This document shows positions 1-31,954 of a DNA stretch of 31,954 nt, piece after piece. Within the stretch, counting starts at the first letter, position 1; each line of letters starts with the position of its first letter. Both the position numbers and the translations under genes were made by a program. Below the pieces are notes generated by a model, which was not told where the DNA came from, ran no database searches, and saw only the letters and a list, made by a program, of their open reading frames with translations. Source of the DNA: a virus; IMG/VR virus record IMGVR_UViG_3300034107_000661, positions 1 through 31,954 of that record. One strand, given 5' to 3'.

Positions 1-229
1 CGTCAGGTGCAATTTCAAACCCGATTGAATTTCTCAGGTATCCGGTTTGCTTGTGCGGTGGCGTGCCTGGTGCTGATGGTTCGCCGGGGAATGATCCTGC
101 CACCGACAATATTTCTTTTGTGAACTCATCCATTTTGAATGTGCAACGCTGAATAGCCTTGACCATCGCAACATGGACGTTGCGAGAATATTTATTACCA
201 CGCCATTTGACAGTGATATTTGTGGCCAT
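1..229 (-). CDS. HK97 gp10-like head closure/tail completion protein, C-terminus cut off by window edge
   Basis: Only the first 76 codons are visible; the reading frame is open to base 1. The gene starts with ATG at 229, 4 nt after the stop of the connector gene, with AGGG about 7 nt upstream. The protein begins MATNITVKWRGNKYSR, and near residues 50-70 it carries a Pro/Gly-rich stretch ending in HKQTGYLRNSI. That arrangement (GxPP then TGxLRxSI) is typical of the HK97 gp10 family, which joins the head-tail connector to the tail. Its place directly after the capsid and connector genes supports this. The assignment is family-based; the C-terminal half cannot be checked. Confidence 0.75.
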   Translation of the reverse strand, partial: MATNITVKWRGNKYSRNVHVAMVKAIQRCTFKMDEFTKEILSVAGSFPGEPSAPGTPPHKQTGYLRNSIGFEIAPD

Positions 230-233
230 TTGT

Positions 234-821
234 TTACCCTGCCGCCATGATTCTATAAGGTTGAATCAGTGTCGAAAGGAAGGGTGGCAAACCCTTCATA
301 AACGCGGTGTTCAGGACATAGCTATAATCGCCAATCGACTCGCTGGAAGCGACCGAGGATTTCGATTGCATATCCAACATCCAGCACATAAACGCACCTA
401 TGAGCATATCCTGCACTGTCTGGTCAAGCCCATCGCTGGTGTATGTGACGACGATATTCGAGATGCCCGGTGTCCAGCCTGAAAGCTGATTCTGAAAGCC
501 TTGATATTGTCGCGACAATCGACCATCGGAATCGAATTTCAATCCGGTGATGTCAGCGGAATTGCCGCTGATTACGACTGATATCAGTGCGGTGACGGGC
601 GAACAATTGAGCCACAGGATTGTCTGATTTTCACCTTTGAACGATTGTATTTTGGTTCCGGCGGAAATCTCGCGGCCAAGTGATTGCACCAAGAACGATT
701 CGGCGGCCATTGCAAGAGCCTGCAAAGGCCCCGGCGCAAGTGCGGCGAGTTGTGGATACAGATTGGTGACCGATGGCGAGATTGGCACGGTGGTATCTCT
801 TGAAATAGATCCCGCCTGCAC
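234..821 (-). CDS. Phage head-tail connector (gp6-like) protein
   Basis: This 195-aa protein would form the ring that attaches under the portal and closes the head after packaging. The N-terminal half is helical (LQALAMAAESFLVQSLGREI). A beta-rich middle follows (PVTALISVVISG ... GRLSRQY ... NIVVTYTSDG). The C-terminus has the SESIGDYSY motif, which is characteristic of gp6-like connector proteins, where it is often SEsiGDYSY. It lies between the capsid gene (stop at 870) and the gp10-like gene (start at 229), the normal HK97 order of capsid, connector, closure protein. Length is somewhat above the usual 100-190 aa. No enzymatic residues are expected. Confidence 0.75.
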   Translation of the reverse strand: MQAGSISRDTTVPISPSVTNLYPQLAALAPGPLQALAMAAESFLVQSLGREISAGTKIQSFKGENQTILWLNCSPVTALISVVISGNSADITGLKFDSDGRLSRQYQGFQNQLSGWTPGISNIVVTYTSDGLDQTVQDMLIGAFMCWMLDMQSKSSVASSESIGDYSYVLNTAFMKGLPPFLSTLIQPYRIMAAG

Positions 822-869
822 GGGGAAGACATGCAGGCGGGACGGGGCGGCGGAGAACTAAGCAACTAA

Positions 870-2321
870 TTACAGGGAGACAAGAACGCGGCCTGCGTTG
901 GGCTGTACGATCCGACCACCGCGACGAGCGCGAAGGACGAATTCGTACGCACCGTTTTTGTAAGCCGGTTGGTCGTTGACTTTGATGGTCGGACTGACCC
1001 GATCCAGCATGTAATACAACGACTTGAAATCAGCGTAATAAATAGCACGATTGCCAGTCGTGGCAAGATCTGCGACATTTTCAGAAATGATGATCGGACG
1101 CCCCAAAAGGCTACCGTTCAGCCAGGTGGATCCGCCACCGGGACTGTCACCGATGAATCCGTAATTCGGCATGAAGATCGGACGGCCCGCCGTGTCCAAA
1201 AGATTGGCGATCTTGCCCAGCGTGGTCGAATTCATCAACCATGCACCGTTCGTGCGGAACTGTTGCGGAGTGCCGTAGAACAGGGCTGAAAGGTCTTTGT
1301 ATGCGATCTTGTCGCCAGTCGATACAGTGCCTGTCACGGTTGTCAGTACGCTTGTTTCCGTCAGGCCATAAGGTTGACTCGAACCGGTTCCCGAAACGAT
1401 CGCAGCGTCAGTTGCAACCATCAAAGATTTTTGGAAAATATCGGGAATTAAGGTCGAAAGACCATAGGCGTTGTCTTCGAGGAGCGAGATCGAAAATAAG
1501 CCGTAGGCATAAACTTCGTTGACATTGATGTCGATCTGTTCGACCGTGAGGTTCGAGCCTTGATCGGTTGGGCTGGCTGGCGTTTCACCGCCCCATGTCA
1601 CCGTGACTGGATAGGCAGGGTACTTGCTGTCAGTCGTCTTGACCCGTGGAAAACGAGTCGTCAGAGCGGTTGTCGGGATGGTCCTGACGCTGTCTTGCAA
1701 CATGCCAGCCATCGGAGGTGTCATGATCAATTCTGACCACTGGATTGGCACCAGAGCAGCACCACCACCAGCTGTACCGGCGGCAACGCCTTCGGTAAAG
1801 GCTTTACGGACGATATCACCAGCCCCCGCGTAATCACGTCCACCGGATCGCATGAACTTGATGATTTCACGCTTGTATTCAGGAGTGCAAGCCTTCTCGA
1901 TCGTGTCGATCGAATAACCTTCGGAAAGGTATGCTTCGACTGTCGCGCCTTTTGGCTCGATTTCAGGCAGGAAAGCCTTGTTTACAAGATTAACCTTGTA
2001 CCCACCGTTAACCATGCCAGGCTGCGCCGTGTAGCCAGCCGGAGTGCCCTTGACATCGTAGGCCGATGCGGGTCGATTGGTGGCAGGAACTTGTGTCTCC
2101 CATGCGTTGTGGGCGGTGACGCTGGCTTGCAACTGGGTGCGGGAGGCGTCGATATCCTGTGACTTGGTGATAGCGGCACGGTTCGCAACTAGTCGCGATT
2201 GTACCGATGTCATTTCAGCCGCTTCTTCGGCGGTGTAACTGGATTTGGCGAGGAGTTCCGAAGCACGCGCCGAGAGGCTGGTGGCTTCGGACTGCAAAAC
2301 AGCAATCTCGGAATTAAGCAT
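870..2321 (-). CDS. Major capsid protein, HK97 fold, with N-terminal scaffolding (delta) domain
   Basis: The protein is 483 aa. Residues 1-60 are a Glu/Ala-rich coiled coil (SEIAVLQSEATSLSARAS...), as in the HK97 delta domain that is cut away by the prohead protease. The rest has the look of the phage_capsid family: an elongated E-loop-like region, a central TDAAIVSGTGSSQPYGLT segment, the WLMNSTTLGKIANLLD stretch, and a C-terminal beta strand with RARRGGRIVQPNAG. SD AAAAGG lies 7 nt before ATG 2321. The gene is separated from its cognate protease (9.6 kb) by about 7 kb of tail-fibre and secreted-protein genes, which is unusual. Family assignment is firm; the cleavage site was not determined. 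Confidence 0.93.
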   Translation of the reverse strand: MLNSEIAVLQSEATSLSARASELLAKSSYTAEEAAEMTSVQSRLVANRAAITKSQDIDASRTQLQASVTAHNAWETQVPATNRPASAYDVKGTPAGYTAQPGMVNGGYKVNLVNKAFLPEIEPKGATVEAYLSEGYSIDTIEKACTPEYKREIIKFMRSGGRDYAGAGDIVRKAFTEGVAAGTAGGGAALVPIQWSELIMTPPMAGMLQDSVRTIPTTALTTRFPRVKTTDSKYPAYPVTVTWGGETPASPTDQGSNLTVEQIDINVNEVYAYGLFSISLLEDNAYGLSTLIPDIFQKSLMVATDAAIVSGTGSSQPYGLTETSVLTTVTGTVSTGDKIAYKDLSALFYGTPQQFRTNGAWLMNSTTLGKIANLLDTAGRPIFMPNYGFIGDSPGGGSTWLNGSLLGRPIIISENVADLATTGNRAIYYADFKSLYYMLDRVSPTIKVNDQPAYKNGAYEFVLRARRGGRIVQPNAGRVLVSL

Positions 2322-2414
2322 GGTCGGTATACCTTTTCGCCGGGCTAAGTTAAGTCTGCGGCCTGCCCGTAAGAGCCACAGATAATCATGTACCTACATT
2401 ATCACCTAATCTGG

Positions 2415-3212
2415 TCACAACGCAAGTGCAGGTGCCGTGTCAGGCGTGATCGTTGCAATTGCCGAGACGGAATAGGCGTCGAAACCCCATCCTTGAATAT
2501 TCTTTTCGCACAACCACGCACGACCATTTTGACCCCATCGCGTGCCCCAACTGTTCTGCCAACGAATGAGCCATTGCCCATCTGGTGCACGTTTCATCCC
2601 TAAACCGCCCATCACAGCGTGGTTGTGCGAGCCTGAGCGGTTCGATGGGCATCCGTTCGCGTCCAATGCGTTGAAACCGGAATTGACTGGAACGCTGAAA
2701 TTAAACGGTCTTCGTAGTTGAGTTGCAACGCACAAATCGTCCCAAGTCAGGAGCGTCGTGCCGATTTCAATTTTGAACCGCTTGCAATCATTGCGTGCCT
2801 GTTGCTTGACTGAGGACGGGTTGATCGTGCCGAATGGAACCAACGAAGTCTCGCAAGTGCCTGACTTCTCCAAGAGTTGCAACGCCTCGGCAATGCTTGA
2901 CCCGGTATCCCAACCACGGCACAAGTCGGCATAAATCAGCCAGGGAGACAGTTCGATGTGTGGCTGACCGGCAATCCAGCGAGCCACTTCCAGCGATGTG
3001 GCTGCGGCGTGTCCGTTGCAGGCACCGAACTGGCCTTGATCTTTGATATTGATTGGGAAGTTGTCCGACTTCGTTAAGTCGAACTCCACCCATTCGCTTT
3101 GCGGGATGTCAGCCAGTGGCTGCGAACCGAGCTTGAGGCTGATGGACGGTGGGCGGTTGCCCATGCCACGCCAATCGTCCCCGAAACACGGGAATAGTTC
3201 GGGCTGGCTCAT
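2415..3212 (-). CDS. Papain-like (C1A) cysteine peptidase
   Basis: The protein is 265 aa. It shows the full papain active-site set: oxyanion Gln59 and nucleophile Cys65 in DQGQFGAC, His198 in NHAVMGGLG, and Asn220 in WQNSWGTRWGQNG. Spacing from Gln to Cys is six residues, as in papain. There is no obvious signal peptide or long propeptide; about 45 residues precede the catalytic domain. The start at 3212 forms an ATGA overlap with the stop of the upstream secreted protein gene. It sits at the end of a block encoding secreted and membrane proteins, just before the capsid. Possible roles are a virion-associated or lysis-related protease, or degradation of a host surface protein; the sequence does not say which. 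Confidence 0.88.
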   Translation of the reverse strand: MSQPELFPCFGDDWRGMGNRPPSISLKLGSQPLADIPQSEWVEFDLTKSDNFPINIKDQGQFGACNGHAAATSLEVARWIAGQPHIELSPWLIYADLCRGWDTGSSIAEALQLLEKSGTCETSLVPFGTINPSSVKQQARNDCKRFKIEIGTTLLTWDDLCVATQLRRPFNFSVPVNSGFNALDANGCPSNRSGSHNHAVMGGLGMKRAPDGQWLIRWQNSWGTRWGQNGRAWLCEKNIQGWGFDAYSVSAIATITPDTAPALAL

Positions 3213-3721
3213 TTGATCGCCTCCAAGATCGCCATAATATCGGCCAGATTGGCGGGTCGAATCACCTTGACCAGCTTACCGGATGCGTCCTGCAATATCA
3301 CACAAGGCGTGCCGGTGGATTGCAGCGACGCACGGAACCCAAGGCTGTCAACGTCCGATTCGGTTGCCAGATATGACCGGTAGTTGATCGCCTTGCGTTC
3401 GACCTCTGTTCTGAGGGCGGAATCGGTGCGCCACGCTGCCTGGTCGGGGTTGTCTGGGTCAACGATCACAGATAACCACTTGACGCCCGTGATGGGATCA
3501 GGGATCGGAATCGGGATCGGTCGTGGTTGTGGTCGCGGTGCGATATCGCCGGATCGGATTATCAACACTGTGCCGGACTGCTTGCCCACCAGGTAGGTGT
3601 TGCCACCATCGGTGATCGCCCAAGATGGTTCGGACATGGCTGGCAGGGAGGTTGCCACCATGTCAGCACCGTGAGCAGATGCACCGATCATAAGTAATCC
3701 GGCCAGAAATCGTCGCATCAT
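3209..3721 (-). CDS. Secreted protein with Pro-rich linker, function unknown
   Basis: The protein is 170 aa. Residues 1-19 (MMRRFLAGLLMIGASAHGA) look like a signal peptide. A small beta-rich segment follows, then an Arg/Pro and Ile/Pro linker around residues 62-76, then a helical and beta C-terminal part. The C-terminal piece GTPCVILQDASGKLVKVIRP has one Cys after a cis-Pro-like TP and faintly resembles a thioredoxin-fold C-terminus, but the CxxC motif is absent, so no function is assigned. SD GGGAGA lies directly before the start. The stop overlaps the papain-like protease start (ATGA), so the two are translationally coupled and may work together at the cell surface. Confidence 0.7.
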   Translation of the reverse strand: MMRRFLAGLLMIGASAHGADMVATSLPAMSEPSWAITDGGNTYLVGKQSGTVLIIRSGDIAPRPQPRPIPIPIPDPITGVKWLSVIVDPDNPDQAAWRTDSALRTEVERKAINYRSYLATESDVDSLGFRASLQSTGTPCVILQDASGKLVKVIRPANLADIMAILEAIK

Positions 3722-3960
3722 TCTCCCTTGTAAACGGCGTGCATCTGTGCCTTCTGACCGTCAATCAATTCGACCAGTTCGTCGGCGGAAATCGTGCCAG
3801 GCTCACCGGAGTCAAGCGTGTCAGCAATTCGCCTGAGCAATGCTGGCAATACTGACTGAATCAGCGGCACGGCTACCAGCCTGATCAGGGGCCAAAGGAT
3901 CGCGAATGGGATCACGGGGAACCCCATTTTATTTCGCTCGTCAGATGCGTTTGGTGTCAT
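3718..3960 (-). CDS. Small membrane-associated protein, unknown
   Basis: The protein is 80 aa. I chose ATG 3960 because it forms an ATGA overlap with the stop of the preceding gene; an upstream in-frame start at 4140 would lie wholly inside that gene. Residues 13-42 (GFPVIPFAILWPLIRLVAVPLIQSVLPALL) are strongly hydrophobic and could span the membrane or form an amphipathic hairpin. The C-terminal half is polar, with an acidic stretch (SADELVELIDGQK). It ends in an ATGA overlap with the secreted protein gene at 3721. It is part of the run of small envelope-directed proteins. No family was recognised; an accessory lysis role is conceivable only from context. Confidence 0.6.
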   Translation of the reverse strand: MTPNASDERNKMGFPVIPFAILWPLIRLVAVPLIQSVLPALLRRIADTLDSGEPGTISADELVELIDGQKAQMHAVYKGE

Positions 3961-4175
3961 TTGCATTTTCCGCCGCAACAGGTTTTGACAGGTCGGAGCA
4001 AGCGTCTTGCGTACTCTCGTCCGTAGGTCTTTTGCTTGTGTCCGTAAAATGCCAGCCACGCCGGTGGCCCATTGATGACAGTCACGGTGGTGGCAACTGT
4101 CAAGGATTCCTTGACAGTTGGACACTGACCGTTTTGGCACGCTTGAGCGGTGACGAAAAAGAGTTCTGCGAGCAT
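3957..4175 (-). CDS. Small Cys-rich secreted protein, unknown
   Basis: The protein is 72 aa. ATG 4175 was chosen because AAGG sits 8 nt upstream; a longer version from 4271 would overlap the holin-like gene. The N-terminus MLAELFFVTAQA resembles a short signal peptide. The mature part begins CQNGQCP and ends RPVKTCCGGKCK, giving five cysteines clustered at the two ends. Small secreted proteins with CxNGxCP starts and CCG-type ends occur in planctomycetes (recollection, not a search), which fits the inferred host. A 27-bp inverted repeat lies inside the reading frame (4094-4120), an odd feature for coding DNA. Confidence 0.5.
   Translation of the reverse strand: MLAELFFVTAQACQNGQCPTVKESLTVATTVTVINGPPAWLAFYGHKQKTYGREYARRLLRPVKTCCGGKCK
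4094..4120. repeat. Perfect 12-bp inverted repeat inside a small ORF
   Basis: The arms CAACTGTCAAGG and CCTTGACAGTTG are perfectly complementary and separated by only ATT. The loop is too short for a good RNA hairpin with all pairs formed, so a protein-binding palindrome is as likely as an RNA element. Confidence 0.7.
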
Positions 4176-4206
4176 GTGTTGAGCCTTGTTTTTGAGGATA
4201 TTAAGG

Positions 4207-4236
4207 GATGTTCCCGAAACAGATTTCGGGAACATC
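4207..4236. terminator. Strong 13-bp stem-loop in the gap before the small Cys-rich gene
   Basis: GATGTTCCCGAAA and TTTCGGGAACATC pair perfectly around a CAGA loop (UCUG on the minus strand). It lies between the holin-like gene stop (4243) and the next start (4175). No U-tract follows on the minus strand, so it may be a partial terminator, an attenuator or an RNA-processing site rather than a classical intrinsic terminator. Confidence 0.5.
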
Positions 4237-4242
4237 ACGAAG

Positions 4243-4515
4243 TCAATCTGGATCGGGAAAGCGTCGCTCAAGTTCTTTGAGTTTCAATTCCTTTTCGATC
4301 GCCATTTTTTCACGTTTGAGGCGTATCGAATAGATCGCCTGTATCACTCCCGCTGCCGTTGCCAGCATGGCGGGGATAGACCGAATGAATGCAATCACAA
4401 CTGATTCCTCCGGCTGAATTGCAACTTCTGCAACAGTCCAACCGGAATATAAGAACCAGATTGGGACAGTGAGAAGCGAATAATCAGCCGGCGTGGGAAT
4501 ATCAGTCGGTTGCAT
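4243..4515 (-). CDS. Holin-like small membrane protein with charged C-terminus
   Basis: The protein is 90 aa. Two hydrophobic segments, about residues 13-33 (SLLTVPIWFLYSGWTVAEVAI) and 38-62 (SVVIAFIRSIPAMLATAAGVIQAIY), are followed by a highly charged helix (RLKREKMAIEKELKLKELERRFPD). Two membrane spans plus a charged cytoplasmic tail match the general build of class II holins, but small phage membrane proteins of other function look the same. It is immediately downstream of another two-span protein gene (73 aa, 5-nt gap) and of a secreted nuclease. The family was not recognised beyond this architecture. Confidence 0.55.
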   Translation of the reverse strand: MQPTDIPTPADYSLLTVPIWFLYSGWTVAEVAIQPEESVVIAFIRSIPAMLATAAGVIQAIYSIRLKREKMAIEKELKLKELERRFPDPD

Positions 4516-4520
4516 TTATG

Positions 4521-4742
4521 TTAGCTCAGCGAGGGTGGGAGTTTATCGCCTGATGCGAGGTAGCGTGCAAGCTGTGCGACTGCAAATGTGATTGCAATTC
4601 CAAGCGGCGCGATGGTATCCACAATCTTAGGCAGATCCGCTTGGATCACGCCGACGGCTGTGATAGCCCCCACAATAGCAGCACGGATGATTGTTGAACG
4701 TGCTTGGTCGTAGTTGACTTGACCCAAAATATCTTTAATCAC
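4521..4742 (-). CDS. Holin-like small membrane protein
   Basis: The protein is 73 aa. An amphipathic N-terminus (MIKDILGQVNYDQARSTIIR) leads into a hydrophobic segment at about residues 21-36 (AAIVGAITAVGVIQAD) and a second at about 43-60 (IAPLGIAITFAVAQLARYL). The tail is short and polar. Size and the two spans fit a class II holin. The start overlaps the stop of the nuclease gene (ATGA at 4739-4742). With the 90-aa and 69-aa neighbours it gives three small two-span proteins within 1.5 kb, so which, if any, is the holin cannot be decided from sequence. Confidence 0.55.
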   Translation of the reverse strand: MIKDILGQVNYDQARSTIIRAAIVGAITAVGVIQADLPKIVDTIAPLGIAITFAVAQLARYLASGDKLPPSLS

Positions 4743-5278
4743 TTTTTTTCACCTTTCGTTGGTGGCCTCTTGCGAAACTCCCAAGGTGCAATCACATTGG
4801 GATCTGACCACAAGCCCCGGCTGGCTGTCTTGGCTTGTGTCTGAGCGGATTGTAATTGGGTATCGCGTTTGGCGTATTGTTCGTACCAGTGAGCAGCACC
4901 GATTTCAACCATTTTTGTGTTGATATCGACGCCGTCGCATTTGATGCGGGCGACGGTACGACCGTAAGTCTTGGCATTTGTTTCGGTAATTACCGTCACC
5001 TTCTTGCCGTAAACGAGTTGCGACAGCATGGCACGACTCGTAAAGCCGTAAGGCTGAGATCCCTTGTCATACTTGGTTTCGACCCGTTTTCCGTTCACGG
5101 TTTTGGTGCTGACTTTGATTTCAGGTGCGTCGATTCCATATAGACGGATTTCGATCTTATCCGGTGACCCCGACACCGTGACTTTAATCGTGTCGCCATC
5201 ATGCACGTCGGTGACGGTGGCATCGTATGGAGGTGGGAGAAATGCGAGTATGAGCGTGGCGAGCGTCGCTAAGATCAT
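4739..5278 (-). CDS. Secreted thermonuclease (staphylococcal nuclease-like)
   Basis: The protein is 179 aa. Residues 1-17 (MILATLATLILAFLPPP) are a signal peptide or membrane anchor. The SNase fold follows: Asp27 and Asp29 in VHDGDT, Arg45 and Asp50-Glu53 in RLYGIDAPE, and Arg107 in YGRTVAR. These correspond to the calcium-binding Asp21/Asp40 and catalytic Arg35, Glu43 and Arg87 of the S. aureus enzyme. The C-terminal GLWSDPNVIAPWEFR motif is also typical. It should cut DNA and RNA outside the cytoplasm in a Ca-dependent way. It is coupled by ATGA overlaps to genes on both sides. A role in host DNA breakdown at lysis or in DNA entry is inference. Confidence 0.93.
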   Translation of the reverse strand: MILATLATLILAFLPPPYDATVTDVHDGDTIKVTVSGSPDKIEIRLYGIDAPEIKVSTKTVNGKRVETKYDKGSQPYGFTSRAMLSQLVYGKKVTVITETNAKTYGRTVARIKCDGVDINTKMVEIGAAHWYEQYAKRDTQLQSAQTQAKTASRGLWSDPNVIAPWEFRKRPPTKGEKK

Positions 5279-5490
5279 TCTAAATCAGCTTTCTGGACTA
5301 GTAAAAGGTCGGATACATCAATCCAGGCCGTTTGTTCTCGCATGGACAGGAGCGGCCATTCCAGATCAAGAGCCGCGCGAACCGTTTCGGCATCGCGGGA
5401 ATCATCGTTTCCAGCCAATTGCAGATCATGGAGCTTGAGCAGGGATAAAAGGCAATTGCGAAAGTGGTTCGGTAGTTCAGGCTTGATCAT
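5275..5490 (-). CDS. Small soluble protein, unknown
   Basis: The protein is 71 aa. ATG 5490 was chosen because it overlaps the upstream gene stop (ATGA 5487-5490). Predicted mostly helical, with an acidic middle (GNDDSRDAETVRAALDLEWPLL) and no signal peptide, Cys pair or clear motif. It sits between a two-span membrane protein gene and the secreted nuclease gene and ends in an ATGA overlap with the latter. By position it could be a cytoplasmic partner such as an inhibitor of the nuclease, as for other toxic exported nucleases, but nothing in the sequence proves this. Confidence 0.6.
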   Translation of the reverse strand: MIKPELPNHFRNCLLSLLKLHDLQLAGNDDSRDAETVRAALDLEWPLLSMREQTAWIDVSDLLLVQKADLE

Positions 5491-5696
5491 GTGCCGTCCC
5501 CCTTTGGAACCGTAAAACAGTGGCCCAGCACAACGCCCATTCCTACGGCAAAGCCTAGGGATCGCTGATTGACTTCCCAGATTGCCTCGCTCCAGGTTGT
5601 GCCGCCTGACTGCCATTTGTAAAGGTCAACCAACAGCAGCACGATGGCTGCGGTGATTAACGCGATGAAATTTGTGGCAGCAGTCCTGAATTTCAT
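5487..5696 (-). CDS. Small two-span membrane protein, holin-like
   Basis: The protein is 69 aa. ATG 5696 was chosen for its ATGA overlap with the PEP-CTERM protein stop; the longer frame upstream lies inside that gene. Hydrophobic segments are at about residues 9-25 (NFIALITAAIVLLLVDL) and 45-60 (SLGFAVGMGVVLGHCF), joined by a short loop WQSGGTTWSEAIWEVN. The build matches small phage membrane proteins such as holins. It is third in a set of small membrane proteins in this block. Nothing distinguishes holin from antiholin or superinfection-exclusion protein. Confidence 0.55.
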   Translation of the reverse strand: MKFRTAATNFIALITAAIVLLLVDLYKWQSGGTTWSEAIWEVNQRSLGFAVGMGVVLGHCFTVPKGDGT

Positions 5697-6211
5697 TTCA
5701 CGCACCTTATGAGGATCGCCAAAGCTGACAGTATGCCAAGCAACCACGTACGAGGCTCTGGAACGGTGTTTCCAGTGATTTGGAGTGACAAGCCGGTTGC
5801 GTTCTGCGCCCACGCAATTGGGTTATCTGCCGAAATACCAAGGTAGTAAGTCGAGTTCGGGACCATCGGGATATCGAGGTGGAAAAATGGGATATTAGAG
5901 AACCCGATCAGGCTCACTTGGTCGGATGGAGTGTATTCCAATCGCATCTCGGTCATCCACCAGTCCACAGGCTTTTGCAGCAAGGGATCGTAAAATGACA
6001 GGTACAACGATCCAGTGAAACCGGCTGGCTTGTAGATATTGAGCCTGTAATCCCACAGTTCAGTGGAATCGCCAGAATTGAATGCCTGATATATCCACTG
6101 GTCTTTGCCTGTGTAGACAAGCCCCGTGATCGGCTCAGATAGGTTATCGAACAGGATCTCTGAACCTTGTGTTGGCAGTCCCAGAAATAACAGGAGCAGT
6201 AACTTTTTCAT
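5693..6211 (-). CDS. Secreted PEP-CTERM sorting-domain protein
   Basis: The protein is 172 aa. ATG 6211 starts a clear signal peptide (MKKLLLLLFLGLPTQGSE) and overlaps the preceding stop (ATGA). Residues about 20-145 are beta-rich with many Tyr/Trp and Gly and resemble secreted PEP-CTERM proteins with a jelly-roll-like body (inference). The C-terminus, from residue 150, is VPEPRTWLLGILSALAILIR followed by CVK: a VPEP motif, a hydrophobic span and a basic end. This is the canonical PEP-CTERM signal recognised by exosortase of Gram-negative envelope systems. The phage carries no exosortase in this window, so it would rely on a host enzyme. A surface role such as superinfection exclusion or adhesion is inference. 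Confidence 0.88.
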   Translation of the reverse strand: MKKLLLLLFLGLPTQGSEILFDNLSEPITGLVYTGKDQWIYQAFNSGDSTELWDYRLNIYKPAGFTGSLYLSFYDPLLQKPVDWWMTEMRLEYTPSDQVSLIGFSNIPFFHLDIPMVPNSTYYLGISADNPIAWAQNATGLSLQITGNTVPEPRTWLLGILSALAILIRCVK

Positions 6212-6762
6212 AGTGTCCCGTTTGCATTTGAAGGTGGTGCCCACAACACGGGCATTTCGGCGGCGAATTGGGCGGGTGTTGGGACGGCCCGTAACCCCGC
6301 CAGCACGTCTGATTCGATCTTGTACGCAACTTCGTAGCACTGCTGACGAAACGACTTAGCGGCAACCCCGTCAGCGGCCCATTGAGGCACCGGACTGTCA
6401 AACCATGTGATGGCCGATGAAATGGAGTCGAAGTCGCGTGGTGCAACCTGGGCGTCCATGTGCTGGTCTAAGAGTTGTTTGAGGATCGCTTTTTGTGACC
6501 TTAAATAAGCCATTTGCTCATCAGGTGTCAGCGTGACCACAGTCCATGTTTCGGTAACTTTCGATCCTACCAGTTTCAACGTCTGAAGCAGTCGAGTTGT
6601 CGCTGGATTGATTGTCGGCTTGACCGAAGGCGTGAACGGATAGAACCCGTATTGCGCGAGGATGTCAGCGTCCAGCGTGTGAAAGTTGCTCACGTTGGCG
6701 AAGGTCGTTGGCAACACTTGAGGTGATCCGATTTGACCGTTTTTGACTTGGCAGAATTGCAT
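6208..6762 (-). CDS. Tail-fibre-associated protein
   Basis: The protein is 184 aa. The N-terminus (QFCQVKNGQIGSPQVLPTTFANVSNFHTL) and the segment PSVKPTINPATTRLLQTL resemble short tail-fibre proteins that describe their own fields. The C-terminal part, LDQHMDAQVAPRDFDSISSAITWFDSPVPQWAADG, matches the helical module found near the end of many tail-fibre and fibre-assembly proteins, where a DxxAxxRxYDS pattern is followed by a Trp-rich helix. It ends in an ATGA overlap with the PEP-CTERM gene and follows the LamG adhesin. I infer a tail tip or fibre role; no exact family is assigned. Confidence 0.6.
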   Translation of the reverse strand: MQFCQVKNGQIGSPQVLPTTFANVSNFHTLDADILAQYGFYPFTPSVKPTINPATTRLLQTLKLVGSKVTETWTVVTLTPDEQMAYLRSQKAILKQLLDQHMDAQVAPRDFDSISSAITWFDSPVPQWAADGVAAKSFRQQCYEVAYKIESDVLAGLRAVPTPAQFAAEMPVLWAPPSNANGTL

Positions 6763-6770
6763 CTAGAGCC

Positions 6771-7445
6771 TCAAGAGTTGGGGTACGGGGCTGTTGGTAC
6801 GGTGATTGTGCGGGCGTATTTGGTGATGCGGAGGTCGTCAATGTAGCCGTTCGTGTAATATGCCGCCGCATCAAATCCTCTACCAATATAAATACTGTTT
6901 GCACCAGTCGTGAAATTTGTCGTGCTGGAGGCGCTATAGTAGCTTATTCCGTCGATGAATAGCCGTAGGGTTCCACTAGATCGGCTCGCCGCAAAATGAT
7001 ACCACTGACCACTTGTGATTGTTACGGACGACTGCCGCATCGTGCCGTCATAAAAAGCCAATTTCGACTGATATAACCCAAATGTAAACGGGGTTGCAGT
7101 AGCCGCCCCTCTGGTATCCAAGAAGGTTTGTTGGCTACTTGGATTTGCAGCAATGTAGACCCATGTTTCTATCGTGAAATCGCCCGTTCCAAACTGGAAG
7201 GAACTGTTTCCTGTCAGAGACAGATAACCTGTTGACCCATTAAAACTCCCGCTTGCCCCACCGTACTTGCTTTGTGTTGTTGAAATCGTTGCGGATGTTG
7301 CAGTCACCGTCAGTGCATTCGGCCCAGAGTCCACGAATGTCGTGCTGCCGTTCGTGCCATCCATGTGCAGGAGCAGAGAGACGCTGGAAAAGTATGGGTC
7401 GCCCGTTGCCGTCTTTGTGGCATTCCTGACAATGTTGGCTAGCAT
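6771..7445 (-). CDS. LamG/concanavalin A-like adhesin domain protein of the tail
   Basis: The protein is 224 aa. ATG 7445 is chosen because it overlaps the upstream stop in TAATG; a longer frame from 7583 lies inside that gene. Residues about 25-220 are a laminin G-3-like jelly roll: VSLLLHMDGTNGSTTFVDSG, ALTVTATSATI, YGGASGSFNGSTGYLSL, FTIETWVYI, GQWYHFAASRSSGTLRLFIDG, and YIDDLRITKYAR. This fold commonly binds sugars and is frequent in phage tail fibres. It lies in a run of fibre genes after the Mtd-like protein. Likely role is receptor recognition on the host surface. No catalytic residues of glucanases were identified. Confidence 0.85.
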   Translation of the reverse strand: MLANIVRNATKTATGDPYFSSVSLLLHMDGTNGSTTFVDSGPNALTVTATSATISTTQSKYGGASGSFNGSTGYLSLTGNSSFQFGTGDFTIETWVYIAANPSSQQTFLDTRGAATATPFTFGLYQSKLAFYDGTMRQSSVTITSGQWYHFAASRSSGTLRLFIDGISYYSASSTTNFTTGANSIYIGRGFDAAAYYTNGYIDDLRITKYARTITVPTAPYPNS

Positions 7446-7999
7446 TAGAAATTCTGCCCCCCAACGTAACCCTGCCAAATCGTTCCACCATCGCTCGAAA
7501 AGAATGCGAACGAATCCACCTTGCCAGAAGTCGATGTCAGCGTTGGAGCCGTGCCGCCAGACCACTTGATAGCCGCTGGCCAAGTCACTGCCCGTGCTGT
7601 GCCGTCAGCCGTCAGGATCAGCGTGAATGAGCCGCCGGAGCCGCTTGCAGGAGGGTTGCTGATCGTCAGGGTGGTGATCGCAGCGTTGAGCGACACCGTG
7701 AAGATATTGGATGTTTCGAGATTTAATGTCAGCACGCCAGATGAGATTGTTGGGCTGGAGACCGTTTCGCTGTAATCTCTGATCTTGGCTCGAATCAGTT
7801 CGGTGTCCAGCAGATTCTGCGGCCCCGTCAGATCGCTGTAGGCTTTCGCGGCTGCGTAACCGAGCGTTGTCCATGCCGTCCCGTTGCCTAGTTTGAACTT
7901 GCCGGTGTCGGTTTCATAGCCGATCTCGCCGGATGCCAGCGTGGTGTTGGCGGATGTCCATGCTGCGGCGGTGTCGCGTCTAACTTGAATTAGTGCCAT
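7445..7999 (-). CDS. Tail-fibre protein with Mtd-like N-terminal domain
   Basis: The protein is 184 aa. The N-terminus LIQVRRDTAAAWTSANTTLASGEIGYETDTGKFKLGNG is the short beta domain found at the start of the phage major tropism determinant and many fibre proteins, where it probably mediates trimer or baseplate attachment. The remainder is beta-rich with Gly/Ser/Thr runs (SNIFTVSLNAAITTLTISN, FTLILTADGTARAVTWPAA, and a terminal WQGYVGG), a repeat-like sandwich also common in fibres. Start and stop both lie in TAATG-type junctions. No reverse transcriptase or template repeat was seen, so there is no sign of a diversity-generating cassette despite the Mtd-like module. Confidence 0.8.
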   Translation of the reverse strand: MALIQVRRDTAAAWTSANTTLASGEIGYETDTGKFKLGNGTAWTTLGYAAAKAYSDLTGPQNLLDTELIRAKIRDYSETVSSPTISSGVLTLNLETSNIFTVSLNAAITTLTISNPPASGSGGSFTLILTADGTARAVTWPAAIKWSGGTAPTLTSTSGKVDSFAFFSSDGGTIWQGYVGGQNF

Positions 8000-8409
8000 T
8001 AGTTTGCGATTGCATCCCCGCCATCGTAAGAGCCGGTGTTGGTGGTCAAGGCTGTGCCGCCGTCAATGGTGGCTGAGATTGGGGCATATCGTGCGTCGGC
8101 ATAGTCGCGAGTCAGGATTGAGTTTGCTGACCAGACTGTGACGTTGTTGAGCGTGGCGTTGGCTGACGAAAGGTTGTAACCTGCGGGAGTCATCTTGATC
8201 TCGCAACCTTCGCCCGTGTCGTCAACCGCATACATCACTGTGGATTGCGGAATATCGTAGATCTCGTAAAGCGGTGTCCCGTTGGCATCCACTTCACCCG
8301 TTGGGAGATTGGCTTCGTAGTATTGCCAGCCGCCGACACAAAATGTGCCGTTGCCCGCTCCTGCAAACGACTGGATCACGCCTTTGTGTTTTGAGGTGAA
8401 GACGCTCAT
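7999..8409 (-). CDS. Tail-fibre/tip structural protein
   Basis: The protein is 136 aa, with many Gly/Asn/Thr and aromatic residues (GVIQSFAGAGNGTFCVGGWQYYE). Near the C-terminus is SILTRDYADARYAPISA, a DxRYAP-type motif that recurs in fibre proteins just before trimeric segments. The upstream fibre protein also ends with DERYAP, so the two share a terminal module. It overlaps the following Mtd-like gene in TAATG. Function is inferred from context and motif; no catalytic or binding residues are identified. Confidence 0.6.
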   Translation of the reverse strand: MSVFTSKHKGVIQSFAGAGNGTFCVGGWQYYEANLPTGEVDANGTPLYEIYDIPQSTVMYAVDDTGEGCEIKMTPAGYNLSSANATLNNVTVWSANSILTRDYADARYAPISATIDGGTALTTNTGSYDGGDAIAN

Positions 8410-8410
8410 G

Positions 8411-9277
8411 TTAGTTGATCTTCTGAAAAGGGGCGTAGCGTTCGTCGCACATGCGGCGGTTCATGATCGTCCCGGTCGTCTGATTAGCACTAGCAATGTA
8501 GGTCGTTTGAGTGAATTTCGTGCTGACGATAAACGAGGTTAAATCTCCGGTAATCACCGTGCCCTGACTATTAACCGCAATCTGGCTTAAAGTGGTTGCG
8601 TCTCGGTAAGCCAGCCCCGCCCCGGAAAGTGATGCGCTATAGGTAACCGACCGGTTGATTGTGCCGTTTGCGTATCTGACTTCCAAGGCGGTTTGTGCAG
8701 AACTTGGCGTGTATCGTGTTTCGGACAATTGCAGTGCGGAAGAAGACGAAGAATTGGCGTTAAAACTGCGTGTTCCCACAGACACAGACCCGGCAGACGC
8801 CGTGTTTGGGTCTAGCCCGACATAAGTCTCAATCGCTGCATTAGCCGTTGTCAGATATGCTCGCGACACCCCATAAATCGACCTTGACGTCGATGTGCCG
8901 TTACTGATTGTTCCAGATACGGGCCCTGCAATCGTTGCATTGCCCGAGGTCACGTTGGCATTGAGCGGGAAATATAGCCCGCCCGCCACGCTAGAAACAT
9001 CGTTTGCCGTCAGCGAAACATTGCCCGCCCGCCCGTTGAAAGCTGTCACACCGCCTGCCTGAGCCGACAGCAGCCCGTTGGCGTTGATCGACAGATTATC
9101 ACCAACGATGATCCCGCCCAGAGTGGTGGTGGTCGCTGGGGCGAGGATTGAGCCACCCGTATCAGATCGTAAGGTGAGCGTATTGGGTGCAGCACCACGG
9201 ACCGTCAACGCGGTGGTCTCGCCACGGATCGTGATGTTGCCGGGCGAGGATTGCCGGATGGTCAGGTTGGTCATCAT
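8411..9277 (-). CDS. Tail-fibre protein, Gly/Ser/Thr-rich
   Basis: The protein is 288 aa. The N-terminus (TIRQSSPGNITIRGETTALTV) leads into a beta-rich region with the fibre signature VTAFNGRAGNVSLTANDVSS, familiar from many tail fibres as an FNxRxGxVxLTxxDV unit. The body is low in Cys and rich in Ser/Ala/Asn, as in trimeric beta-helical fibres. The C-terminus is IMNRRMCDERYAPFQKIN, a DxRYAP-type module shared with the next gene. Codons ATG ATG at 9277 overlap the stop of the BppU-like gene (ATGA). It probably forms a structural shaft or tip fibre. Host receptor is unknown. Confidence 0.75.
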   Translation of the reverse strand: MMTNLTIRQSSPGNITIRGETTALTVRGAAPNTLTLRSDTGGSILAPATTTTLGGIIVGDNLSINANGLLSAQAGGVTAFNGRAGNVSLTANDVSSVAGGLYFPLNANVTSGNATIAGPVSGTISNGTSTSRSIYGVSRAYLTTANAAIETYVGLDPNTASAGSVSVGTRSFNANSSSSSALQLSETRYTPSSAQTALEVRYANGTINRSVTYSASLSGAGLAYRDATTLSQIAVNSQGTVITGDLTSFIVSTKFTQTTYIASANQTTGTIMNRRMCDERYAPFQKIN

Positions 9278-9636
9278 GAGGTGATTCGCGGCTGGATCGC
9301 TGCACCGCCCTCCACAGGCCGTGTCGTTCTGCCGGTGGCATCCGTCAAAAACACGTCGAAGAAATTATTCGTCGCAGGAATGTTCGCGGTCTGGTTGGCT
9401 GTCAAAGCGATCTTGGTTTGGCCTGCGATTGCCGAAACGATGGTGATCCCCCCGTTACTGCTCGTCAGGTTGGCAAGAACCGTTCCGTTCGCGTCCAGAG
9501 GTGCGGTCCTGATCTGCATCTTCAGTGTGCAACCGGTCAAATTTGTGGCCGATCCGTCGCTGTTTTGGAGGTTCAAAAGCAACGCCCAATCGGCACCCTG
9601 TTCGATGTCCGTGATCTGGAAGAATGCAGCACTCAT
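9274..9636 (-). CDS. Small beta-sandwich tail protein (BppU N-terminal-like)
   Basis: The protein is 120 aa. It follows the common phage pattern of a QGADWALLLNLQNSDGSATNLTGC start, an alternating strand region KMQIRTAPLD, a small Gly loop, IALTANQTANIPA, then FDVFLTDATGR and a final G-x-x-I-x-P-x-x-T strand. This layout matches the N-terminal domain of baseplate upper proteins and many small virion proteins next to fibre genes. It is adjacent to the long fibre gene with an ATGA overlap. Probably attaches fibres to the tail or decorates the virion. Confidence 0.65.
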   Translation of the reverse strand: MSAAFFQITDIEQGADWALLLNLQNSDGSATNLTGCTLKMQIRTAPLDANGTVLANLTSSNGGITIVSAIAGQTKIALTANQTANIPATNNFFDVFLTDATGRTTRPVEGGAAIQPRITS

Positions 9637-9639
9637 GAT

Positions 9640-10470
9640 TCACACCATTTCCATTGCAAGTGCCAGTCGTTGCGCCTCAATCACGCCCACCTCGTGCGAC
9701 TTCTTTTCCGGAACATCTTCCACTTCTTCTTCAGCCTCTTCGGTCGCATCCATCGGTGATTGACTGACCAGATTCAAGAGGTTTTCGATCTCTTCGGTGA
9801 CACTCGCCAAGACTTCCAACATCGCCTTTAGTTTCAACTCGTTTTTACCAGACAGAACGCGACCGGCTTTCAGGTCGGTTCCGACCATCTGGCGTGCCGA
9901 CTGTAGGGCACGATTGACAAAGTTCTTGAATGCTGGTGGGCAGGCGTCCCAACATTTAAATGCCATGATTCTGGCGTTGGAATTGGCTGGAACTGTCACG
10001 GGCGAAACCTCCAGTAAATTAGCCTTTTCGATCAATCGAATTGTTTTGGCGTTCTTTAGCCGTCTCAAGTCGTCCTCGTCAGGAGTGTATCCAGCCTTGT
10101 CCCAGATGGCTTTAAGTTCGGTCGGTGTAACATTGGACACCTTAAGCGGTTCCATGCCCACAGAGAGCATCTTGATGACGCCGTCACTGATCAGCGTCCG
10201 CATCTCTTTAGCGGCTGCGATGTCGCTGAATTTCGCTTTGACAAATAGCCCCTTGGAATCCTCCCAAGCGTCTGTATATTTGCCGAGCGGGGCTGACCAA
10301 TTGTGCATTGATCCGCCAATGAAGTTGTCAGACAAGAACGTTTTCAGGCAGTCCTGATAACACCCTGGCAAGACCACATCACCAGCCCGGTCAAGGCTGT
10401 AAAAGGTCGAAGCGTAGCCTTCAAAACCGCCTTGACTGGCCTTGACGGTGATCTCGGTAGTTTTGAGCAT
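9640..10470 (-). CDS. Prohead protease, HK97 family (S78-like)
   Basis: The protein is about 276 aa from ATG 10470, which has GAGG 8 nt upstream. An in-frame ATG at 10539 would add 23 residues and overlap the preceding gene by 20 nt; it is a possible but less supported start. Strand-rich N-terminal motifs GGFEGYASTFYSLDRAGDVVLPGCY, the MHNWSAPLGKYTDAWED region carrying the presumed catalytic His, and MLSVGMEPL with the presumed nucleophilic Ser are typical of the family. LLEVSPVTVPANSNARIM is the conserved C-terminal motif of the catalytic domain. The C-terminal tail is long and very acidic (EEAEEEVEDVPEKK). It processes the capsid delta domain, though the capsid gene is far downstream. Confidence 0.88.
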   Translation of the reverse strand: MLKTTEITVKASQGGFEGYASTFYSLDRAGDVVLPGCYQDCLKTFLSDNFIGGSMHNWSAPLGKYTDAWEDSKGLFVKAKFSDIAAAKEMRTLISDGVIKMLSVGMEPLKVSNVTPTELKAIWDKAGYTPDEDDLRRLKNAKTIRLIEKANLLEVSPVTVPANSNARIMAFKCWDACPPAFKNFVNRALQSARQMVGTDLKAGRVLSGKNELKLKAMLEVLASVTEEIENLLNLVSQSPMDATEEAEEEVEDVPEKKSHEVGVIEAQRLALAMEMV

Positions 10471-10519
10471 GGCGGCGGCCTCAGTGGGGTAAGTAATCAA
10501 TAACGGTTCAAGTGTATCA

Positions 10520-11374
10520 CTAATCGTCGATCGTGTCATCCCATTTAGTCGGTTGCTCGTCGTCGATCACTGCCGACACGCTACAACGGCAGCCGGGGTG
10601 CAGTGGAGGACACTGGATCGTGGCGTAATAATCTTCGGACGCTTGACCCGTTGCAAACGGTTGACCCTTTTTGACCAGTCGTGGACGCCCGTTGATGGTC
10701 CCGACCCGGTGGCACTGTTCGCAGGCGTCGGAGGACAACATCCAGCGATATCCGGCGACCGTGTCCATGTCCTCGGTTCCAGCGAGAAAACCGTAATTCT
10801 GGCCACGCGATGATTCGGTGATCGCGATCCGGCGTGCCTTCCAGCGTGCCATTTCGCCGAAATATTTGGCCAGGCGATCGGTCTTATCTTTGAGCGTGTC
10901 GCCCGCCTTTTGACCCTCAAGCAGATCCTGTTGCATTTGCTTGATGAGCCGTTGGGCCTCGTCAGCGGTGCTGGCTTGGATGTCATCAATCGTGGACATC
11001 GCGAGCCGGATTTCGTGCCGTTTGATCTGGTCATAAACCGAGACGTTGCGGATATCCCAGTCGGCCACATCCTGCTGACCTAGCCTGACTCGTGCTTTTC
11101 GTGCCGACGCGTCGAAGATGCCCAAGATGTTTACGACGAACTGTTTCAAGAGCGGATCAGCGATGTCGTGCGTGATGTGTACCCGCATCGGGTTGGACAT
11201 CTGTTTCCGGTCGTAACCTGATGCGGTCTCAAACTTGATCCGGTAGATCGGCTCCAATCGCCACCAAACCGCAGCGAGCAATTTGGATACCGATTGGAAT
11301 ATTCGCTCCTCGTCTTTTACCTTGACCGGATCAGGCTTCAGACTCAACACCGATTTGGCTTTGCTCTTGGCCAT
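10520..11374 (-). CDS. Phage Mu F-like head morphogenesis protein
   Basis: The protein is 284 aa. ATG 11374 was chosen for the strong SD GGGAGG 8 nt upstream; it overlaps the portal C-terminus by 44 nt. The N-terminal region is helical; residues about 170-285 carry a Mu F signature: RRIAITESSRGQNYGFLAG, then SSDACEQCHRVGTINGRP with a CxxC pair, and a final CPPLHPGCRCSV. The two cysteine clusters and the HPxCRC motif suit zinc binding and are typical of the family. It probably sits inside the prohead near the portal. The gene overlaps the portal gene and precedes the protease, a standard order. Confidence 0.9.
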   Translation of the reverse strand: MAKSKAKSVLSLKPDPVKVKDEERIFQSVSKLLAAVWWRLEPIYRIKFETASGYDRKQMSNPMRVHITHDIADPLLKQFVVNILGIFDASARKARVRLGQQDVADWDIRNVSVYDQIKRHEIRLAMSTIDDIQASTADEAQRLIKQMQQDLLEGQKAGDTLKDKTDRLAKYFGEMARWKARRIAITESSRGQNYGFLAGTEDMDTVAGYRWMLSSDACEQCHRVGTINGRPRLVKKGQPFATGQASEDYYATIQCPPLHPGCRCSVSAVIDDEQPTKWDDTIDD

Positions 11375-12620
11375 TAAACGCGCCTCCCGGTGCTGGTGAG
11401 TTGTCCGTGAAGTAATTGTCACCATCTTCGGTCGGTTCCAAGGCGACGATTCGACGGCCTTCGTTTCGCGTGATTAACCCGGTTTTGTACAGGTTCACGG
11501 CGCGATCGGCCTGAGCCTTTTGATCCTCGGCCAGTGCTTCTACGTTGGCGTAATCCCATTTGAGTTGCAACCGACCGGACGGGTCGTAAATGCTTAAAAG
11601 ACGTTCGTTCAGCGTCTGCCGGATCAGCTCTTGAAACGGCACGATTGAGTTAATCCAAGCGGCCCGTTGTGCCTCACGATAATTGCTGTAAGTCTTGCCG
11701 GGGTCAGGGAGTCCCAGAAGCATGGGAGACAGGCCCATCGCTGATGTGATGCGTGCAACCGCGTGCATGTCCACATCAGTCAGCATCATGTCTCGTGGCA
11801 TGGTTCCGAGGCTGGAGACGTTCACCGGAGATGAGAAAACAAGCGGCTTGCCTTGGCTGTCCATGCCGATGCTGTCCATGATCGTCGTGCGAAGTTGGTC
11901 CCGCTGCTTTTCCTGAATCACCGATTCGCCGGTGGGAGTGACCACAATGTTCGTCACGCCAGCGTTCTTCAAAATAGCCCCGGTGTAGCCGGAAAGCATG
12001 TTCACGAGAGCGATTTCACGACAACACGCCAACAGTGGAGTGTAGCCAAGCCGATCGTTCCACGAGTCGATTCCACGCTTGAACACGATCATTTGATCAG
12101 GTGTGAAGACTTCGATCCGGCCCGTTCCAGCAGGCAGATATTTCCACTGGTTCAACCATCGGCTGCCATCGGTCGGGAAGTCCGGTGCCATCTGTCTGGC
12201 GTCCATCCAGTACAGCTCACCGACACTGCCCGCGTTGGTGTTGGCGATGTACCCAAAGGCCGTCCCGCTGGTCATCAAGTCAGTCACGATGGCACTGATC
12301 AGAGCATGTCCAGAGTAGATCGGGTTAGGACATTTGAGGATGTCCAGAACGGGGTGGCCCTCTAACTCGACTTCTTCCCCAAACTTGGTTTTGATATAGA
12401 GTTTCAAGGGTACGCTGGTGACGTTGCGGGTGATCCAGTCGAGGCCCAGCGCGACCACCGGATTTTGCCTGAAATCACCGGCCTCGGAGATCCAGTCGAA
12501 TCGTGCCGATGGGATCTGCCTGGCACGTTGTGCGTAGACTGATCCACCGCCACCACGCCCTGAAAAGAGCGTTTTGACGCCGTTTGTGAGGCCCGAAATC
12601 ATCTGTCCAAAGTAGTTCAC
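11331..12620 (-). CDS. Portal protein, HK97 type
   Basis: The protein is 429 aa, close to the usual 400-450. It starts at GTG 12620, with AGGAG 7 nt upstream. Family motifs include the N-terminal NPVVALGLDWITRNVTSVPLKLY, HPVLDILKCPNP, LMTSGTAFGYIA, GELYWMDARQM, and the C-terminal half GLSPMLLGLPDPGKTYSNYREAQRAAW plus LNERLLSIYD. These are the classical stem/clip/crown features of phage portal family proteins. It forms the dodecameric packaging ring. The gene lies 59 nt downstream of the large terminase and its end overlaps the Mu F-like gene, the common packaging order. Confidence 0.93.
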   Translation of the reverse strand: MNYFGQMISGLTNGVKTLFSGRGGGGSVYAQRARQIPSARFDWISEAGDFRQNPVVALGLDWITRNVTSVPLKLYIKTKFGEEVELEGHPVLDILKCPNPIYSGHALISAIVTDLMTSGTAFGYIANTNAGSVGELYWMDARQMAPDFPTDGSRWLNQWKYLPAGTGRIEVFTPDQMIVFKRGIDSWNDRLGYTPLLACCREIALVNMLSGYTGAILKNAGVTNIVVTPTGESVIQEKQRDQLRTTIMDSIGMDSQGKPLVFSSPVNVSSLGTMPRDMMLTDVDMHAVARITSAMGLSPMLLGLPDPGKTYSNYREAQRAAWINSIVPFQELIRQTLNERLLSIYDPSGRLQLKWDYANVEALAEDQKAQADRAVNLYKTGLITRNEGRRIVALEPTEDGDNYFTDNSPAPGGAFNGQEQSQIGVESEA

Positions 12621-12679
12621 GGTGGTGCTCCTAAGCCGGAATCAAGTAATTATCAGCCCATATCTTAACTCTTTTTGAA

Positions 12680-13843
12680 TTAGAGCGATACGCCCACTTT
12701 CCGGAACAGGTAGTTGAAGGCCAGCGAAAGCCCGTCCACCTGGTCATCCACCTGATCTTTTTCGCCATTGAAATCAGCAATCTCGTCAAGAAATGCGGTG
12801 ATCCAATTGCCCTTGACCAGCACGATCCCACCGCGAGCCGCTTCCTTGGCCGATGGCAACGCCCTCTGGTACTTGCCGCCGGTGTGCGACTCTTCGACCA
12901 CGTGATAATCAGATAAAGCAAGTCGGGTATATTGGTTGATCCGCTTGCCAGCCGATCCCGGTTCACGTTCGAGAATAATCGACACATCCTGCCCGTCGGT
13001 CTCGGCTGTCTGCTGCTGGATCGTGTCCAGCTCGTCAGGTCCCCACTGACCACGGATCACGGAATCGACATAATACTTGCCGTCGATTTTGTGCATTCTC
13101 AAGCCCACCGAATGATCGCCGCCACCACTGGTGGCTGCGGTGTCCCAGGATCGGACTGATAATCGTTCACCGTCTGGCAGCTGCTCCACCGACTGGAACC
13201 AGTGCCGTTTGTAGAGAGTGCCGCCGGGTTCGACAAACTCACCACCAAGTTCTTGCCGTTGCCAGTCCGCGGAGCCGATTGACGAGACGGACGAAACGAA
13301 GTCGTCAGGATTGAACAGGTTGCTTGCCGATGTCGCTGTGGTGACGGACACATGAGCCTTTTTGACGAGATCATAAAGCCAGTGCCGTGTCCCCCTGGGC
13401 GTGCTGGTCATCCACGCCTGGCCGGGTGATTGCCTTAAGCGACCGATCGCGATAAGCCACGTCTCCTCGTCCATCATCGCTGACTCGTCCATCCAGACCC
13501 ACCCCAAGTTAGGACCACGGAGCCGGTCGGGGTTGTCAGCCGATCGCCAGTAGATTGTGCGGTTGCCCTTCAAGACCATTTCATAATCGCTTTTGTTGAA
13601 CGATTCGATCAGCCCCGCAGGTCGTGCGATCTCTAAAAACGCCCTGAGTGAAGCGGTGCGGAGCATGGGGAATGTTGGAGCCAATACCATGCCGGTGCTG
13701 TTGGATGGCATGGTGAGCACCTTTAACGCACCTGCAAAGGTCTTGCCTGACCCGATCCCGCCGACGAATGCCGTAAACTTCGATTCGTCAGCCCAAAATT
13801 GCTTCTGTGGGTCAGTCGCCTGAAGTAATGTTTTCTTTGCCAT
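12680..13843 (-). CDS. Large terminase subunit (packaging ATPase/nuclease)
   Basis: The protein is 387 aa, shorter than most (about 420-550). ATPase motifs: Walker A GGIGSGKT (residues 28-35), Walker B with Asp119-Glu120 in WVWMDES, and the coupling motif TSTPRG (147-152). The RNase H-like nuclease domain has Asp234 in SWDTAATSGG, Glu292 in IILERE, and Asp367/Asp370 in DQVDDQVDGLSLA. These match a metal-binding acidic triad. The start overlaps the small terminase by 32 nt. It translocates DNA into the prohead via the portal. The short length seems due to compact linkers, since all motifs are present. Confidence 0.93.
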   Translation of the reverse strand: MAKKTLLQATDPQKQFWADESKFTAFVGGIGSGKTFAGALKVLTMPSNSTGMVLAPTFPMLRTASLRAFLEIARPAGLIESFNKSDYEMVLKGNRTIYWRSADNPDRLRGPNLGWVWMDESAMMDEETWLIAIGRLRQSPGQAWMTSTPRGTRHWLYDLVKKAHVSVTTATSASNLFNPDDFVSSVSSIGSADWQRQELGGEFVEPGGTLYKRHWFQSVEQLPDGERLSVRSWDTAATSGGGDHSVGLRMHKIDGKYYVDSVIRGQWGPDELDTIQQQTAETDGQDVSIILEREPGSAGKRINQYTRLALSDYHVVEESHTGGKYQRALPSAKEAARGGIVLVKGNWITAFLDEIADFNGEKDQVDDQVDGLSLAFNYLFRKVGVSL

Positions 13844-14141
13844 CGGTAACTTCCGGTTTGGGTAACTCGACTAGGATGCCGTAATCGTCGGTGTTCACCG
13901 GCTCCACGGATATCGGTAACGGAACTTTACCGTCCAGCCGGTCCCAGATTGCTGACCAGTAACGGAAGTCGCCCTCCAATGCCATCTTCAGGCCCTTCTG
14001 GACCATCGCCCGTAGCAGTTCTGGCTTAGATTCCAGCTCTGCCTCAAGGGCCGATTGGAGCGGCTTTTTTGGACGCCCACCAGCGTTGCCAGATGTTCCT
14101 TTGGGCCACGGTGGTCGAAGGTTTTGGATGTTAGGTGGCAT
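13812..14141 (-). CDS. Probable small terminase subunit, DUF5681-type N-terminus
   Basis: The protein is 109 aa. ATG 14141 is supported by GGAG 9 nt upstream; a longer frame from 14219 would run inside the methyltransferase gene. Residues about 11-29, PPWPKGTSGNAGGRPKKPL, follow the WxxGxSGNxxGRPK motif of DUF5681, often found in the gene just before a phage large terminase. The rest is a helical part (LQSALEAELESKPELLRAMVQKGLKMAL) and an acidic tail. DNA recognition for packaging is the likely role, based on position and the basic N-terminal motif. The end overlaps the large subunit by 32 nt. Confidence 0.75.
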   Translation of the reverse strand: MPPNIQNLRPPWPKGTSGNAGGRPKKPLQSALEAELESKPELLRAMVQKGLKMALEGDFRYWSAIWDRLDGKVPLPISVEPVNTDDYGILVELPKPEVTDGKENITSGD

Positions 14142-14158
14142 GATTTTTGTCTCCGATG

Positions 14159-15397
14159 TTATGCCGGTGTTTTTACCGAGGTCTCTCGAACGGCTACCAT
14201 TCCTGTCAGATTCTCCCACCGTTTCACGATCACATCACAATATTGGGGGCTGATTTCCATGCCGTAGCACTTGCGGTTGAGTTGTTGGGCTGCGATTAGT
14301 GTGGTGCCGGAACCGAGGAATGGGTCGTAGATGGTGTCCGCAACATCAAACATCAAGAAGCCGTACTCAGGCAAGTGCATTGGAAAAGTGGCGCGATGAA
14401 TATTCGAGTCTTGGTTGCCAGATCGCTTACCGCCCCTGTGAATATTTTGGATTGTTCCACGCCAACTCGTGAGAGGCAGCTTGCGTGTCGGGTTGAGTTT
14501 GCTGGAAAGAACGACAAGATATTCAAACGCAGACCCAAGGACACCTGGTTCCATCGCCGGCTCTGCATTGCCTTTGTCCCAGATCGCTATATCTACGATG
14601 TGTTTTCGCCACTCATATAGCCATTCTATAAACGCGATTTTATTGCCGGATACTTGTTGAATATTAATAATAGAGGCAGTCGAATAACTTAGGATTAATC
14701 TTGTAGAGCTTGTCAGAAATTCTAGATAATCGCAACTCTGTTTTTCGTCTTTATCGGCCGTATACTTGGAACTCCCTGCCCATCCAAGCGAACCGATGTT
14801 ATATGGTGGGGAAGTAAAGCAAAGATCCGCTTTCGCCCCCGCCATCAGCCGTGCCACATCCGCCGCCTTCGTCGAATCGCCACAAAGCACCCTGTGTTCA
14901 CCAAGAATCCACAAATCGCCAGCCTTGGTGATCGGGTCGACGGGTGGTTCCGGAATCTCATCTTCAATAATCTCTTTATCCGCCCCAAGCAACTCACTCC
15001 CCAACCCCTCCACAAGTGCATCAATCTCGCCATCACTATACCCCGCCGCCGTGGTATCGAACTCCTCCGATTGCAACGCTCGCAAGGTCTCAGCCAGCGC
15101 CGTGGTATCCCACTCGGCCAGTTCTGCCGTCCGGTTGTCAGCGATGGCGTAAGCCGTCGCAGCCGATCCAGTGAGCGACGACTCGACCACCTTGATATCG
15201 CTCCACCCTAGTTTGACTGCGGCCATGTACCGACCGTTGCCGGATAGGATGATGCCTTTGCTGTCGATCACAATCGGGTGCTGCTGCCCAAACTTTCTTA
15301 AGCTGGCAACGATCGCGTCAATGTTCCTTTCCCCGTGCTTTCGCAGGTTGGCAGGGTCTTGAGATATCGAACCGATGGCAACTGTCTTGATCTTCAT
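14159..15397 (-). CDS. ParB-like domain fused to a DNA N4/N6 methyltransferase
   Basis: The protein is 412 aa. Residues 1-95 are a ParB/Srx-type domain: VAIGSISQDPANLRKHGERNIDAI, QQHPIVIDSKGIILSGNGRYMAAVKLG, and ADNRTAELAEWD. Residues about 160-400 are a beta-class methyltransferase with TSPPYN (195-200, catalytic) before the cofactor motif DPFLGSGTT (358-366). TSPPY is usual in N4-cytosine enzymes, but the exact target base is not decided. SD GGAG is 6 nt before ATG 15397. It lies upstream of terminase, as in many phages. It may protect phage DNA from restriction or mark packaging sites; no cognate endonuclease is present. Confidence 0.92.
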   Translation of the reverse strand: MKIKTVAIGSISQDPANLRKHGERNIDAIVASLRKFGQQHPIVIDSKGIILSGNGRYMAAVKLGWSDIKVVESSLTGSAATAYAIADNRTAELAEWDTTALAETLRALQSEEFDTTAAGYSDGEIDALVEGLGSELLGADKEIIEDEIPEPPVDPITKAGDLWILGEHRVLCGDSTKAADVARLMAGAKADLCFTSPPYNIGSLGWAGSSKYTADKDEKQSCDYLEFLTSSTRLILSYSTASIINIQQVSGNKIAFIEWLYEWRKHIVDIAIWDKGNAEPAMEPGVLGSAFEYLVVLSSKLNPTRKLPLTSWRGTIQNIHRGGKRSGNQDSNIHRATFPMHLPEYGFLMFDVADTIYDPFLGSGTTLIAAQQLNRKCYGMEISPQYCDVIVKRWENLTGMVAVRETSVKTPA

Positions 15398-15450
15398 GCG
15401 TGTCTCCGTAAGTAACCAACGTAACTATCTTACCACCGATCCTACCGAAA

Positions 15451-15900
15451 TCACACACCACCTGCCCATAGGGCCATGCAAACCGCATCGGCCTCCCCAT
15501 CGGTCAACTTACCGATCGTTGGAAAACGTCCATTGCAATATACGATAGACCGCTTCTTTTTCAGCGTAGAATCAATTCCGTTCAGAATGGATTGCCATTT
15601 CTGAGGCGTCACATATTCAAAAGGCATTGTGATGCCCGCCAGAACACCTTCGATCACGCCTGCGCCAAAGCCAAAAGTGAACATGGACACGCCACCATTG
15701 CCGGGCATCGCGTGAACCTTTTCGATGATCACTCGGTTGGCGTAATCCCGCTCAATCAGGATCTCCCGGAGGCCGCGTGAATCCATCACCTTCTTGCCGC
15801 CAAACTTGACCACGGGCATTCGGTGCGTTTCGACGACCCGCCCGTTTTCAATGACCGCAATGCCACCGGATAAGCCGGGGTCGATGCCGATGATTGTCAT
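15451..15900 (-). CDS. RuvC-like Holliday-junction resolvase
   Basis: The protein is 149 aa, near the usual 150-180. The RNase H-like fold is seen from GIDPGLSGGIAVIENG with Asp7, then VIIEKVHAMPG with Glu60, and finally TDGEADAVCMALW with Asp134 and Asp138. These four acidic residues match the metal site of RuvC. The middle segment FTFGFGAGVIEGVLAG and the VTPQKWQ motif are also characteristic. It would resolve four-way junctions made during phage replication and recombination, before packaging. It is coupled to the 109-aa upstream gene (ATGA 15897-15900). Confidence 0.92.
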   Translation of the reverse strand: MTIIGIDPGLSGGIAVIENGRVVETHRMPVVKFGGKKVMDSRGLREILIERDYANRVIIEKVHAMPGNGGVSMFTFGFGAGVIEGVLAGITMPFEYVTPQKWQSILNGIDSTLKKKRSIVYCNGRFPTIGKLTDGEADAVCMALWAGGV

Positions 15901-16226
15901 TTGTTCGCCTTCTTCAGATCTTTTTTTCGCCGCTCAGAATCGACCATTGCCAGAACCACTGGCATGATATCCGACATGAAATACGGTCCCGAACGAGATT
16001 TGACGTGGGTCCAGACTGCCTGTGAAAGCCAGAACTGTTCTGCTGATTTGTCTGTCTCCGCTTCGCCGGGCTTATTTCCGCATCGGAACCGGTGTTCCAT
16101 CGCGGAAATAATACAGTGATAGACCTCGTGAGAGACGCGAGGTTTAAGCCAGGCGGATAATTCGCCATTTGCGAAGTCGATAAACTCTCGACCAGAAGCC
16201 AGCAAGTAATAATCGGGGCAACTCAT
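15897..16226 (-). CDS. Small helical protein, unknown (weak DUF3310-like similarity)
   Basis: The protein is 109 aa. ATG 16226 was taken since it forms an ATGA overlap with the preceding stop; an ATG at 16241 would not. The segment HEVYHCIISAMEHRFRCGNKPGEAETDKSAEQFWLSQA resembles the helix-G-K-helix layout of DUF3310 phage proteins (AxxYxxRxGxK then DxxKAxxW), but key positions differ, so the match is weak. The C-terminus is basic (ERRKKDLKKANK). It is in an operon with the RuvC-like gene. No enzymatic motif is seen; function unknown. Confidence 0.65.
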   Translation of the reverse strand: MSCPDYYLLASGREFIDFANGELSAWLKPRVSHEVYHCIISAMEHRFRCGNKPGEAETDKSAEQFWLSQAVWTHVKSRSGPYFMSDIMPVVLAMVDSERRKKDLKKANK

Positions 16227-16555
16227 GCTATCGGCCTCCAATGTGTAACGATCCAGTCCTGCGGCTCCAAGTCAGACTCGAAACAAACCATAGCTTGTTT
16301 GTCAGTGCTCCAATGCCAGTCGCCACCTCTAGACCAGCACCAGTCGCTATATTTTTCCGGTTCGGCTTCACGAGTGGCCAGGAATTCGAATCCTTCGGTA
16401 GTCCTGATCACGATCAGGTCGTAAGGCGGCGGCAGTTTATCGGGCGAGCCGTCCAGGGTGATCCAAACCGGTGTCATCAAATTGAAGATGGTCAACGCCG
16501 CAGCCTTGGCCTCGCCGTGTGGTAAGCTGGCGATAAAATCAAGCGGTGTCATCAT
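16223..16555 (-). CDS. DUF551-like protein
   Basis: The protein is 110 aa. It starts at ATG ATG 16555/16552 within a 17-nt overlap with the acidic gene; a longer frame from 16705 lies inside that gene. Residues about 30-109 have the DUF551 layout: WITLDGSPDKLPPPYDLIVI, a beta segment with W..., then WCWSRGGDWHW and the terminal VTHWRPIA. DUF551 proteins occur in many phages and prophages; their role is not known. It shares its start sequence ATG ACA CCG CTT GA with the neighbouring acidic gene. Confidence 0.75.
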   Translation of the reverse strand: MMTPLDFIASLPHGEAKAAALTIFNLMTPVWITLDGSPDKLPPPYDLIVIRTTEGFEFLATREAEPEKYSDWCWSRGGDWHWSTDKQAMVCFESDLEPQDWIVTHWRPIA

Positions 16556-16715
16556 CGTCTTCCTCGTCTTCATCATCTTCCTCTTCGTCCTCGTCGTCAT
16601 CGCAATCGCAACACAGCAAGCACGTCGCGCAATAATCGCAAAAATGTTGTGTTCGCCGTTCGCATTCATAGCACTCCGCAAACGGAGGTTTGACCGGCTC
16701 GTCAAGCGGTGTCAT
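16539..16715 (-). CDS. Cys-cluster protein with polyacidic tail
   Basis: The protein is 58 aa. ATG 16715 overlaps the stop of the 41-aa gene (ATGA). Residues 15-38 hold eight cysteines, seven of them in CxxC or adjacent-Cys patterns (CYEC, CDYC, CLLC, CDC), which suggests one or two zinc-binding knuckles. Residues 38-56 are almost only Asp and Glu (CDDDEDEEEDDEDEEDDDD). Such a tail can mimic DNA or bind basic proteins. It might inhibit a host DNA-binding or restriction protein; that is speculation. It follows and precedes coupled small genes. Confidence 0.7.
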   Translation of the reverse strand: MTPLDEPVKPPFAECYECERRTQHFCDYCATCLLCCDCDDDEDEEEDDEDEEDDDDTA

Positions 16716-16837
16716 CTTCCTCGCCTCCACTCTTTCCATGTGTCCATCGCCTCAGAGTAGCAGCACCTTGCCACCACCAGCAGCATCAGGGCTGTAAACG
16801 GGAACAGGAGCGTCTCGAACATTTCAGACGGTGTCAT
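16712..16837 (-). CDS. 41-aa single-span membrane peptide
   Basis: This very short gene reads MTPSEMFETLLFPFTALMLL onward to a basic end KEWRRGR. One hydrophobic helix at about residues 7-24 (FETLLFPFTALMLLVVAR), two adjacent Cys, then a charged tail. Support comes from exact ATGA overlaps at both ends: its start overlaps the stop of the 77-aa gene at 16834, and its stop overlaps the start of the acidic gene at 16715. The N-terminal MTPSE resembles the MTPLD start of the next two genes. Function unknown. Confidence 0.6.
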   Translation of the reverse strand: MTPSEMFETLLFPFTALMLLVVARCCYSEAMDTWKEWRRGR

Positions 16838-17067
16838 CGTGCCGAAGCCTCCTGTAACGGTGAAAAGTCTGCCAATTGCGGATCAAGATGGCACATCCAC
16901 TTGAGGTCGCGTGCGAATTGCAACAGATCGCCATCGTTTGGCCGATCCAGAACAAACCACGCCAGTTGCCCGCGGCGGGTGAACAGTATCTCGGTCCGTT
17001 GTGAGCGGGGGTCCAGATAGGCTGAAAAACGCTCGTAACCGATCTTTTTATCGAGTACCGTTTGCAA
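16834..17067 (-). CDS. Small soluble protein, unknown, TTG start
   Basis: The protein is 77 aa. The start is TTG 17067 with AGGGA about 5 nt upstream; no ATG or GTG occurs in frame upstream before the AP2 gene end. The sequence is a compact mix of strands and helices (ERFSAYLDPRSQRTEILFTRRGQLAWFVLDRPNDGDLLQFARDL) with no cysteine pairs. The end overlaps the 41-aa gene (ATGA). No family was recognised. It sits in the run of small early genes between the AP2 protein and the resolvase. Confidence 0.6.
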   Translation of the reverse strand: MQTVLDKKIGYERFSAYLDPRSQRTEILFTRRGQLAWFVLDRPNDGDLLQFARDLKWMCHLDPQLADFSPLQEASAR

Positions 17068-17135
17068 CGCTTCCCTCAGCGAAACAAGCGTCTCACCGCG
17101 AAAGTGCCGATCATTTTCCAGCGCAAAAAGGCTGA

Positions 17136-17540
17136 TCAGGGGATTGTCGATAGTAGTCTGTCCCTCACGTCTAGTTCGAGTGTGTCTACAGCGTCTGGGT
17201 CGTTCAGGACCGCGTCCTCACCGTATCTCGCAATCGCAGCTGCGTCATATGCCGCCGCCGCTTCTTTGGCCGTGTAGTAGCCGTACCGATGATTCCCGTT
17301 GCCGATATGGACGCCAAACGATCGGTGCGACCTGCAATAACTGATGCCAATCGTCCCGCCGCTCCTGATCTTGTGCTGCTGGTGATGTTCAACGATCGTC
17401 CCTAGCCGCCTGATCAGTTCGCCGCTGCTTGGCACCTCTTTATCAAGGTCGCGATCGCCTGGAAAGTTGCTGTCAGGGTTCTCGCTTTTGTACTGGCGGA
17501 CGATCGCGATACGTTGGTTTGTCAGGGCGGCGAGGGTCAT
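17136..17540 (-). CDS. AP2-domain DNA-binding protein
   Basis: The protein is 134 aa. Residues about 62-112 form an AP2/ERF-like domain: GISYCRSHRSFGVHIGNGNHRYGYYTAKEAAAAYDAAAIARYGEDAVLN, ending in the usual EAAxAYDxAA helix and GxxAxLN. In phages this domain is usually the DNA-binding part of an HNH homing endonuclease. Here the nuclease part seems absent; the N-terminal half is helical with several His but no HNH motif. It may be a free-standing regulator or a remnant of an intron-type endonuclease. It starts in an ATGA overlap with csrA. Confidence 0.88.
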   Translation of the reverse strand: MTLAALTNQRIAIVRQYKSENPDSNFPGDRDLDKEVPSSGELIRRLGTIVEHHQQHKIRSGGTIGISYCRSHRSFGVHIGNGNHRYGYYTAKEAAAAYDAAAIARYGEDAVLNDPDAVDTLELDVRDRLLSTIP

Positions 17541-17734
17541 GATGTTTTCCCTGTTTCAACTGCATTCATCATCTTTTTCGCCCACACAATCCGCCGATCA
17601 ATCACAACCGACTGCGGAGCGGTGAAACCCAGCTTGACCGCACCGTGATGTGATTCCGTCACCGTCAGAACGGTTTCGATTCCGTTCACCGAAATCACGA
17701 TCTCTTCGCCGATTTTGCACTTTAGAACTAGCAT
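17537..17734 (-). CDS. csrA: CsrA-family RNA-binding regulator
   Basis: The protein is 65 aa, the usual CsrA length. It starts MLVLKCKIGEEIVISVNGIE, matching the conserved MLIL.RK.GE.I.I pattern; then VTVTES-like strand, GAVKLGFTAPQSVVIDRRIVW, equivalent to VRIGI.AP..V.V.R.E. The RNA-contact residues near the N-terminus and the R near position 47 are conserved in kind, although position 6 (Arg in many) is Cys-Lys here. ATG 17734 has a very strong SD GGAGG 9 nt upstream, itself containing GGA, and a GC-rich hairpin in the leader. It likely controls translation of phage or host mRNAs. A CsrA homologue on a phage is uncommon. Confidence 0.92.
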   Translation of the reverse strand: MLVLKCKIGEEIVISVNGIETVLTVTESHHGAVKLGFTAPQSVVIDRRIVWAKKMMNAVETGKTS

Positions 17735-17763
17735 CTGCTGCAACCTCCATGTTGTGAGTGAGT

Positions 17764-17788
17764 GCCGGGGGTGTATGAATCCCCCGGC
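17764..17788 (-). promoter_or_regulatory. csrA leader hairpin
   Basis: GCCGGGGG and CCCCCGGC pair perfectly (8 bp) around a 9-nt loop ATTCATACA (minus strand). A GGA lies at the loop edge (GGGGGATTC). The hairpin is about 30 nt before the csrA start codon and upstream of the GGAGG SD, an arrangement known for CsrA self-regulation. Confidence 0.6.
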
Positions 17789-17910
17789 GCGAGTGTGATT
17801 GGTCAACTCCCCTTTAGCCCAAGTGATCTTGCCCGGCTGGAGCCGGAGAAACAGGATCGGAATCAACTAATCAGGAGTCAGTCAGCACTGGTTATCGGCC
17901 AGCCTGACAA

Positions 17911-17971
17911 GCCGCCGGTGGGAATCGAACCCACCCGGGGGAATACGTCCCCCTTGAGCCACTGACGGCGG
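17911..17971 (-). ncRNA. tRNA-like element lacking a D-arm
   Basis: On the minus strand CCGCCG pairs with CGGCGG (6-bp acceptor-like). Inside are a 5-bp GGGGG/CCCCC hairpin with loop ACGTATT and a true T-arm pattern, GTGGG TTCGATT CCCAC. Only 12 nt (TCAGTGGCTCAA) stand where a D-arm of about 17 nt should be, and position 33 would be C, so this is not a normal tRNA. It may be a tRNA remnant, a tRNA mimic or part of a larger RNA together with the structure at 17986-18071. The encoded CCA is absent. Confidence 0.5.
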
Positions 17972-17985
17972 ATACAGCCCCGCTT

Positions 17986-18071
17986 GGTAATCGCTCAGGT
18001 CCCAGCCCCGATCGCTCTTGCCCCTCTCATGAAGGGGCGGGTGGTAAGGATTCCACCGAGCCACAATTACC
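17986..18071 (-). ncRNA. Multibranched structured RNA candidate, 86 nt
   Basis: Read on the minus strand, GGTAATTG at 18071-18064 pairs with CGATTACC at 17993-17986 (8 bp, one wobble). Inside: GCTC/GAGC closes two hairpins, GGTGG/CCACC (loop 8) and GCCCCT/AGGGGC (loop TCATGAG), and a third hairpin TCGGG/CCTGA has loop GCTGGGA. Every stem was checked by base pairing. It sits between csrA and the next gene, with no protein-coding signal. Its GGA loop could bind CsrA; that is inference. Known RNA families were not recognised. Confidence 0.5.
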
Positions 18072-18120
18072 ACCGCCTAGAGATGAAATCGGAGCAGATA
18101 GCGGCTTACGGGTGCTGATC

Positions 18121-18471
18121 TTATGTCAGTTGCTCAGGGTGTGCAGTCCAGTGACGACCTGCCTGGGACTCCTCCACCAGATACTCGTTTCCGTCCTTGT
18201 CAGAACCGAGCGAGACGATGCGGTCGTAAGGCTGGTGATTCATGGCCCGCACGATTTCATCAGGATCAGCGTCAGGATCGGCAGCCAGGTTGCGAGCCAG
18301 TGCCAGTTCGACTTCCTTGCGAGCATAATCAAGGCCGAACTTGTACTTGCCAGCACGCTCAGGCCAGTCGCGAACCAGCTCGGCTTCCTTCAAGTTCAAT
18401 TTCAATTCGCGTGCTGCCAGAAACGTTTCGGCGGCTGTAAACAGTGGTGCTGTCATTGTTGCGGTGGTCAT
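18121..18471 (-). CDS. Small soluble protein, unknown
   Basis: The protein is 116 aa. A helical, charged N-terminal half (AAETFLAARELKLNLKEAELVRDWPERAGKYKFGLDYARKEVELAL) is followed by NLAADPDADPDEIVRAM, a DPDADPDE turn that looks like a calcium-binding loop but is too short for a canonical EF hand. The C-terminus is DRIVSLGSDKDGNEYLVEESQAGRHWTAHPEQL. It starts in an ATGA overlap with the 68-aa gene at 18468. The gene is in the operon led by the promoter at about 20.5 kb. No family was recognised. Confidence 0.6.
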   Translation of the reverse strand: MTTATMTAPLFTAAETFLAARELKLNLKEAELVRDWPERAGKYKFGLDYARKEVELALARNLAADPDADPDEIVRAMNHQPYDRIVSLGSDKDGNEYLVEESQAGRHWTAHPEQLT

Positions 18472-18674
18472 GATTGCACCTCTTCAATTTCAATGGACGG
18501 CTGAAACGGTATGCGGTCGGAGGTTTTGGATTCGATCCGCCTCCATAGCCGACGCACATCGCCCATTGCCTCTGAGAGCAATTCCTTATCAAATTCTGGC
18601 ACCAAGATTGCCAGTCGGTTTCGTTGCAAACATCGCTCAAGTTCGGTTTGTAGTAGCTCTAGATCAGTGTTCAA
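18468..18674 (-). CDS. Small helical protein, TTG start
   Basis: The protein is 68 aa. The start is TTG 18674 with AAAGG 8 nt upstream. The sequence is nearly all helix-forming and rich in Leu, Glu and Arg (LELLQTELERCLQRNRLAILVPEFDKELLSEAMGDVRRLWRRIESK), with two cysteine-free amphipathic stretches and a short acidic end. It could form a coiled coil. The stop is shared with the start of the next gene (ATGA). It follows the SSB terminator by only 35 nt. No known motif. Confidence 0.6.
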   Translation of the reverse strand: MNTDLELLQTELERCLQRNRLAILVPEFDKELLSEAMGDVRRLWRRIESKTSDRIPFQPSIEIEEVQS

Positions 18675-18708
18675 CTTACTTACCTTTCAAATGTGGTGTG
18701 GTGAAAAT

Positions 18709-18738
18709 CCCAGGCTGGCTGCGTATGACCAGCCTGGG
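18709..18738 (-). terminator. Hairpin terminator after the SSB gene
   Basis: CCCAGGCTGG and CCAGCCTGGG pair perfectly (10 bp, 10-nt loop), followed on the minus strand by ATTTTC. This lies just downstream of the SSB stop (18753) and before the TTG start of the next gene. The U-tract is short, so termination may be partial. Confidence 0.6.
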
Positions 18739-18752
18739 CGACCGTCCGTGGA

Positions 18753-19484
18753 TCAGAATGGGGGATCGTCGTCTCTTGTAACTCTGGCCGATGGGGTTTG
18801 GTGCGAACCGCTAACAGCACGCATCATCATTGAGTCCGCATCGGACTGCGTGTAGACTGGTGCTGTTTGGTGCTGCACATAGGCAGGCTGGATTACTTCG
18901 GATCGCAGATATTCAGGCACAGCGTACTCAATAGCGGGTGGCTCAAAGTCACTATTTCCAAACTTAGCTGCGTCAGCCACCTTGGTTAGCCCGTTCAGCC
19001 ACAGTTTGACGCCTTTGATCTTAAGATTGTTATTGCCATCGCCTTTTGTCTCGTAAGGGAACGCCTGCACATGGATTGCGCCGATCATACCACCATAGAT
19101 CTCAGTTTGGTTTTGGATCGGCTTGTTATTGCGGTCTAGGAGTCGTGGGGCCGGTTTGCCCGAGACGTTCACAGACGCGGATAGGACGACTTTTCCGAAG
19201 GCTGGATCACCTTCGATTTTGGTTTCGACATCCCTGTTTTTAATTGGCCAGTGCTCCTTGAAGCTGGCATGATTTCCGCTCCAGCGTGAGCCGAAAAACT
19301 CTTTCGCAGCCGCAACGCAATCGTCATAAATCACTTTGACCATTGGGTCCTGAGGGTCAAGAATAAGAGAGACTGAGTAGCGAGGCTTGCCTTTGCCATC
19401 ATTGGACTCGCGTGGAGTCCAGACATATGGGTAGCTGATACGTCCGACTGGGGAACGGTGTGGGCCGAATACGAGATCTGACAT
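18753..19484 (-). CDS. Single-stranded DNA-binding protein, DUF2815/Enc34-like
   Basis: The protein is 243 aa. Residues 1-50 have the DUF2815 opening: GPHRSPVGRISYPYVWTPRE, KPRYSVSLILDPQDPMVKVIYDDCVAAAKEFFG. The middle is a beta-rich OB-like fold with the GKVVLSASVNVSGKPAPRLLDRNNKPI segment. It ends in an acidic tail RDDDPPF, very like the DDDIPF tip of bacterial SSB that recruits partner proteins. The start ATG 19484 has AGAGG 6 nt upstream. It would protect ssDNA during replication next to the primase-helicase. A hairpin and short U-tract follow the gene. Confidence 0.85.
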   Translation of the reverse strand: MSDLVFGPHRSPVGRISYPYVWTPRESNDGKGKPRYSVSLILDPQDPMVKVIYDDCVAAAKEFFGSRWSGNHASFKEHWPIKNRDVETKIEGDPAFGKVVLSASVNVSGKPAPRLLDRNNKPIQNQTEIYGGMIGAIHVQAFPYETKGDGNNNLKIKGVKLWLNGLTKVADAAKFGNSDFEPPAIEYAVPEYLRSEVIQPAYVQHQTAPVYTQSDADSMMMRAVSGSHQTPSARVTRDDDPPF

Positions 19485-19551
19485 GGGATACCTCTTTGCT
19501 TGTCTACGTGGTAAATCTGTTGAAACGGTTGAAACGTACTTGAAAACACAC

Positions 19552-19581
19552 CACGGCCAAATCCGATTCCGATTGGCCGTG
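19552..19581 (-). terminator. Hairpin between the 102-aa gene and the SSB gene
   Basis: CACGGCCAA and TTGGCCGTG pair perfectly (9 bp) with a 12-nt loop. On the minus strand it is followed by GTGTGTTTTC. It may be a weak terminator or a processing hairpin lying between two genes of the leftward operon. Confidence 0.45.
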
Positions 19582-19591
19582 ACTTTCGGTG

Positions 19592-19900
19592 CTACACCAG
19601 TGACGGTGTCTGATTGGCGATCGCCTTTTTAGCCAGGGCGATAGCTTGAACGACAAGATGACTGCGGACGGGATGTAACCCTTCCTCTTCCAGCCAACTT
19701 AATTCCGATTCGACCCAGTCAAGTTTCTGACCAGCATCGGCGAGAGTGACAAACTTCAGGAGCCAGCGAGCGTTCTCGCCTTTTTCCTTGGCCTGCTCAA
19801 CTCGCTTGGCCATAACTTCTCTAACAAGTCTTTCGTATTCGTACGACCGGACAGCGATGTCGCGCAGTTCGGCTTTTAAGCAGTCAATTTCAATGCTCAC
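19592..19900 (-). CDS. Helical protein, possibly coiled-coil, GTG start
   Basis: The protein is 102 aa. GTG 19900 overlaps the stop of the next upstream gene (GTGA) and has a very strong SD AGGAGG 6 nt before it. Almost the whole chain is helical and charged: EIDCLKAELRDIAVRSYEYERLVREVMAKRVEQAKEKGENARWLLKFV, then LDWVESELSWLEEEG. A single coiled coil or helical bundle is likely. Nothing indicates an enzyme. It lies in the early operon near the SSB gene and may help replication or recombination. Confidence 0.65.
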   Translation of the reverse strand: MSIEIDCLKAELRDIAVRSYEYERLVREVMAKRVEQAKEKGENARWLLKFVTLADAGQKLDWVESELSWLEEEGLHPVRSHLVVQAIALAKKAIANQTPSLV

Positions 19901-20112
19901 TTGGCACCTCCTAGCAATTCTTCTGCGGAGTCCACTTCAGATCGGAGCACGCCAATATCACAAGCAGTCATTGCCTCGCCATCAGGCAGCGAGAGCGGGA
20001 TGTGTGCCGCCCAAATGAGCGTGGTGAGCTGGTTCTTGAGGCGGATGATTTCTTCCGCCTGGCGAATAACAAGGCGGCTCGTTCGGTCGTCAAGATAATT
20101 AAGAACGGTCAT
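19897..20112 (-). CDS. Small helical protein, unknown
   Basis: The protein is 71 aa. It starts with ATG 20112, overlapping the previous stop (ATGA). N-terminal helix RTSRLVIRQAEEIIRLKNQLTTLIWAAH is amphipathic; the C-terminal part carries an acidic region (CDIGVLRSEVDSAEELLGG). No family was recognised. As with its neighbours of similar size it may be a replication accessory or regulatory protein. It lies between two other helical genes and is coupled to both. Confidence 0.6.
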   Translation of the reverse strand: MTVLNYLDDRTSRLVIRQAEEIIRLKNQLTTLIWAAHIPLSLPDGEAMTACDIGVLRSEVDSAEELLGGAK

Positions 20113-20420
20113 CGTGTCACCTCCGTCAACCGACTTCGCAGCCGTGCGATGGTGACGGCGGCGTGCGACAGATTGGCGGTGTGGTCATCGTCCAATAAGG
20201 CCGATTCGATCGTGATGAGCAACCGCTGCTCAGACTGAAAAGCGGTGTCCAGGAGTCGAGCGGTTTGCTCTTCCTCACGCTGGCGGCTGGACTCGAAACG
20301 CTGCTGAAGTTCGTTGGCCATGCGTTGTCCCTCGATCCATTGGTCATCGTAATCACGCAGGCCAGCCGTCATGCGGGCGTGGTGGTCTGCGGATAGGTCT
20401 TGATCTAACGTGGTGTTCAT
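20109..20420 (-). CDS. Helical protein, first gene of the leftward operon
   Basis: The protein is 103 aa. It begins at ATG 20420 with GGAG 8 nt upstream, about 75 nt downstream of the predicted transcription start. Glu, Gln and Arg are abundant and the predicted structure is a helical bundle or coiled coil (GLRDYDDQWIEGQRMANELQQRFESSRQREEEQTARLL). No known domain. As the first gene it is expressed from the promoter at 20505-20533, next to a palindromic operator. An anti-repressor, replication or host-takeover role is possible; none is shown. Confidence 0.65.
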   Translation of the reverse strand: MNTTLDQDLSADHHARMTAGLRDYDDQWIEGQRMANELQQRFESSRQREEEQTARLLDTAFQSEQRLLITIESALLDDDHTANLSHAAVTIARLRSRLTEVTR

Positions 20421-20442
20421 TGTGTGTGCTCCGCGAAGAGTG

Positions 20443-20473
20443 TTACTTACTGGGCTGACTGTTTTACTTACTG
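20443..20473. repeat. Two 10-bp direct repeats TTACTTACTG in the early leader
   Basis: TTACTTACTG occurs at 20443-20452 and again at 20464-20473 (21-bp spacing), inside the 5' leader of the leftward operon. Neighbouring CTGACTGAC repeats add to the pattern. Role unknown; could be a protein-binding site. Confidence 0.5.
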
Positions 20474-20480
20474 ACTGACT

Positions 20481-20497
20481 TCAGGTGTCACACCTGA
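20481..20497. promoter_or_regulatory. Operator palindrome at the leftward promoter
   Basis: TCAGGTGTCACACCTGA is a 7-bp inverted repeat around TCA. It lies just after the predicted -10 element, about where transcription would begin, so a bound repressor would block the leftward operon. Confidence 0.65.
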
Positions 20498-20504
20498 TGA
20501 TTAC

Positions 20505-20533
20505 AATATATCAATCTATCTATCTTCAGTCAA
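20505..20533 (-). promoter_or_regulatory. Leftward early promoter
   Basis: On the minus strand TTGACT (20533-20528), a 17-nt spacer, and TATATT (20510-20505) form a near-consensus sigma-70-type promoter. It would transcribe the operon beginning at 20420. The palindrome at 20481-20497 overlaps the start region. Confidence 0.75.
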
Positions 20534-20590
20534 CATCTATTCCAAGATTTATTGAAATATTTTTTGATAGCTATGTGCGATGCCGATCGA

Positions 20591-20847
20591 GGTAGGGGTG
20601 CAAGGTAGGGGTGCAAGCTGTCCGTTTTTGTTGTAAGTCTTTATGTAGTATAGATCGGAAAAATCAGGGTAGGGGTAGGTAGGGGTGTGGTAAAAGTTCA
20701 CTCACGGATGTGTGTGCGTGTGTGCGCGTGCCTGTGCGTGCGTACGTGTAGATGACTATACACCCCTACCTTTTTATAAAACCCCTAGTAAATAAGTATA
20801 AAACCCCTACCTTTACCCCTACCTACACCCCTACCACGACCCCTACC
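20591..20847. repeat. Two opposed iteron arrays, candidate replication origin
   Basis: The 9-mer GGTAGGGGT occurs four times in direct orientation (20591, 20604, 20668, 20678), the first two with a trailing CAA unit of 13 bp. Its reverse complement ACCCCTACC occurs five times (20762, 20803, 20815, 20827, 20839), the last four at exact 12-bp spacing, plus a partial copy at 20781. Between the arrays lie a GT-rich and an A/T-rich segment (20771-20802). Iteron arrays with an AT-rich stretch next to a primase-helicase gene fit a phage origin. No protein gene lies between 20421 and 20979. Confidence 0.75.
20709..20750. other. Alternating purine-pyrimidine GT tract
   Basis: A nearly uninterrupted TG/CG alternation (for example GTGTGCGCGTG) of about 42 bp. 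Such DNA can adopt left-handed Z form or a bend, and it separates the two iteron arrays. No gene is present here. Confidence 0.55.
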
Positions 20848-20856
20848 TGAGGTGCG

Positions 20857-20873
20857 AAGTTAGCCGCTAACTT
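20857..20873. promoter_or_regulatory. Inverted repeat AAGTTAGC
   Basis: AAGTTAGC, one C, then GCTAACTT form a perfect 8-bp palindrome, enclosed by an outer GGTGCGA (20851-20857) / TCGCACC (20884-20890) pair. Likely a protein-binding site within the origin region. Confidence 0.5.
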
Positions 20874-20887
20874 TTTACAGATGTCGC

Positions 20888-20909
20888 ACCTATAGGTAGA
20901 CCTATAGGT
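20888..20909. promoter_or_regulatory. Two tandem perfect palindromes ACCTATAGGT
   Basis: ACCTATAGGT (20888-20897) and again (20900-20909), 12 bp between starts. Each is a perfect 10-bp palindrome, like a pair of dimer-binding half sites. They sit between the iterons and the primase terminator. Confidence 0.6.
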
Positions 20910-20925
20910 ATGATACCTGTAAACG

Positions 20926-20951
20926 AAAAAACACGGGTTTTACCGTGTTTT
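20926..20951 (-). terminator. Intrinsic terminator of primase-helicase gene
   Basis: On the minus strand AAAACACGG pairs with CCGTGTTTT (9 bp, 6-nt loop) and continues into a run of six T's. It starts about 30 nt after the primase stop at 20980. With an A-run on the other side it could act in both directions. Confidence 0.85.
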
Positions 20952-20979
20952 GATGACCCGATCGACGGTTTCAGTGGAC

Positions 20980-23385
20980 TCAGAAAGGCGACCCGGCAGG
21001 GATCACGATCCCATCAGCCTCGTACTGGTGGTCAGATTCGTCTTTGATCCGAAGGCCAATGTACCAAGTGACGTTTTGGAGCCGCCGCGAAATCGCTCGC
21101 AGTTGCTCCACTCGTTTGGTGAATAGTGGTATCGCCTTGTTTGACGCCAGCACCACTGCACCATTCGCCACTGCCCATTTCTTGTACAGCTCATAGACCT
21201 GACTGGCTCGGATGCGGTCGGCGTCAGCATATCCCGGTTTCGGCTGTGTGGTCAGGTTCTCGGCGAAGAACTCCCCAAGCCAGTCGCTCGATTCCTGAAC
21301 GTCCTTTCCAGCGGCCTTGATCTTATCAGGAATGGCCAGCCCGATCGCTTGGTGCTGCCTGTAGCCATCAAGCAACCAGTTCAGGATGCCGCTTGATTCC
21401 TCTTGATGCAATACCTTTTCATATTCAGGCTGTCGTTGCTCCTCTGGAATGGTGACGGTCCACGGCACAAACGCCAGCCTACGCCAGATTCCTGAATCCT
21501 GCCCCACAATTGACGGCATGTGGTTGGCAGCGATCGCGAATTTGTGCGTCGGGTTGAACGACCAAAAGTTTTCGTTCATTCGCCGGGCTGTAATGGAGCC
21601 ATCGCCCAGGATCATTTTAATTTTGGATTCGTCCAGGGCGTCAGAAATATCAGTCTCGGATGCCAAGGCGAAACGGGCACCGTAAAGCGTGACCAGTTCC
21701 GCCGGGTGTCTATCGCCCTTGGTTTTGGCGATAAAGCCGCGTGGCATTTTCGCGAAGTAAGTGCCCATCATCAGGCCAACGGATTCAAGGATGGTCGATT
21801 TTCCGTTTGCCCCGTCACCATAATTGACCACCGATTCGGCCAGCGTGCGACCACACAAAACAGTACCGAGCCAGCGTTGCAAAAACAGCCGAATCTCAGG
21901 ATCTGGTTGAACCTGTTCCAGTGTCGCGATGAATTTCGGACACCTGGCAGACGGGTCGAAAATCGCGTCGGCCTGTTTGGTGGACATGAACGCGGGGTCG
22001 TGCTCGAGCAGCTGCCCGCTGATGAGATCCAGAACACCGTTCTTCAGGTTCAGAAAATCGACCTGGGCGTCAAACTGGTCAGGATAAGCCATGACCCGTT
22101 TATCGGACATCGCCATAGAAGCGGCTGATTTGATCTTGGCCATCGAGCCAAGATAAGAGTCATCGCCTGTGGCGAATTCCTTGAACAGTTCATGATGCAG
22201 GCATTGGGACTGAACCCACACACCCTTTTCTCCGTCCCACGATGCCCATATTTTCCATGATTCGATATAGCGGAATCTTTCGCCAAACGCAGCGATAACC
22301 ATTTCGGCGAATTTCAAGTCAGTATAGGCTTCCTCTGGTAAAGCTGAATCGGAATTGAGTGACGTGAGCTTTACCTTTTTACGGGTTTTTGTGGCCACAC
22401 CACCTTCCTCTGATTCTACATGTTCCCGCCAAAGTGGTGCCGTGACGCCCCTGTCCCAAGCCCAACGGAATGTCTCAGACAACACATAATCCGACACTTC
22501 CGGCTTTGCTTCGCGGTGGGCACTTGCAAGACTCTGATAGATGGTCTCCTCCATTCCCATCAAGTTCATGCCAGCCGCAAGACCGGCCATCAGTCGGCAG
22601 GTTTTGCGATACATCCCATGCCGTTCGCCTTCTCTCGCGTTCATATTTCGTTTCGCGTGGTAGGCCAGTTCGTTCCGAAACCAGCCCTCGTCATCCTGTG
22701 ATGCTGGACTTGCGGATCGTGCTCTGGCAACCATCGTTCGTGCCGGCGCTGCGGTTCGTGGTGTGACTAGTTCTAATATCGCCATCTCTACTGATTCTGG
22801 CATGTCGGCTGGTTCCTGCTCCATAGCAACAGCTTTACCCTCAGAAGGTGGGCAAGCAACTTGCATTTGAGCCTTGTTACCCGTAAAGAATTCTACTTTT
22901 CCGCCGGATGGTAGCGGGATTTCCTGTTTACCAGAATCCACCCAGGCAGCCTGAATCTTTGGAGTCGTCTTAAACCAGACGTGGCATCCGGCTTGCGTCC
23001 TGATAGTCAGGGTATTTGGCCAATCCTCGCCACCTAATAAGACAGACGCCGCTTCTTTCCATGCCCTGCCCAATGTCCTCCGGTCCTTATCTGGCGGGTC
23101 GATATCGAGAACCACATACCCATCTGCCTGGCAACCAAGACCAACGATCTTTCCCGACTTGATCATTCGACCTAGTCTGGCACGCCGTTCTTCAATCGTG
23201 ATCAGTCCCCAGTTGTCACCTTGGGGGATCTTAACCTTGTGCGTCTTCCTGTCCAACCCAATCGGGACGGGTCTTAAGCCAAGGGCTGTCATCGCATCGA
23301 AAACGCGAAACCAATCGGTTGTTTTGCAGGCGTCAAAATATTCTTGCCAGACTTCGGAGACGGCGGCTTTATTCTGGTCTTGCAT
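20980..23385 (-). CDS. Primase-helicase: primase-polymerase plus D5/SF3 helicase
   Basis: The protein is 801 aa, typical of P4-like fused enzymes. The N-terminal primase-polymerase part (about 30-200) shows Asp94 and Asp96 in YVVLDIDPPD and His135 in TQAGCHVWFKT, the metal and nucleotide residues of the fold. A linker and a helical region follow. The D5-type domain starts with FLNLKNGVLDLISG (445-458). The ATPase has Walker A GDGANGKST (523-531), the SF3 motif FALASETDIS, and motif C-like HKFAIAANHMP, then GIWRRLAFVPW. It would make primers and unwind DNA at the nearby iteron origin. Upstream small genes overlap by 17 nt. Confidence 0.94.
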   Translation of the reverse strand: MQDQNKAAVSEVWQEYFDACKTTDWFRVFDAMTALGLRPVPIGLDRKTHKVKIPQGDNWGLITIEERRARLGRMIKSGKIVGLGCQADGYVVLDIDPPDKDRRTLGRAWKEAASVLLGGEDWPNTLTIRTQAGCHVWFKTTPKIQAAWVDSGKQEIPLPSGGKVEFFTGNKAQMQVACPPSEGKAVAMEQEPADMPESVEMAILELVTPRTAAPARTMVARARSASPASQDDEGWFRNELAYHAKRNMNAREGERHGMYRKTCRLMAGLAAGMNLMGMEETIYQSLASAHREAKPEVSDYVLSETFRWAWDRGVTAPLWREHVESEEGGVATKTRKKVKLTSLNSDSALPEEAYTDLKFAEMVIAAFGERFRYIESWKIWASWDGEKGVWVQSQCLHHELFKEFATGDDSYLGSMAKIKSAASMAMSDKRVMAYPDQFDAQVDFLNLKNGVLDLISGQLLEHDPAFMSTKQADAIFDPSARCPKFIATLEQVQPDPEIRLFLQRWLGTVLCGRTLAESVVNYGDGANGKSTILESVGLMMGTYFAKMPRGFIAKTKGDRHPAELVTLYGARFALASETDISDALDESKIKMILGDGSITARRMNENFWSFNPTHKFAIAANHMPSIVGQDSGIWRRLAFVPWTVTIPEEQRQPEYEKVLHQEESSGILNWLLDGYRQHQAIGLAIPDKIKAAGKDVQESSDWLGEFFAENLTTQPKPGYADADRIRASQVYELYKKWAVANGAVVLASNKAIPLFTKRVEQLRAISRRLQNVTWYIGLRIKDESDHQYEADGIVIPAGSPF

Positions 23386-23542
23386 CGTAGTTTTTCACGC
23401 GACCCTTCTTTTCCTCATTTTCCAACCACTGAATTGCTTCCCGCTCCTCCGCGTCGTGCGGGTCAACGTAACCCGCTTCAGGCTCTTCCAGGACACCTTG
23501 AACAACCCCGATTGGTTGTTCCCAGACTAACCCCCGTTTCAA
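23369..23542 (-). CDS. Small acidic protein before the primase gene, TTG start
   Basis: The protein is 57 aa. TTG 23542 overlaps the RHH gene stop in TTGA, with AGGGG 7 nt upstream; a start farther left in the other frame would run inside the RHH gene. Sequence is acidic and likely extended (EEPEAGYVDPHDAEEREAIQWLENEEKKGRVKNYD). No motif is known. The end overlaps the primase start by 17 nt, so the three genes RHH, this one and the primase probably form one leftward transcript. A role as a primase partner is possible by position only. Confidence 0.6.
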   Translation of the reverse strand: MKRGLVWEQPIGVVQGVLEEPEAGYVDPHDAEEREAIQWLENEEKKGRVKNYDARPE

Positions 23543-23730
23543 CTCGCAACCCCTACAACGTCCGCACAATCCGCAGCGATTCCAGTTTCGGCAGCACTTT
23601 TGATCATCTCGATTTTGACCAGCTCGTTTAGTACGCCAGACATGCTCATTCGGCTCGCGTGGGCGTGGGCTCGTATCCACTCATAAACCGACCTATCCAC
23701 ATTCACCATCATCCGATGTTTTGTCGTCAC
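23539..23730 (-). CDS. Ribbon-helix-helix (Arc/MetJ-like) DNA-binding protein
   Basis: The protein is 63 aa. The start is GTG 23730 with an AAGGGG SD about 5 nt upstream; an internal ATG at 23712 is an alternative. HRMMVNVDRSVYEWIRAHAHASRMSMSGVLNELVKIEMI follows the ribbon-helix-helix layout: a short strand, then two helices with an SxSGVLNEL segment. The ribbon would contact operator DNA as a dimer. It is the first gene after the leftward promoter and divergent from a second RHH-like gene, so it is a candidate switch regulator. Confidence 0.85.
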   Translation of the reverse strand: MTTKHRMMVNVDRSVYEWIRAHAHASRMSMSGVLNELVKIEMIKSAAETGIAADCADVVGVAS

Positions 23731-23769
23731 TTTGTCCCCTTTGTAGTCTAGTAACCAACCAACGAAAGT

Positions 23770-23798
23770 AATATAGCAATATATCTTTGTGTAATCAA
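23770..23798 (-). promoter_or_regulatory. Leftward promoter of the RHH/primase operon
   Basis: On the minus strand TTGATT (23798-23793), 17 nt, TATATT (23775-23770). It drives the RHH gene at 23730 and, through overlapping genes, the primase-helicase. Its -35 is 15 bp from that of the divergent promoter. Confidence 0.75.
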
Positions 23799-23813
23799 GG
23801 TAAATTTTGAGAA

Positions 23814-23842
23814 TTGACTTTCCTTGCGAGATGTCATACTAT
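23814..23842 (+). promoter_or_regulatory. Rightward promoter of the switch
   Basis: TTGACT (23814-23819), 17 nt, TACTAT (23837-23842): a good sigma-70-type promoter. It is placed 46 nt before the 91-aa gene and is followed by the palindrome at 23851-23866. Confidence 0.8.
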
Positions 23843-23850
23843 GAACATGT

Positions 23851-23866
23851 GGATAGATATCTATCC
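23851..23866. promoter_or_regulatory. Operator GGATAGATATCTATCC
   Basis: A perfect 16-bp palindrome directly after the -10 of the rightward promoter and before the SD GGAG of the 91-aa gene. Its place fits an operator that shuts the rightward transcript. Confidence 0.75.
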
Positions 23867-23887
23867 GCATATAAAAGGAGAAGGTGT

Positions 23888-24163
23888 ATGATCGCGAAAA
23901 CTAAACCGATTCCGGCAAAAGCAGCCGAAGTCGGCATCATGTTCAGAGCCCCACAGGAACTCCGTGGGGCTGTAAGGCAGATTTCGGCGTGGGCGGAGCA
24001 GGTCGACTTCCGCATCAACGGCAAAATCCCGCTTGAAAAGGATATCTGGGCTTGGATGGCGGCATCGTTGTATGCCGCCGACGAATCCAAATGGCCCGAA
24101 ATGTTGAAAAACGCATCGGACTCGTTCAAGTCGATTTCGCGTAAACCGAAACCGTCTAACTAA
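23888..24163 (+). CDS. Small DNA-binding-like protein, candidate phage repressor
   Basis: The protein is 91 aa. ATG 23888 has GGAG 7 nt upstream; the longer frame from 23807 would start within the promoter. After a basic N-terminus, VGIMFRAPQELRGAVRQISAWAEQ and WAWMAASLYAADE resemble a ribbon-helix-helix layout with a long insert (VDFRINGKIPLEKD). It is divergent from the RHH gene and preceded by promoter plus operator. By position it could be the lysogeny repressor or an antirepressor; no clear family was recognised, and the assignment is weak. Confidence 0.7.
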   Translation: MIAKTKPIPAKAAEVGIMFRAPQELRGAVRQISAWAEQVDFRINGKIPLEKDIWAWMAASLYAADESKWPEMLKNASDSFKSISRKPKPSN

Positions 24164-24247
24164 CCCGTCCTCCCCCTTTAAACTCGCAATCTGTTGGTGA
24201 CACATGGGTTACACTTTGAGAAGATCTGAATCGACGACCTTGCAGAA

Positions 24248-24289
24248 CTCCGGAGCAAAAGGTCGCATGTTCGAATCATGCCGGGTGTA
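24248..24289 (+). other. attP core matching the 3' half of tRNA-Arg(CCG)
   Basis: The 42 nt read as anticodon loop CTCCGGA (anticodon CCG), 3' anticodon stem GCAAA, variable loop AGGTC, T-arm GCATG TTCGAAT CATGC, acceptor CGGGTGT and discriminator A. The 5' half of the tRNA is missing, and the preceding CAGAA does not pair with GCAAA, so identity seems to begin in the anticodon loop, a usual crossover point for tyrosine integrases. It lies about 105 nt before the integrase gene. Confidence 0.85.
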
Positions 24290-24331
24290 TTGCGGTAAGT
24301 CTTTAGGATTAAGGCTTTTAAGACAAGACGT

Positions 24332-24359
24332 TAAGTGTTCGAACTCTCCGGAATACTTA
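24332..24359 (+). repeat. Inverted repeat between attP and integrase
   Basis: TAAGTGTTC and GAATACTTA pair over 9 positions (one G-U) around a 10-nt loop, just before the integrase start. Could be an arm-type integrase site or an RNA hairpin. Confidence 0.4.
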
Positions 24360-24393
24360 GACAACAATGTTGAAAATCTTCACCGGTGGCGAC

Positions 24394-25482
24394 ATGGCAC
24401 GCCCACCTAACCCTATACCAAAGTACACTTTGCATAGTTCGGGACGCGCCCGGATCTATTTTAACAGCGTGTACAAGTATCTGCCAGGGGCGTTCAACTC
24501 GCCCGAATCACGGCAGGCGTTTTATGAAATGTGCGAAATCATCCACGCAACCGGTGATTGGCCCGTTGAGGTCGTGCCTGAAAAGCCACTAACGGTCATG
24601 GAGCTGGGCATCAGGTATTTGGCTCATTGCGTCGGCTACTACGGCCAAAAAAAGAACGGTCGAACCGAGGCCGTCAACCTGCGTTACGCGGTGGATTCGC
24701 TGACTGATCTATATGGAAGTCGGCTCGCTGGCGAGTTCGGTCCACCACAGTTAAAGGCTGTCCGTAAGTCACTCATAAAAAAGGGACACGTGCGGAGATC
24801 AGTCAACAAACGAGCCACCCAGATAATCGCTTGCTTCAAATGGGCAGTCGAGGAAGGACTGGTTGAACCGGACGTGTGGCAGCGGCTGTCCGCCGTCAAA
24901 CCAATTGCACCTGGGCGAGAGGGTGCTATCGACAATCCAGCGGTCGAACCGGTGACAAGTAGTCAGTACGAACTGGCCCTGCCCTACCTTCCCGCCGGTG
25001 TAAAGATCGCCATTCAGGTGCAACGACTGACCGGTATGAGGTCGAAGGAACTGCTGTCCATGACTCCGCAGGATTGCGACATGTCCCGCGATCACTGGAT
25101 ATATCGGCTCGAAAAGCACAAGACGGTAGAGCACACCGGCGTTGCTTATGTCCTGATCCCGGCGCCGGCTGTCGAGTTGTTGCAGGCCTGTATGCCCAAG
25201 ACATTTTGTGACAGGTGGTTCCCCTGGAGCGTTGGGCATCAGCAAAAGTCTGTCGCGCGTGCGTGCCTGTCCGCTGGTGTACCGCACTGGTATCCACACC
25301 AGTTACGTCATAATCTAGCGACCGAGATTAACGAAAAACTAAATATTGAGGCGGCTCAAAAGGTGCTCCGTCACACCGATCCACGCATGACGCGCAGGTA
25401 CTCTAAAGAGACTGTGGAAGGGCTTTTAAGCGTTGCCGACCAACTCTATCCCGATGTTAATTTAGGGGGGGGGGGGGGGTAG
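24394..25482 (+). CDS. int: Tyrosine integrase
   Basis: The protein is 362 aa. ATG 24394 (MARPPNPIPKYTLHSSGRARIYF) matches the usual start of planctomycete-type integrases; ATG 24367 would add nine residues. Catalytic set: Arg216 in LTGMRSKELL, His302 and Arg305 in PHQLRHNLAT, His327 in VLRHTDPRM and Tyr336 in RRYSKET. The N-terminal part is the arm/core-binding region (AVNLRYAVDSLTDLYG). It recombines attP with a host tRNA-Arg gene. The last five codons are GGG, from a 15-G run (25465-25479) directly before TAG, so its length may vary. Confidence 0.95.
   Translation: MARPPNPIPKYTLHSSGRARIYFNSVYKYLPGAFNSPESRQAFYEMCEIIHATGDWPVEVVPEKPLTVMELGIRYLAHCVGYYGQKKNGRTEAVNLRYAVDSLTDLYGSRLAGEFGPPQLKAVRKSLIKKGHVRRSVNKRATQIIACFKWAVEEGLVEPDVWQRLSAVKPIAPGREGAIDNPAVEPVTSSQYELALPYLPAGVKIAIQVQRLTGMRSKELLSMTPQDCDMSRDHWIYRLEKHKTVEHTGVAYVLIPAPAVELLQACMPKTFCDRWFPWSVGHQQKSVARACLSAGVPHWYPHQLRHNLATEINEKLNIEAAQKVLRHTDPRMTRRYSKETVEGLLSVADQLYPDVNLGGGGG
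25465..25479. repeat. 15-G homopolymer at the integrase C-terminus
   Basis: Fifteen consecutive G's encode five glycines before the stop TAG. A change of one base alters the C-terminus: 14 G's extend the frame through AGA GAT AAG to a later TAA; 16 G's end soon at TGA. Either a slippage-prone tract or a sequencing/assembly artefact. Confidence 0.85.
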
Positions 25483-25509
25483 AGATAAGCTGAGTCCGAC
25501 TGGCTAAAC

Positions 25510-25540
25510 GCCCGCCATCACGACGATGGCGGGCTCATTT
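25510..25540 (+). terminator. Hairpin after integrase
   Basis: GCCCGCCATC and GATGGCGGGC pair perfectly (10 bp) with loop ACGAC, followed by TCATTT. It fits an intrinsic terminator with a weak U-tract. The 102-aa gene begins 20 nt later, so read-through is likely. Confidence 0.6.
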
Positions 25541-25559
25541 GAAGATGTAAGGAGTCGAG

Positions 25560-25868
25560 ATGGCGAAGAAATTACACCGCGAAGATTCGAAGAATCTGCC
25601 CGCCGGTCAGAAGTTGGGTTGTCAACTTTCACCCGATGCTTCGGCGCTACTTGGTGCGTTGGAATACACGCTCCACTGCGGATCCGGTCAGATTGTCACC
25701 CGATCAATCGTGGCCTTGATCGACACGCTCCCACGCTCGCAGGCGGATGGGATCGTCGCGATGATGCGGTTAAGAGGGGCTAGTTTGTCGCGGCTGAAAC
25801 GGTCGATTCAAGCCGTGGAAAATGTGGCTGAAACGGTGGTCGAGAGTGGGGCAGGGGAGGGGGCGTGA
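25560..25868 (+). CDS. Small protein, RHH-like, unknown
   Basis: The protein is 102 aa. ATG 25560 has GGAG 5 nt upstream. A basic N-terminus MAKKLHREDSKNLPAGQKLG leads to CQLSPDASALLGALEYTLHCGSGQIVTRSIVALIDTLP, whose strand-helix-helix pattern weakly resembles ribbon-helix-helix proteins. The C-terminus is helical (LSRLKRSIQAVENVAETVVE). It follows the integrase and precedes the promoter at 25.9 kb. Function unknown; a DNA-binding role is guesswork. Confidence 0.65.
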   Translation: MAKKLHREDSKNLPAGQKLGCQLSPDASALLGALEYTLHCGSGQIVTRSIVALIDTLPRSQADGIVAMMRLRGASLSRLKRSIQAVENVAETVVESGAGEGA

Positions 25869-25882
25869 AAATTATTTTGAGA

Positions 25883-25927
25883 ATATCACATCAATAGTCT
25901 TGACTATGATACAGAGTGTGATATATT
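25883..25927 (+). promoter_or_regulatory. Promoter with nested operators
   Basis: TTGACT (25900-25905), 16 nt, TATATT (25922-25927). The -35 lies in the palindrome ATAGTC-TT-GACTAT (25894-25907), and the outer arms ATATCACA (25883-25890) and TGTGATAT (25917-25924) add a second inverted repeat. It should control the gene at 25980. Confidence 0.75.
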
Positions 25928-25955
25928 GATAAGTGTAAGGGAAAGAAAAGCAAGG

Positions 25956-25971
25956 TAACACCTAACAGGAG
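25956..25971 (+). repeat. First copy of a 16-bp leader repeat with SD
   Basis: TAACACCTAACAGGAG, ending in the SD of the gene at 25980. An exact copy lies at 26475-26490, again 8 nt before the next start codon. The sequence is shared by two unrelated genes, so it is either a common regulatory leader or the trace of a cassette exchange. Confidence 0.75.
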
Positions 25972-25979
25972 ACAGAACA

Positions 25980-26474
25980 ATGATGACACTCAAATCAGCC
26001 GCTGAAATCGCCGAAATCGTAGCCAAAATCGAGGCCGAGCTTAACGACCTTGATTGGTTGGCCACAGGCGACCAGCCTTGTGCTTTTAACGTTGAGGCCA
26101 CCGGATCACTGCCTAACGGCTGGGTTAAGCTGGCAAGTGACAGTGGCGAGGTATTTGGCGACTCGGAGCGGGTCTTAGAGGCCTTGAAGTCCGAAAACGG
26201 CAACGGCGAGTTTGGCGAGTGCTTTGCGACTTTGGACTTCACAGACAAGCCACCCGGCAGCAGCCGCGACTGGCCAGCCGACCTGATTGATGGCGAGTAC
26301 CTCGAAGAAGGCACTGTCAACGATAACCCAATCACCCTGTTGACGGTTGGAACCAACGATGGGCTTCGTTTCGCTGTTGGCCCGCACGGGGTTTCTGAGT
26401 GTGCCCTGGGCAACTGGATAGACAGTGGCGAACAACTTGCCGAAACACGCGAATCCGCATTGACCTCAGTCTGA
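25980..26474 (+). CDS. Acidic protein, unknown
   Basis: The protein is 164 aa. It starts at ATG 25980 with AGGAG 8 nt upstream. The N-terminal 30 residues are helical (AEIAEIVAKIEAELNDLDWLA); the middle has several Gly and acidic loops (SLPNGWVKLASDSGEVFGDSERVLEALK) and no transmembrane part. C-terminus has VGPHGVSECALGNWIDSGEQL. Overall charge is clearly negative. No domain was recognised. It is expressed from the operator-bearing promoter at 25.9 kb; it may be a lysogenic-state or superinfection protein, which is inference. Confidence 0.75.
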   Translation: MMTLKSAAEIAEIVAKIEAELNDLDWLATGDQPCAFNVEATGSLPNGWVKLASDSGEVFGDSERVLEALKSENGNGEFGECFATLDFTDKPPGSSRDWPADLIDGEYLEEGTVNDNPITLLTVGTNDGLRFAVGPHGVSECALGNWIDSGEQLAETRESALTSV

Positions 26475-26490
26475 TAACACCTAACAGGAG
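26475..26490 (+). repeat. Second copy of the 16-bp leader repeat
   Basis: TAACACCTAACAGGAG, exact copy of 25956-25971. It starts with the TAA that immediately follows the TGA stop of the preceding gene and ends with the SD of the gene at 26499. Confidence 0.75.
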
Positions 26491-26498
26491 CCGAAACG

Positions 26499-26795
26499 AT
26501 GAGCGATTTAGATAACACGCTGGAAGCAGCCGGAATTGATCCAGACACTTATTGTGGGGTCCTTTACGGCTGGACTATCACCCGCAGTGGACACGGTTCT
26601 ATGGGTCGTGGCGACTGGCTGACTAAGGAGGCTGCCCTGTCCAGTCTCCAGGAGGAGCTGTGCGGGCTGACTGATCGCGAGGTAGATCGTATCACAGTGT
26701 GCCAGGTCTATTCCTGCCGCTGGGAAAACGGTCAGGGCTGTAGCCTAGAGTCATGGAACGTCGATTCGGTGATCGGGGTCGTCGTATATGACTGA
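26499..26795 (+). CDS. Small protein, unknown
   Basis: The protein is 98 aa. ATG 26499 follows AGGAG by 8 nt in the second leader repeat. It reads DNTLEAAGIDPDTYCGVLYGWTITRSGHGSM, with four cysteines spread over the chain (C19, C55, C68, C73 approximately) that form no clear motif. The C-terminus is SWNVDSVIGVVVYD. No family was recognised. It is in the same transcript as the 164-aa gene, and its last 8 nt overlap the next gene. Confidence 0.65.
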   Translation: MSDLDNTLEAAGIDPDTYCGVLYGWTITRSGHGSMGRGDWLTKEAALSSLQEELCGLTDREVDRITVCQVYSCRWENGQGCSLESWNVDSVIGVVVYD

Positions 26796-27042
26796 CCCCG
26801 TCAAACGCGGCCCCGGCAGGCCCCGTGTCGATAAAATGCAACGTCAACCCCGCGTGTACAAGCTGACCAAAGCTGCGGGTCTTGCCGAGCGGTTCGCTTT
26901 TTCGATGTCGCCGCAGCTGCGGGCGGACATCCGTGACGTCGCTTCGAGCCGTGGTGTCAATGAGGCGGATGTGGTGCGGGAGTGGTGTGAAGCTGGTGTG
27001 AGGATGCACCGGAGTAATGTCGCTCCGATGGTTGATAAGTAA
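26788..27042 (+). CDS. Basic DNA-binding-like protein with AT-hook-like motif
   Basis: The protein is 84 aa. It overlaps the preceding gene by 8 nt. Residues about 6-16 are KRGPGRPRVDK, an AT-hook-like GRP core flanked by basic residues, suited to A/T-rich minor-groove DNA. The remainder FAFSMSPQLRADIRDVASSRGVNEADVVREWCEAG resembles a ribbon-helix-helix second half (helix-turn-helix part). It is likely a DNA-binding regulator or nucleoid-like protein. Which operator it binds is unknown, but A/T-rich spots at 25.9 and 23.8 kb are candidates. Confidence 0.75.
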   Translation: MTDPVKRGPGRPRVDKMQRQPRVYKLTKAAGLAERFAFSMSPQLRADIRDVASSRGVNEADVVREWCEAGVRMHRSNVAPMVDK

Positions 27043-27065
27043 CTCTAATTAGTGTGGAGTTGGGA

Positions 27066-27263
27066 ATGAAGATTGTCGCTTGGTTGCTGTTGGTGATCAT
27101 CTGCCTGATGTTGTCAGCCACGGGATTCGGGATCTTGTTGGCGATTCCGATATTCTTTTTTGGCACAATCACGCTGATGGCGTCCGGCGTGACCGTGCCG
27201 CCCAAGATGGGCTGGTTGCTCATATTTGGTTTTATCGGTTCGGTCGTCTACTACTTCGGATGA
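27066..27263 (+). CDS. Small membrane protein, unknown
   Basis: The protein is 65 aa from ATG 27066 (GGAG 6 nt upstream; an alternate GTG at 27054 adds four residues). Hydrophobic stretches at about residues 1-17 (MKIVAWLLLVIICLMLS), 20-38 (GFGILLAIPIFFFGTITLM) and 49-63 (GWLLIFGFIGSVVYY) imply two or three spans. No charged tail. As the last gene of the plus-strand block it may be a superinfection-exclusion or similar prophage-expressed membrane protein; this is only context. It is followed by the small-RNA/terminator region. Confidence 0.65.
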   Translation: MKIVAWLLLVIICLMLSATGFGILLAIPIFFFGTITLMASGVTVPPKMGWLLIFGFIGSVVYYFG

Positions 27264-27269
27264 TTGTGA

Positions 27270-27428
27270 TATAATATCCCCACACACAACCGGCGAAGGC
27301 CGGGGCGGAATTGTTGGTTGGTATTTGGCTGGCTGACAGGACCGCAAACACGGAGACGCTCGGATCGGGATGTCGTATTTCAGAAGTTAGAACCCGCTAT
27401 TCCCTAGAAGGTTGAGCGGGTTTTATTT
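27270..27428 (+). ncRNA. Small RNA candidate with own promoter and terminator
   Basis: An extended -10 (TGA-TATAAT, -10 at 27270-27275) lies just after the membrane-protein gene; no clear -35 was seen. The next 145 nt hold no sensible ORF but include CCGGC-GAAG-GCCGG (a small hairpin with a four-base loop near 27290) and end in the terminator at 27391-27428. A small regulatory RNA fits this; the alternative is a 3' untranslated region of the plus-strand operon. Confidence 0.45.
27391..27428 (+). terminator. Intrinsic terminator closing the plus-strand block
   Basis: AACCCGCT and AGCGGGTT pair perfectly (8 bp), followed by a T-rich tail (TTATTTTATTT). It separates the rightward operon from the oppositely oriented tail gene ending at 27432. 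Confidence 0.85.
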
Positions 27429-27431
27429 TAT

Positions 27432-29198
27432 TTATAGCGAAATATAAGTCCCGTGTGAGACTGTGCCACCGGACCAGTAAGCGGTTAAAACGACACGGTA
27501 TTTCGTGCCTGAAACGTCCGTGTCGTAAGTGTGCGAAGGCGTGAGCGTGCTGATGCCGGAACTGGTAACGCCGTCTCCCCAGTCGATTGTGTAGGTCGAT
27601 CCGGCGGGAATCGGTACTGTCCAAAATATCTGAAAACTGACGGCACGAAATTTCGTCCCCGTCACCGATTTGATTGCCAGATAAACTTTTGGCAGCGGTG
27701 AATCAGTAGTTGCTCCGAACGGCATCCCCACCAGCGAGGCTGTAAAGTTGTCTGTCACGACATCGCTGGCGTTGATTTTCGTGAATCCAATTGTGTTGGA
27801 GTAACTTTCGGTGCACGGAAAGCCCGACACATCGTGGCCGCCCCAAAACTGGGTTCCGATAACCTGATCCCCGTAGTGGTAGGTAACGTGCAAATAAGCG
27901 ATCTTGTTCACGGTTTGGCTGAACGTGAACACGAAACCGGCATTGTGGGCGTAATCTGGCGGAATGAAAAACGGTGCTCCTGATGGGCCGGTGTGAACGG
28001 TGTTTCGCTGTGTCGCTTGTACTTCCACGACTTCATCTGGAGGTGTCCATGTGGTTGTCGATCCTGTCAGTAAAACCTTGTAAGGATCCGCCTGGGCGGT
28101 GGATGTGCCTCCACCAGCCGATGTGTACCAGACCTTGGCACGGGCACGCAACCCGAAACGGTCAGGTGCTCCGAGATGTGATTCGCACCAGTCTCCGAAG
28201 TGCCTATGATGGAAGCCGGTGAACTCGATTTTATTGTTGTAAACGAACACGCCGCCCACGGTGCTTCCCTGTTCGGTGTAGTCGCCTAGGGGAGTGGTTC
28301 CGTCAAAGGCGAACGGCCCGCCATTCATCTTCCAGACCATCGTGATTCCGCCTGGGAAGATGCCCGAGTTAAACCTGTCGGACTGCTTCACGATGTGGTC
28401 GGCCATGTGTGCCAGCCAGCCTAACGGCCTGATTCGGATCGCCCTGAGACCATCGAAAACAATGTAGTTATCTGTCCCTGATTTGATGCTGGTGTCGGCC
28501 TCAGAAGTGTCAGGCACCAGCGAACCGGATGTAGCCCAATTGGGGATAGATTGGGTCGTGCCTTTCAGTCTGGCCTTGCAAGCCGATTGTAGTTCAAATT
28601 GCATCTGGCAATTGTTCGATGCGTTCACATCACCGTAAAGATAAGTCATTCGGATCGGCCCCGGCGATGACATAATCACTGGATAATTAGGCTGTCCCGG
28701 CAGGACATCAGGATCTCGCGTGCCGTAAAGATAGCCACCAAATGTGGTCGTTCCTTGGAATAAATAATTGATCCCCTTGAAGTCTAACCCATTCACGGGT
28801 GGCGTTGGCCCGTTCGACCAGTAGTTGACAAGGTTTAGCCATGACGAGCGATTGGTGATATCTCGCTCATCATTGGCGGTGTTATTTACGCGAACCTGTC
28901 CGGTCGATGCAGCGGCCTGAAAATACCATCCAGAGGCACCACGGAACTGCCGGAGCGTGCCTGTAGAGTCGGTGAATTGCGACATTCGGAAGTCTTGAAT
29001 ATTCTCGATTGACGGCTTATCCGTCACTGACGAATTAACAGTCCCGATAGTCGAATCAAGGTAGCCGTATTCAAAGATTCCGTGAAATGCGAACAACCCG
29101 CATGGCCAGCCGGGATCGACTGGAGCGGTGCACGAATTTGCTCTTAAAAAAAAAGCGGTTGCCCCGTCGATTGATCGCGTTTGGCACGATAAACCCAT
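27432..29198 (-). CDS. Large tail protein with C-terminal PKD domain (frame beyond a T9 slip site)
   Basis: The frame codes 588 aa from ATG 29198, but its first 17 residues are the out-of-frame reading of the upstream 101-aa gene; the true protein probably begins in that gene and reaches this frame by -1 slippage at the T9 run (29142-29150). Residues about 545-575 form a PKD-like domain: STYTIDWGDGVTSSGISTLTPSHTYD. The middle is beta-rich with many Gly/Thr/Trp (for example MVWKMNGGPFAFDGTTPLGDYTEQG), like receptor-binding tail tip proteins. It follows the tape measure gene by two genes, a normal place for tail tip or fibre proteins. Alternative: two separate proteins or a sequencing error. 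Confidence 0.75.
   Translation of the reverse strand: MGLSCQTRSIDGATAFFLRANSCTAPVDPGWPCGLFAFHGIFEYGYLDSTIGTVNSSVTDKPSIENIQDFRMSQFTDSTGTLRQFRGASGWYFQAAASTGQVRVNNTANDERDITNRSSWLNLVNYWSNGPTPPVNGLDFKGINYLFQGTTTFGGYLYGTRDPDVLPGQPNYPVIMSSPGPIRMTYLYGDVNASNNCQMQFELQSACKARLKGTTQSIPNWATSGSLVPDTSEADTSIKSGTDNYIVFDGLRAIRIRPLGWLAHMADHIVKQSDRFNSGIFPGGITMVWKMNGGPFAFDGTTPLGDYTEQGSTVGGVFVYNNKIEFTGFHHRHFGDWCESHLGAPDRFGLRARAKVWYTSAGGGTSTAQADPYKVLLTGSTTTWTPPDEVVEVQATQRNTVHTGPSGAPFFIPPDYAHNAGFVFTFSQTVNKIAYLHVTYHYGDQVIGTQFWGGHDVSGFPCTESYSNTIGFTKINASDVVTDNFTASLVGMPFGATTDSPLPKVYLAIKSVTGTKFRAVSFQIFWTVPIPAGSTYTIDWGDGVTSSGISTLTPSHTYDTDVSGTKYRVVLTAYWSGGTVSHGTYISL
29142..29150 (-). other. T9 slippery run joining two tail ORFs
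   Basis: On the minus strand CTT TTT TTT TAA ends the 101-aa frame, while one base back the frame reads GCT TTT TTT TTA AGA and continues for over 560 codons. A -1 shift gives one fused chain. Homopolymer runs of this length can cause transcriptional or ribosomal slippage; an assembly error must be excluded. Confidence 0.65.
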
Positions 29199-29449
29199 CC
29201 GATGGTTGCGTCTTGATTGTTCATCTCAAACGCAGGGTCGTACCCCGGGCCGCCACCTTGCGTGCTGGCCTGATAACTGCCATCGGTGGCACGAGTAACC
29301 ATCGTCCATGTGTACTGACTGACACCAGCGATGACCGTCTTGGCAGCGATCTTGATCAGGAATTCGCCATCGCTGATCTGTTGCAATGTCAGACCGTTTG
29401 GAGTGACACAAGCCCGCATTCCGGAGACATTGAGTGATTTGCGATTCAT
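29144..29449 (-). CDS. N-terminal part of the tail protein, ends at T9 run
   Basis: The frame codes 101 aa and starts at ATG 29449, 3 nt after the upstream gene. Its sequence NRKSLNVSGMRACVTPNGLTLQQISDGEFLIKIAAKTVIAGVSQYTWTMVT is a beta-rich start typical of tail proteins, and its end is GWVYRAKRDQSTGQPLFF followed by a stop. The continuation FFLRANSCTAPVDPGWPCGLF in the -1 frame makes a natural sequence. As a free-standing protein it would be a short truncated product made along with the fused form. Whether both forms exist is not known. Confidence 0.7.
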   Translation of the reverse strand: MNRKSLNVSGMRACVTPNGLTLQQISDGEFLIKIAAKTVIAGVSQYTWTMVTRATDGSYQASTQGGGPGYDPAFEMNNQDATIGWVYRAKRDQSTGQPLFF

Positions 29450-29451
29450 GT

Positions 29452-29961
29452 TTATGTGGTCGGCGGTGCCGATCCTCCTGTGACGATGGCCATCTGTGCG
29501 GTGGTAGGGATGCCGACTAAAGTATAATCAAATGCAATCTTTGTGACATCATTGACATCAGCACTGATTTTGGCGCTCGAGAAATAGCCGAAACCAGCGT
29601 AGTAAACCGACCCGATCAGGACCTTGAAATAGTACCGGCTGGATGTGAACGACTTGGTTGCACCTGTGATGGTCGGCACCACGGACGATGGCTGGATATA
29701 GCCTTCCACGGATCCTGAAATGGTGGTGCATTCGCTCCAGCCATCAACAAATCCGTTGAATGCTGTGGTCGGTGCGGTTGCAACCGGCGTGTTCTGCTCG
29801 ATTGAAATCGTGCCGTTCAATATCGAAGTGAGTGTGGTCGGGATTGTCCCGTTGGCGGGGTCAAGTGCGTACCCGAACCACTGATAGGAGACACGCTGGC
29901 CTGCGTAATTACGCAAACCAGCACCGGTGAATACGGTGTTCGTATAGGCTATGCCGGGCAT
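29452..29961 (-). CDS. Tail structural protein, tube-like features
   Basis: The protein is 169 aa. C-terminal residues YYFKVLIGSVYYAGFGYFSSAKISADVNDVTKIAFDYTLVG resemble the last strands of tail-tube-fold proteins, in which a GxxxxxSxxISADVxDV turn is followed by F-Y strands. The N-terminal region has NYAGQRVSYQWFGYALDPANGTI, and many Gly/Ser/Thr. Either a minor tail protein with a tube-like fold or a tail tip protein; the real major tail protein is expected outside the window. It follows the 401-aa gene by 9 nt. Confidence for the class is moderate. Confidence 0.6.
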   Translation of the reverse strand: MPGIAYTNTVFTGAGLRNYAGQRVSYQWFGYALDPANGTIPTTLTSILNGTISIEQNTPVATAPTTAFNGFVDGWSECTTISGSVEGYIQPSSVVPTITGATKSFTSSRYYFKVLIGSVYYAGFGYFSSAKISADVNDVTKIAFDYTLVGIPTTAQMAIVTGGSAPPTT

Positions 29962-29970
29962 GGTGTCACC

Positions 29971-31176
29971 TCAAGTGTATGGCCAAACGGATGGGGTAGC
30001 CCATGTTGCGGCAGGGTCGAAACCGTAGAAAAACAGGGTTGCAACTGCGGATGTCCAGAAGTCAGCGTACTGATAGACGCGGTTTTTATAGGAGTCGTAG
30101 TTGTTTGTCGTGTAAAGGTTAGGATACAGTCCGGGGGGCTGTCCGGAGGGGTCTGAGCCGTTACTAGTGAGCATCGGAGGGCGATAGGTAGCCCATCCGT
30201 AACTCGTCTCTTTCCAAGAGATGTTGATCGTGCTGTTTGCTGCGGCCGATGGTGTGATCGGAATTAAATTCCAGTCGCGATCTTTGGCAGTGAAATGGTG
30301 GGTGATTTTATATCCCATGATTCCGAGTGGAGAGATGGCCGATTCAACGTCCGAACCCTCATACAACAGTGATCCGGCAGGCCACTGAACCGTGTCGTGC
30401 AAATTGATCTTTCCACGCAACGACCTCATTAATGAGAGGTTGACGCGGTTTGAAGCGACCCACGGATATTCGATCGTGATCGAATCCTTTGGCTCAATTA
30501 ATGTCTGGCCCTTTGAGAGCGGGTAGATTGGCAGATAAGACCAGGTTGAATTCGCCCAGGTGGTCGTGTTGGCGGGCGTAAACTGAGTGATCACGTCAAT
30601 TCCACTTTTACCTGGTGTATCCAGCGGCCAAGTAGAACTAGTGATATTACTCCCAGTGTATCGCCGTGTATCCTGAATAAAATATCCAGTCCGATCAGCT
30701 CCCATCTCCTGAAATTCACCGGTGCCGTTCACCGAAACATAGGCGCAATTGATGCCGAAACAGTTCACCGGTTTCAGCATCCACTCGACATCGACGATAC
30801 AATTCCCTGCGTTTTCAATGATGTTTTTTGCTGTCGAATTGCCTGTCCACAAGCCATCGTTGGAGTTGCCTGTCAAGGTGTCCATCGAATAGGCGTTGAA
30901 ATCGTTGAGCGGTTTGATCGTCATTCGTTGGGCGGTTAAACCGTCCACCAGTGAATGCTCGATTTGCTCTTTATAACTGTACGCGGGTGATGGTGTTCCG
31001 ATCGTCGCATTTGCAGCGGCCAGGAACCGTCCTGCGGGGTCGATCAGGTTGCGTGCCTGTAGGATTGTCAGCGTGCTGTAAGGGGCACGCCAGCGGCCTG
31101 AATAGGTCAGCGTGTTGGCTTCACCGCTGTACCCAAAGCCGTCCGTATGCGGTATCCAGCCTTCAAATATCATCAT
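29971..31176 (-). CDS. Tail protein downstream of tape measure, unknown
   Basis: The protein is 401 aa. ATG 31176 overlaps the tape-measure stop (ATGA). Sequence is beta-rich with many Trp, Tyr, Asn and Thr, and N-glycine loops (YSGRWRAPYSTLTILQARNLIDPAGRF, TDTRRYTGSNI-like and NISWKETSYGWATYRPP). No motif of a known tail family was recognised, but its place, directly after the tape measure, fits a distal tail (Dit-like) or hub protein of a siphophage. The C-terminus is aromatic (YQYADFWTSAVATLFFYGFDP). The start is supported by coupling; the function is context only. Confidence 0.6.
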   Translation of the reverse strand: MMIFEGWIPHTDGFGYSGEANTLTYSGRWRAPYSTLTILQARNLIDPAGRFLAAANATIGTPSPAYSYKEQIEHSLVDGLTAQRMTIKPLNDFNAYSMDTLTGNSNDGLWTGNSTAKNIIENAGNCIVDVEWMLKPVNCFGINCAYVSVNGTGEFQEMGADRTGYFIQDTRRYTGSNITSSTWPLDTPGKSGIDVITQFTPANTTTWANSTWSYLPIYPLSKGQTLIEPKDSITIEYPWVASNRVNLSLMRSLRGKINLHDTVQWPAGSLLYEGSDVESAISPLGIMGYKITHHFTAKDRDWNLIPITPSAAANSTINISWKETSYGWATYRPPMLTSNGSDPSGQPPGLYPNLYTTNNYDSYKNRVYQYADFWTSAVATLFFYGFDPAATWATPSVWPYT

Positions 31177-31954
31177 AGGATTCCGCCTCCGGTTTTAGGT
31201 GTTGCAAGTGTGGCTTTATTGGTGACCGGTGCTGCTCCGGTGTCTTTAGGCGTGGTGTTGACTGCAATTTGTTGCATCACGGCCAACTGTTTGTCTGGTT
31301 TTTGAGCGAACACGCCAGACAACAGCGAGTTGAAAGCGGAGGAACTGGCTTTCATGGATGTTGCGGCGGGTGCATTCATGCCGAGGGCACCGGCACCGCT
31401 CAAAGACGGTGTGGAGGCGGTGAACTTGTCCTTCAGGTCGCCCACCTGAGCGTCGAACGATGCCTTGGATGCAGCAATGCGTTCCGAGGCAGCTGCGTTG
31501 TCGTCGTAGATCGCTTGCTTGGCACCGCCCATGTCCTGTTTGGCGACCAGGCCAAGACTTAACTTGTTTGCAACAGCGGTGAGCGTCTCCCAGATGGTCA
31601 GCAGGGCGAGTGCGATGCTGTTGGTGATCAGTGTCCATGTGTCGGCAGGATTAGCCAGGAACGCGGCCACTTGTGCGGCATAGCCTGATACGGTGGTTAA
31701 TGCTTCCGTCAGTGCATTTACGATCGGCCCGATAAGAGCGTCGGCAGCAAGTGCGATGTATGAAAACGCGGTGTAAATGTTTTCGCCCAACTTCTTAAAT
31801 GCACCACCCTCAGCCACTTTCATGATGGTGTCCATGAATCGGCCACGGAAATACTGAAACGCTTGCCCCACAATCAATAAATCCTGACCCACCCGAGTCG
31901 ATGCGGCGGTGGTCTTGGTGTCGGATGCCCGCCCAAGGTTGGCGAAACCGTATT
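31173..31954 (-). CDS. Tail tape measure protein, C-terminal part, 5' end outside window
   Basis: The frame is open to the right edge (YGFANLGRASDTKTTAASTR precedes the internal GTG at 31892), so about 260 C-terminal residues are visible. Hydrophobic helical spans at LGENIYTAFSYIALAADALIGPIVNALTEAL and SIALALLTIWETLTAVANKLSLG are typical of the C-terminal region of tape measures. A Lys/Ala-rich helix (AIYDDNAAASERIAASKASFDAQVGDLKDKF) follows, then a Pro/Thr tail and LAVMQQIAVNTTPKDT, a pattern of many tape-measure ends. It determines tail length. Missing part: N-terminus and the upstream chaperone genes. Confidence 0.75.
   Translation of the reverse strand, partial: YGFANLGRASDTKTTAASTRVGQDLLIVGQAFQYFRGRFMDTIMKVAEGGAFKKLGENIYTAFSYIALAADALIGPIVNALTEALTTVSGYAAQVAAFLANPADTWTLITNSIALALLTIWETLTAVANKLSLGLVAKQDMGGAKQAIYDDNAAASERIAASKASFDAQVGDLKDKFTASTPSLSGAGALGMNAPAATSMKASSSAFNSLLSGVFAQKPDKQLAVMQQIAVNTTPKDTGAAPVTNKATLATPKTGGGIL

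Follow-up and report, generated by a model that had tools for sequence, protein, structure and literature searches.

Lysis of bacteria by phages is thought to require either cleavage of peptidoglycan or a block in its synthesis. In temperate phages of Gram-negative hosts this is the task of holin-endolysin-spanin cassettes, which the locus analysed here resembles in its position, its small membrane proteins and an exported proline-rich partner. It differs from them in that a C1A protease replaces the endolysin, no holin or spanin family is recognised and the proline-rich partner has a thioredoxin fold. The locus lies in a window of 31,954 nucleotides, the whole stretch of viral DNA that was analysed (IMG/VR record IMGVR_UViG_3300034107_000661).

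According to a survey (PMC12596118), 97.4% of dsDNA bacteriophages have at least one lytic protein that can be recognised. The pseudomurein endoisopeptidases PeiP and PeiW (family C71) are Cys-His-Asp cysteine peptidases that serve as phage lysis enzymes for a wall other than ordinary peptidoglycan (PMC2989375). Unlike our papain they belong to another family, cut pseudomurein isopeptide bonds, carry wall-binding repeats and concern archaeal hosts. In the open-access literature searched we found no publication linking C1A papains to phage lysis and no lysis activity for any phage C1A papain; the latter counts against the lysis reading proposed below.

The unrelated Thermoanaerobacterium phage THSA-485A carries, in this order, a GH25 endolysin, a C1A papain and a small membrane (holin-like) protein. 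As in our locus, a C1A papain (28% identical) is thus aligned with the gene of a small membrane protein, but THSA-485A has its GH25 endolysin and yielded no Pro-linker/thioredoxin-fold partner. Its endolysin and papain share a Pro-linker plus a C-terminus of about 25 residues, with a score reached by 0 of 1000 shuffles. Since this phage has a normal endolysin, the papain may be a helper there. Searches of IMG/VR with the THSA-485A and LR756511 papains returned one locus each, which leaves a single phage as the basis for the endolysin-papain neighbourhood. LR756511, a 595-kb uncultured phage, and IMG/VR locus L126 likewise encode an exported Pro-linker protein whose gene overlaps or adjoins that of a C1A papain; after their pair come, unlike in ours, further exported proteins, among them one that weakly matches cytochrome c, and not two-span proteins.

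We propose, with a probability only slightly above one half, that the conserved core of our locus is a candidate lysis cassette and the papain its envelope-opening enzyme.

Organization of the locus

As read from the sequence, the minus-strand late operon from 6211 to 2415 is a chain of translationally coupled genes, with ATGA/GTGA overlaps joining most ORFs of the block (6211/6208, 5696/5693, 5490/5487, 5278/5275, 4742/4739, 3721/3718 and 3212/3209). All ORFs named for this block in the initial annotation were found, on the minus strand, but a protein of 82 aa with one hydrophobic segment (3718-3966) had been overlooked. In the list below, counts out of 35 refer to loci defined by the presence of a homologue of the upstream border gene (6208..6762); the members of this set, like those of a set of 53 loci used further on, are related, some are near-duplicates, and L105-L107 are excluded.

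870..2321, minus strand: HK97-type major capsid protein (PF05065, E=9e-39); downstream neighbour, outside the cassette
2415..3212, minus strand: C1A papain-like cysteine protease, 265 aa (PF00112, alignment, PDB profile matches)
3209..3721, minus strand: exported Pro-linker protein ('prolink'), 170 aa, ATGA-coupled to the papain gene (AlphaFold model, thioredoxin alignment)
3718..3966, minus strand: 82-aa protein with one hydrophobic segment (35/35 interval-spanning loci; hydropathy, family alignment)
3957..4175, minus strand: Cys-rich peptide of 72 aa beginning with a short hydrophobic stretch (35/35 loci; conserved CQxGQC and C-terminal C...CK in the alignment)
4243..4515, minus strand: 90-aa membrane protein with a charged C-terminus, accessory (7/35 loci)
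4521..4742, minus strand: two-span protein of 73 aa, holin-like only in its topology (homologue in 34/35 loci)
4739..5278, minus strand: exported staphylococcal-nuclease (SNase) homologue, accessory (PF00565, E=2.8e-21; 17/35 loci)
5275..5490, minus strand: 71-aa soluble protein, accessory (1/35 loci)
5487..5696, minus strand: 69-aa small membrane protein, holin-like by topology only (33/35 loci; alignment, hydropathy)
5693..6211, minus strand: exported protein of 172 aa whose C-terminus is PEP-CTERM-like (by eye), accessory (6/35 loci)
6208..6762, minus strand: last gene of the tail-fibre region ('fibre assembly', fibasm, a label by position); upstream cassette border
9640..10539, minus strand: S78 prohead protease, a separate gene (PF04586, E=2e-18 among window ORFs; ORF assigned by sequence and position)

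Domains found among the window ORFs also include Mtd (N-terminal) and LamG.

Three of the small proteins had been described as two-span membrane proteins. In a hydropathy scan this description suited 4521-4742, with two clear spans, whereas 5487-5696 showed one strong span (a second, weaker one is visible by eye) and 4243-4515 one clear span. With two spans and at least one, respectively, 4521-4742 and 5487-5696 are small membrane proteins within the range of one to four spans expected of holins. Neither matched a Pfam family, holin or other, and a PHROG search with both gave nothing significant (best E=0.47 and 0.011, of unknown function); their holin identity is a guess from topology. In L021, the 35th locus, a two-span protein unrelated to the 4521-4742 homologues replaces them. 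The PEP-CTERM label stands for a motif recognised by eye (VPEP..., a hydrophobic stretch, a basic end); the window protein gained no NCBIfam match, and one relative weakly matches PEPxxWA-CTERM, below cut-off.

The papain and its exported partner

The papain matched PF00112 (E=3e-8, 34.4 bits against a cut-off of 20.7). Peptidase_C1 was its sole Pfam match, with no recognised peptidoglycan-degrading domain, and its profile retrieved falcipain and cathepsins from the PDB (best E=4.5e-8). Q59, C65, H198 and N220 are invariant in an alignment of 13 sequences; from papain, we take them to be the oxyanion Gln and the catalytic Cys, His and Asn. The protein has no evident signal peptide or pro-domain, and its AlphaFold model has a mean pLDDT of 34. 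The median dN/dS of 0.08 (28 pairs) indicates purifying selection.

The Pro-linker protein consists of a signal/anchor, a small beta region, a Pro-rich linker and a C-terminal thioredoxin fold without CxxC. From residue 81 onward its AlphaFold model has mean pLDDT values of 91-95 per 10-residue block. The C-terminal domain aligned with thioredoxin 6mos over 81 residues (Z 9.3, rmsd 2.6, VIA-align), and Foldseek placed DsbD and thioredoxins on top (E about 5e-3), while a sequence search of the PDB with the family alignment gave chance-like matches only. None of the 14 aligned sequences has the CxxC active site, and the fold is redox-dead.

This partner was detected in 29 of the 33 records tested, the 595-kb phage among them, and its gene lies upstream of the papain gene in all 53 loci with enough sequence, as it does in the 595-kb phage; the median dN/dS of the Pro-linker protein is 0.17 (36 pairs). 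The dN/dS values of both proteins, together with the 74 related IMG/VR loci found in a second scan, argues that the block is more than a chance assembly.

Core and accessory genes among relatives

Six genes occur nearly everywhere: those of the two small membrane proteins, the 4-Cys exported-looking peptide, the 82-aa one-span protein, the Pro-linker protein and the papain. The SNase (17/35), PEP-CTERM-like (6/35), 90-aa (7/35) and 71-aa (1/35) genes are accessory, and their proteins are best read as passengers.

These sporadic genes agree with lysogenic conversion, the alternative raised in the initial annotation, or with host modification; in such a reading the block would be cargo altering the surface of the lysogen. 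All 15 records mapped carry an integrase, the Pro-linker and papain genes are at least 485 bases apart in 8 of the 53 loci, with cargo ORFs in all 5 intervals inspected, and in the 595-kb phage a series of exported genes begins with the pair. The core, however, is not sporadic among close relatives, as the 35-locus counts and the papain at all 14 capsid loci with sufficient upstream sequence illustrate; it is embedded in the late structural operon, shares its strand and consists of mutually coupled genes. Conversion thus suits the accessory genes only, and as an account of the whole block we consider it distinctly unlikely.

The core travels as a unit among unrelated phages, the cassette being found in nine downstream genome backgrounds (59 segments). 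Its location is either past the tail-fibre genes or 1.4-4.4 kb ahead of the terminase gene (G035, G036 and G037), both customary sites for phage lysis genes; the slot of the papain is where many phages keep their host-bursting enzyme. The fibre-region gene immediately precedes the cassette in 35 of the 74 loci, and the two move together. This linkage, which holds for the lineage of the window, and the Mtd and LamG domains of the window would also fit a role in entry: carried by the virion or linked to the tail fibre, the papain with its exported partner would cut a protein layer of the envelope or process fibres at infection. We regard this role as possible but unlikely, given the cassettes near the terminase gene, the grouping of the THSA-485A papain with an endolysin and a small membrane protein, and a unit whose partner signal/anchor and small membrane proteins suit a host membrane better than a virion.

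In the window about 90 bases separate the end of the papain gene from the start of the capsid gene, and in L105-L107, three large contigs, a 27% identical papain is flanked by portal-like and prohead-protease-like genes and lacks the Pro-linker protein. Both observations would suit a maturation protease that cleaves head proteins. Yet the window, G001, G005 and G035 each have an S78 prohead protease of their own, which makes the papain dispensable for capsid maturation; in G007 a scaffold-protein match takes the place of S78. Moreover, the papain of the window is 97% identical to that of L002, though the capsid proteins share only about 27%, which shows no co-variation, and in G035-G037 the papain lies near the terminase gene and away from the capsid gene. 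A capsid role, which the initial annotation had named as a finding that would overturn its proposal, was thus not upheld; we reject it as very improbable.

Papains found elsewhere among head genes (L105-L107) or among replication genes, as in Phage DP SC_2_H4_2017, count against the lysis reading.

Search for an endolysin and for the host

The absence of a peptidoglycan hydrolase motif from the window, noticed earlier, was confirmed by Pfam for the 10 ORFs of the block and 42 others. The missing part of the genome, where an endolysin might have been sought, is spanned by a close relative that has no endolysin family among its scanned ORFs. Of eight records with overlapping ends, five were scanned (G001, G005, G007, G035 and G037); their scanned ORFs include no Pfam peptidoglycan hydrolase family, although a diverged endolysin could escape Pfam. 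The scan, whose dropped ORFs lie mostly on the strand opposite a longer gene, covered 49 of 53 ORFs plus the papain in G001, 54 of 57 in G005 (25 of 29 families listed), 46 of 48 in G007, 39 of 47 in G035 and 36 of 49 in G037, with one more ORF omitted in each of the last four. The one omitted from G007, of 930 aa and outside the Pfam scan, had no match in the PDB.

An unrecognisable peptidoglycan hydrolase or an inhibitor of cell-wall synthesis might nevertheless do the main work, with the papain only helping. Several core genes are without a recognised family, and the THSA-485A papain has a GH25 endolysin beside it. Beyond the papain and its partner, however, the conserved core offers no candidate of enzyme size, and we hold an auxiliary role to be less likely than lysogenic conversion.

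GTDB genomes scanned with the papain and terminase alignments yielded no prophage. All matches of the terminase to phages were below 60% identity (best about 30%), and the integrase had no match among plasmids. Next to the Pro-linker/papain pair of the 595-kb phage lies a cytochrome c-like domain that matches PSCyt1 below threshold, a weak host hint only.

A candidate lysis cassette built on a protease

The initial annotation had suggested that the papain and holins may form an atypical lysis module suited to a protein-rich planctomycete envelope. This idea gains support, for the papain and small membrane proteins, from a conserved core that is mobile as a unit, from the lack of a classical endolysin family in the five scanned records with overlapping ends and from the papain inside the THSA-485A lysis cassette. 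The planctomycete envelope is a conjecture, as none of our analyses pointed to such a host.

Late in infection the operon would be translated as a coupled chain, as the overlaps in the sequence suggest. Judging from topology and position, 4521-4742 and/or 5487-5696 would act as holins, and the cytoplasmic papain, which lacks a signal peptide, would cross the membrane lesion and cut envelope protein. The exported Pro-linker/thioredoxin-fold protein would wait outside the inner membrane; its tight pairing with the papain suggests a docking partner, a chaperone or a spanin-like tether. The 4-Cys peptide and the 82-aa one-span protein might perhaps be further envelope-disrupting parts.

A stronger version, which we offer as doubtful, is that in these widespread temperate phages the papain is the sole envelope-opening lysis enzyme, held by its redox-dead partner, in hosts whose load-bearing layer is protein; the SNase and the surface protein would then be optional passengers.

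Our analysis suggests that this family of uncultured temperate phages may open their hosts by cutting protein and not with a standard wall-cutting enzyme. The Pro-linker/papain pairing is a new marker for annotating such cassettes in metagenomes. If the reading is true, the apparent lack of an endolysin in these phages would be explained, the load-bearing layer of their hosts would become testable, and the C1A-protease lysis cassette would be another way to open a bacterial envelope, beside peptidoglycan cleavage.

Gene order and conserved core of the block

At 31,954 bases, the window is a linear virus record covering most of one temperate tailed-phage genome. The minus strand carries its late genes in the order terminase, portal, Mu-F protein, S78 prohead protease, tail fibres, the block and the capsid protein. 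Ten short genes separate the last fibre-region gene from the capsid gene, and ATGA or GTGA overlaps connect most of them. The genes named for this block in the initial annotation were found, while the 82-aa one-span protein had been overlooked.

A papain alignment search gave 74 loci, and gene presence was counted in 74 loci (L002-L026 and L056-L104; L105-L107 were excluded). The full interval from fibre-region gene to papain is covered in 35 of the 74; these loci are related, and events among them are not independent.

Block genes in order (6211-2415, minus strand), with the number of the 35 full-interval loci carrying each
1. PEP-CTERM-like exported protein: 6
2. 69-aa membrane protein: 33
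3. 71-aa protein: 1
4. SNase: 17
5. 73-aa two-span protein (homologues): 34
6. 90-aa membrane protein: 7
7. 72-aa Cys-rich peptide: 35
8. 82-aa one-span protein (family): 35
9. 3209-3721, Pro-linker protein: 35
10. 2415-3212, C1A papain: 35

In locus L021, an unrelated two-span protein replaces the 73-aa protein. The small membrane proteins of the block matched no holin family. The median dN/dS of the papain was 0.08 (28 pairs).

Elsewhere in the window, we observed a CsrA homologue (17537-17866; PF02599, E=8.6e-10), also present in the related records G001 and G005. An ORF adjoining the integrase (24204-24410) contains DNA resembling a tRNA gene 3′ end (TTCGAATC), possibly an attachment site judging from this resemblance; ARAGORN found no tRNA for it. 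The window ORFs also include matches to PF18454 (Mtd N-terminal domain) and PF13385 (LamG-like domain), and we assign these to the fibre genes at 7445-7999 and 6771-7583.

Mobility and genomic position

The cassette moves between phages as one unit. The papains of the window and L002 are 97% identical, but identity over the aligned parts is 27% for the capsid proteins and 40% for the terminases. Sorted by similarity, 59 segments downstream of the cassette fell into nine groups. Among loci found through the capsid protein, all 14 with enough upstream sequence carry the papain (two of the 16 fall short). The cassette follows the fibre region in most mapped records and lies 1.4-4.4 kb before the terminase in three others (G035, G036 and G037); both are usual sites for lysis genes.

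Search for a peptidoglycan hydrolase

The earlier statement that the window encodes no recognised peptidoglycan hydrolase was borne out by Pfam (42 ORFs plus the block), such absence not being proof of absence. The missing part of the genome, which was to be checked for an endolysin, was covered by G001, a close relative (terminase 99%, papain 94%) whose ends overlap by 84 bases and whose sequence runs across from the window end to the window start. By position and size, its genes across this junction look like head-tail and tail proteins. Pfam revealed no peptidoglycan hydrolase in G001 (50 ORFs, 22 families), and the papain was the sole envelope-enzyme candidate. The same two results were obtained for G005 (54 ORFs, 25 of 29 families shown), G007 (46 ORFs), G035 (39 ORFs) and G037 (36 ORFs), whose record ends also overlap. 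The papain itself gave no match to a peptidoglycan-degrading domain of the kind that defines endolysins and was therefore placed in no endolysin family.

The Pro-linker protein and cargo genes

Upstream sequence exceeds 1.5 kb in 53 loci, and in all of them a Pro-linker gene lies upstream of the papain. Members of the family were found in 29 of 33 records; the Thermoanaerobacterium phage THSA-485A and three large contigs gave none. One of the 29 is the 595-kb phage LR756511, whose two genes overlap as they do in the window. There, the pair opens a run of exported proteins (L053, 5108-10429); one of these has a CxxCH end, and its cytochrome matches fall below the threshold.

Structure comparison of a model indicates that the C-terminal domain of the Pro-linker protein is a thioredoxin fold (Z 9.3). 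Its two nearest viral relatives are 40-41% identical, one being named a thioredoxin-domain protein; CxxC occurs in none of 14 aligned sequences.

Pro-linker gene and papain stand 485-1175 bases apart in 8 of the 53 loci, and cargo genes occupy all five intervals inspected. Four cargo products end in PLLEAIK, similar to the Pro-linker ending ILEAIK, which preserves the overlap with the start of the papain gene, as if insertion were allowed only at sites keeping translational coupling.

Cargo genes ending in PLLEAIK between Pro-linker gene and papain
L004, 7298-7786
L008, 4949-5905
L012, 3135-4313
L016, 1119-1769

C1A papains in other phages

In three large contigs (L105-L107), portal-like and prohead-protease-like genes flank a papain of 27% identity, and in Phage DP SC_2_H4_2017 a papain lies among replication genes; phage C1A papains are therefore not always in lysis cassettes. 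The papain of the 142-kb contig lies at L105 9710-10735, and the compared stretches of L106 and L107 are identical.

Three consecutive genes of THSA-485A, whose host is unrelated, encode an annotated GH25 endolysin, a C1A papain (28% identity to the window papain) and a protein that has a single strong span. The same Pro-rich linker and about 25 residues terminate both endolysin and papain (score 65; none of 1000 full-length shuffles and none of 2000 C-terminal ones reached it). Thus, in this one phage, the papain is part of a lysis cassette and has a terminal module in common with the endolysin. In IMG/VR, its papain had no relatives beyond its own copy.

Host and reading of the cassette

No host match came from two scans of GTDB or from a search of plasmids. 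According to PMC5814848, the planctomycete wall was for a long time described as proteinaceous and free of peptidoglycan, and a peptidoglycan-like substance has since been detected in several planctomycetes. A planctomycete host alone would therefore not fix the papain target.

Beside the observed gene content, coupling, conservation and mobility, the lack of a recognised hydrolase in the scanned ORFs and the thioredoxin fold, we give marginally better than even odds (about 0.52) to the core being a lysis cassette with a C1A papain in place of the endolysin. It would then work like holin-endolysin systems: the small membrane proteins may act as holins, the papain, with the Pro-linker protein as its probable partner, would be exported via a membrane lesion, and its target would be a protein.

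What the first reader, a model, noticed from the sequence alone, without database searches (positions are those of the whole stretch)
5693..6211. Phage-encoded PEP-CTERM sorting protein
A signal peptide and a VPEP-TM-basic C-terminal tail occur in a phage gene embedded between tail-fibre genes and a small-membrane-protein/nuclease/protease block, all coupled by ATGA overlaps. PEP-CTERM proteins are host envelope proteins processed by exosortase. A phage carrying one would exploit host sorting to place a protein on the infected or lysogenic cell, for instance to block superinfection or alter adhesion.
Basis: partly seen in the sequence, partly recalled or inferred. Interest (0 to 1): 0.8.

Follow-up and report, generated by a model that had tools for sequence, protein, structure and literature searches.

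The report
Phage envelope protein with PEP-CTERM-like tail
An uncultured phage carries, coupled to its tail-fibre gene block, a gene for an exported protein whose tail end looks like the address label bacteria use to send proteins to their surface, hinting that the phage remodels the infected cell's surface, though the host and the sorting enzyme could not be checked.

Summary
The gene is real, but on the minus strand (5693-6211, 172 aa). It has a Sec signal peptide, a 132-residue ectodomain without cysteine, and the C-terminus VPEPRTWLLGILSALAILIRCVK. It scores below both curated PEP-CTERM cut-offs (PF07589 13.1 of 20.7 bits; TIGR02595 8.7 of 16), and so do all relatives (best 19.4 and 13.6). 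Yet the layout is no accident. It is kept in 13 other phage contigs, including a 45%-identical homologue at the same locus with a more canonical tail (TPEPQTW-TM-KVKR). dN/dS is 0.10, VPEP never varies among close relatives, and no other reading frame in 1.36 Mb of related phage DNA combines PEP with a C-terminal TM. New here: the gene is inherited as a unit with a tail-fibre cassette (Mtd_N-type fibre protein, putative fibre chaperone) across three unrelated phage backbones. Phages of the same backbone with another fibre cassette lack it. T5's Llp superinfection-exclusion gene, next to its receptor-binding protein gene, is the closest precedent. Best reading: a Sec-exported, exosortase-type envelope protein that modifies or occludes the infected cell's surface. 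Host and exosortase could not be found, so sorting and function are inferred. The hypervariable LamG gene in the cassette argues against a strict receptor-matching role.

The parts
5693..6211 (-). Gene for the 172-aa exported protein with a PEP-CTERM-like tail
   Evidence: translate; 13 homologous contigs; dN/dS 0.10
6161..6211 (-). N-terminal Sec-type signal peptide region (residues 1-17, MKKLLLLLFLGLPTQGS)
   Evidence: sequence inspection; helix predicted at 2-10 (low confidence); kept in the 45%-identical homologue
5696..5764 (-). PEP-CTERM-like tail (residues 150-172: VPEP, TM helix, RCVK)
   Evidence: PF07589 13.1 bits, TIGR02595 8.7 bits, both below cut-off; VPEP has no non-synonymous change among 8 aligned genes
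6208..6762 (-). Putative tail-fibre assembly protein, ATGA-coupled to the gene; the 83-97% identical version is always followed by the PEP gene
   Evidence: no curated family match, so the chaperone name is inferred from position
6771..7583 (-). LamG/concanavalin-like tail protein, hypervariable among relatives
   Evidence: PF13385 81.3 bits; 41-50% identity or absent in relatives
7445..7999 (-). Tail protein with Mtd_N (major tropism determinant N-terminal domain)
   Evidence: PF18454 50.4 bits, cut-off 26.3
7999..8409 (-). Fibre gene B, present in every PEP-positive contig that covers it
5487..5696 (-). 69-aa small membrane protein, ATGA-coupled downstream; also found in PEP-negative phages
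4739..5278 (-). Exported staphylococcal-nuclease-like protein
   Evidence: PF00565 76.4 bits

Best explanation
The gene encodes an envelope protein exported by the host Sec machinery, cut by signal peptidase, and held in the inner membrane by its C-terminal helix with the PEP motif at the periplasmic face. In a host with a PEP-CTERM system, an exosortase would then recognise PEP, remove the tail and pass the ectodomain to the cell surface or exopolysaccharide. The gene belongs to the phage's tail-fibre cassette and is probably made with it late in infection. There it most likely changes or masks the infected cell's surface, so that progeny virions and related phages do not adsorb unproductively to infected cells or debris. 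Shown: the gene, the layout, its conservation, its linkage to the fibre cassette. Inferred: export, anchoring, exosortase processing, late expression and the exclusion role.
For: Layout of signal peptide, ectodomain, PEP, TM and basic end. Ectodomain composition (0 Cys, 5 K/R in 132, S 8.3%, T 7.6%, N 6.1%) matches the PEP-CTERM cohort in Haft et al. 2006 (PMC1569441). dN/dS is 0.10, with no non-synonymous change in VPEP. A 45%-identical homologue keeps the signal peptide and TPEPQTW-TM-KVKR. A relative with 88-90% identity has a longer tail ending KAKK. Co-inheritance: the gene and the same fibre genes occur together on three backbones (major capsid protein >=76%, about 26% and about 22% identical to the window), while same-backbone phages with other fibre genes lack it (Fisher p = 0.006 within one backbone). 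All 13 contigs with a full-length close copy of the upstream gene carry it. Precedent: T5 Llp, an envelope lipoprotein that blocks the receptor, is encoded adjacent to and downstream of the receptor-binding protein (PMC9586334).
Against: All copies score below the curated PEP-CTERM cut-offs. The basic end is weak in the window and nearly absent in G012 (LIGRFI). Host and exosortase are unknown. The LamG gene in the same cassette varies freely while the PEP protein stays 94-97% identical in the main group, which a receptor-specific blocker should not show. Adjacent genes can be co-inherited without a shared function. No fold match gives a binding function.
Confidence: 0.4

Rival explanations
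1. It is a Sec-exported protein anchored in the inner membrane by its C-terminal helix, with no exosortase processing. It acts in the periplasm, for instance blocking DNA entry of superinfecting phages, or in lysis. The PEP is incidental or a relic.
For: Scores below the PEP-CTERM cut-offs; weak basic end; neighbours are small membrane proteins and exported enzymes.
Against: VPEP is invariant among close relatives and PEPxT is kept at 45% identity; no other C-terminal TM frame in these phages has PEP. There is no lipobox cysteine, so it is not a unimolecular spanin.
Confidence: 0.25
2. It is a surface-conversion (moron) protein that alters exopolysaccharide, adhesion or aggregation of lysogens, not phage adsorption.
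For: An integrase is present; PEP-CTERM proteins act in flocs, adhesion and biofilms (PMC9012009 abstract; PMC12188702); the gene is optional among relatives.
Against: ATGA coupling to tail-fibre genes and no promoter-like sites above chance suggest late, not lysogenic, expression; linkage to the fibre cassette is not expected.
Confidence: 0.15
3. It is a virion or tail-fibre-associated protein, and the hydrophobic ends serve assembly.
For: It always travels with the fibre cassette and is translationally coupled to it.
Against: An N-terminal signal peptide plus a C-terminal membrane anchor is unusual for a cytoplasmically assembled tail protein; no structural family match.
Confidence: 0.1
4. 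It is a passenger host gene, recently picked up and without function for the phage.
For: No homologue in named phages; ectodomain of unknown family.
Against: dN/dS 0.10 and a 45%-identical homologue at the same site show long-term selection in phages.
Confidence: 0.05

Closest known systems
PEP-CTERM proteins sorted by exosortase/EpsH (PF07589, TIGR02595; Haft et al. 2006, PMC1569441)
   Same: Signal peptide, ectodomain poor in Cys and basic residues and rich in Ser/Thr/Asn, PEP, terminal TM, some basic residues at the end
   Different: Encoded by a phage; one copy per phage; below curated cut-offs; short or weak basic end in most copies; host exosortase unknown
Phage T5 Llp and T1/phi80 Cor superinfection-exclusion proteins (PMC9586334)
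   Same: Phage-encoded envelope protein; Llp is encoded next to and downstream of the receptor-binding protein gene
   Different: Llp and Cor are small lipoproteins; this one is larger, has no lipobox and uses a different C-terminal targeting signal; no receptor or exclusion shown
Unimolecular spanins (T1 gp11 type; from general knowledge, not tested against a model)
   Same: N-terminal export signal plus C-terminal membrane helix
   Different: No lipobox cysteine, a PEP motif, and linkage to tail-fibre genes

Membership tests
PEP-CTERM | Near-invariant PEP followed by a TM helix at the extreme C-terminus | tested here: met
   VPEPRTWLLGILSALAILIRCVK; PEP invariant in all homologues
PEP-CTERM | Cluster of basic residues after the TM | tested here: inconclusive
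   IRCVK in the window, KAKK and KVKR in two relatives, only GRFI in G012
PEP-CTERM | Score above curated cut-off (PF07589 20.7 bits; TIGR02595 16 bits) | tested here: not met
   13.1 and 8.7 bits; best relatives 19.4 and 13.6
PEP-CTERM | N-terminal signal peptide and no other TM in between | tested here: met
   By inspection of the sequence; SignalP was not available
PEP-CTERM | Ectodomain poor in Cys and basic residues, rich in Ser/Thr/Asn | tested here: met
   0 Cys, 5 K/R in 132, S 8.3%, T 7.6%, N 6.1% against values in PMC1569441
PEP-CTERM | Exosortase/EpsH homologue in the cell where it is made | not testable with these tools
   Host not found; relatives cannot be drawn for a virus record
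Choice-of-anchor R domain (NF041539) | Score above the family cut-off | tested here: not met
   No match at E <= 10 in six records
Superinfection-exclusion protein of the Llp/Cor type | Envelope lipoprotein with a lipobox cysteine | tested here: not met
   No Cys in the signal region
Superinfection-exclusion protein of the Llp/Cor type | Blocks receptor binding by the phage's own receptor-binding protein | not testable with these tools
   Needs expression and adsorption assays
Superinfection-exclusion protein of the Llp/Cor type | Encoded next to the receptor-binding genes | tested here: met
   Adjacent to and co-inherited with the Mtd_N-type fibre cassette

The most novel reading that the evidence does not exclude
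A phage superinfection-exclusion or surface-masking protein that uses the host exosortase pathway in place of a lipoprotein signal, and that moves between unrelated phages together with the tail-fibre cassette.
Probability: 0.28. Interest if true: 0.8.

Novelty: new variant of a known kind. Interest (0 to 1): 0.52.

Why it matters
I found no phage-encoded PEP-CTERM-like protein in the papers searched (titles, abstracts and term counts only, one paper opened) or, at tblastn sensitivity, in the 50,697 GenBank phage records. If true, it would be a virus using the exosortase pathway, whose export route is still unclear, and the linkage to a tail-fibre cassette makes a concrete adsorption experiment possible.

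Tried and rejected
Host search in 84,980 genomes with capsid and terminase alignments: nothing. Plasmid and phage records with the papain-like protein, primase, protease and the integrase of G012: only distant or mixed hosts. AlphaFold2 model too weak (pLDDT 56, 10 sequences), with no fold match at E <= 0.001. Choice-of-anchor R domain, suspected from memory: not matched. Flanking host DNA in longer relatives: two relatives (G014, G023) have direct terminal repeats, as circular genomes do, and no host flank was recognised. Unimolecular spanin: rejected, no lipobox. A planctomycete host is a guess from gene content and was not tested.

Full report
What is there. The window is an IMG/VR virus record of 31,954 bases. 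It carries terminase, portal, prohead protease, HK97-type capsid protein, primase and integrase genes. The finding lies on the minus strand: 5693-6211 encodes 172 residues, MKKLLLLLFLGLPTQGSEILFDN...LQITGNTVPEPRTWLLGILSALAILIRCVK. It overlaps the upstream ORF (6208-6762) and the downstream ORF (5487-5696) by ATGA.

Is the PEP-CTERM reading more than chance? The window protein scores 13.1 bits with PF07589 (cut-off 20.7) and 8.7 with TIGR02595 (cut-off 16). Relatives reach 19.4 and 13.6, still below. Formally it is therefore not filed as a PEP-CTERM member. Other evidence says that the motif is real. Twelve close relatives and one 45%-identical homologue at the same locus (L022) keep the signal peptide, PEPxT and a terminal TM. 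The distant one and L011 have longer, more canonical tails (IIAKVKR, IIAKAKK). Over eight aligned genes dN/dS is 0.10 overall, 0.14 in the TM and tail, and there is no non-synonymous change in VPEP. The ectodomain has no Cys, 5 K/R in 132, and S/T/N of 8.3/7.6/6.1%, matching the PEP-CTERM cohort described by Haft et al. (PMC1569441). Among 2617 distinct frames from 1.36 Mb of related phage DNA, the ten with a PEP/PDP near the end and a terminal TM all belong to this family.

What it is linked to. A matrix of window genes against 25 related records shows that the PEP gene occurs on three backbones. The capsid protein is 76-82% identical to the window's in G010 and G013, about 26% in G004 and G005 of the G001-G009 group, and about 22% in G012. 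In every one the upstream gene (83-96% identical) is present, and fibre gene B is present wherever the contig covers it. By nucleotide comparison G012 shares only this cassette with the window, and its other genes differ. Relatives with the window's backbone but other fibre genes (G014, G020, G018, G019, G023, G026, G028, G016) lack both fibre gene B and the PEP gene; within this backbone 3 of 3 against 0 of 8 gives Fisher p = 0.006. This treats related records as independent, so it overstates the strength. The reverse search agrees: all 13 contigs with a full-length close upstream gene carry the PEP gene. More distant fibre-B cassettes (L114, L115; 46%) have the nuclease gene directly after the upstream gene and no PEP gene. 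Fibre gene C has the Mtd_N domain (50.4 bits), so this looks like a receptor-binding module. What follows the PEP gene varies between backbones (small membrane gene, nuclease gene, or others), so its firm partner is the upstream, fibre side.

How it most likely works. The anatomy implies Sec export, signal peptide cleavage and C-terminal membrane anchoring; in a host with exosortase the tail would be cut and the ectodomain sent outward, as modelled for PEP-CTERM proteins (PMC1569441, PMC12188702). Coupling to fibre genes suggests late expression; the promoter-like sites in the region are no more than shuffles give. The linkage to the receptor-binding cassette recalls T5 Llp, which lies adjacent to and downstream of the receptor-binding protein gene and blocks the receptor (PMC9586334). 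I therefore put an exclusion or surface-masking role first, at 0.4. The main counter-argument is that the LamG gene in the cassette is swapped or diverged to 41-50% while the PEP protein stays 94-97% identical in the main group. Export, processing and function are inferred, not shown.

What could not be tested. The structure model is weak and gives no fold match. Literature searches of the open library found no phage-encoded PEP-CTERM protein; subscription papers are not covered.

Noticed in passing
window 17537-17866 (-): CsrA-like carbon storage regulator (PF02599 38.9 bits, cut-off 27; true start probably at residue 45), a phage-encoded global regulator.
   Followed up: no
window 7445-7999 (-): Tail protein with a major-tropism-determinant N-terminal domain; I did not look for a diversity-generating retroelement.
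   Followed up: no
window 6771-7583 (-): LamG tail protein is the most variable gene of the fibre cassette (41-50% or missing), and the copy in L098 appears to hold two LamG-like units.
   Followed up: partly
window 3209-4271 (-): Exported thioredoxin-like protein and a small Cys-rich protein (CxNGxCP...CCGGKC) beside a papain-like protease, conserved in relatives: an envelope-directed block of unknown role between fibre and capsid genes.
   Followed up: no
L066+L067 (G014, 36,299 bases, 84-base end repeat) and L074+L075 (G023, 34,823 bases, 127-base end repeat): Near-complete relatives with direct terminal repeats and the same backbone; the window is probably about 88% of such a genome, opened between capsid and tail genes.
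   Followed up: partly

Follow-up and report, generated by a model that had tools for sequence, protein, structure and literature searches.

A conserved structured RNA leader with a tRNA-like element precedes csrA in a clade of phages

Introduction

Structures that resemble tRNAs serve as processing or regulatory signals, as in mascRNA, the viral TLS and the thrS operator. The RNA-binding regulator CsrA is titrated by sponge RNAs such as CsrB, CsrC and RsmZ, which are rich in GGA motifs in hairpin loops (CsrB has 22 GGAs), and selected CsrA ligands present GGA in a loop, mostly with four or fewer contiguous base pairs (PMC7652899). The csrA gene is itself autoregulated in E. coli, with a leader in which GGA overlaps the Shine–Dalgarno (SD) sequence (PMC7652899). 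Alleles of csrA also occur on phages and plasmids, in the case of phages in 30 of 2517 genomes (PMC7366521).

Here we analyse the region upstream of csrA in a virus record of 31,954 nt (IMG/VR IMGVR_UViG_3300034107_000661), the whole of which is referred to as the window. Like CsrB, CsrC and RsmZ, its leader is a hairpin-rich non-coding RNA linked to CsrA; in contrast to these, it is depleted of GGA, its GGAs are not in loops and are mostly unconserved, and it is sited in the leader of csrA itself. As in mascRNA, the viral TLS and the thrS operator, one of its modules (element B) combines a T-arm with an acceptor-like stem in a non-tRNA transcript, but this module is intercistronic in a phage, has no D-stem and finds no Rfam match at gathering level. 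It shares with the E. coli csrA leader a GGA over the SD sequence, whereas the phage structure is much longer, conserved and equipped with tRNA-like and branched modules. Finally, csrA is phage-borne here as in the alleles reported before, yet a conserved structured leader of phage csrA was not described in the literature located in a limited, open-access search.

Results

The csrA gene of the window lies between two genes on the same strand:

17537-17734, minus strand: csrA, 65 aa, starting MLVLKCKIGEEIVISVNG, family PF02599
18121-18471, minus strand: upstream gene
17136-17540, minus strand: gene after csrA, overlapping the csrA stop codon

Its product matches PF02599 in two profile searches (E 2.2e-10 and 1.5e-11; 40.8 bits against a cut-off of 27, residues 1-52) and contains, within IDRR, the equivalent of Arg44, a residue whose role in RNA binding by E. 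coli CsrA is established. The upstream gene was found only on contigs that carry the leader described below. The product of the gene after csrA looks AP2-domain-like by eye (FGVHIGNGNHRYGYYTAKEAAAAYDAAA), and a Pfam search with it gave no match. Other neighbours encode an Enc34-type ssDNA-binding protein, a D5-type primase, an N6/N4 methylase and structural proteins.

Elsewhere in the window, a papain-family protease (PF00112; 2415-3212, minus strand) and a staphylococcal-nuclease homologue (PF00565; 4739-5278, minus strand) are encoded amid phage genes, and 5693-6340 (minus strand) encodes a predicted secreted protein with a PEP-CTERM-like motif at its end (VPEPRTWLLG...), which is unusual for a phage and a possible clue to the host. 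A stretch resembling a tRNA 3' end (24265-24290, cgcatgttcgaatcatgccg) lies about 80 nt ahead of the integrase gene and is a possible attachment site; no tRNA was detected there.

Between the stop codon of the upstream gene and csrA lie about 385 nt without a conserved open reading frame, so that the roughly 390 nt of non-coding DNA (17735-18120) claimed from the sequence alone are a real intergenic stretch. A 109-aa in-frame extension of csrA into this region was rejected because indels among relatives disrupt the frame. From its 5' to its 3' end, the leader contains the following features:

17979-18080 (approximate, ~100 nt), minus strand: element A, branched, with a long basal stem, hairpin CGGTGGAATCCTTACCACC and hairpin GCCCC..GGGGC
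17911-17971, minus strand: element B, tRNA-like, with an acceptor-like stem, a variable anticodon-like hairpin and a T-arm, and no D-stem
17881-17908, minus strand: hairpin C, GTCAG...CTGAC, inner stem variable
17825-17858, minus strand: stem-loop D, outer stem GATCCTG/CAAGATC around a GC hairpin
17764-17788, minus strand: hairpin E, GCCGGGGG-ATTCATACA-CCCCCGGC, 8 bp
17744-17748, minus strand: SD sequence, GGAGG inside ATGGAGG

Relatives were collected from IMG/VR contigs with two DNA patterns, one for the T-arm region and one for hairpin E, each of which found 17 contigs in nearly identical sets; a search with the CsrA protein found 11 loci, with relatives at 54-97% identity. Downstream of the T-arm pattern, 14 of the 17 contigs carry a csrA of the same clade and two (L018 and L020) a divergent one; the remaining contig, L029, ends before this point. 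Wherever a contig reaches far enough, csrA is present without exception. Two covariance models likewise gave a single strong copy in each phage, always before csrA, and neither pattern nor covariance-model searches turned up a B–E leader apart from this gene.

The two phages with a divergent csrA are otherwise largely unrelated to the window. When 20 window genes were compared with L018, matches were limited to the integrase (80%) and a single small gene; the CsrA of L018, encoded behind a RecT gene, is only 29% identical to that of the window while still belonging to PF02599 (E 1e-14). Despite this divergence, the B–E leaders of L018 and L020 retain 75-76% identity, a pattern that we read, from sequence comparison, as a mobile leader–csrA cassette. 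Five remote csrA loci (L053-L057) lack the T-loop motif and were negative with both covariance models. Among cultured phages, no relatives were found for either the leader or CsrA; type-2 CsrA had no relative among 50,697 phage records, a scan of 84,980 genomes for prophages or hosts (pattern plus primase) gave no match, and no known Rfam family matched the window at gathering level.

The leader of the window folds better than its shuffled versions (z -2.8), and alignment of relatives supports the individual helices. In 16 aligned B–E leaders, 98.0% of helix cells are paired, and cells with changes on both sides number 50, compared with 18.7 in shuffles, none of which (0/500) reaches the covariation score; when the partner strand is slid, pairing falls to 36-55%. 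Element A (11 distinct rows) has 99.4% of its helix cells paired, with 33 double-change cells against 12.2 in shuffles, 10 pairs with double changes and again 0/500 shuffles reaching the score; across both tests, slid versions are 31-55% paired. These cell counts do not represent independent events, as helix alleles are few and have been shuffled by recombination, but distinct compensations are visible nevertheless: in the T-stem (GGTGGG, CGTTGG, GGCAGG), in stem D (GATCCTG, GACCTTG, GAAGTTG, GAGTTTG) and in the basal stem of A (GGTAATTG with CGATTACC; TCGGTCG with CGACCGA). The outer stem of D shows strong covariation, hairpin GCCCC..GGGGC of element A covaries, and one pair of hairpin E changes from G-C to U-A in 4/16 leaders. 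The conserved pairings for which the sequence-only reading had proposed to search in related phages are therefore present, and the alignments show that the helices evolve by compensatory change, that the leader is truly folded with modules A–E as listed above, and that the B–E core precedes csrA wherever it is found on a long enough contig.

Element A is optional, being absent from three relatives of the same clade and from L018 and L020, and its covariance model found no strong copy outside the leader in the phages of this clade. Three further matches to its 19-nt core (L035-L037) have none of the surrounding structure and were judged to be chance hits. Hairpin CGGTGGAATCCTTACCACC (18058-18040, minus strand) is invariant in 13/13 copies of A while the neighbouring stems vary, which suggests a sequence-specific partner; its core also served as a search pattern, and loci found through csrA show the hairpin too.

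The tRNA-like T-arm noticed in the window is present at 17935-17917, within element B. Its loop, GGTTCGATTCC, is invariant, which is partly built in because the fixed 11-nt loop was in the search pattern; it is also seen, wherever leader sequence was included, at the 11 loci that the CsrA protein search had identified. The T-stem, with its three main allelic versions, is fully paired in 16/16 leaders and three of its pairs change on both sides, and the acceptor stem is 97.9% paired. Two registers fit the acceptor stem, which in single-sequence folding of the full leader is often outcompeted and is favoured mainly when B is folded alone. Rfam scores stay below threshold (tRNA-Sec 23.4 bits against 47; mascRNA 18.2 bits). 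ARAGORN called 3/16 leaders in mitochondrial mode, compared with 0/1600 shuffles, and 0/16 in its standard bacterial mode; given the latter result, the absent D-stem and the variable anticodon-like loop, a real tRNA gene was rejected. The anticodon-like loop varies in both length and sequence, which makes decoding an unlikely function.

Discussion

Our best reading of this locus is that csrA of these uncultured phages has a structured cis-leader, new and specific to their small clade, which appears to represent an undescribed conserved RNA family. That the ~385 nt before csrA form a conserved structured RNA acting in cis on the csrA transcript, with element B as a processing site, is in our view an evenly balanced proposition. 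Element B would mimic a tRNA at the junction of two cistrons on the same transcript, where a tRNA-binding factor of the host, RNase P being the likeliest, would recognize it and cut; this cut would separate the csrA mRNA from the upstream message and leave it with a folded 5' end, hairpins C–E would then set stability or ribosome access, and CsrA may repress its own translation via the GGA of the SD sequence, which is invariant.

In phages without element A, the start of element B lies 13-15 nt beyond the stop codon of the preceding cistron. It is thus probably an intercistronic processing signal, with RNase P as the candidate enzyme, and the little room left makes a promoter of its own unlikely; a consensus scan of the window saw neither a promoter nor a terminator on this strand. 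RNase P needs the acceptor/T-arm stack, whereas the D-loop appears dispensable (PMC4919913). Since the enzyme binds this stack and appears to tolerate D-loop loss, cleavage at B is the leading proposal, as one among several possible uses of a tRNA mimic. Against it stand the missing 3' CCA of element B, the two possible registers of its acceptor stem and the frequent loss of this stem to competing folds in single full leaders.

An important question is whether the leader could instead be explained by CsrA autorepression, i.e. by a structure that offers the CsrA dimer the SD GGA together with another, weaker site. The sequence-only reading had correctly noted an SD sequence with GGA (17748-17744), and an ANGGA (ATGGA, AAGGA or ACGGA) is kept there, and only there, in 16/16 leaders; a second GGA about 65 nt upstream, in the stretch AGGGGAGTT, is kept in 14/16, and the E. 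coli precedent mentioned above points in the same direction. However, SD sequences tend to contain GGA in any case, L018 and L020 have lost the second site, and neither the tRNA-like element nor element A is explained in this way, so that we regard autorepression as an unlikely account of the leader. Even less probable is an independent small RNA that acts in trans and only happens to lie beside csrA: A and B are indeed self-contained conserved folds, and A comes and goes as a unit, but the strict association of B–E with csrA and the missing promoter and terminator signals argue against it.

It had also been suggested from the sequence alone that regulator and potential decoy would be encoded in one transcript, with the GGA hairpins of the leader titrating the CsrA encoded downstream. 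The first half of this idea stands, in that a structured RNA is indeed encoded together with csrA; the second, though the window leader has five GGAs besides that of the SD sequence and both GGAs of element A are kept in 13/13 leaders that contain A, we consider very improbable. GGA is depleted rather than enriched: leaders contain 1-6 GGAs where dinucleotide shuffles predict 4.3-9.6 (6 against 9.6 in the window), below expectation in 18/18 cases, with ANGGA near expectation (1-2). Nor do these GGAs occupy conserved hairpin loops. The GC hairpin that had been described as exposing GGA at its loop exists (17788-17764, hairpin E), but its stem of 8 bp takes up both Gs and leaves only the A unpaired, and GGC replaces GGA in 14/16 leaders, leaving GGA in 2/16; in the tRNA-like element GGA is kept in 4/16. 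Similarly, the branched RNA that had been put at 86 nt was confirmed (at about 18080-17979), whereas its supposed loop GGA sits at a stem end (GGTGG-AATCCTTA-CCACC). Moreover, the leader stems are long GC helices unlike selected CsrA ligands (PMC7652899), element A can be absent altogether, and leader variants do not follow CsrA type. Because GGA is depleted, mostly unconserved and not placed in the loops of weak hairpins as in known CsrA ligands, the decoy reading is unsupported; a CsrA sponge cannot be recognized from GGA motifs alone.

Least credible of all is that we are looking at a tRNA gene in decay, at what is left of an attachment site or at a signal that works at the DNA level, for example an origin: the T-arm has a perfect tRNA T-loop, and phages often carry tRNA 3' ends at their attachment sites, but the T-stem changes in sequence with its pairing kept in 16/16 leaders, a pattern that fits neither decay nor a sequence identical to a single host site, a D-stem and a fixed anticodon are missing, standard ARAGORN finds no tRNA, and the integrase gene is 6.5 kb away.

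Overall, we infer that the leader is more likely to control processing or translation of the csrA message than to soak up CsrA. A more far-reaching version of the cis-leader reading would have a phage RNA family subvert a tRNA-processing enzyme of the host, by means of a tRNA mimic that lacks the D-arm and is joined to csrA, so as to cut the phage operon and time the making of the phage's own CsrA; it must be regarded as rather doubtful. What the comparison has brought to light is a leader with compensating helices that travels with csrA into an otherwise largely unrelated phage and places a tRNA mimic in the leader of a phage mRNA. If its tRNA-like part is an RNase P site, phages would be mimicking tRNA as a means of dividing an operon and controlling a post-transcriptional regulator.
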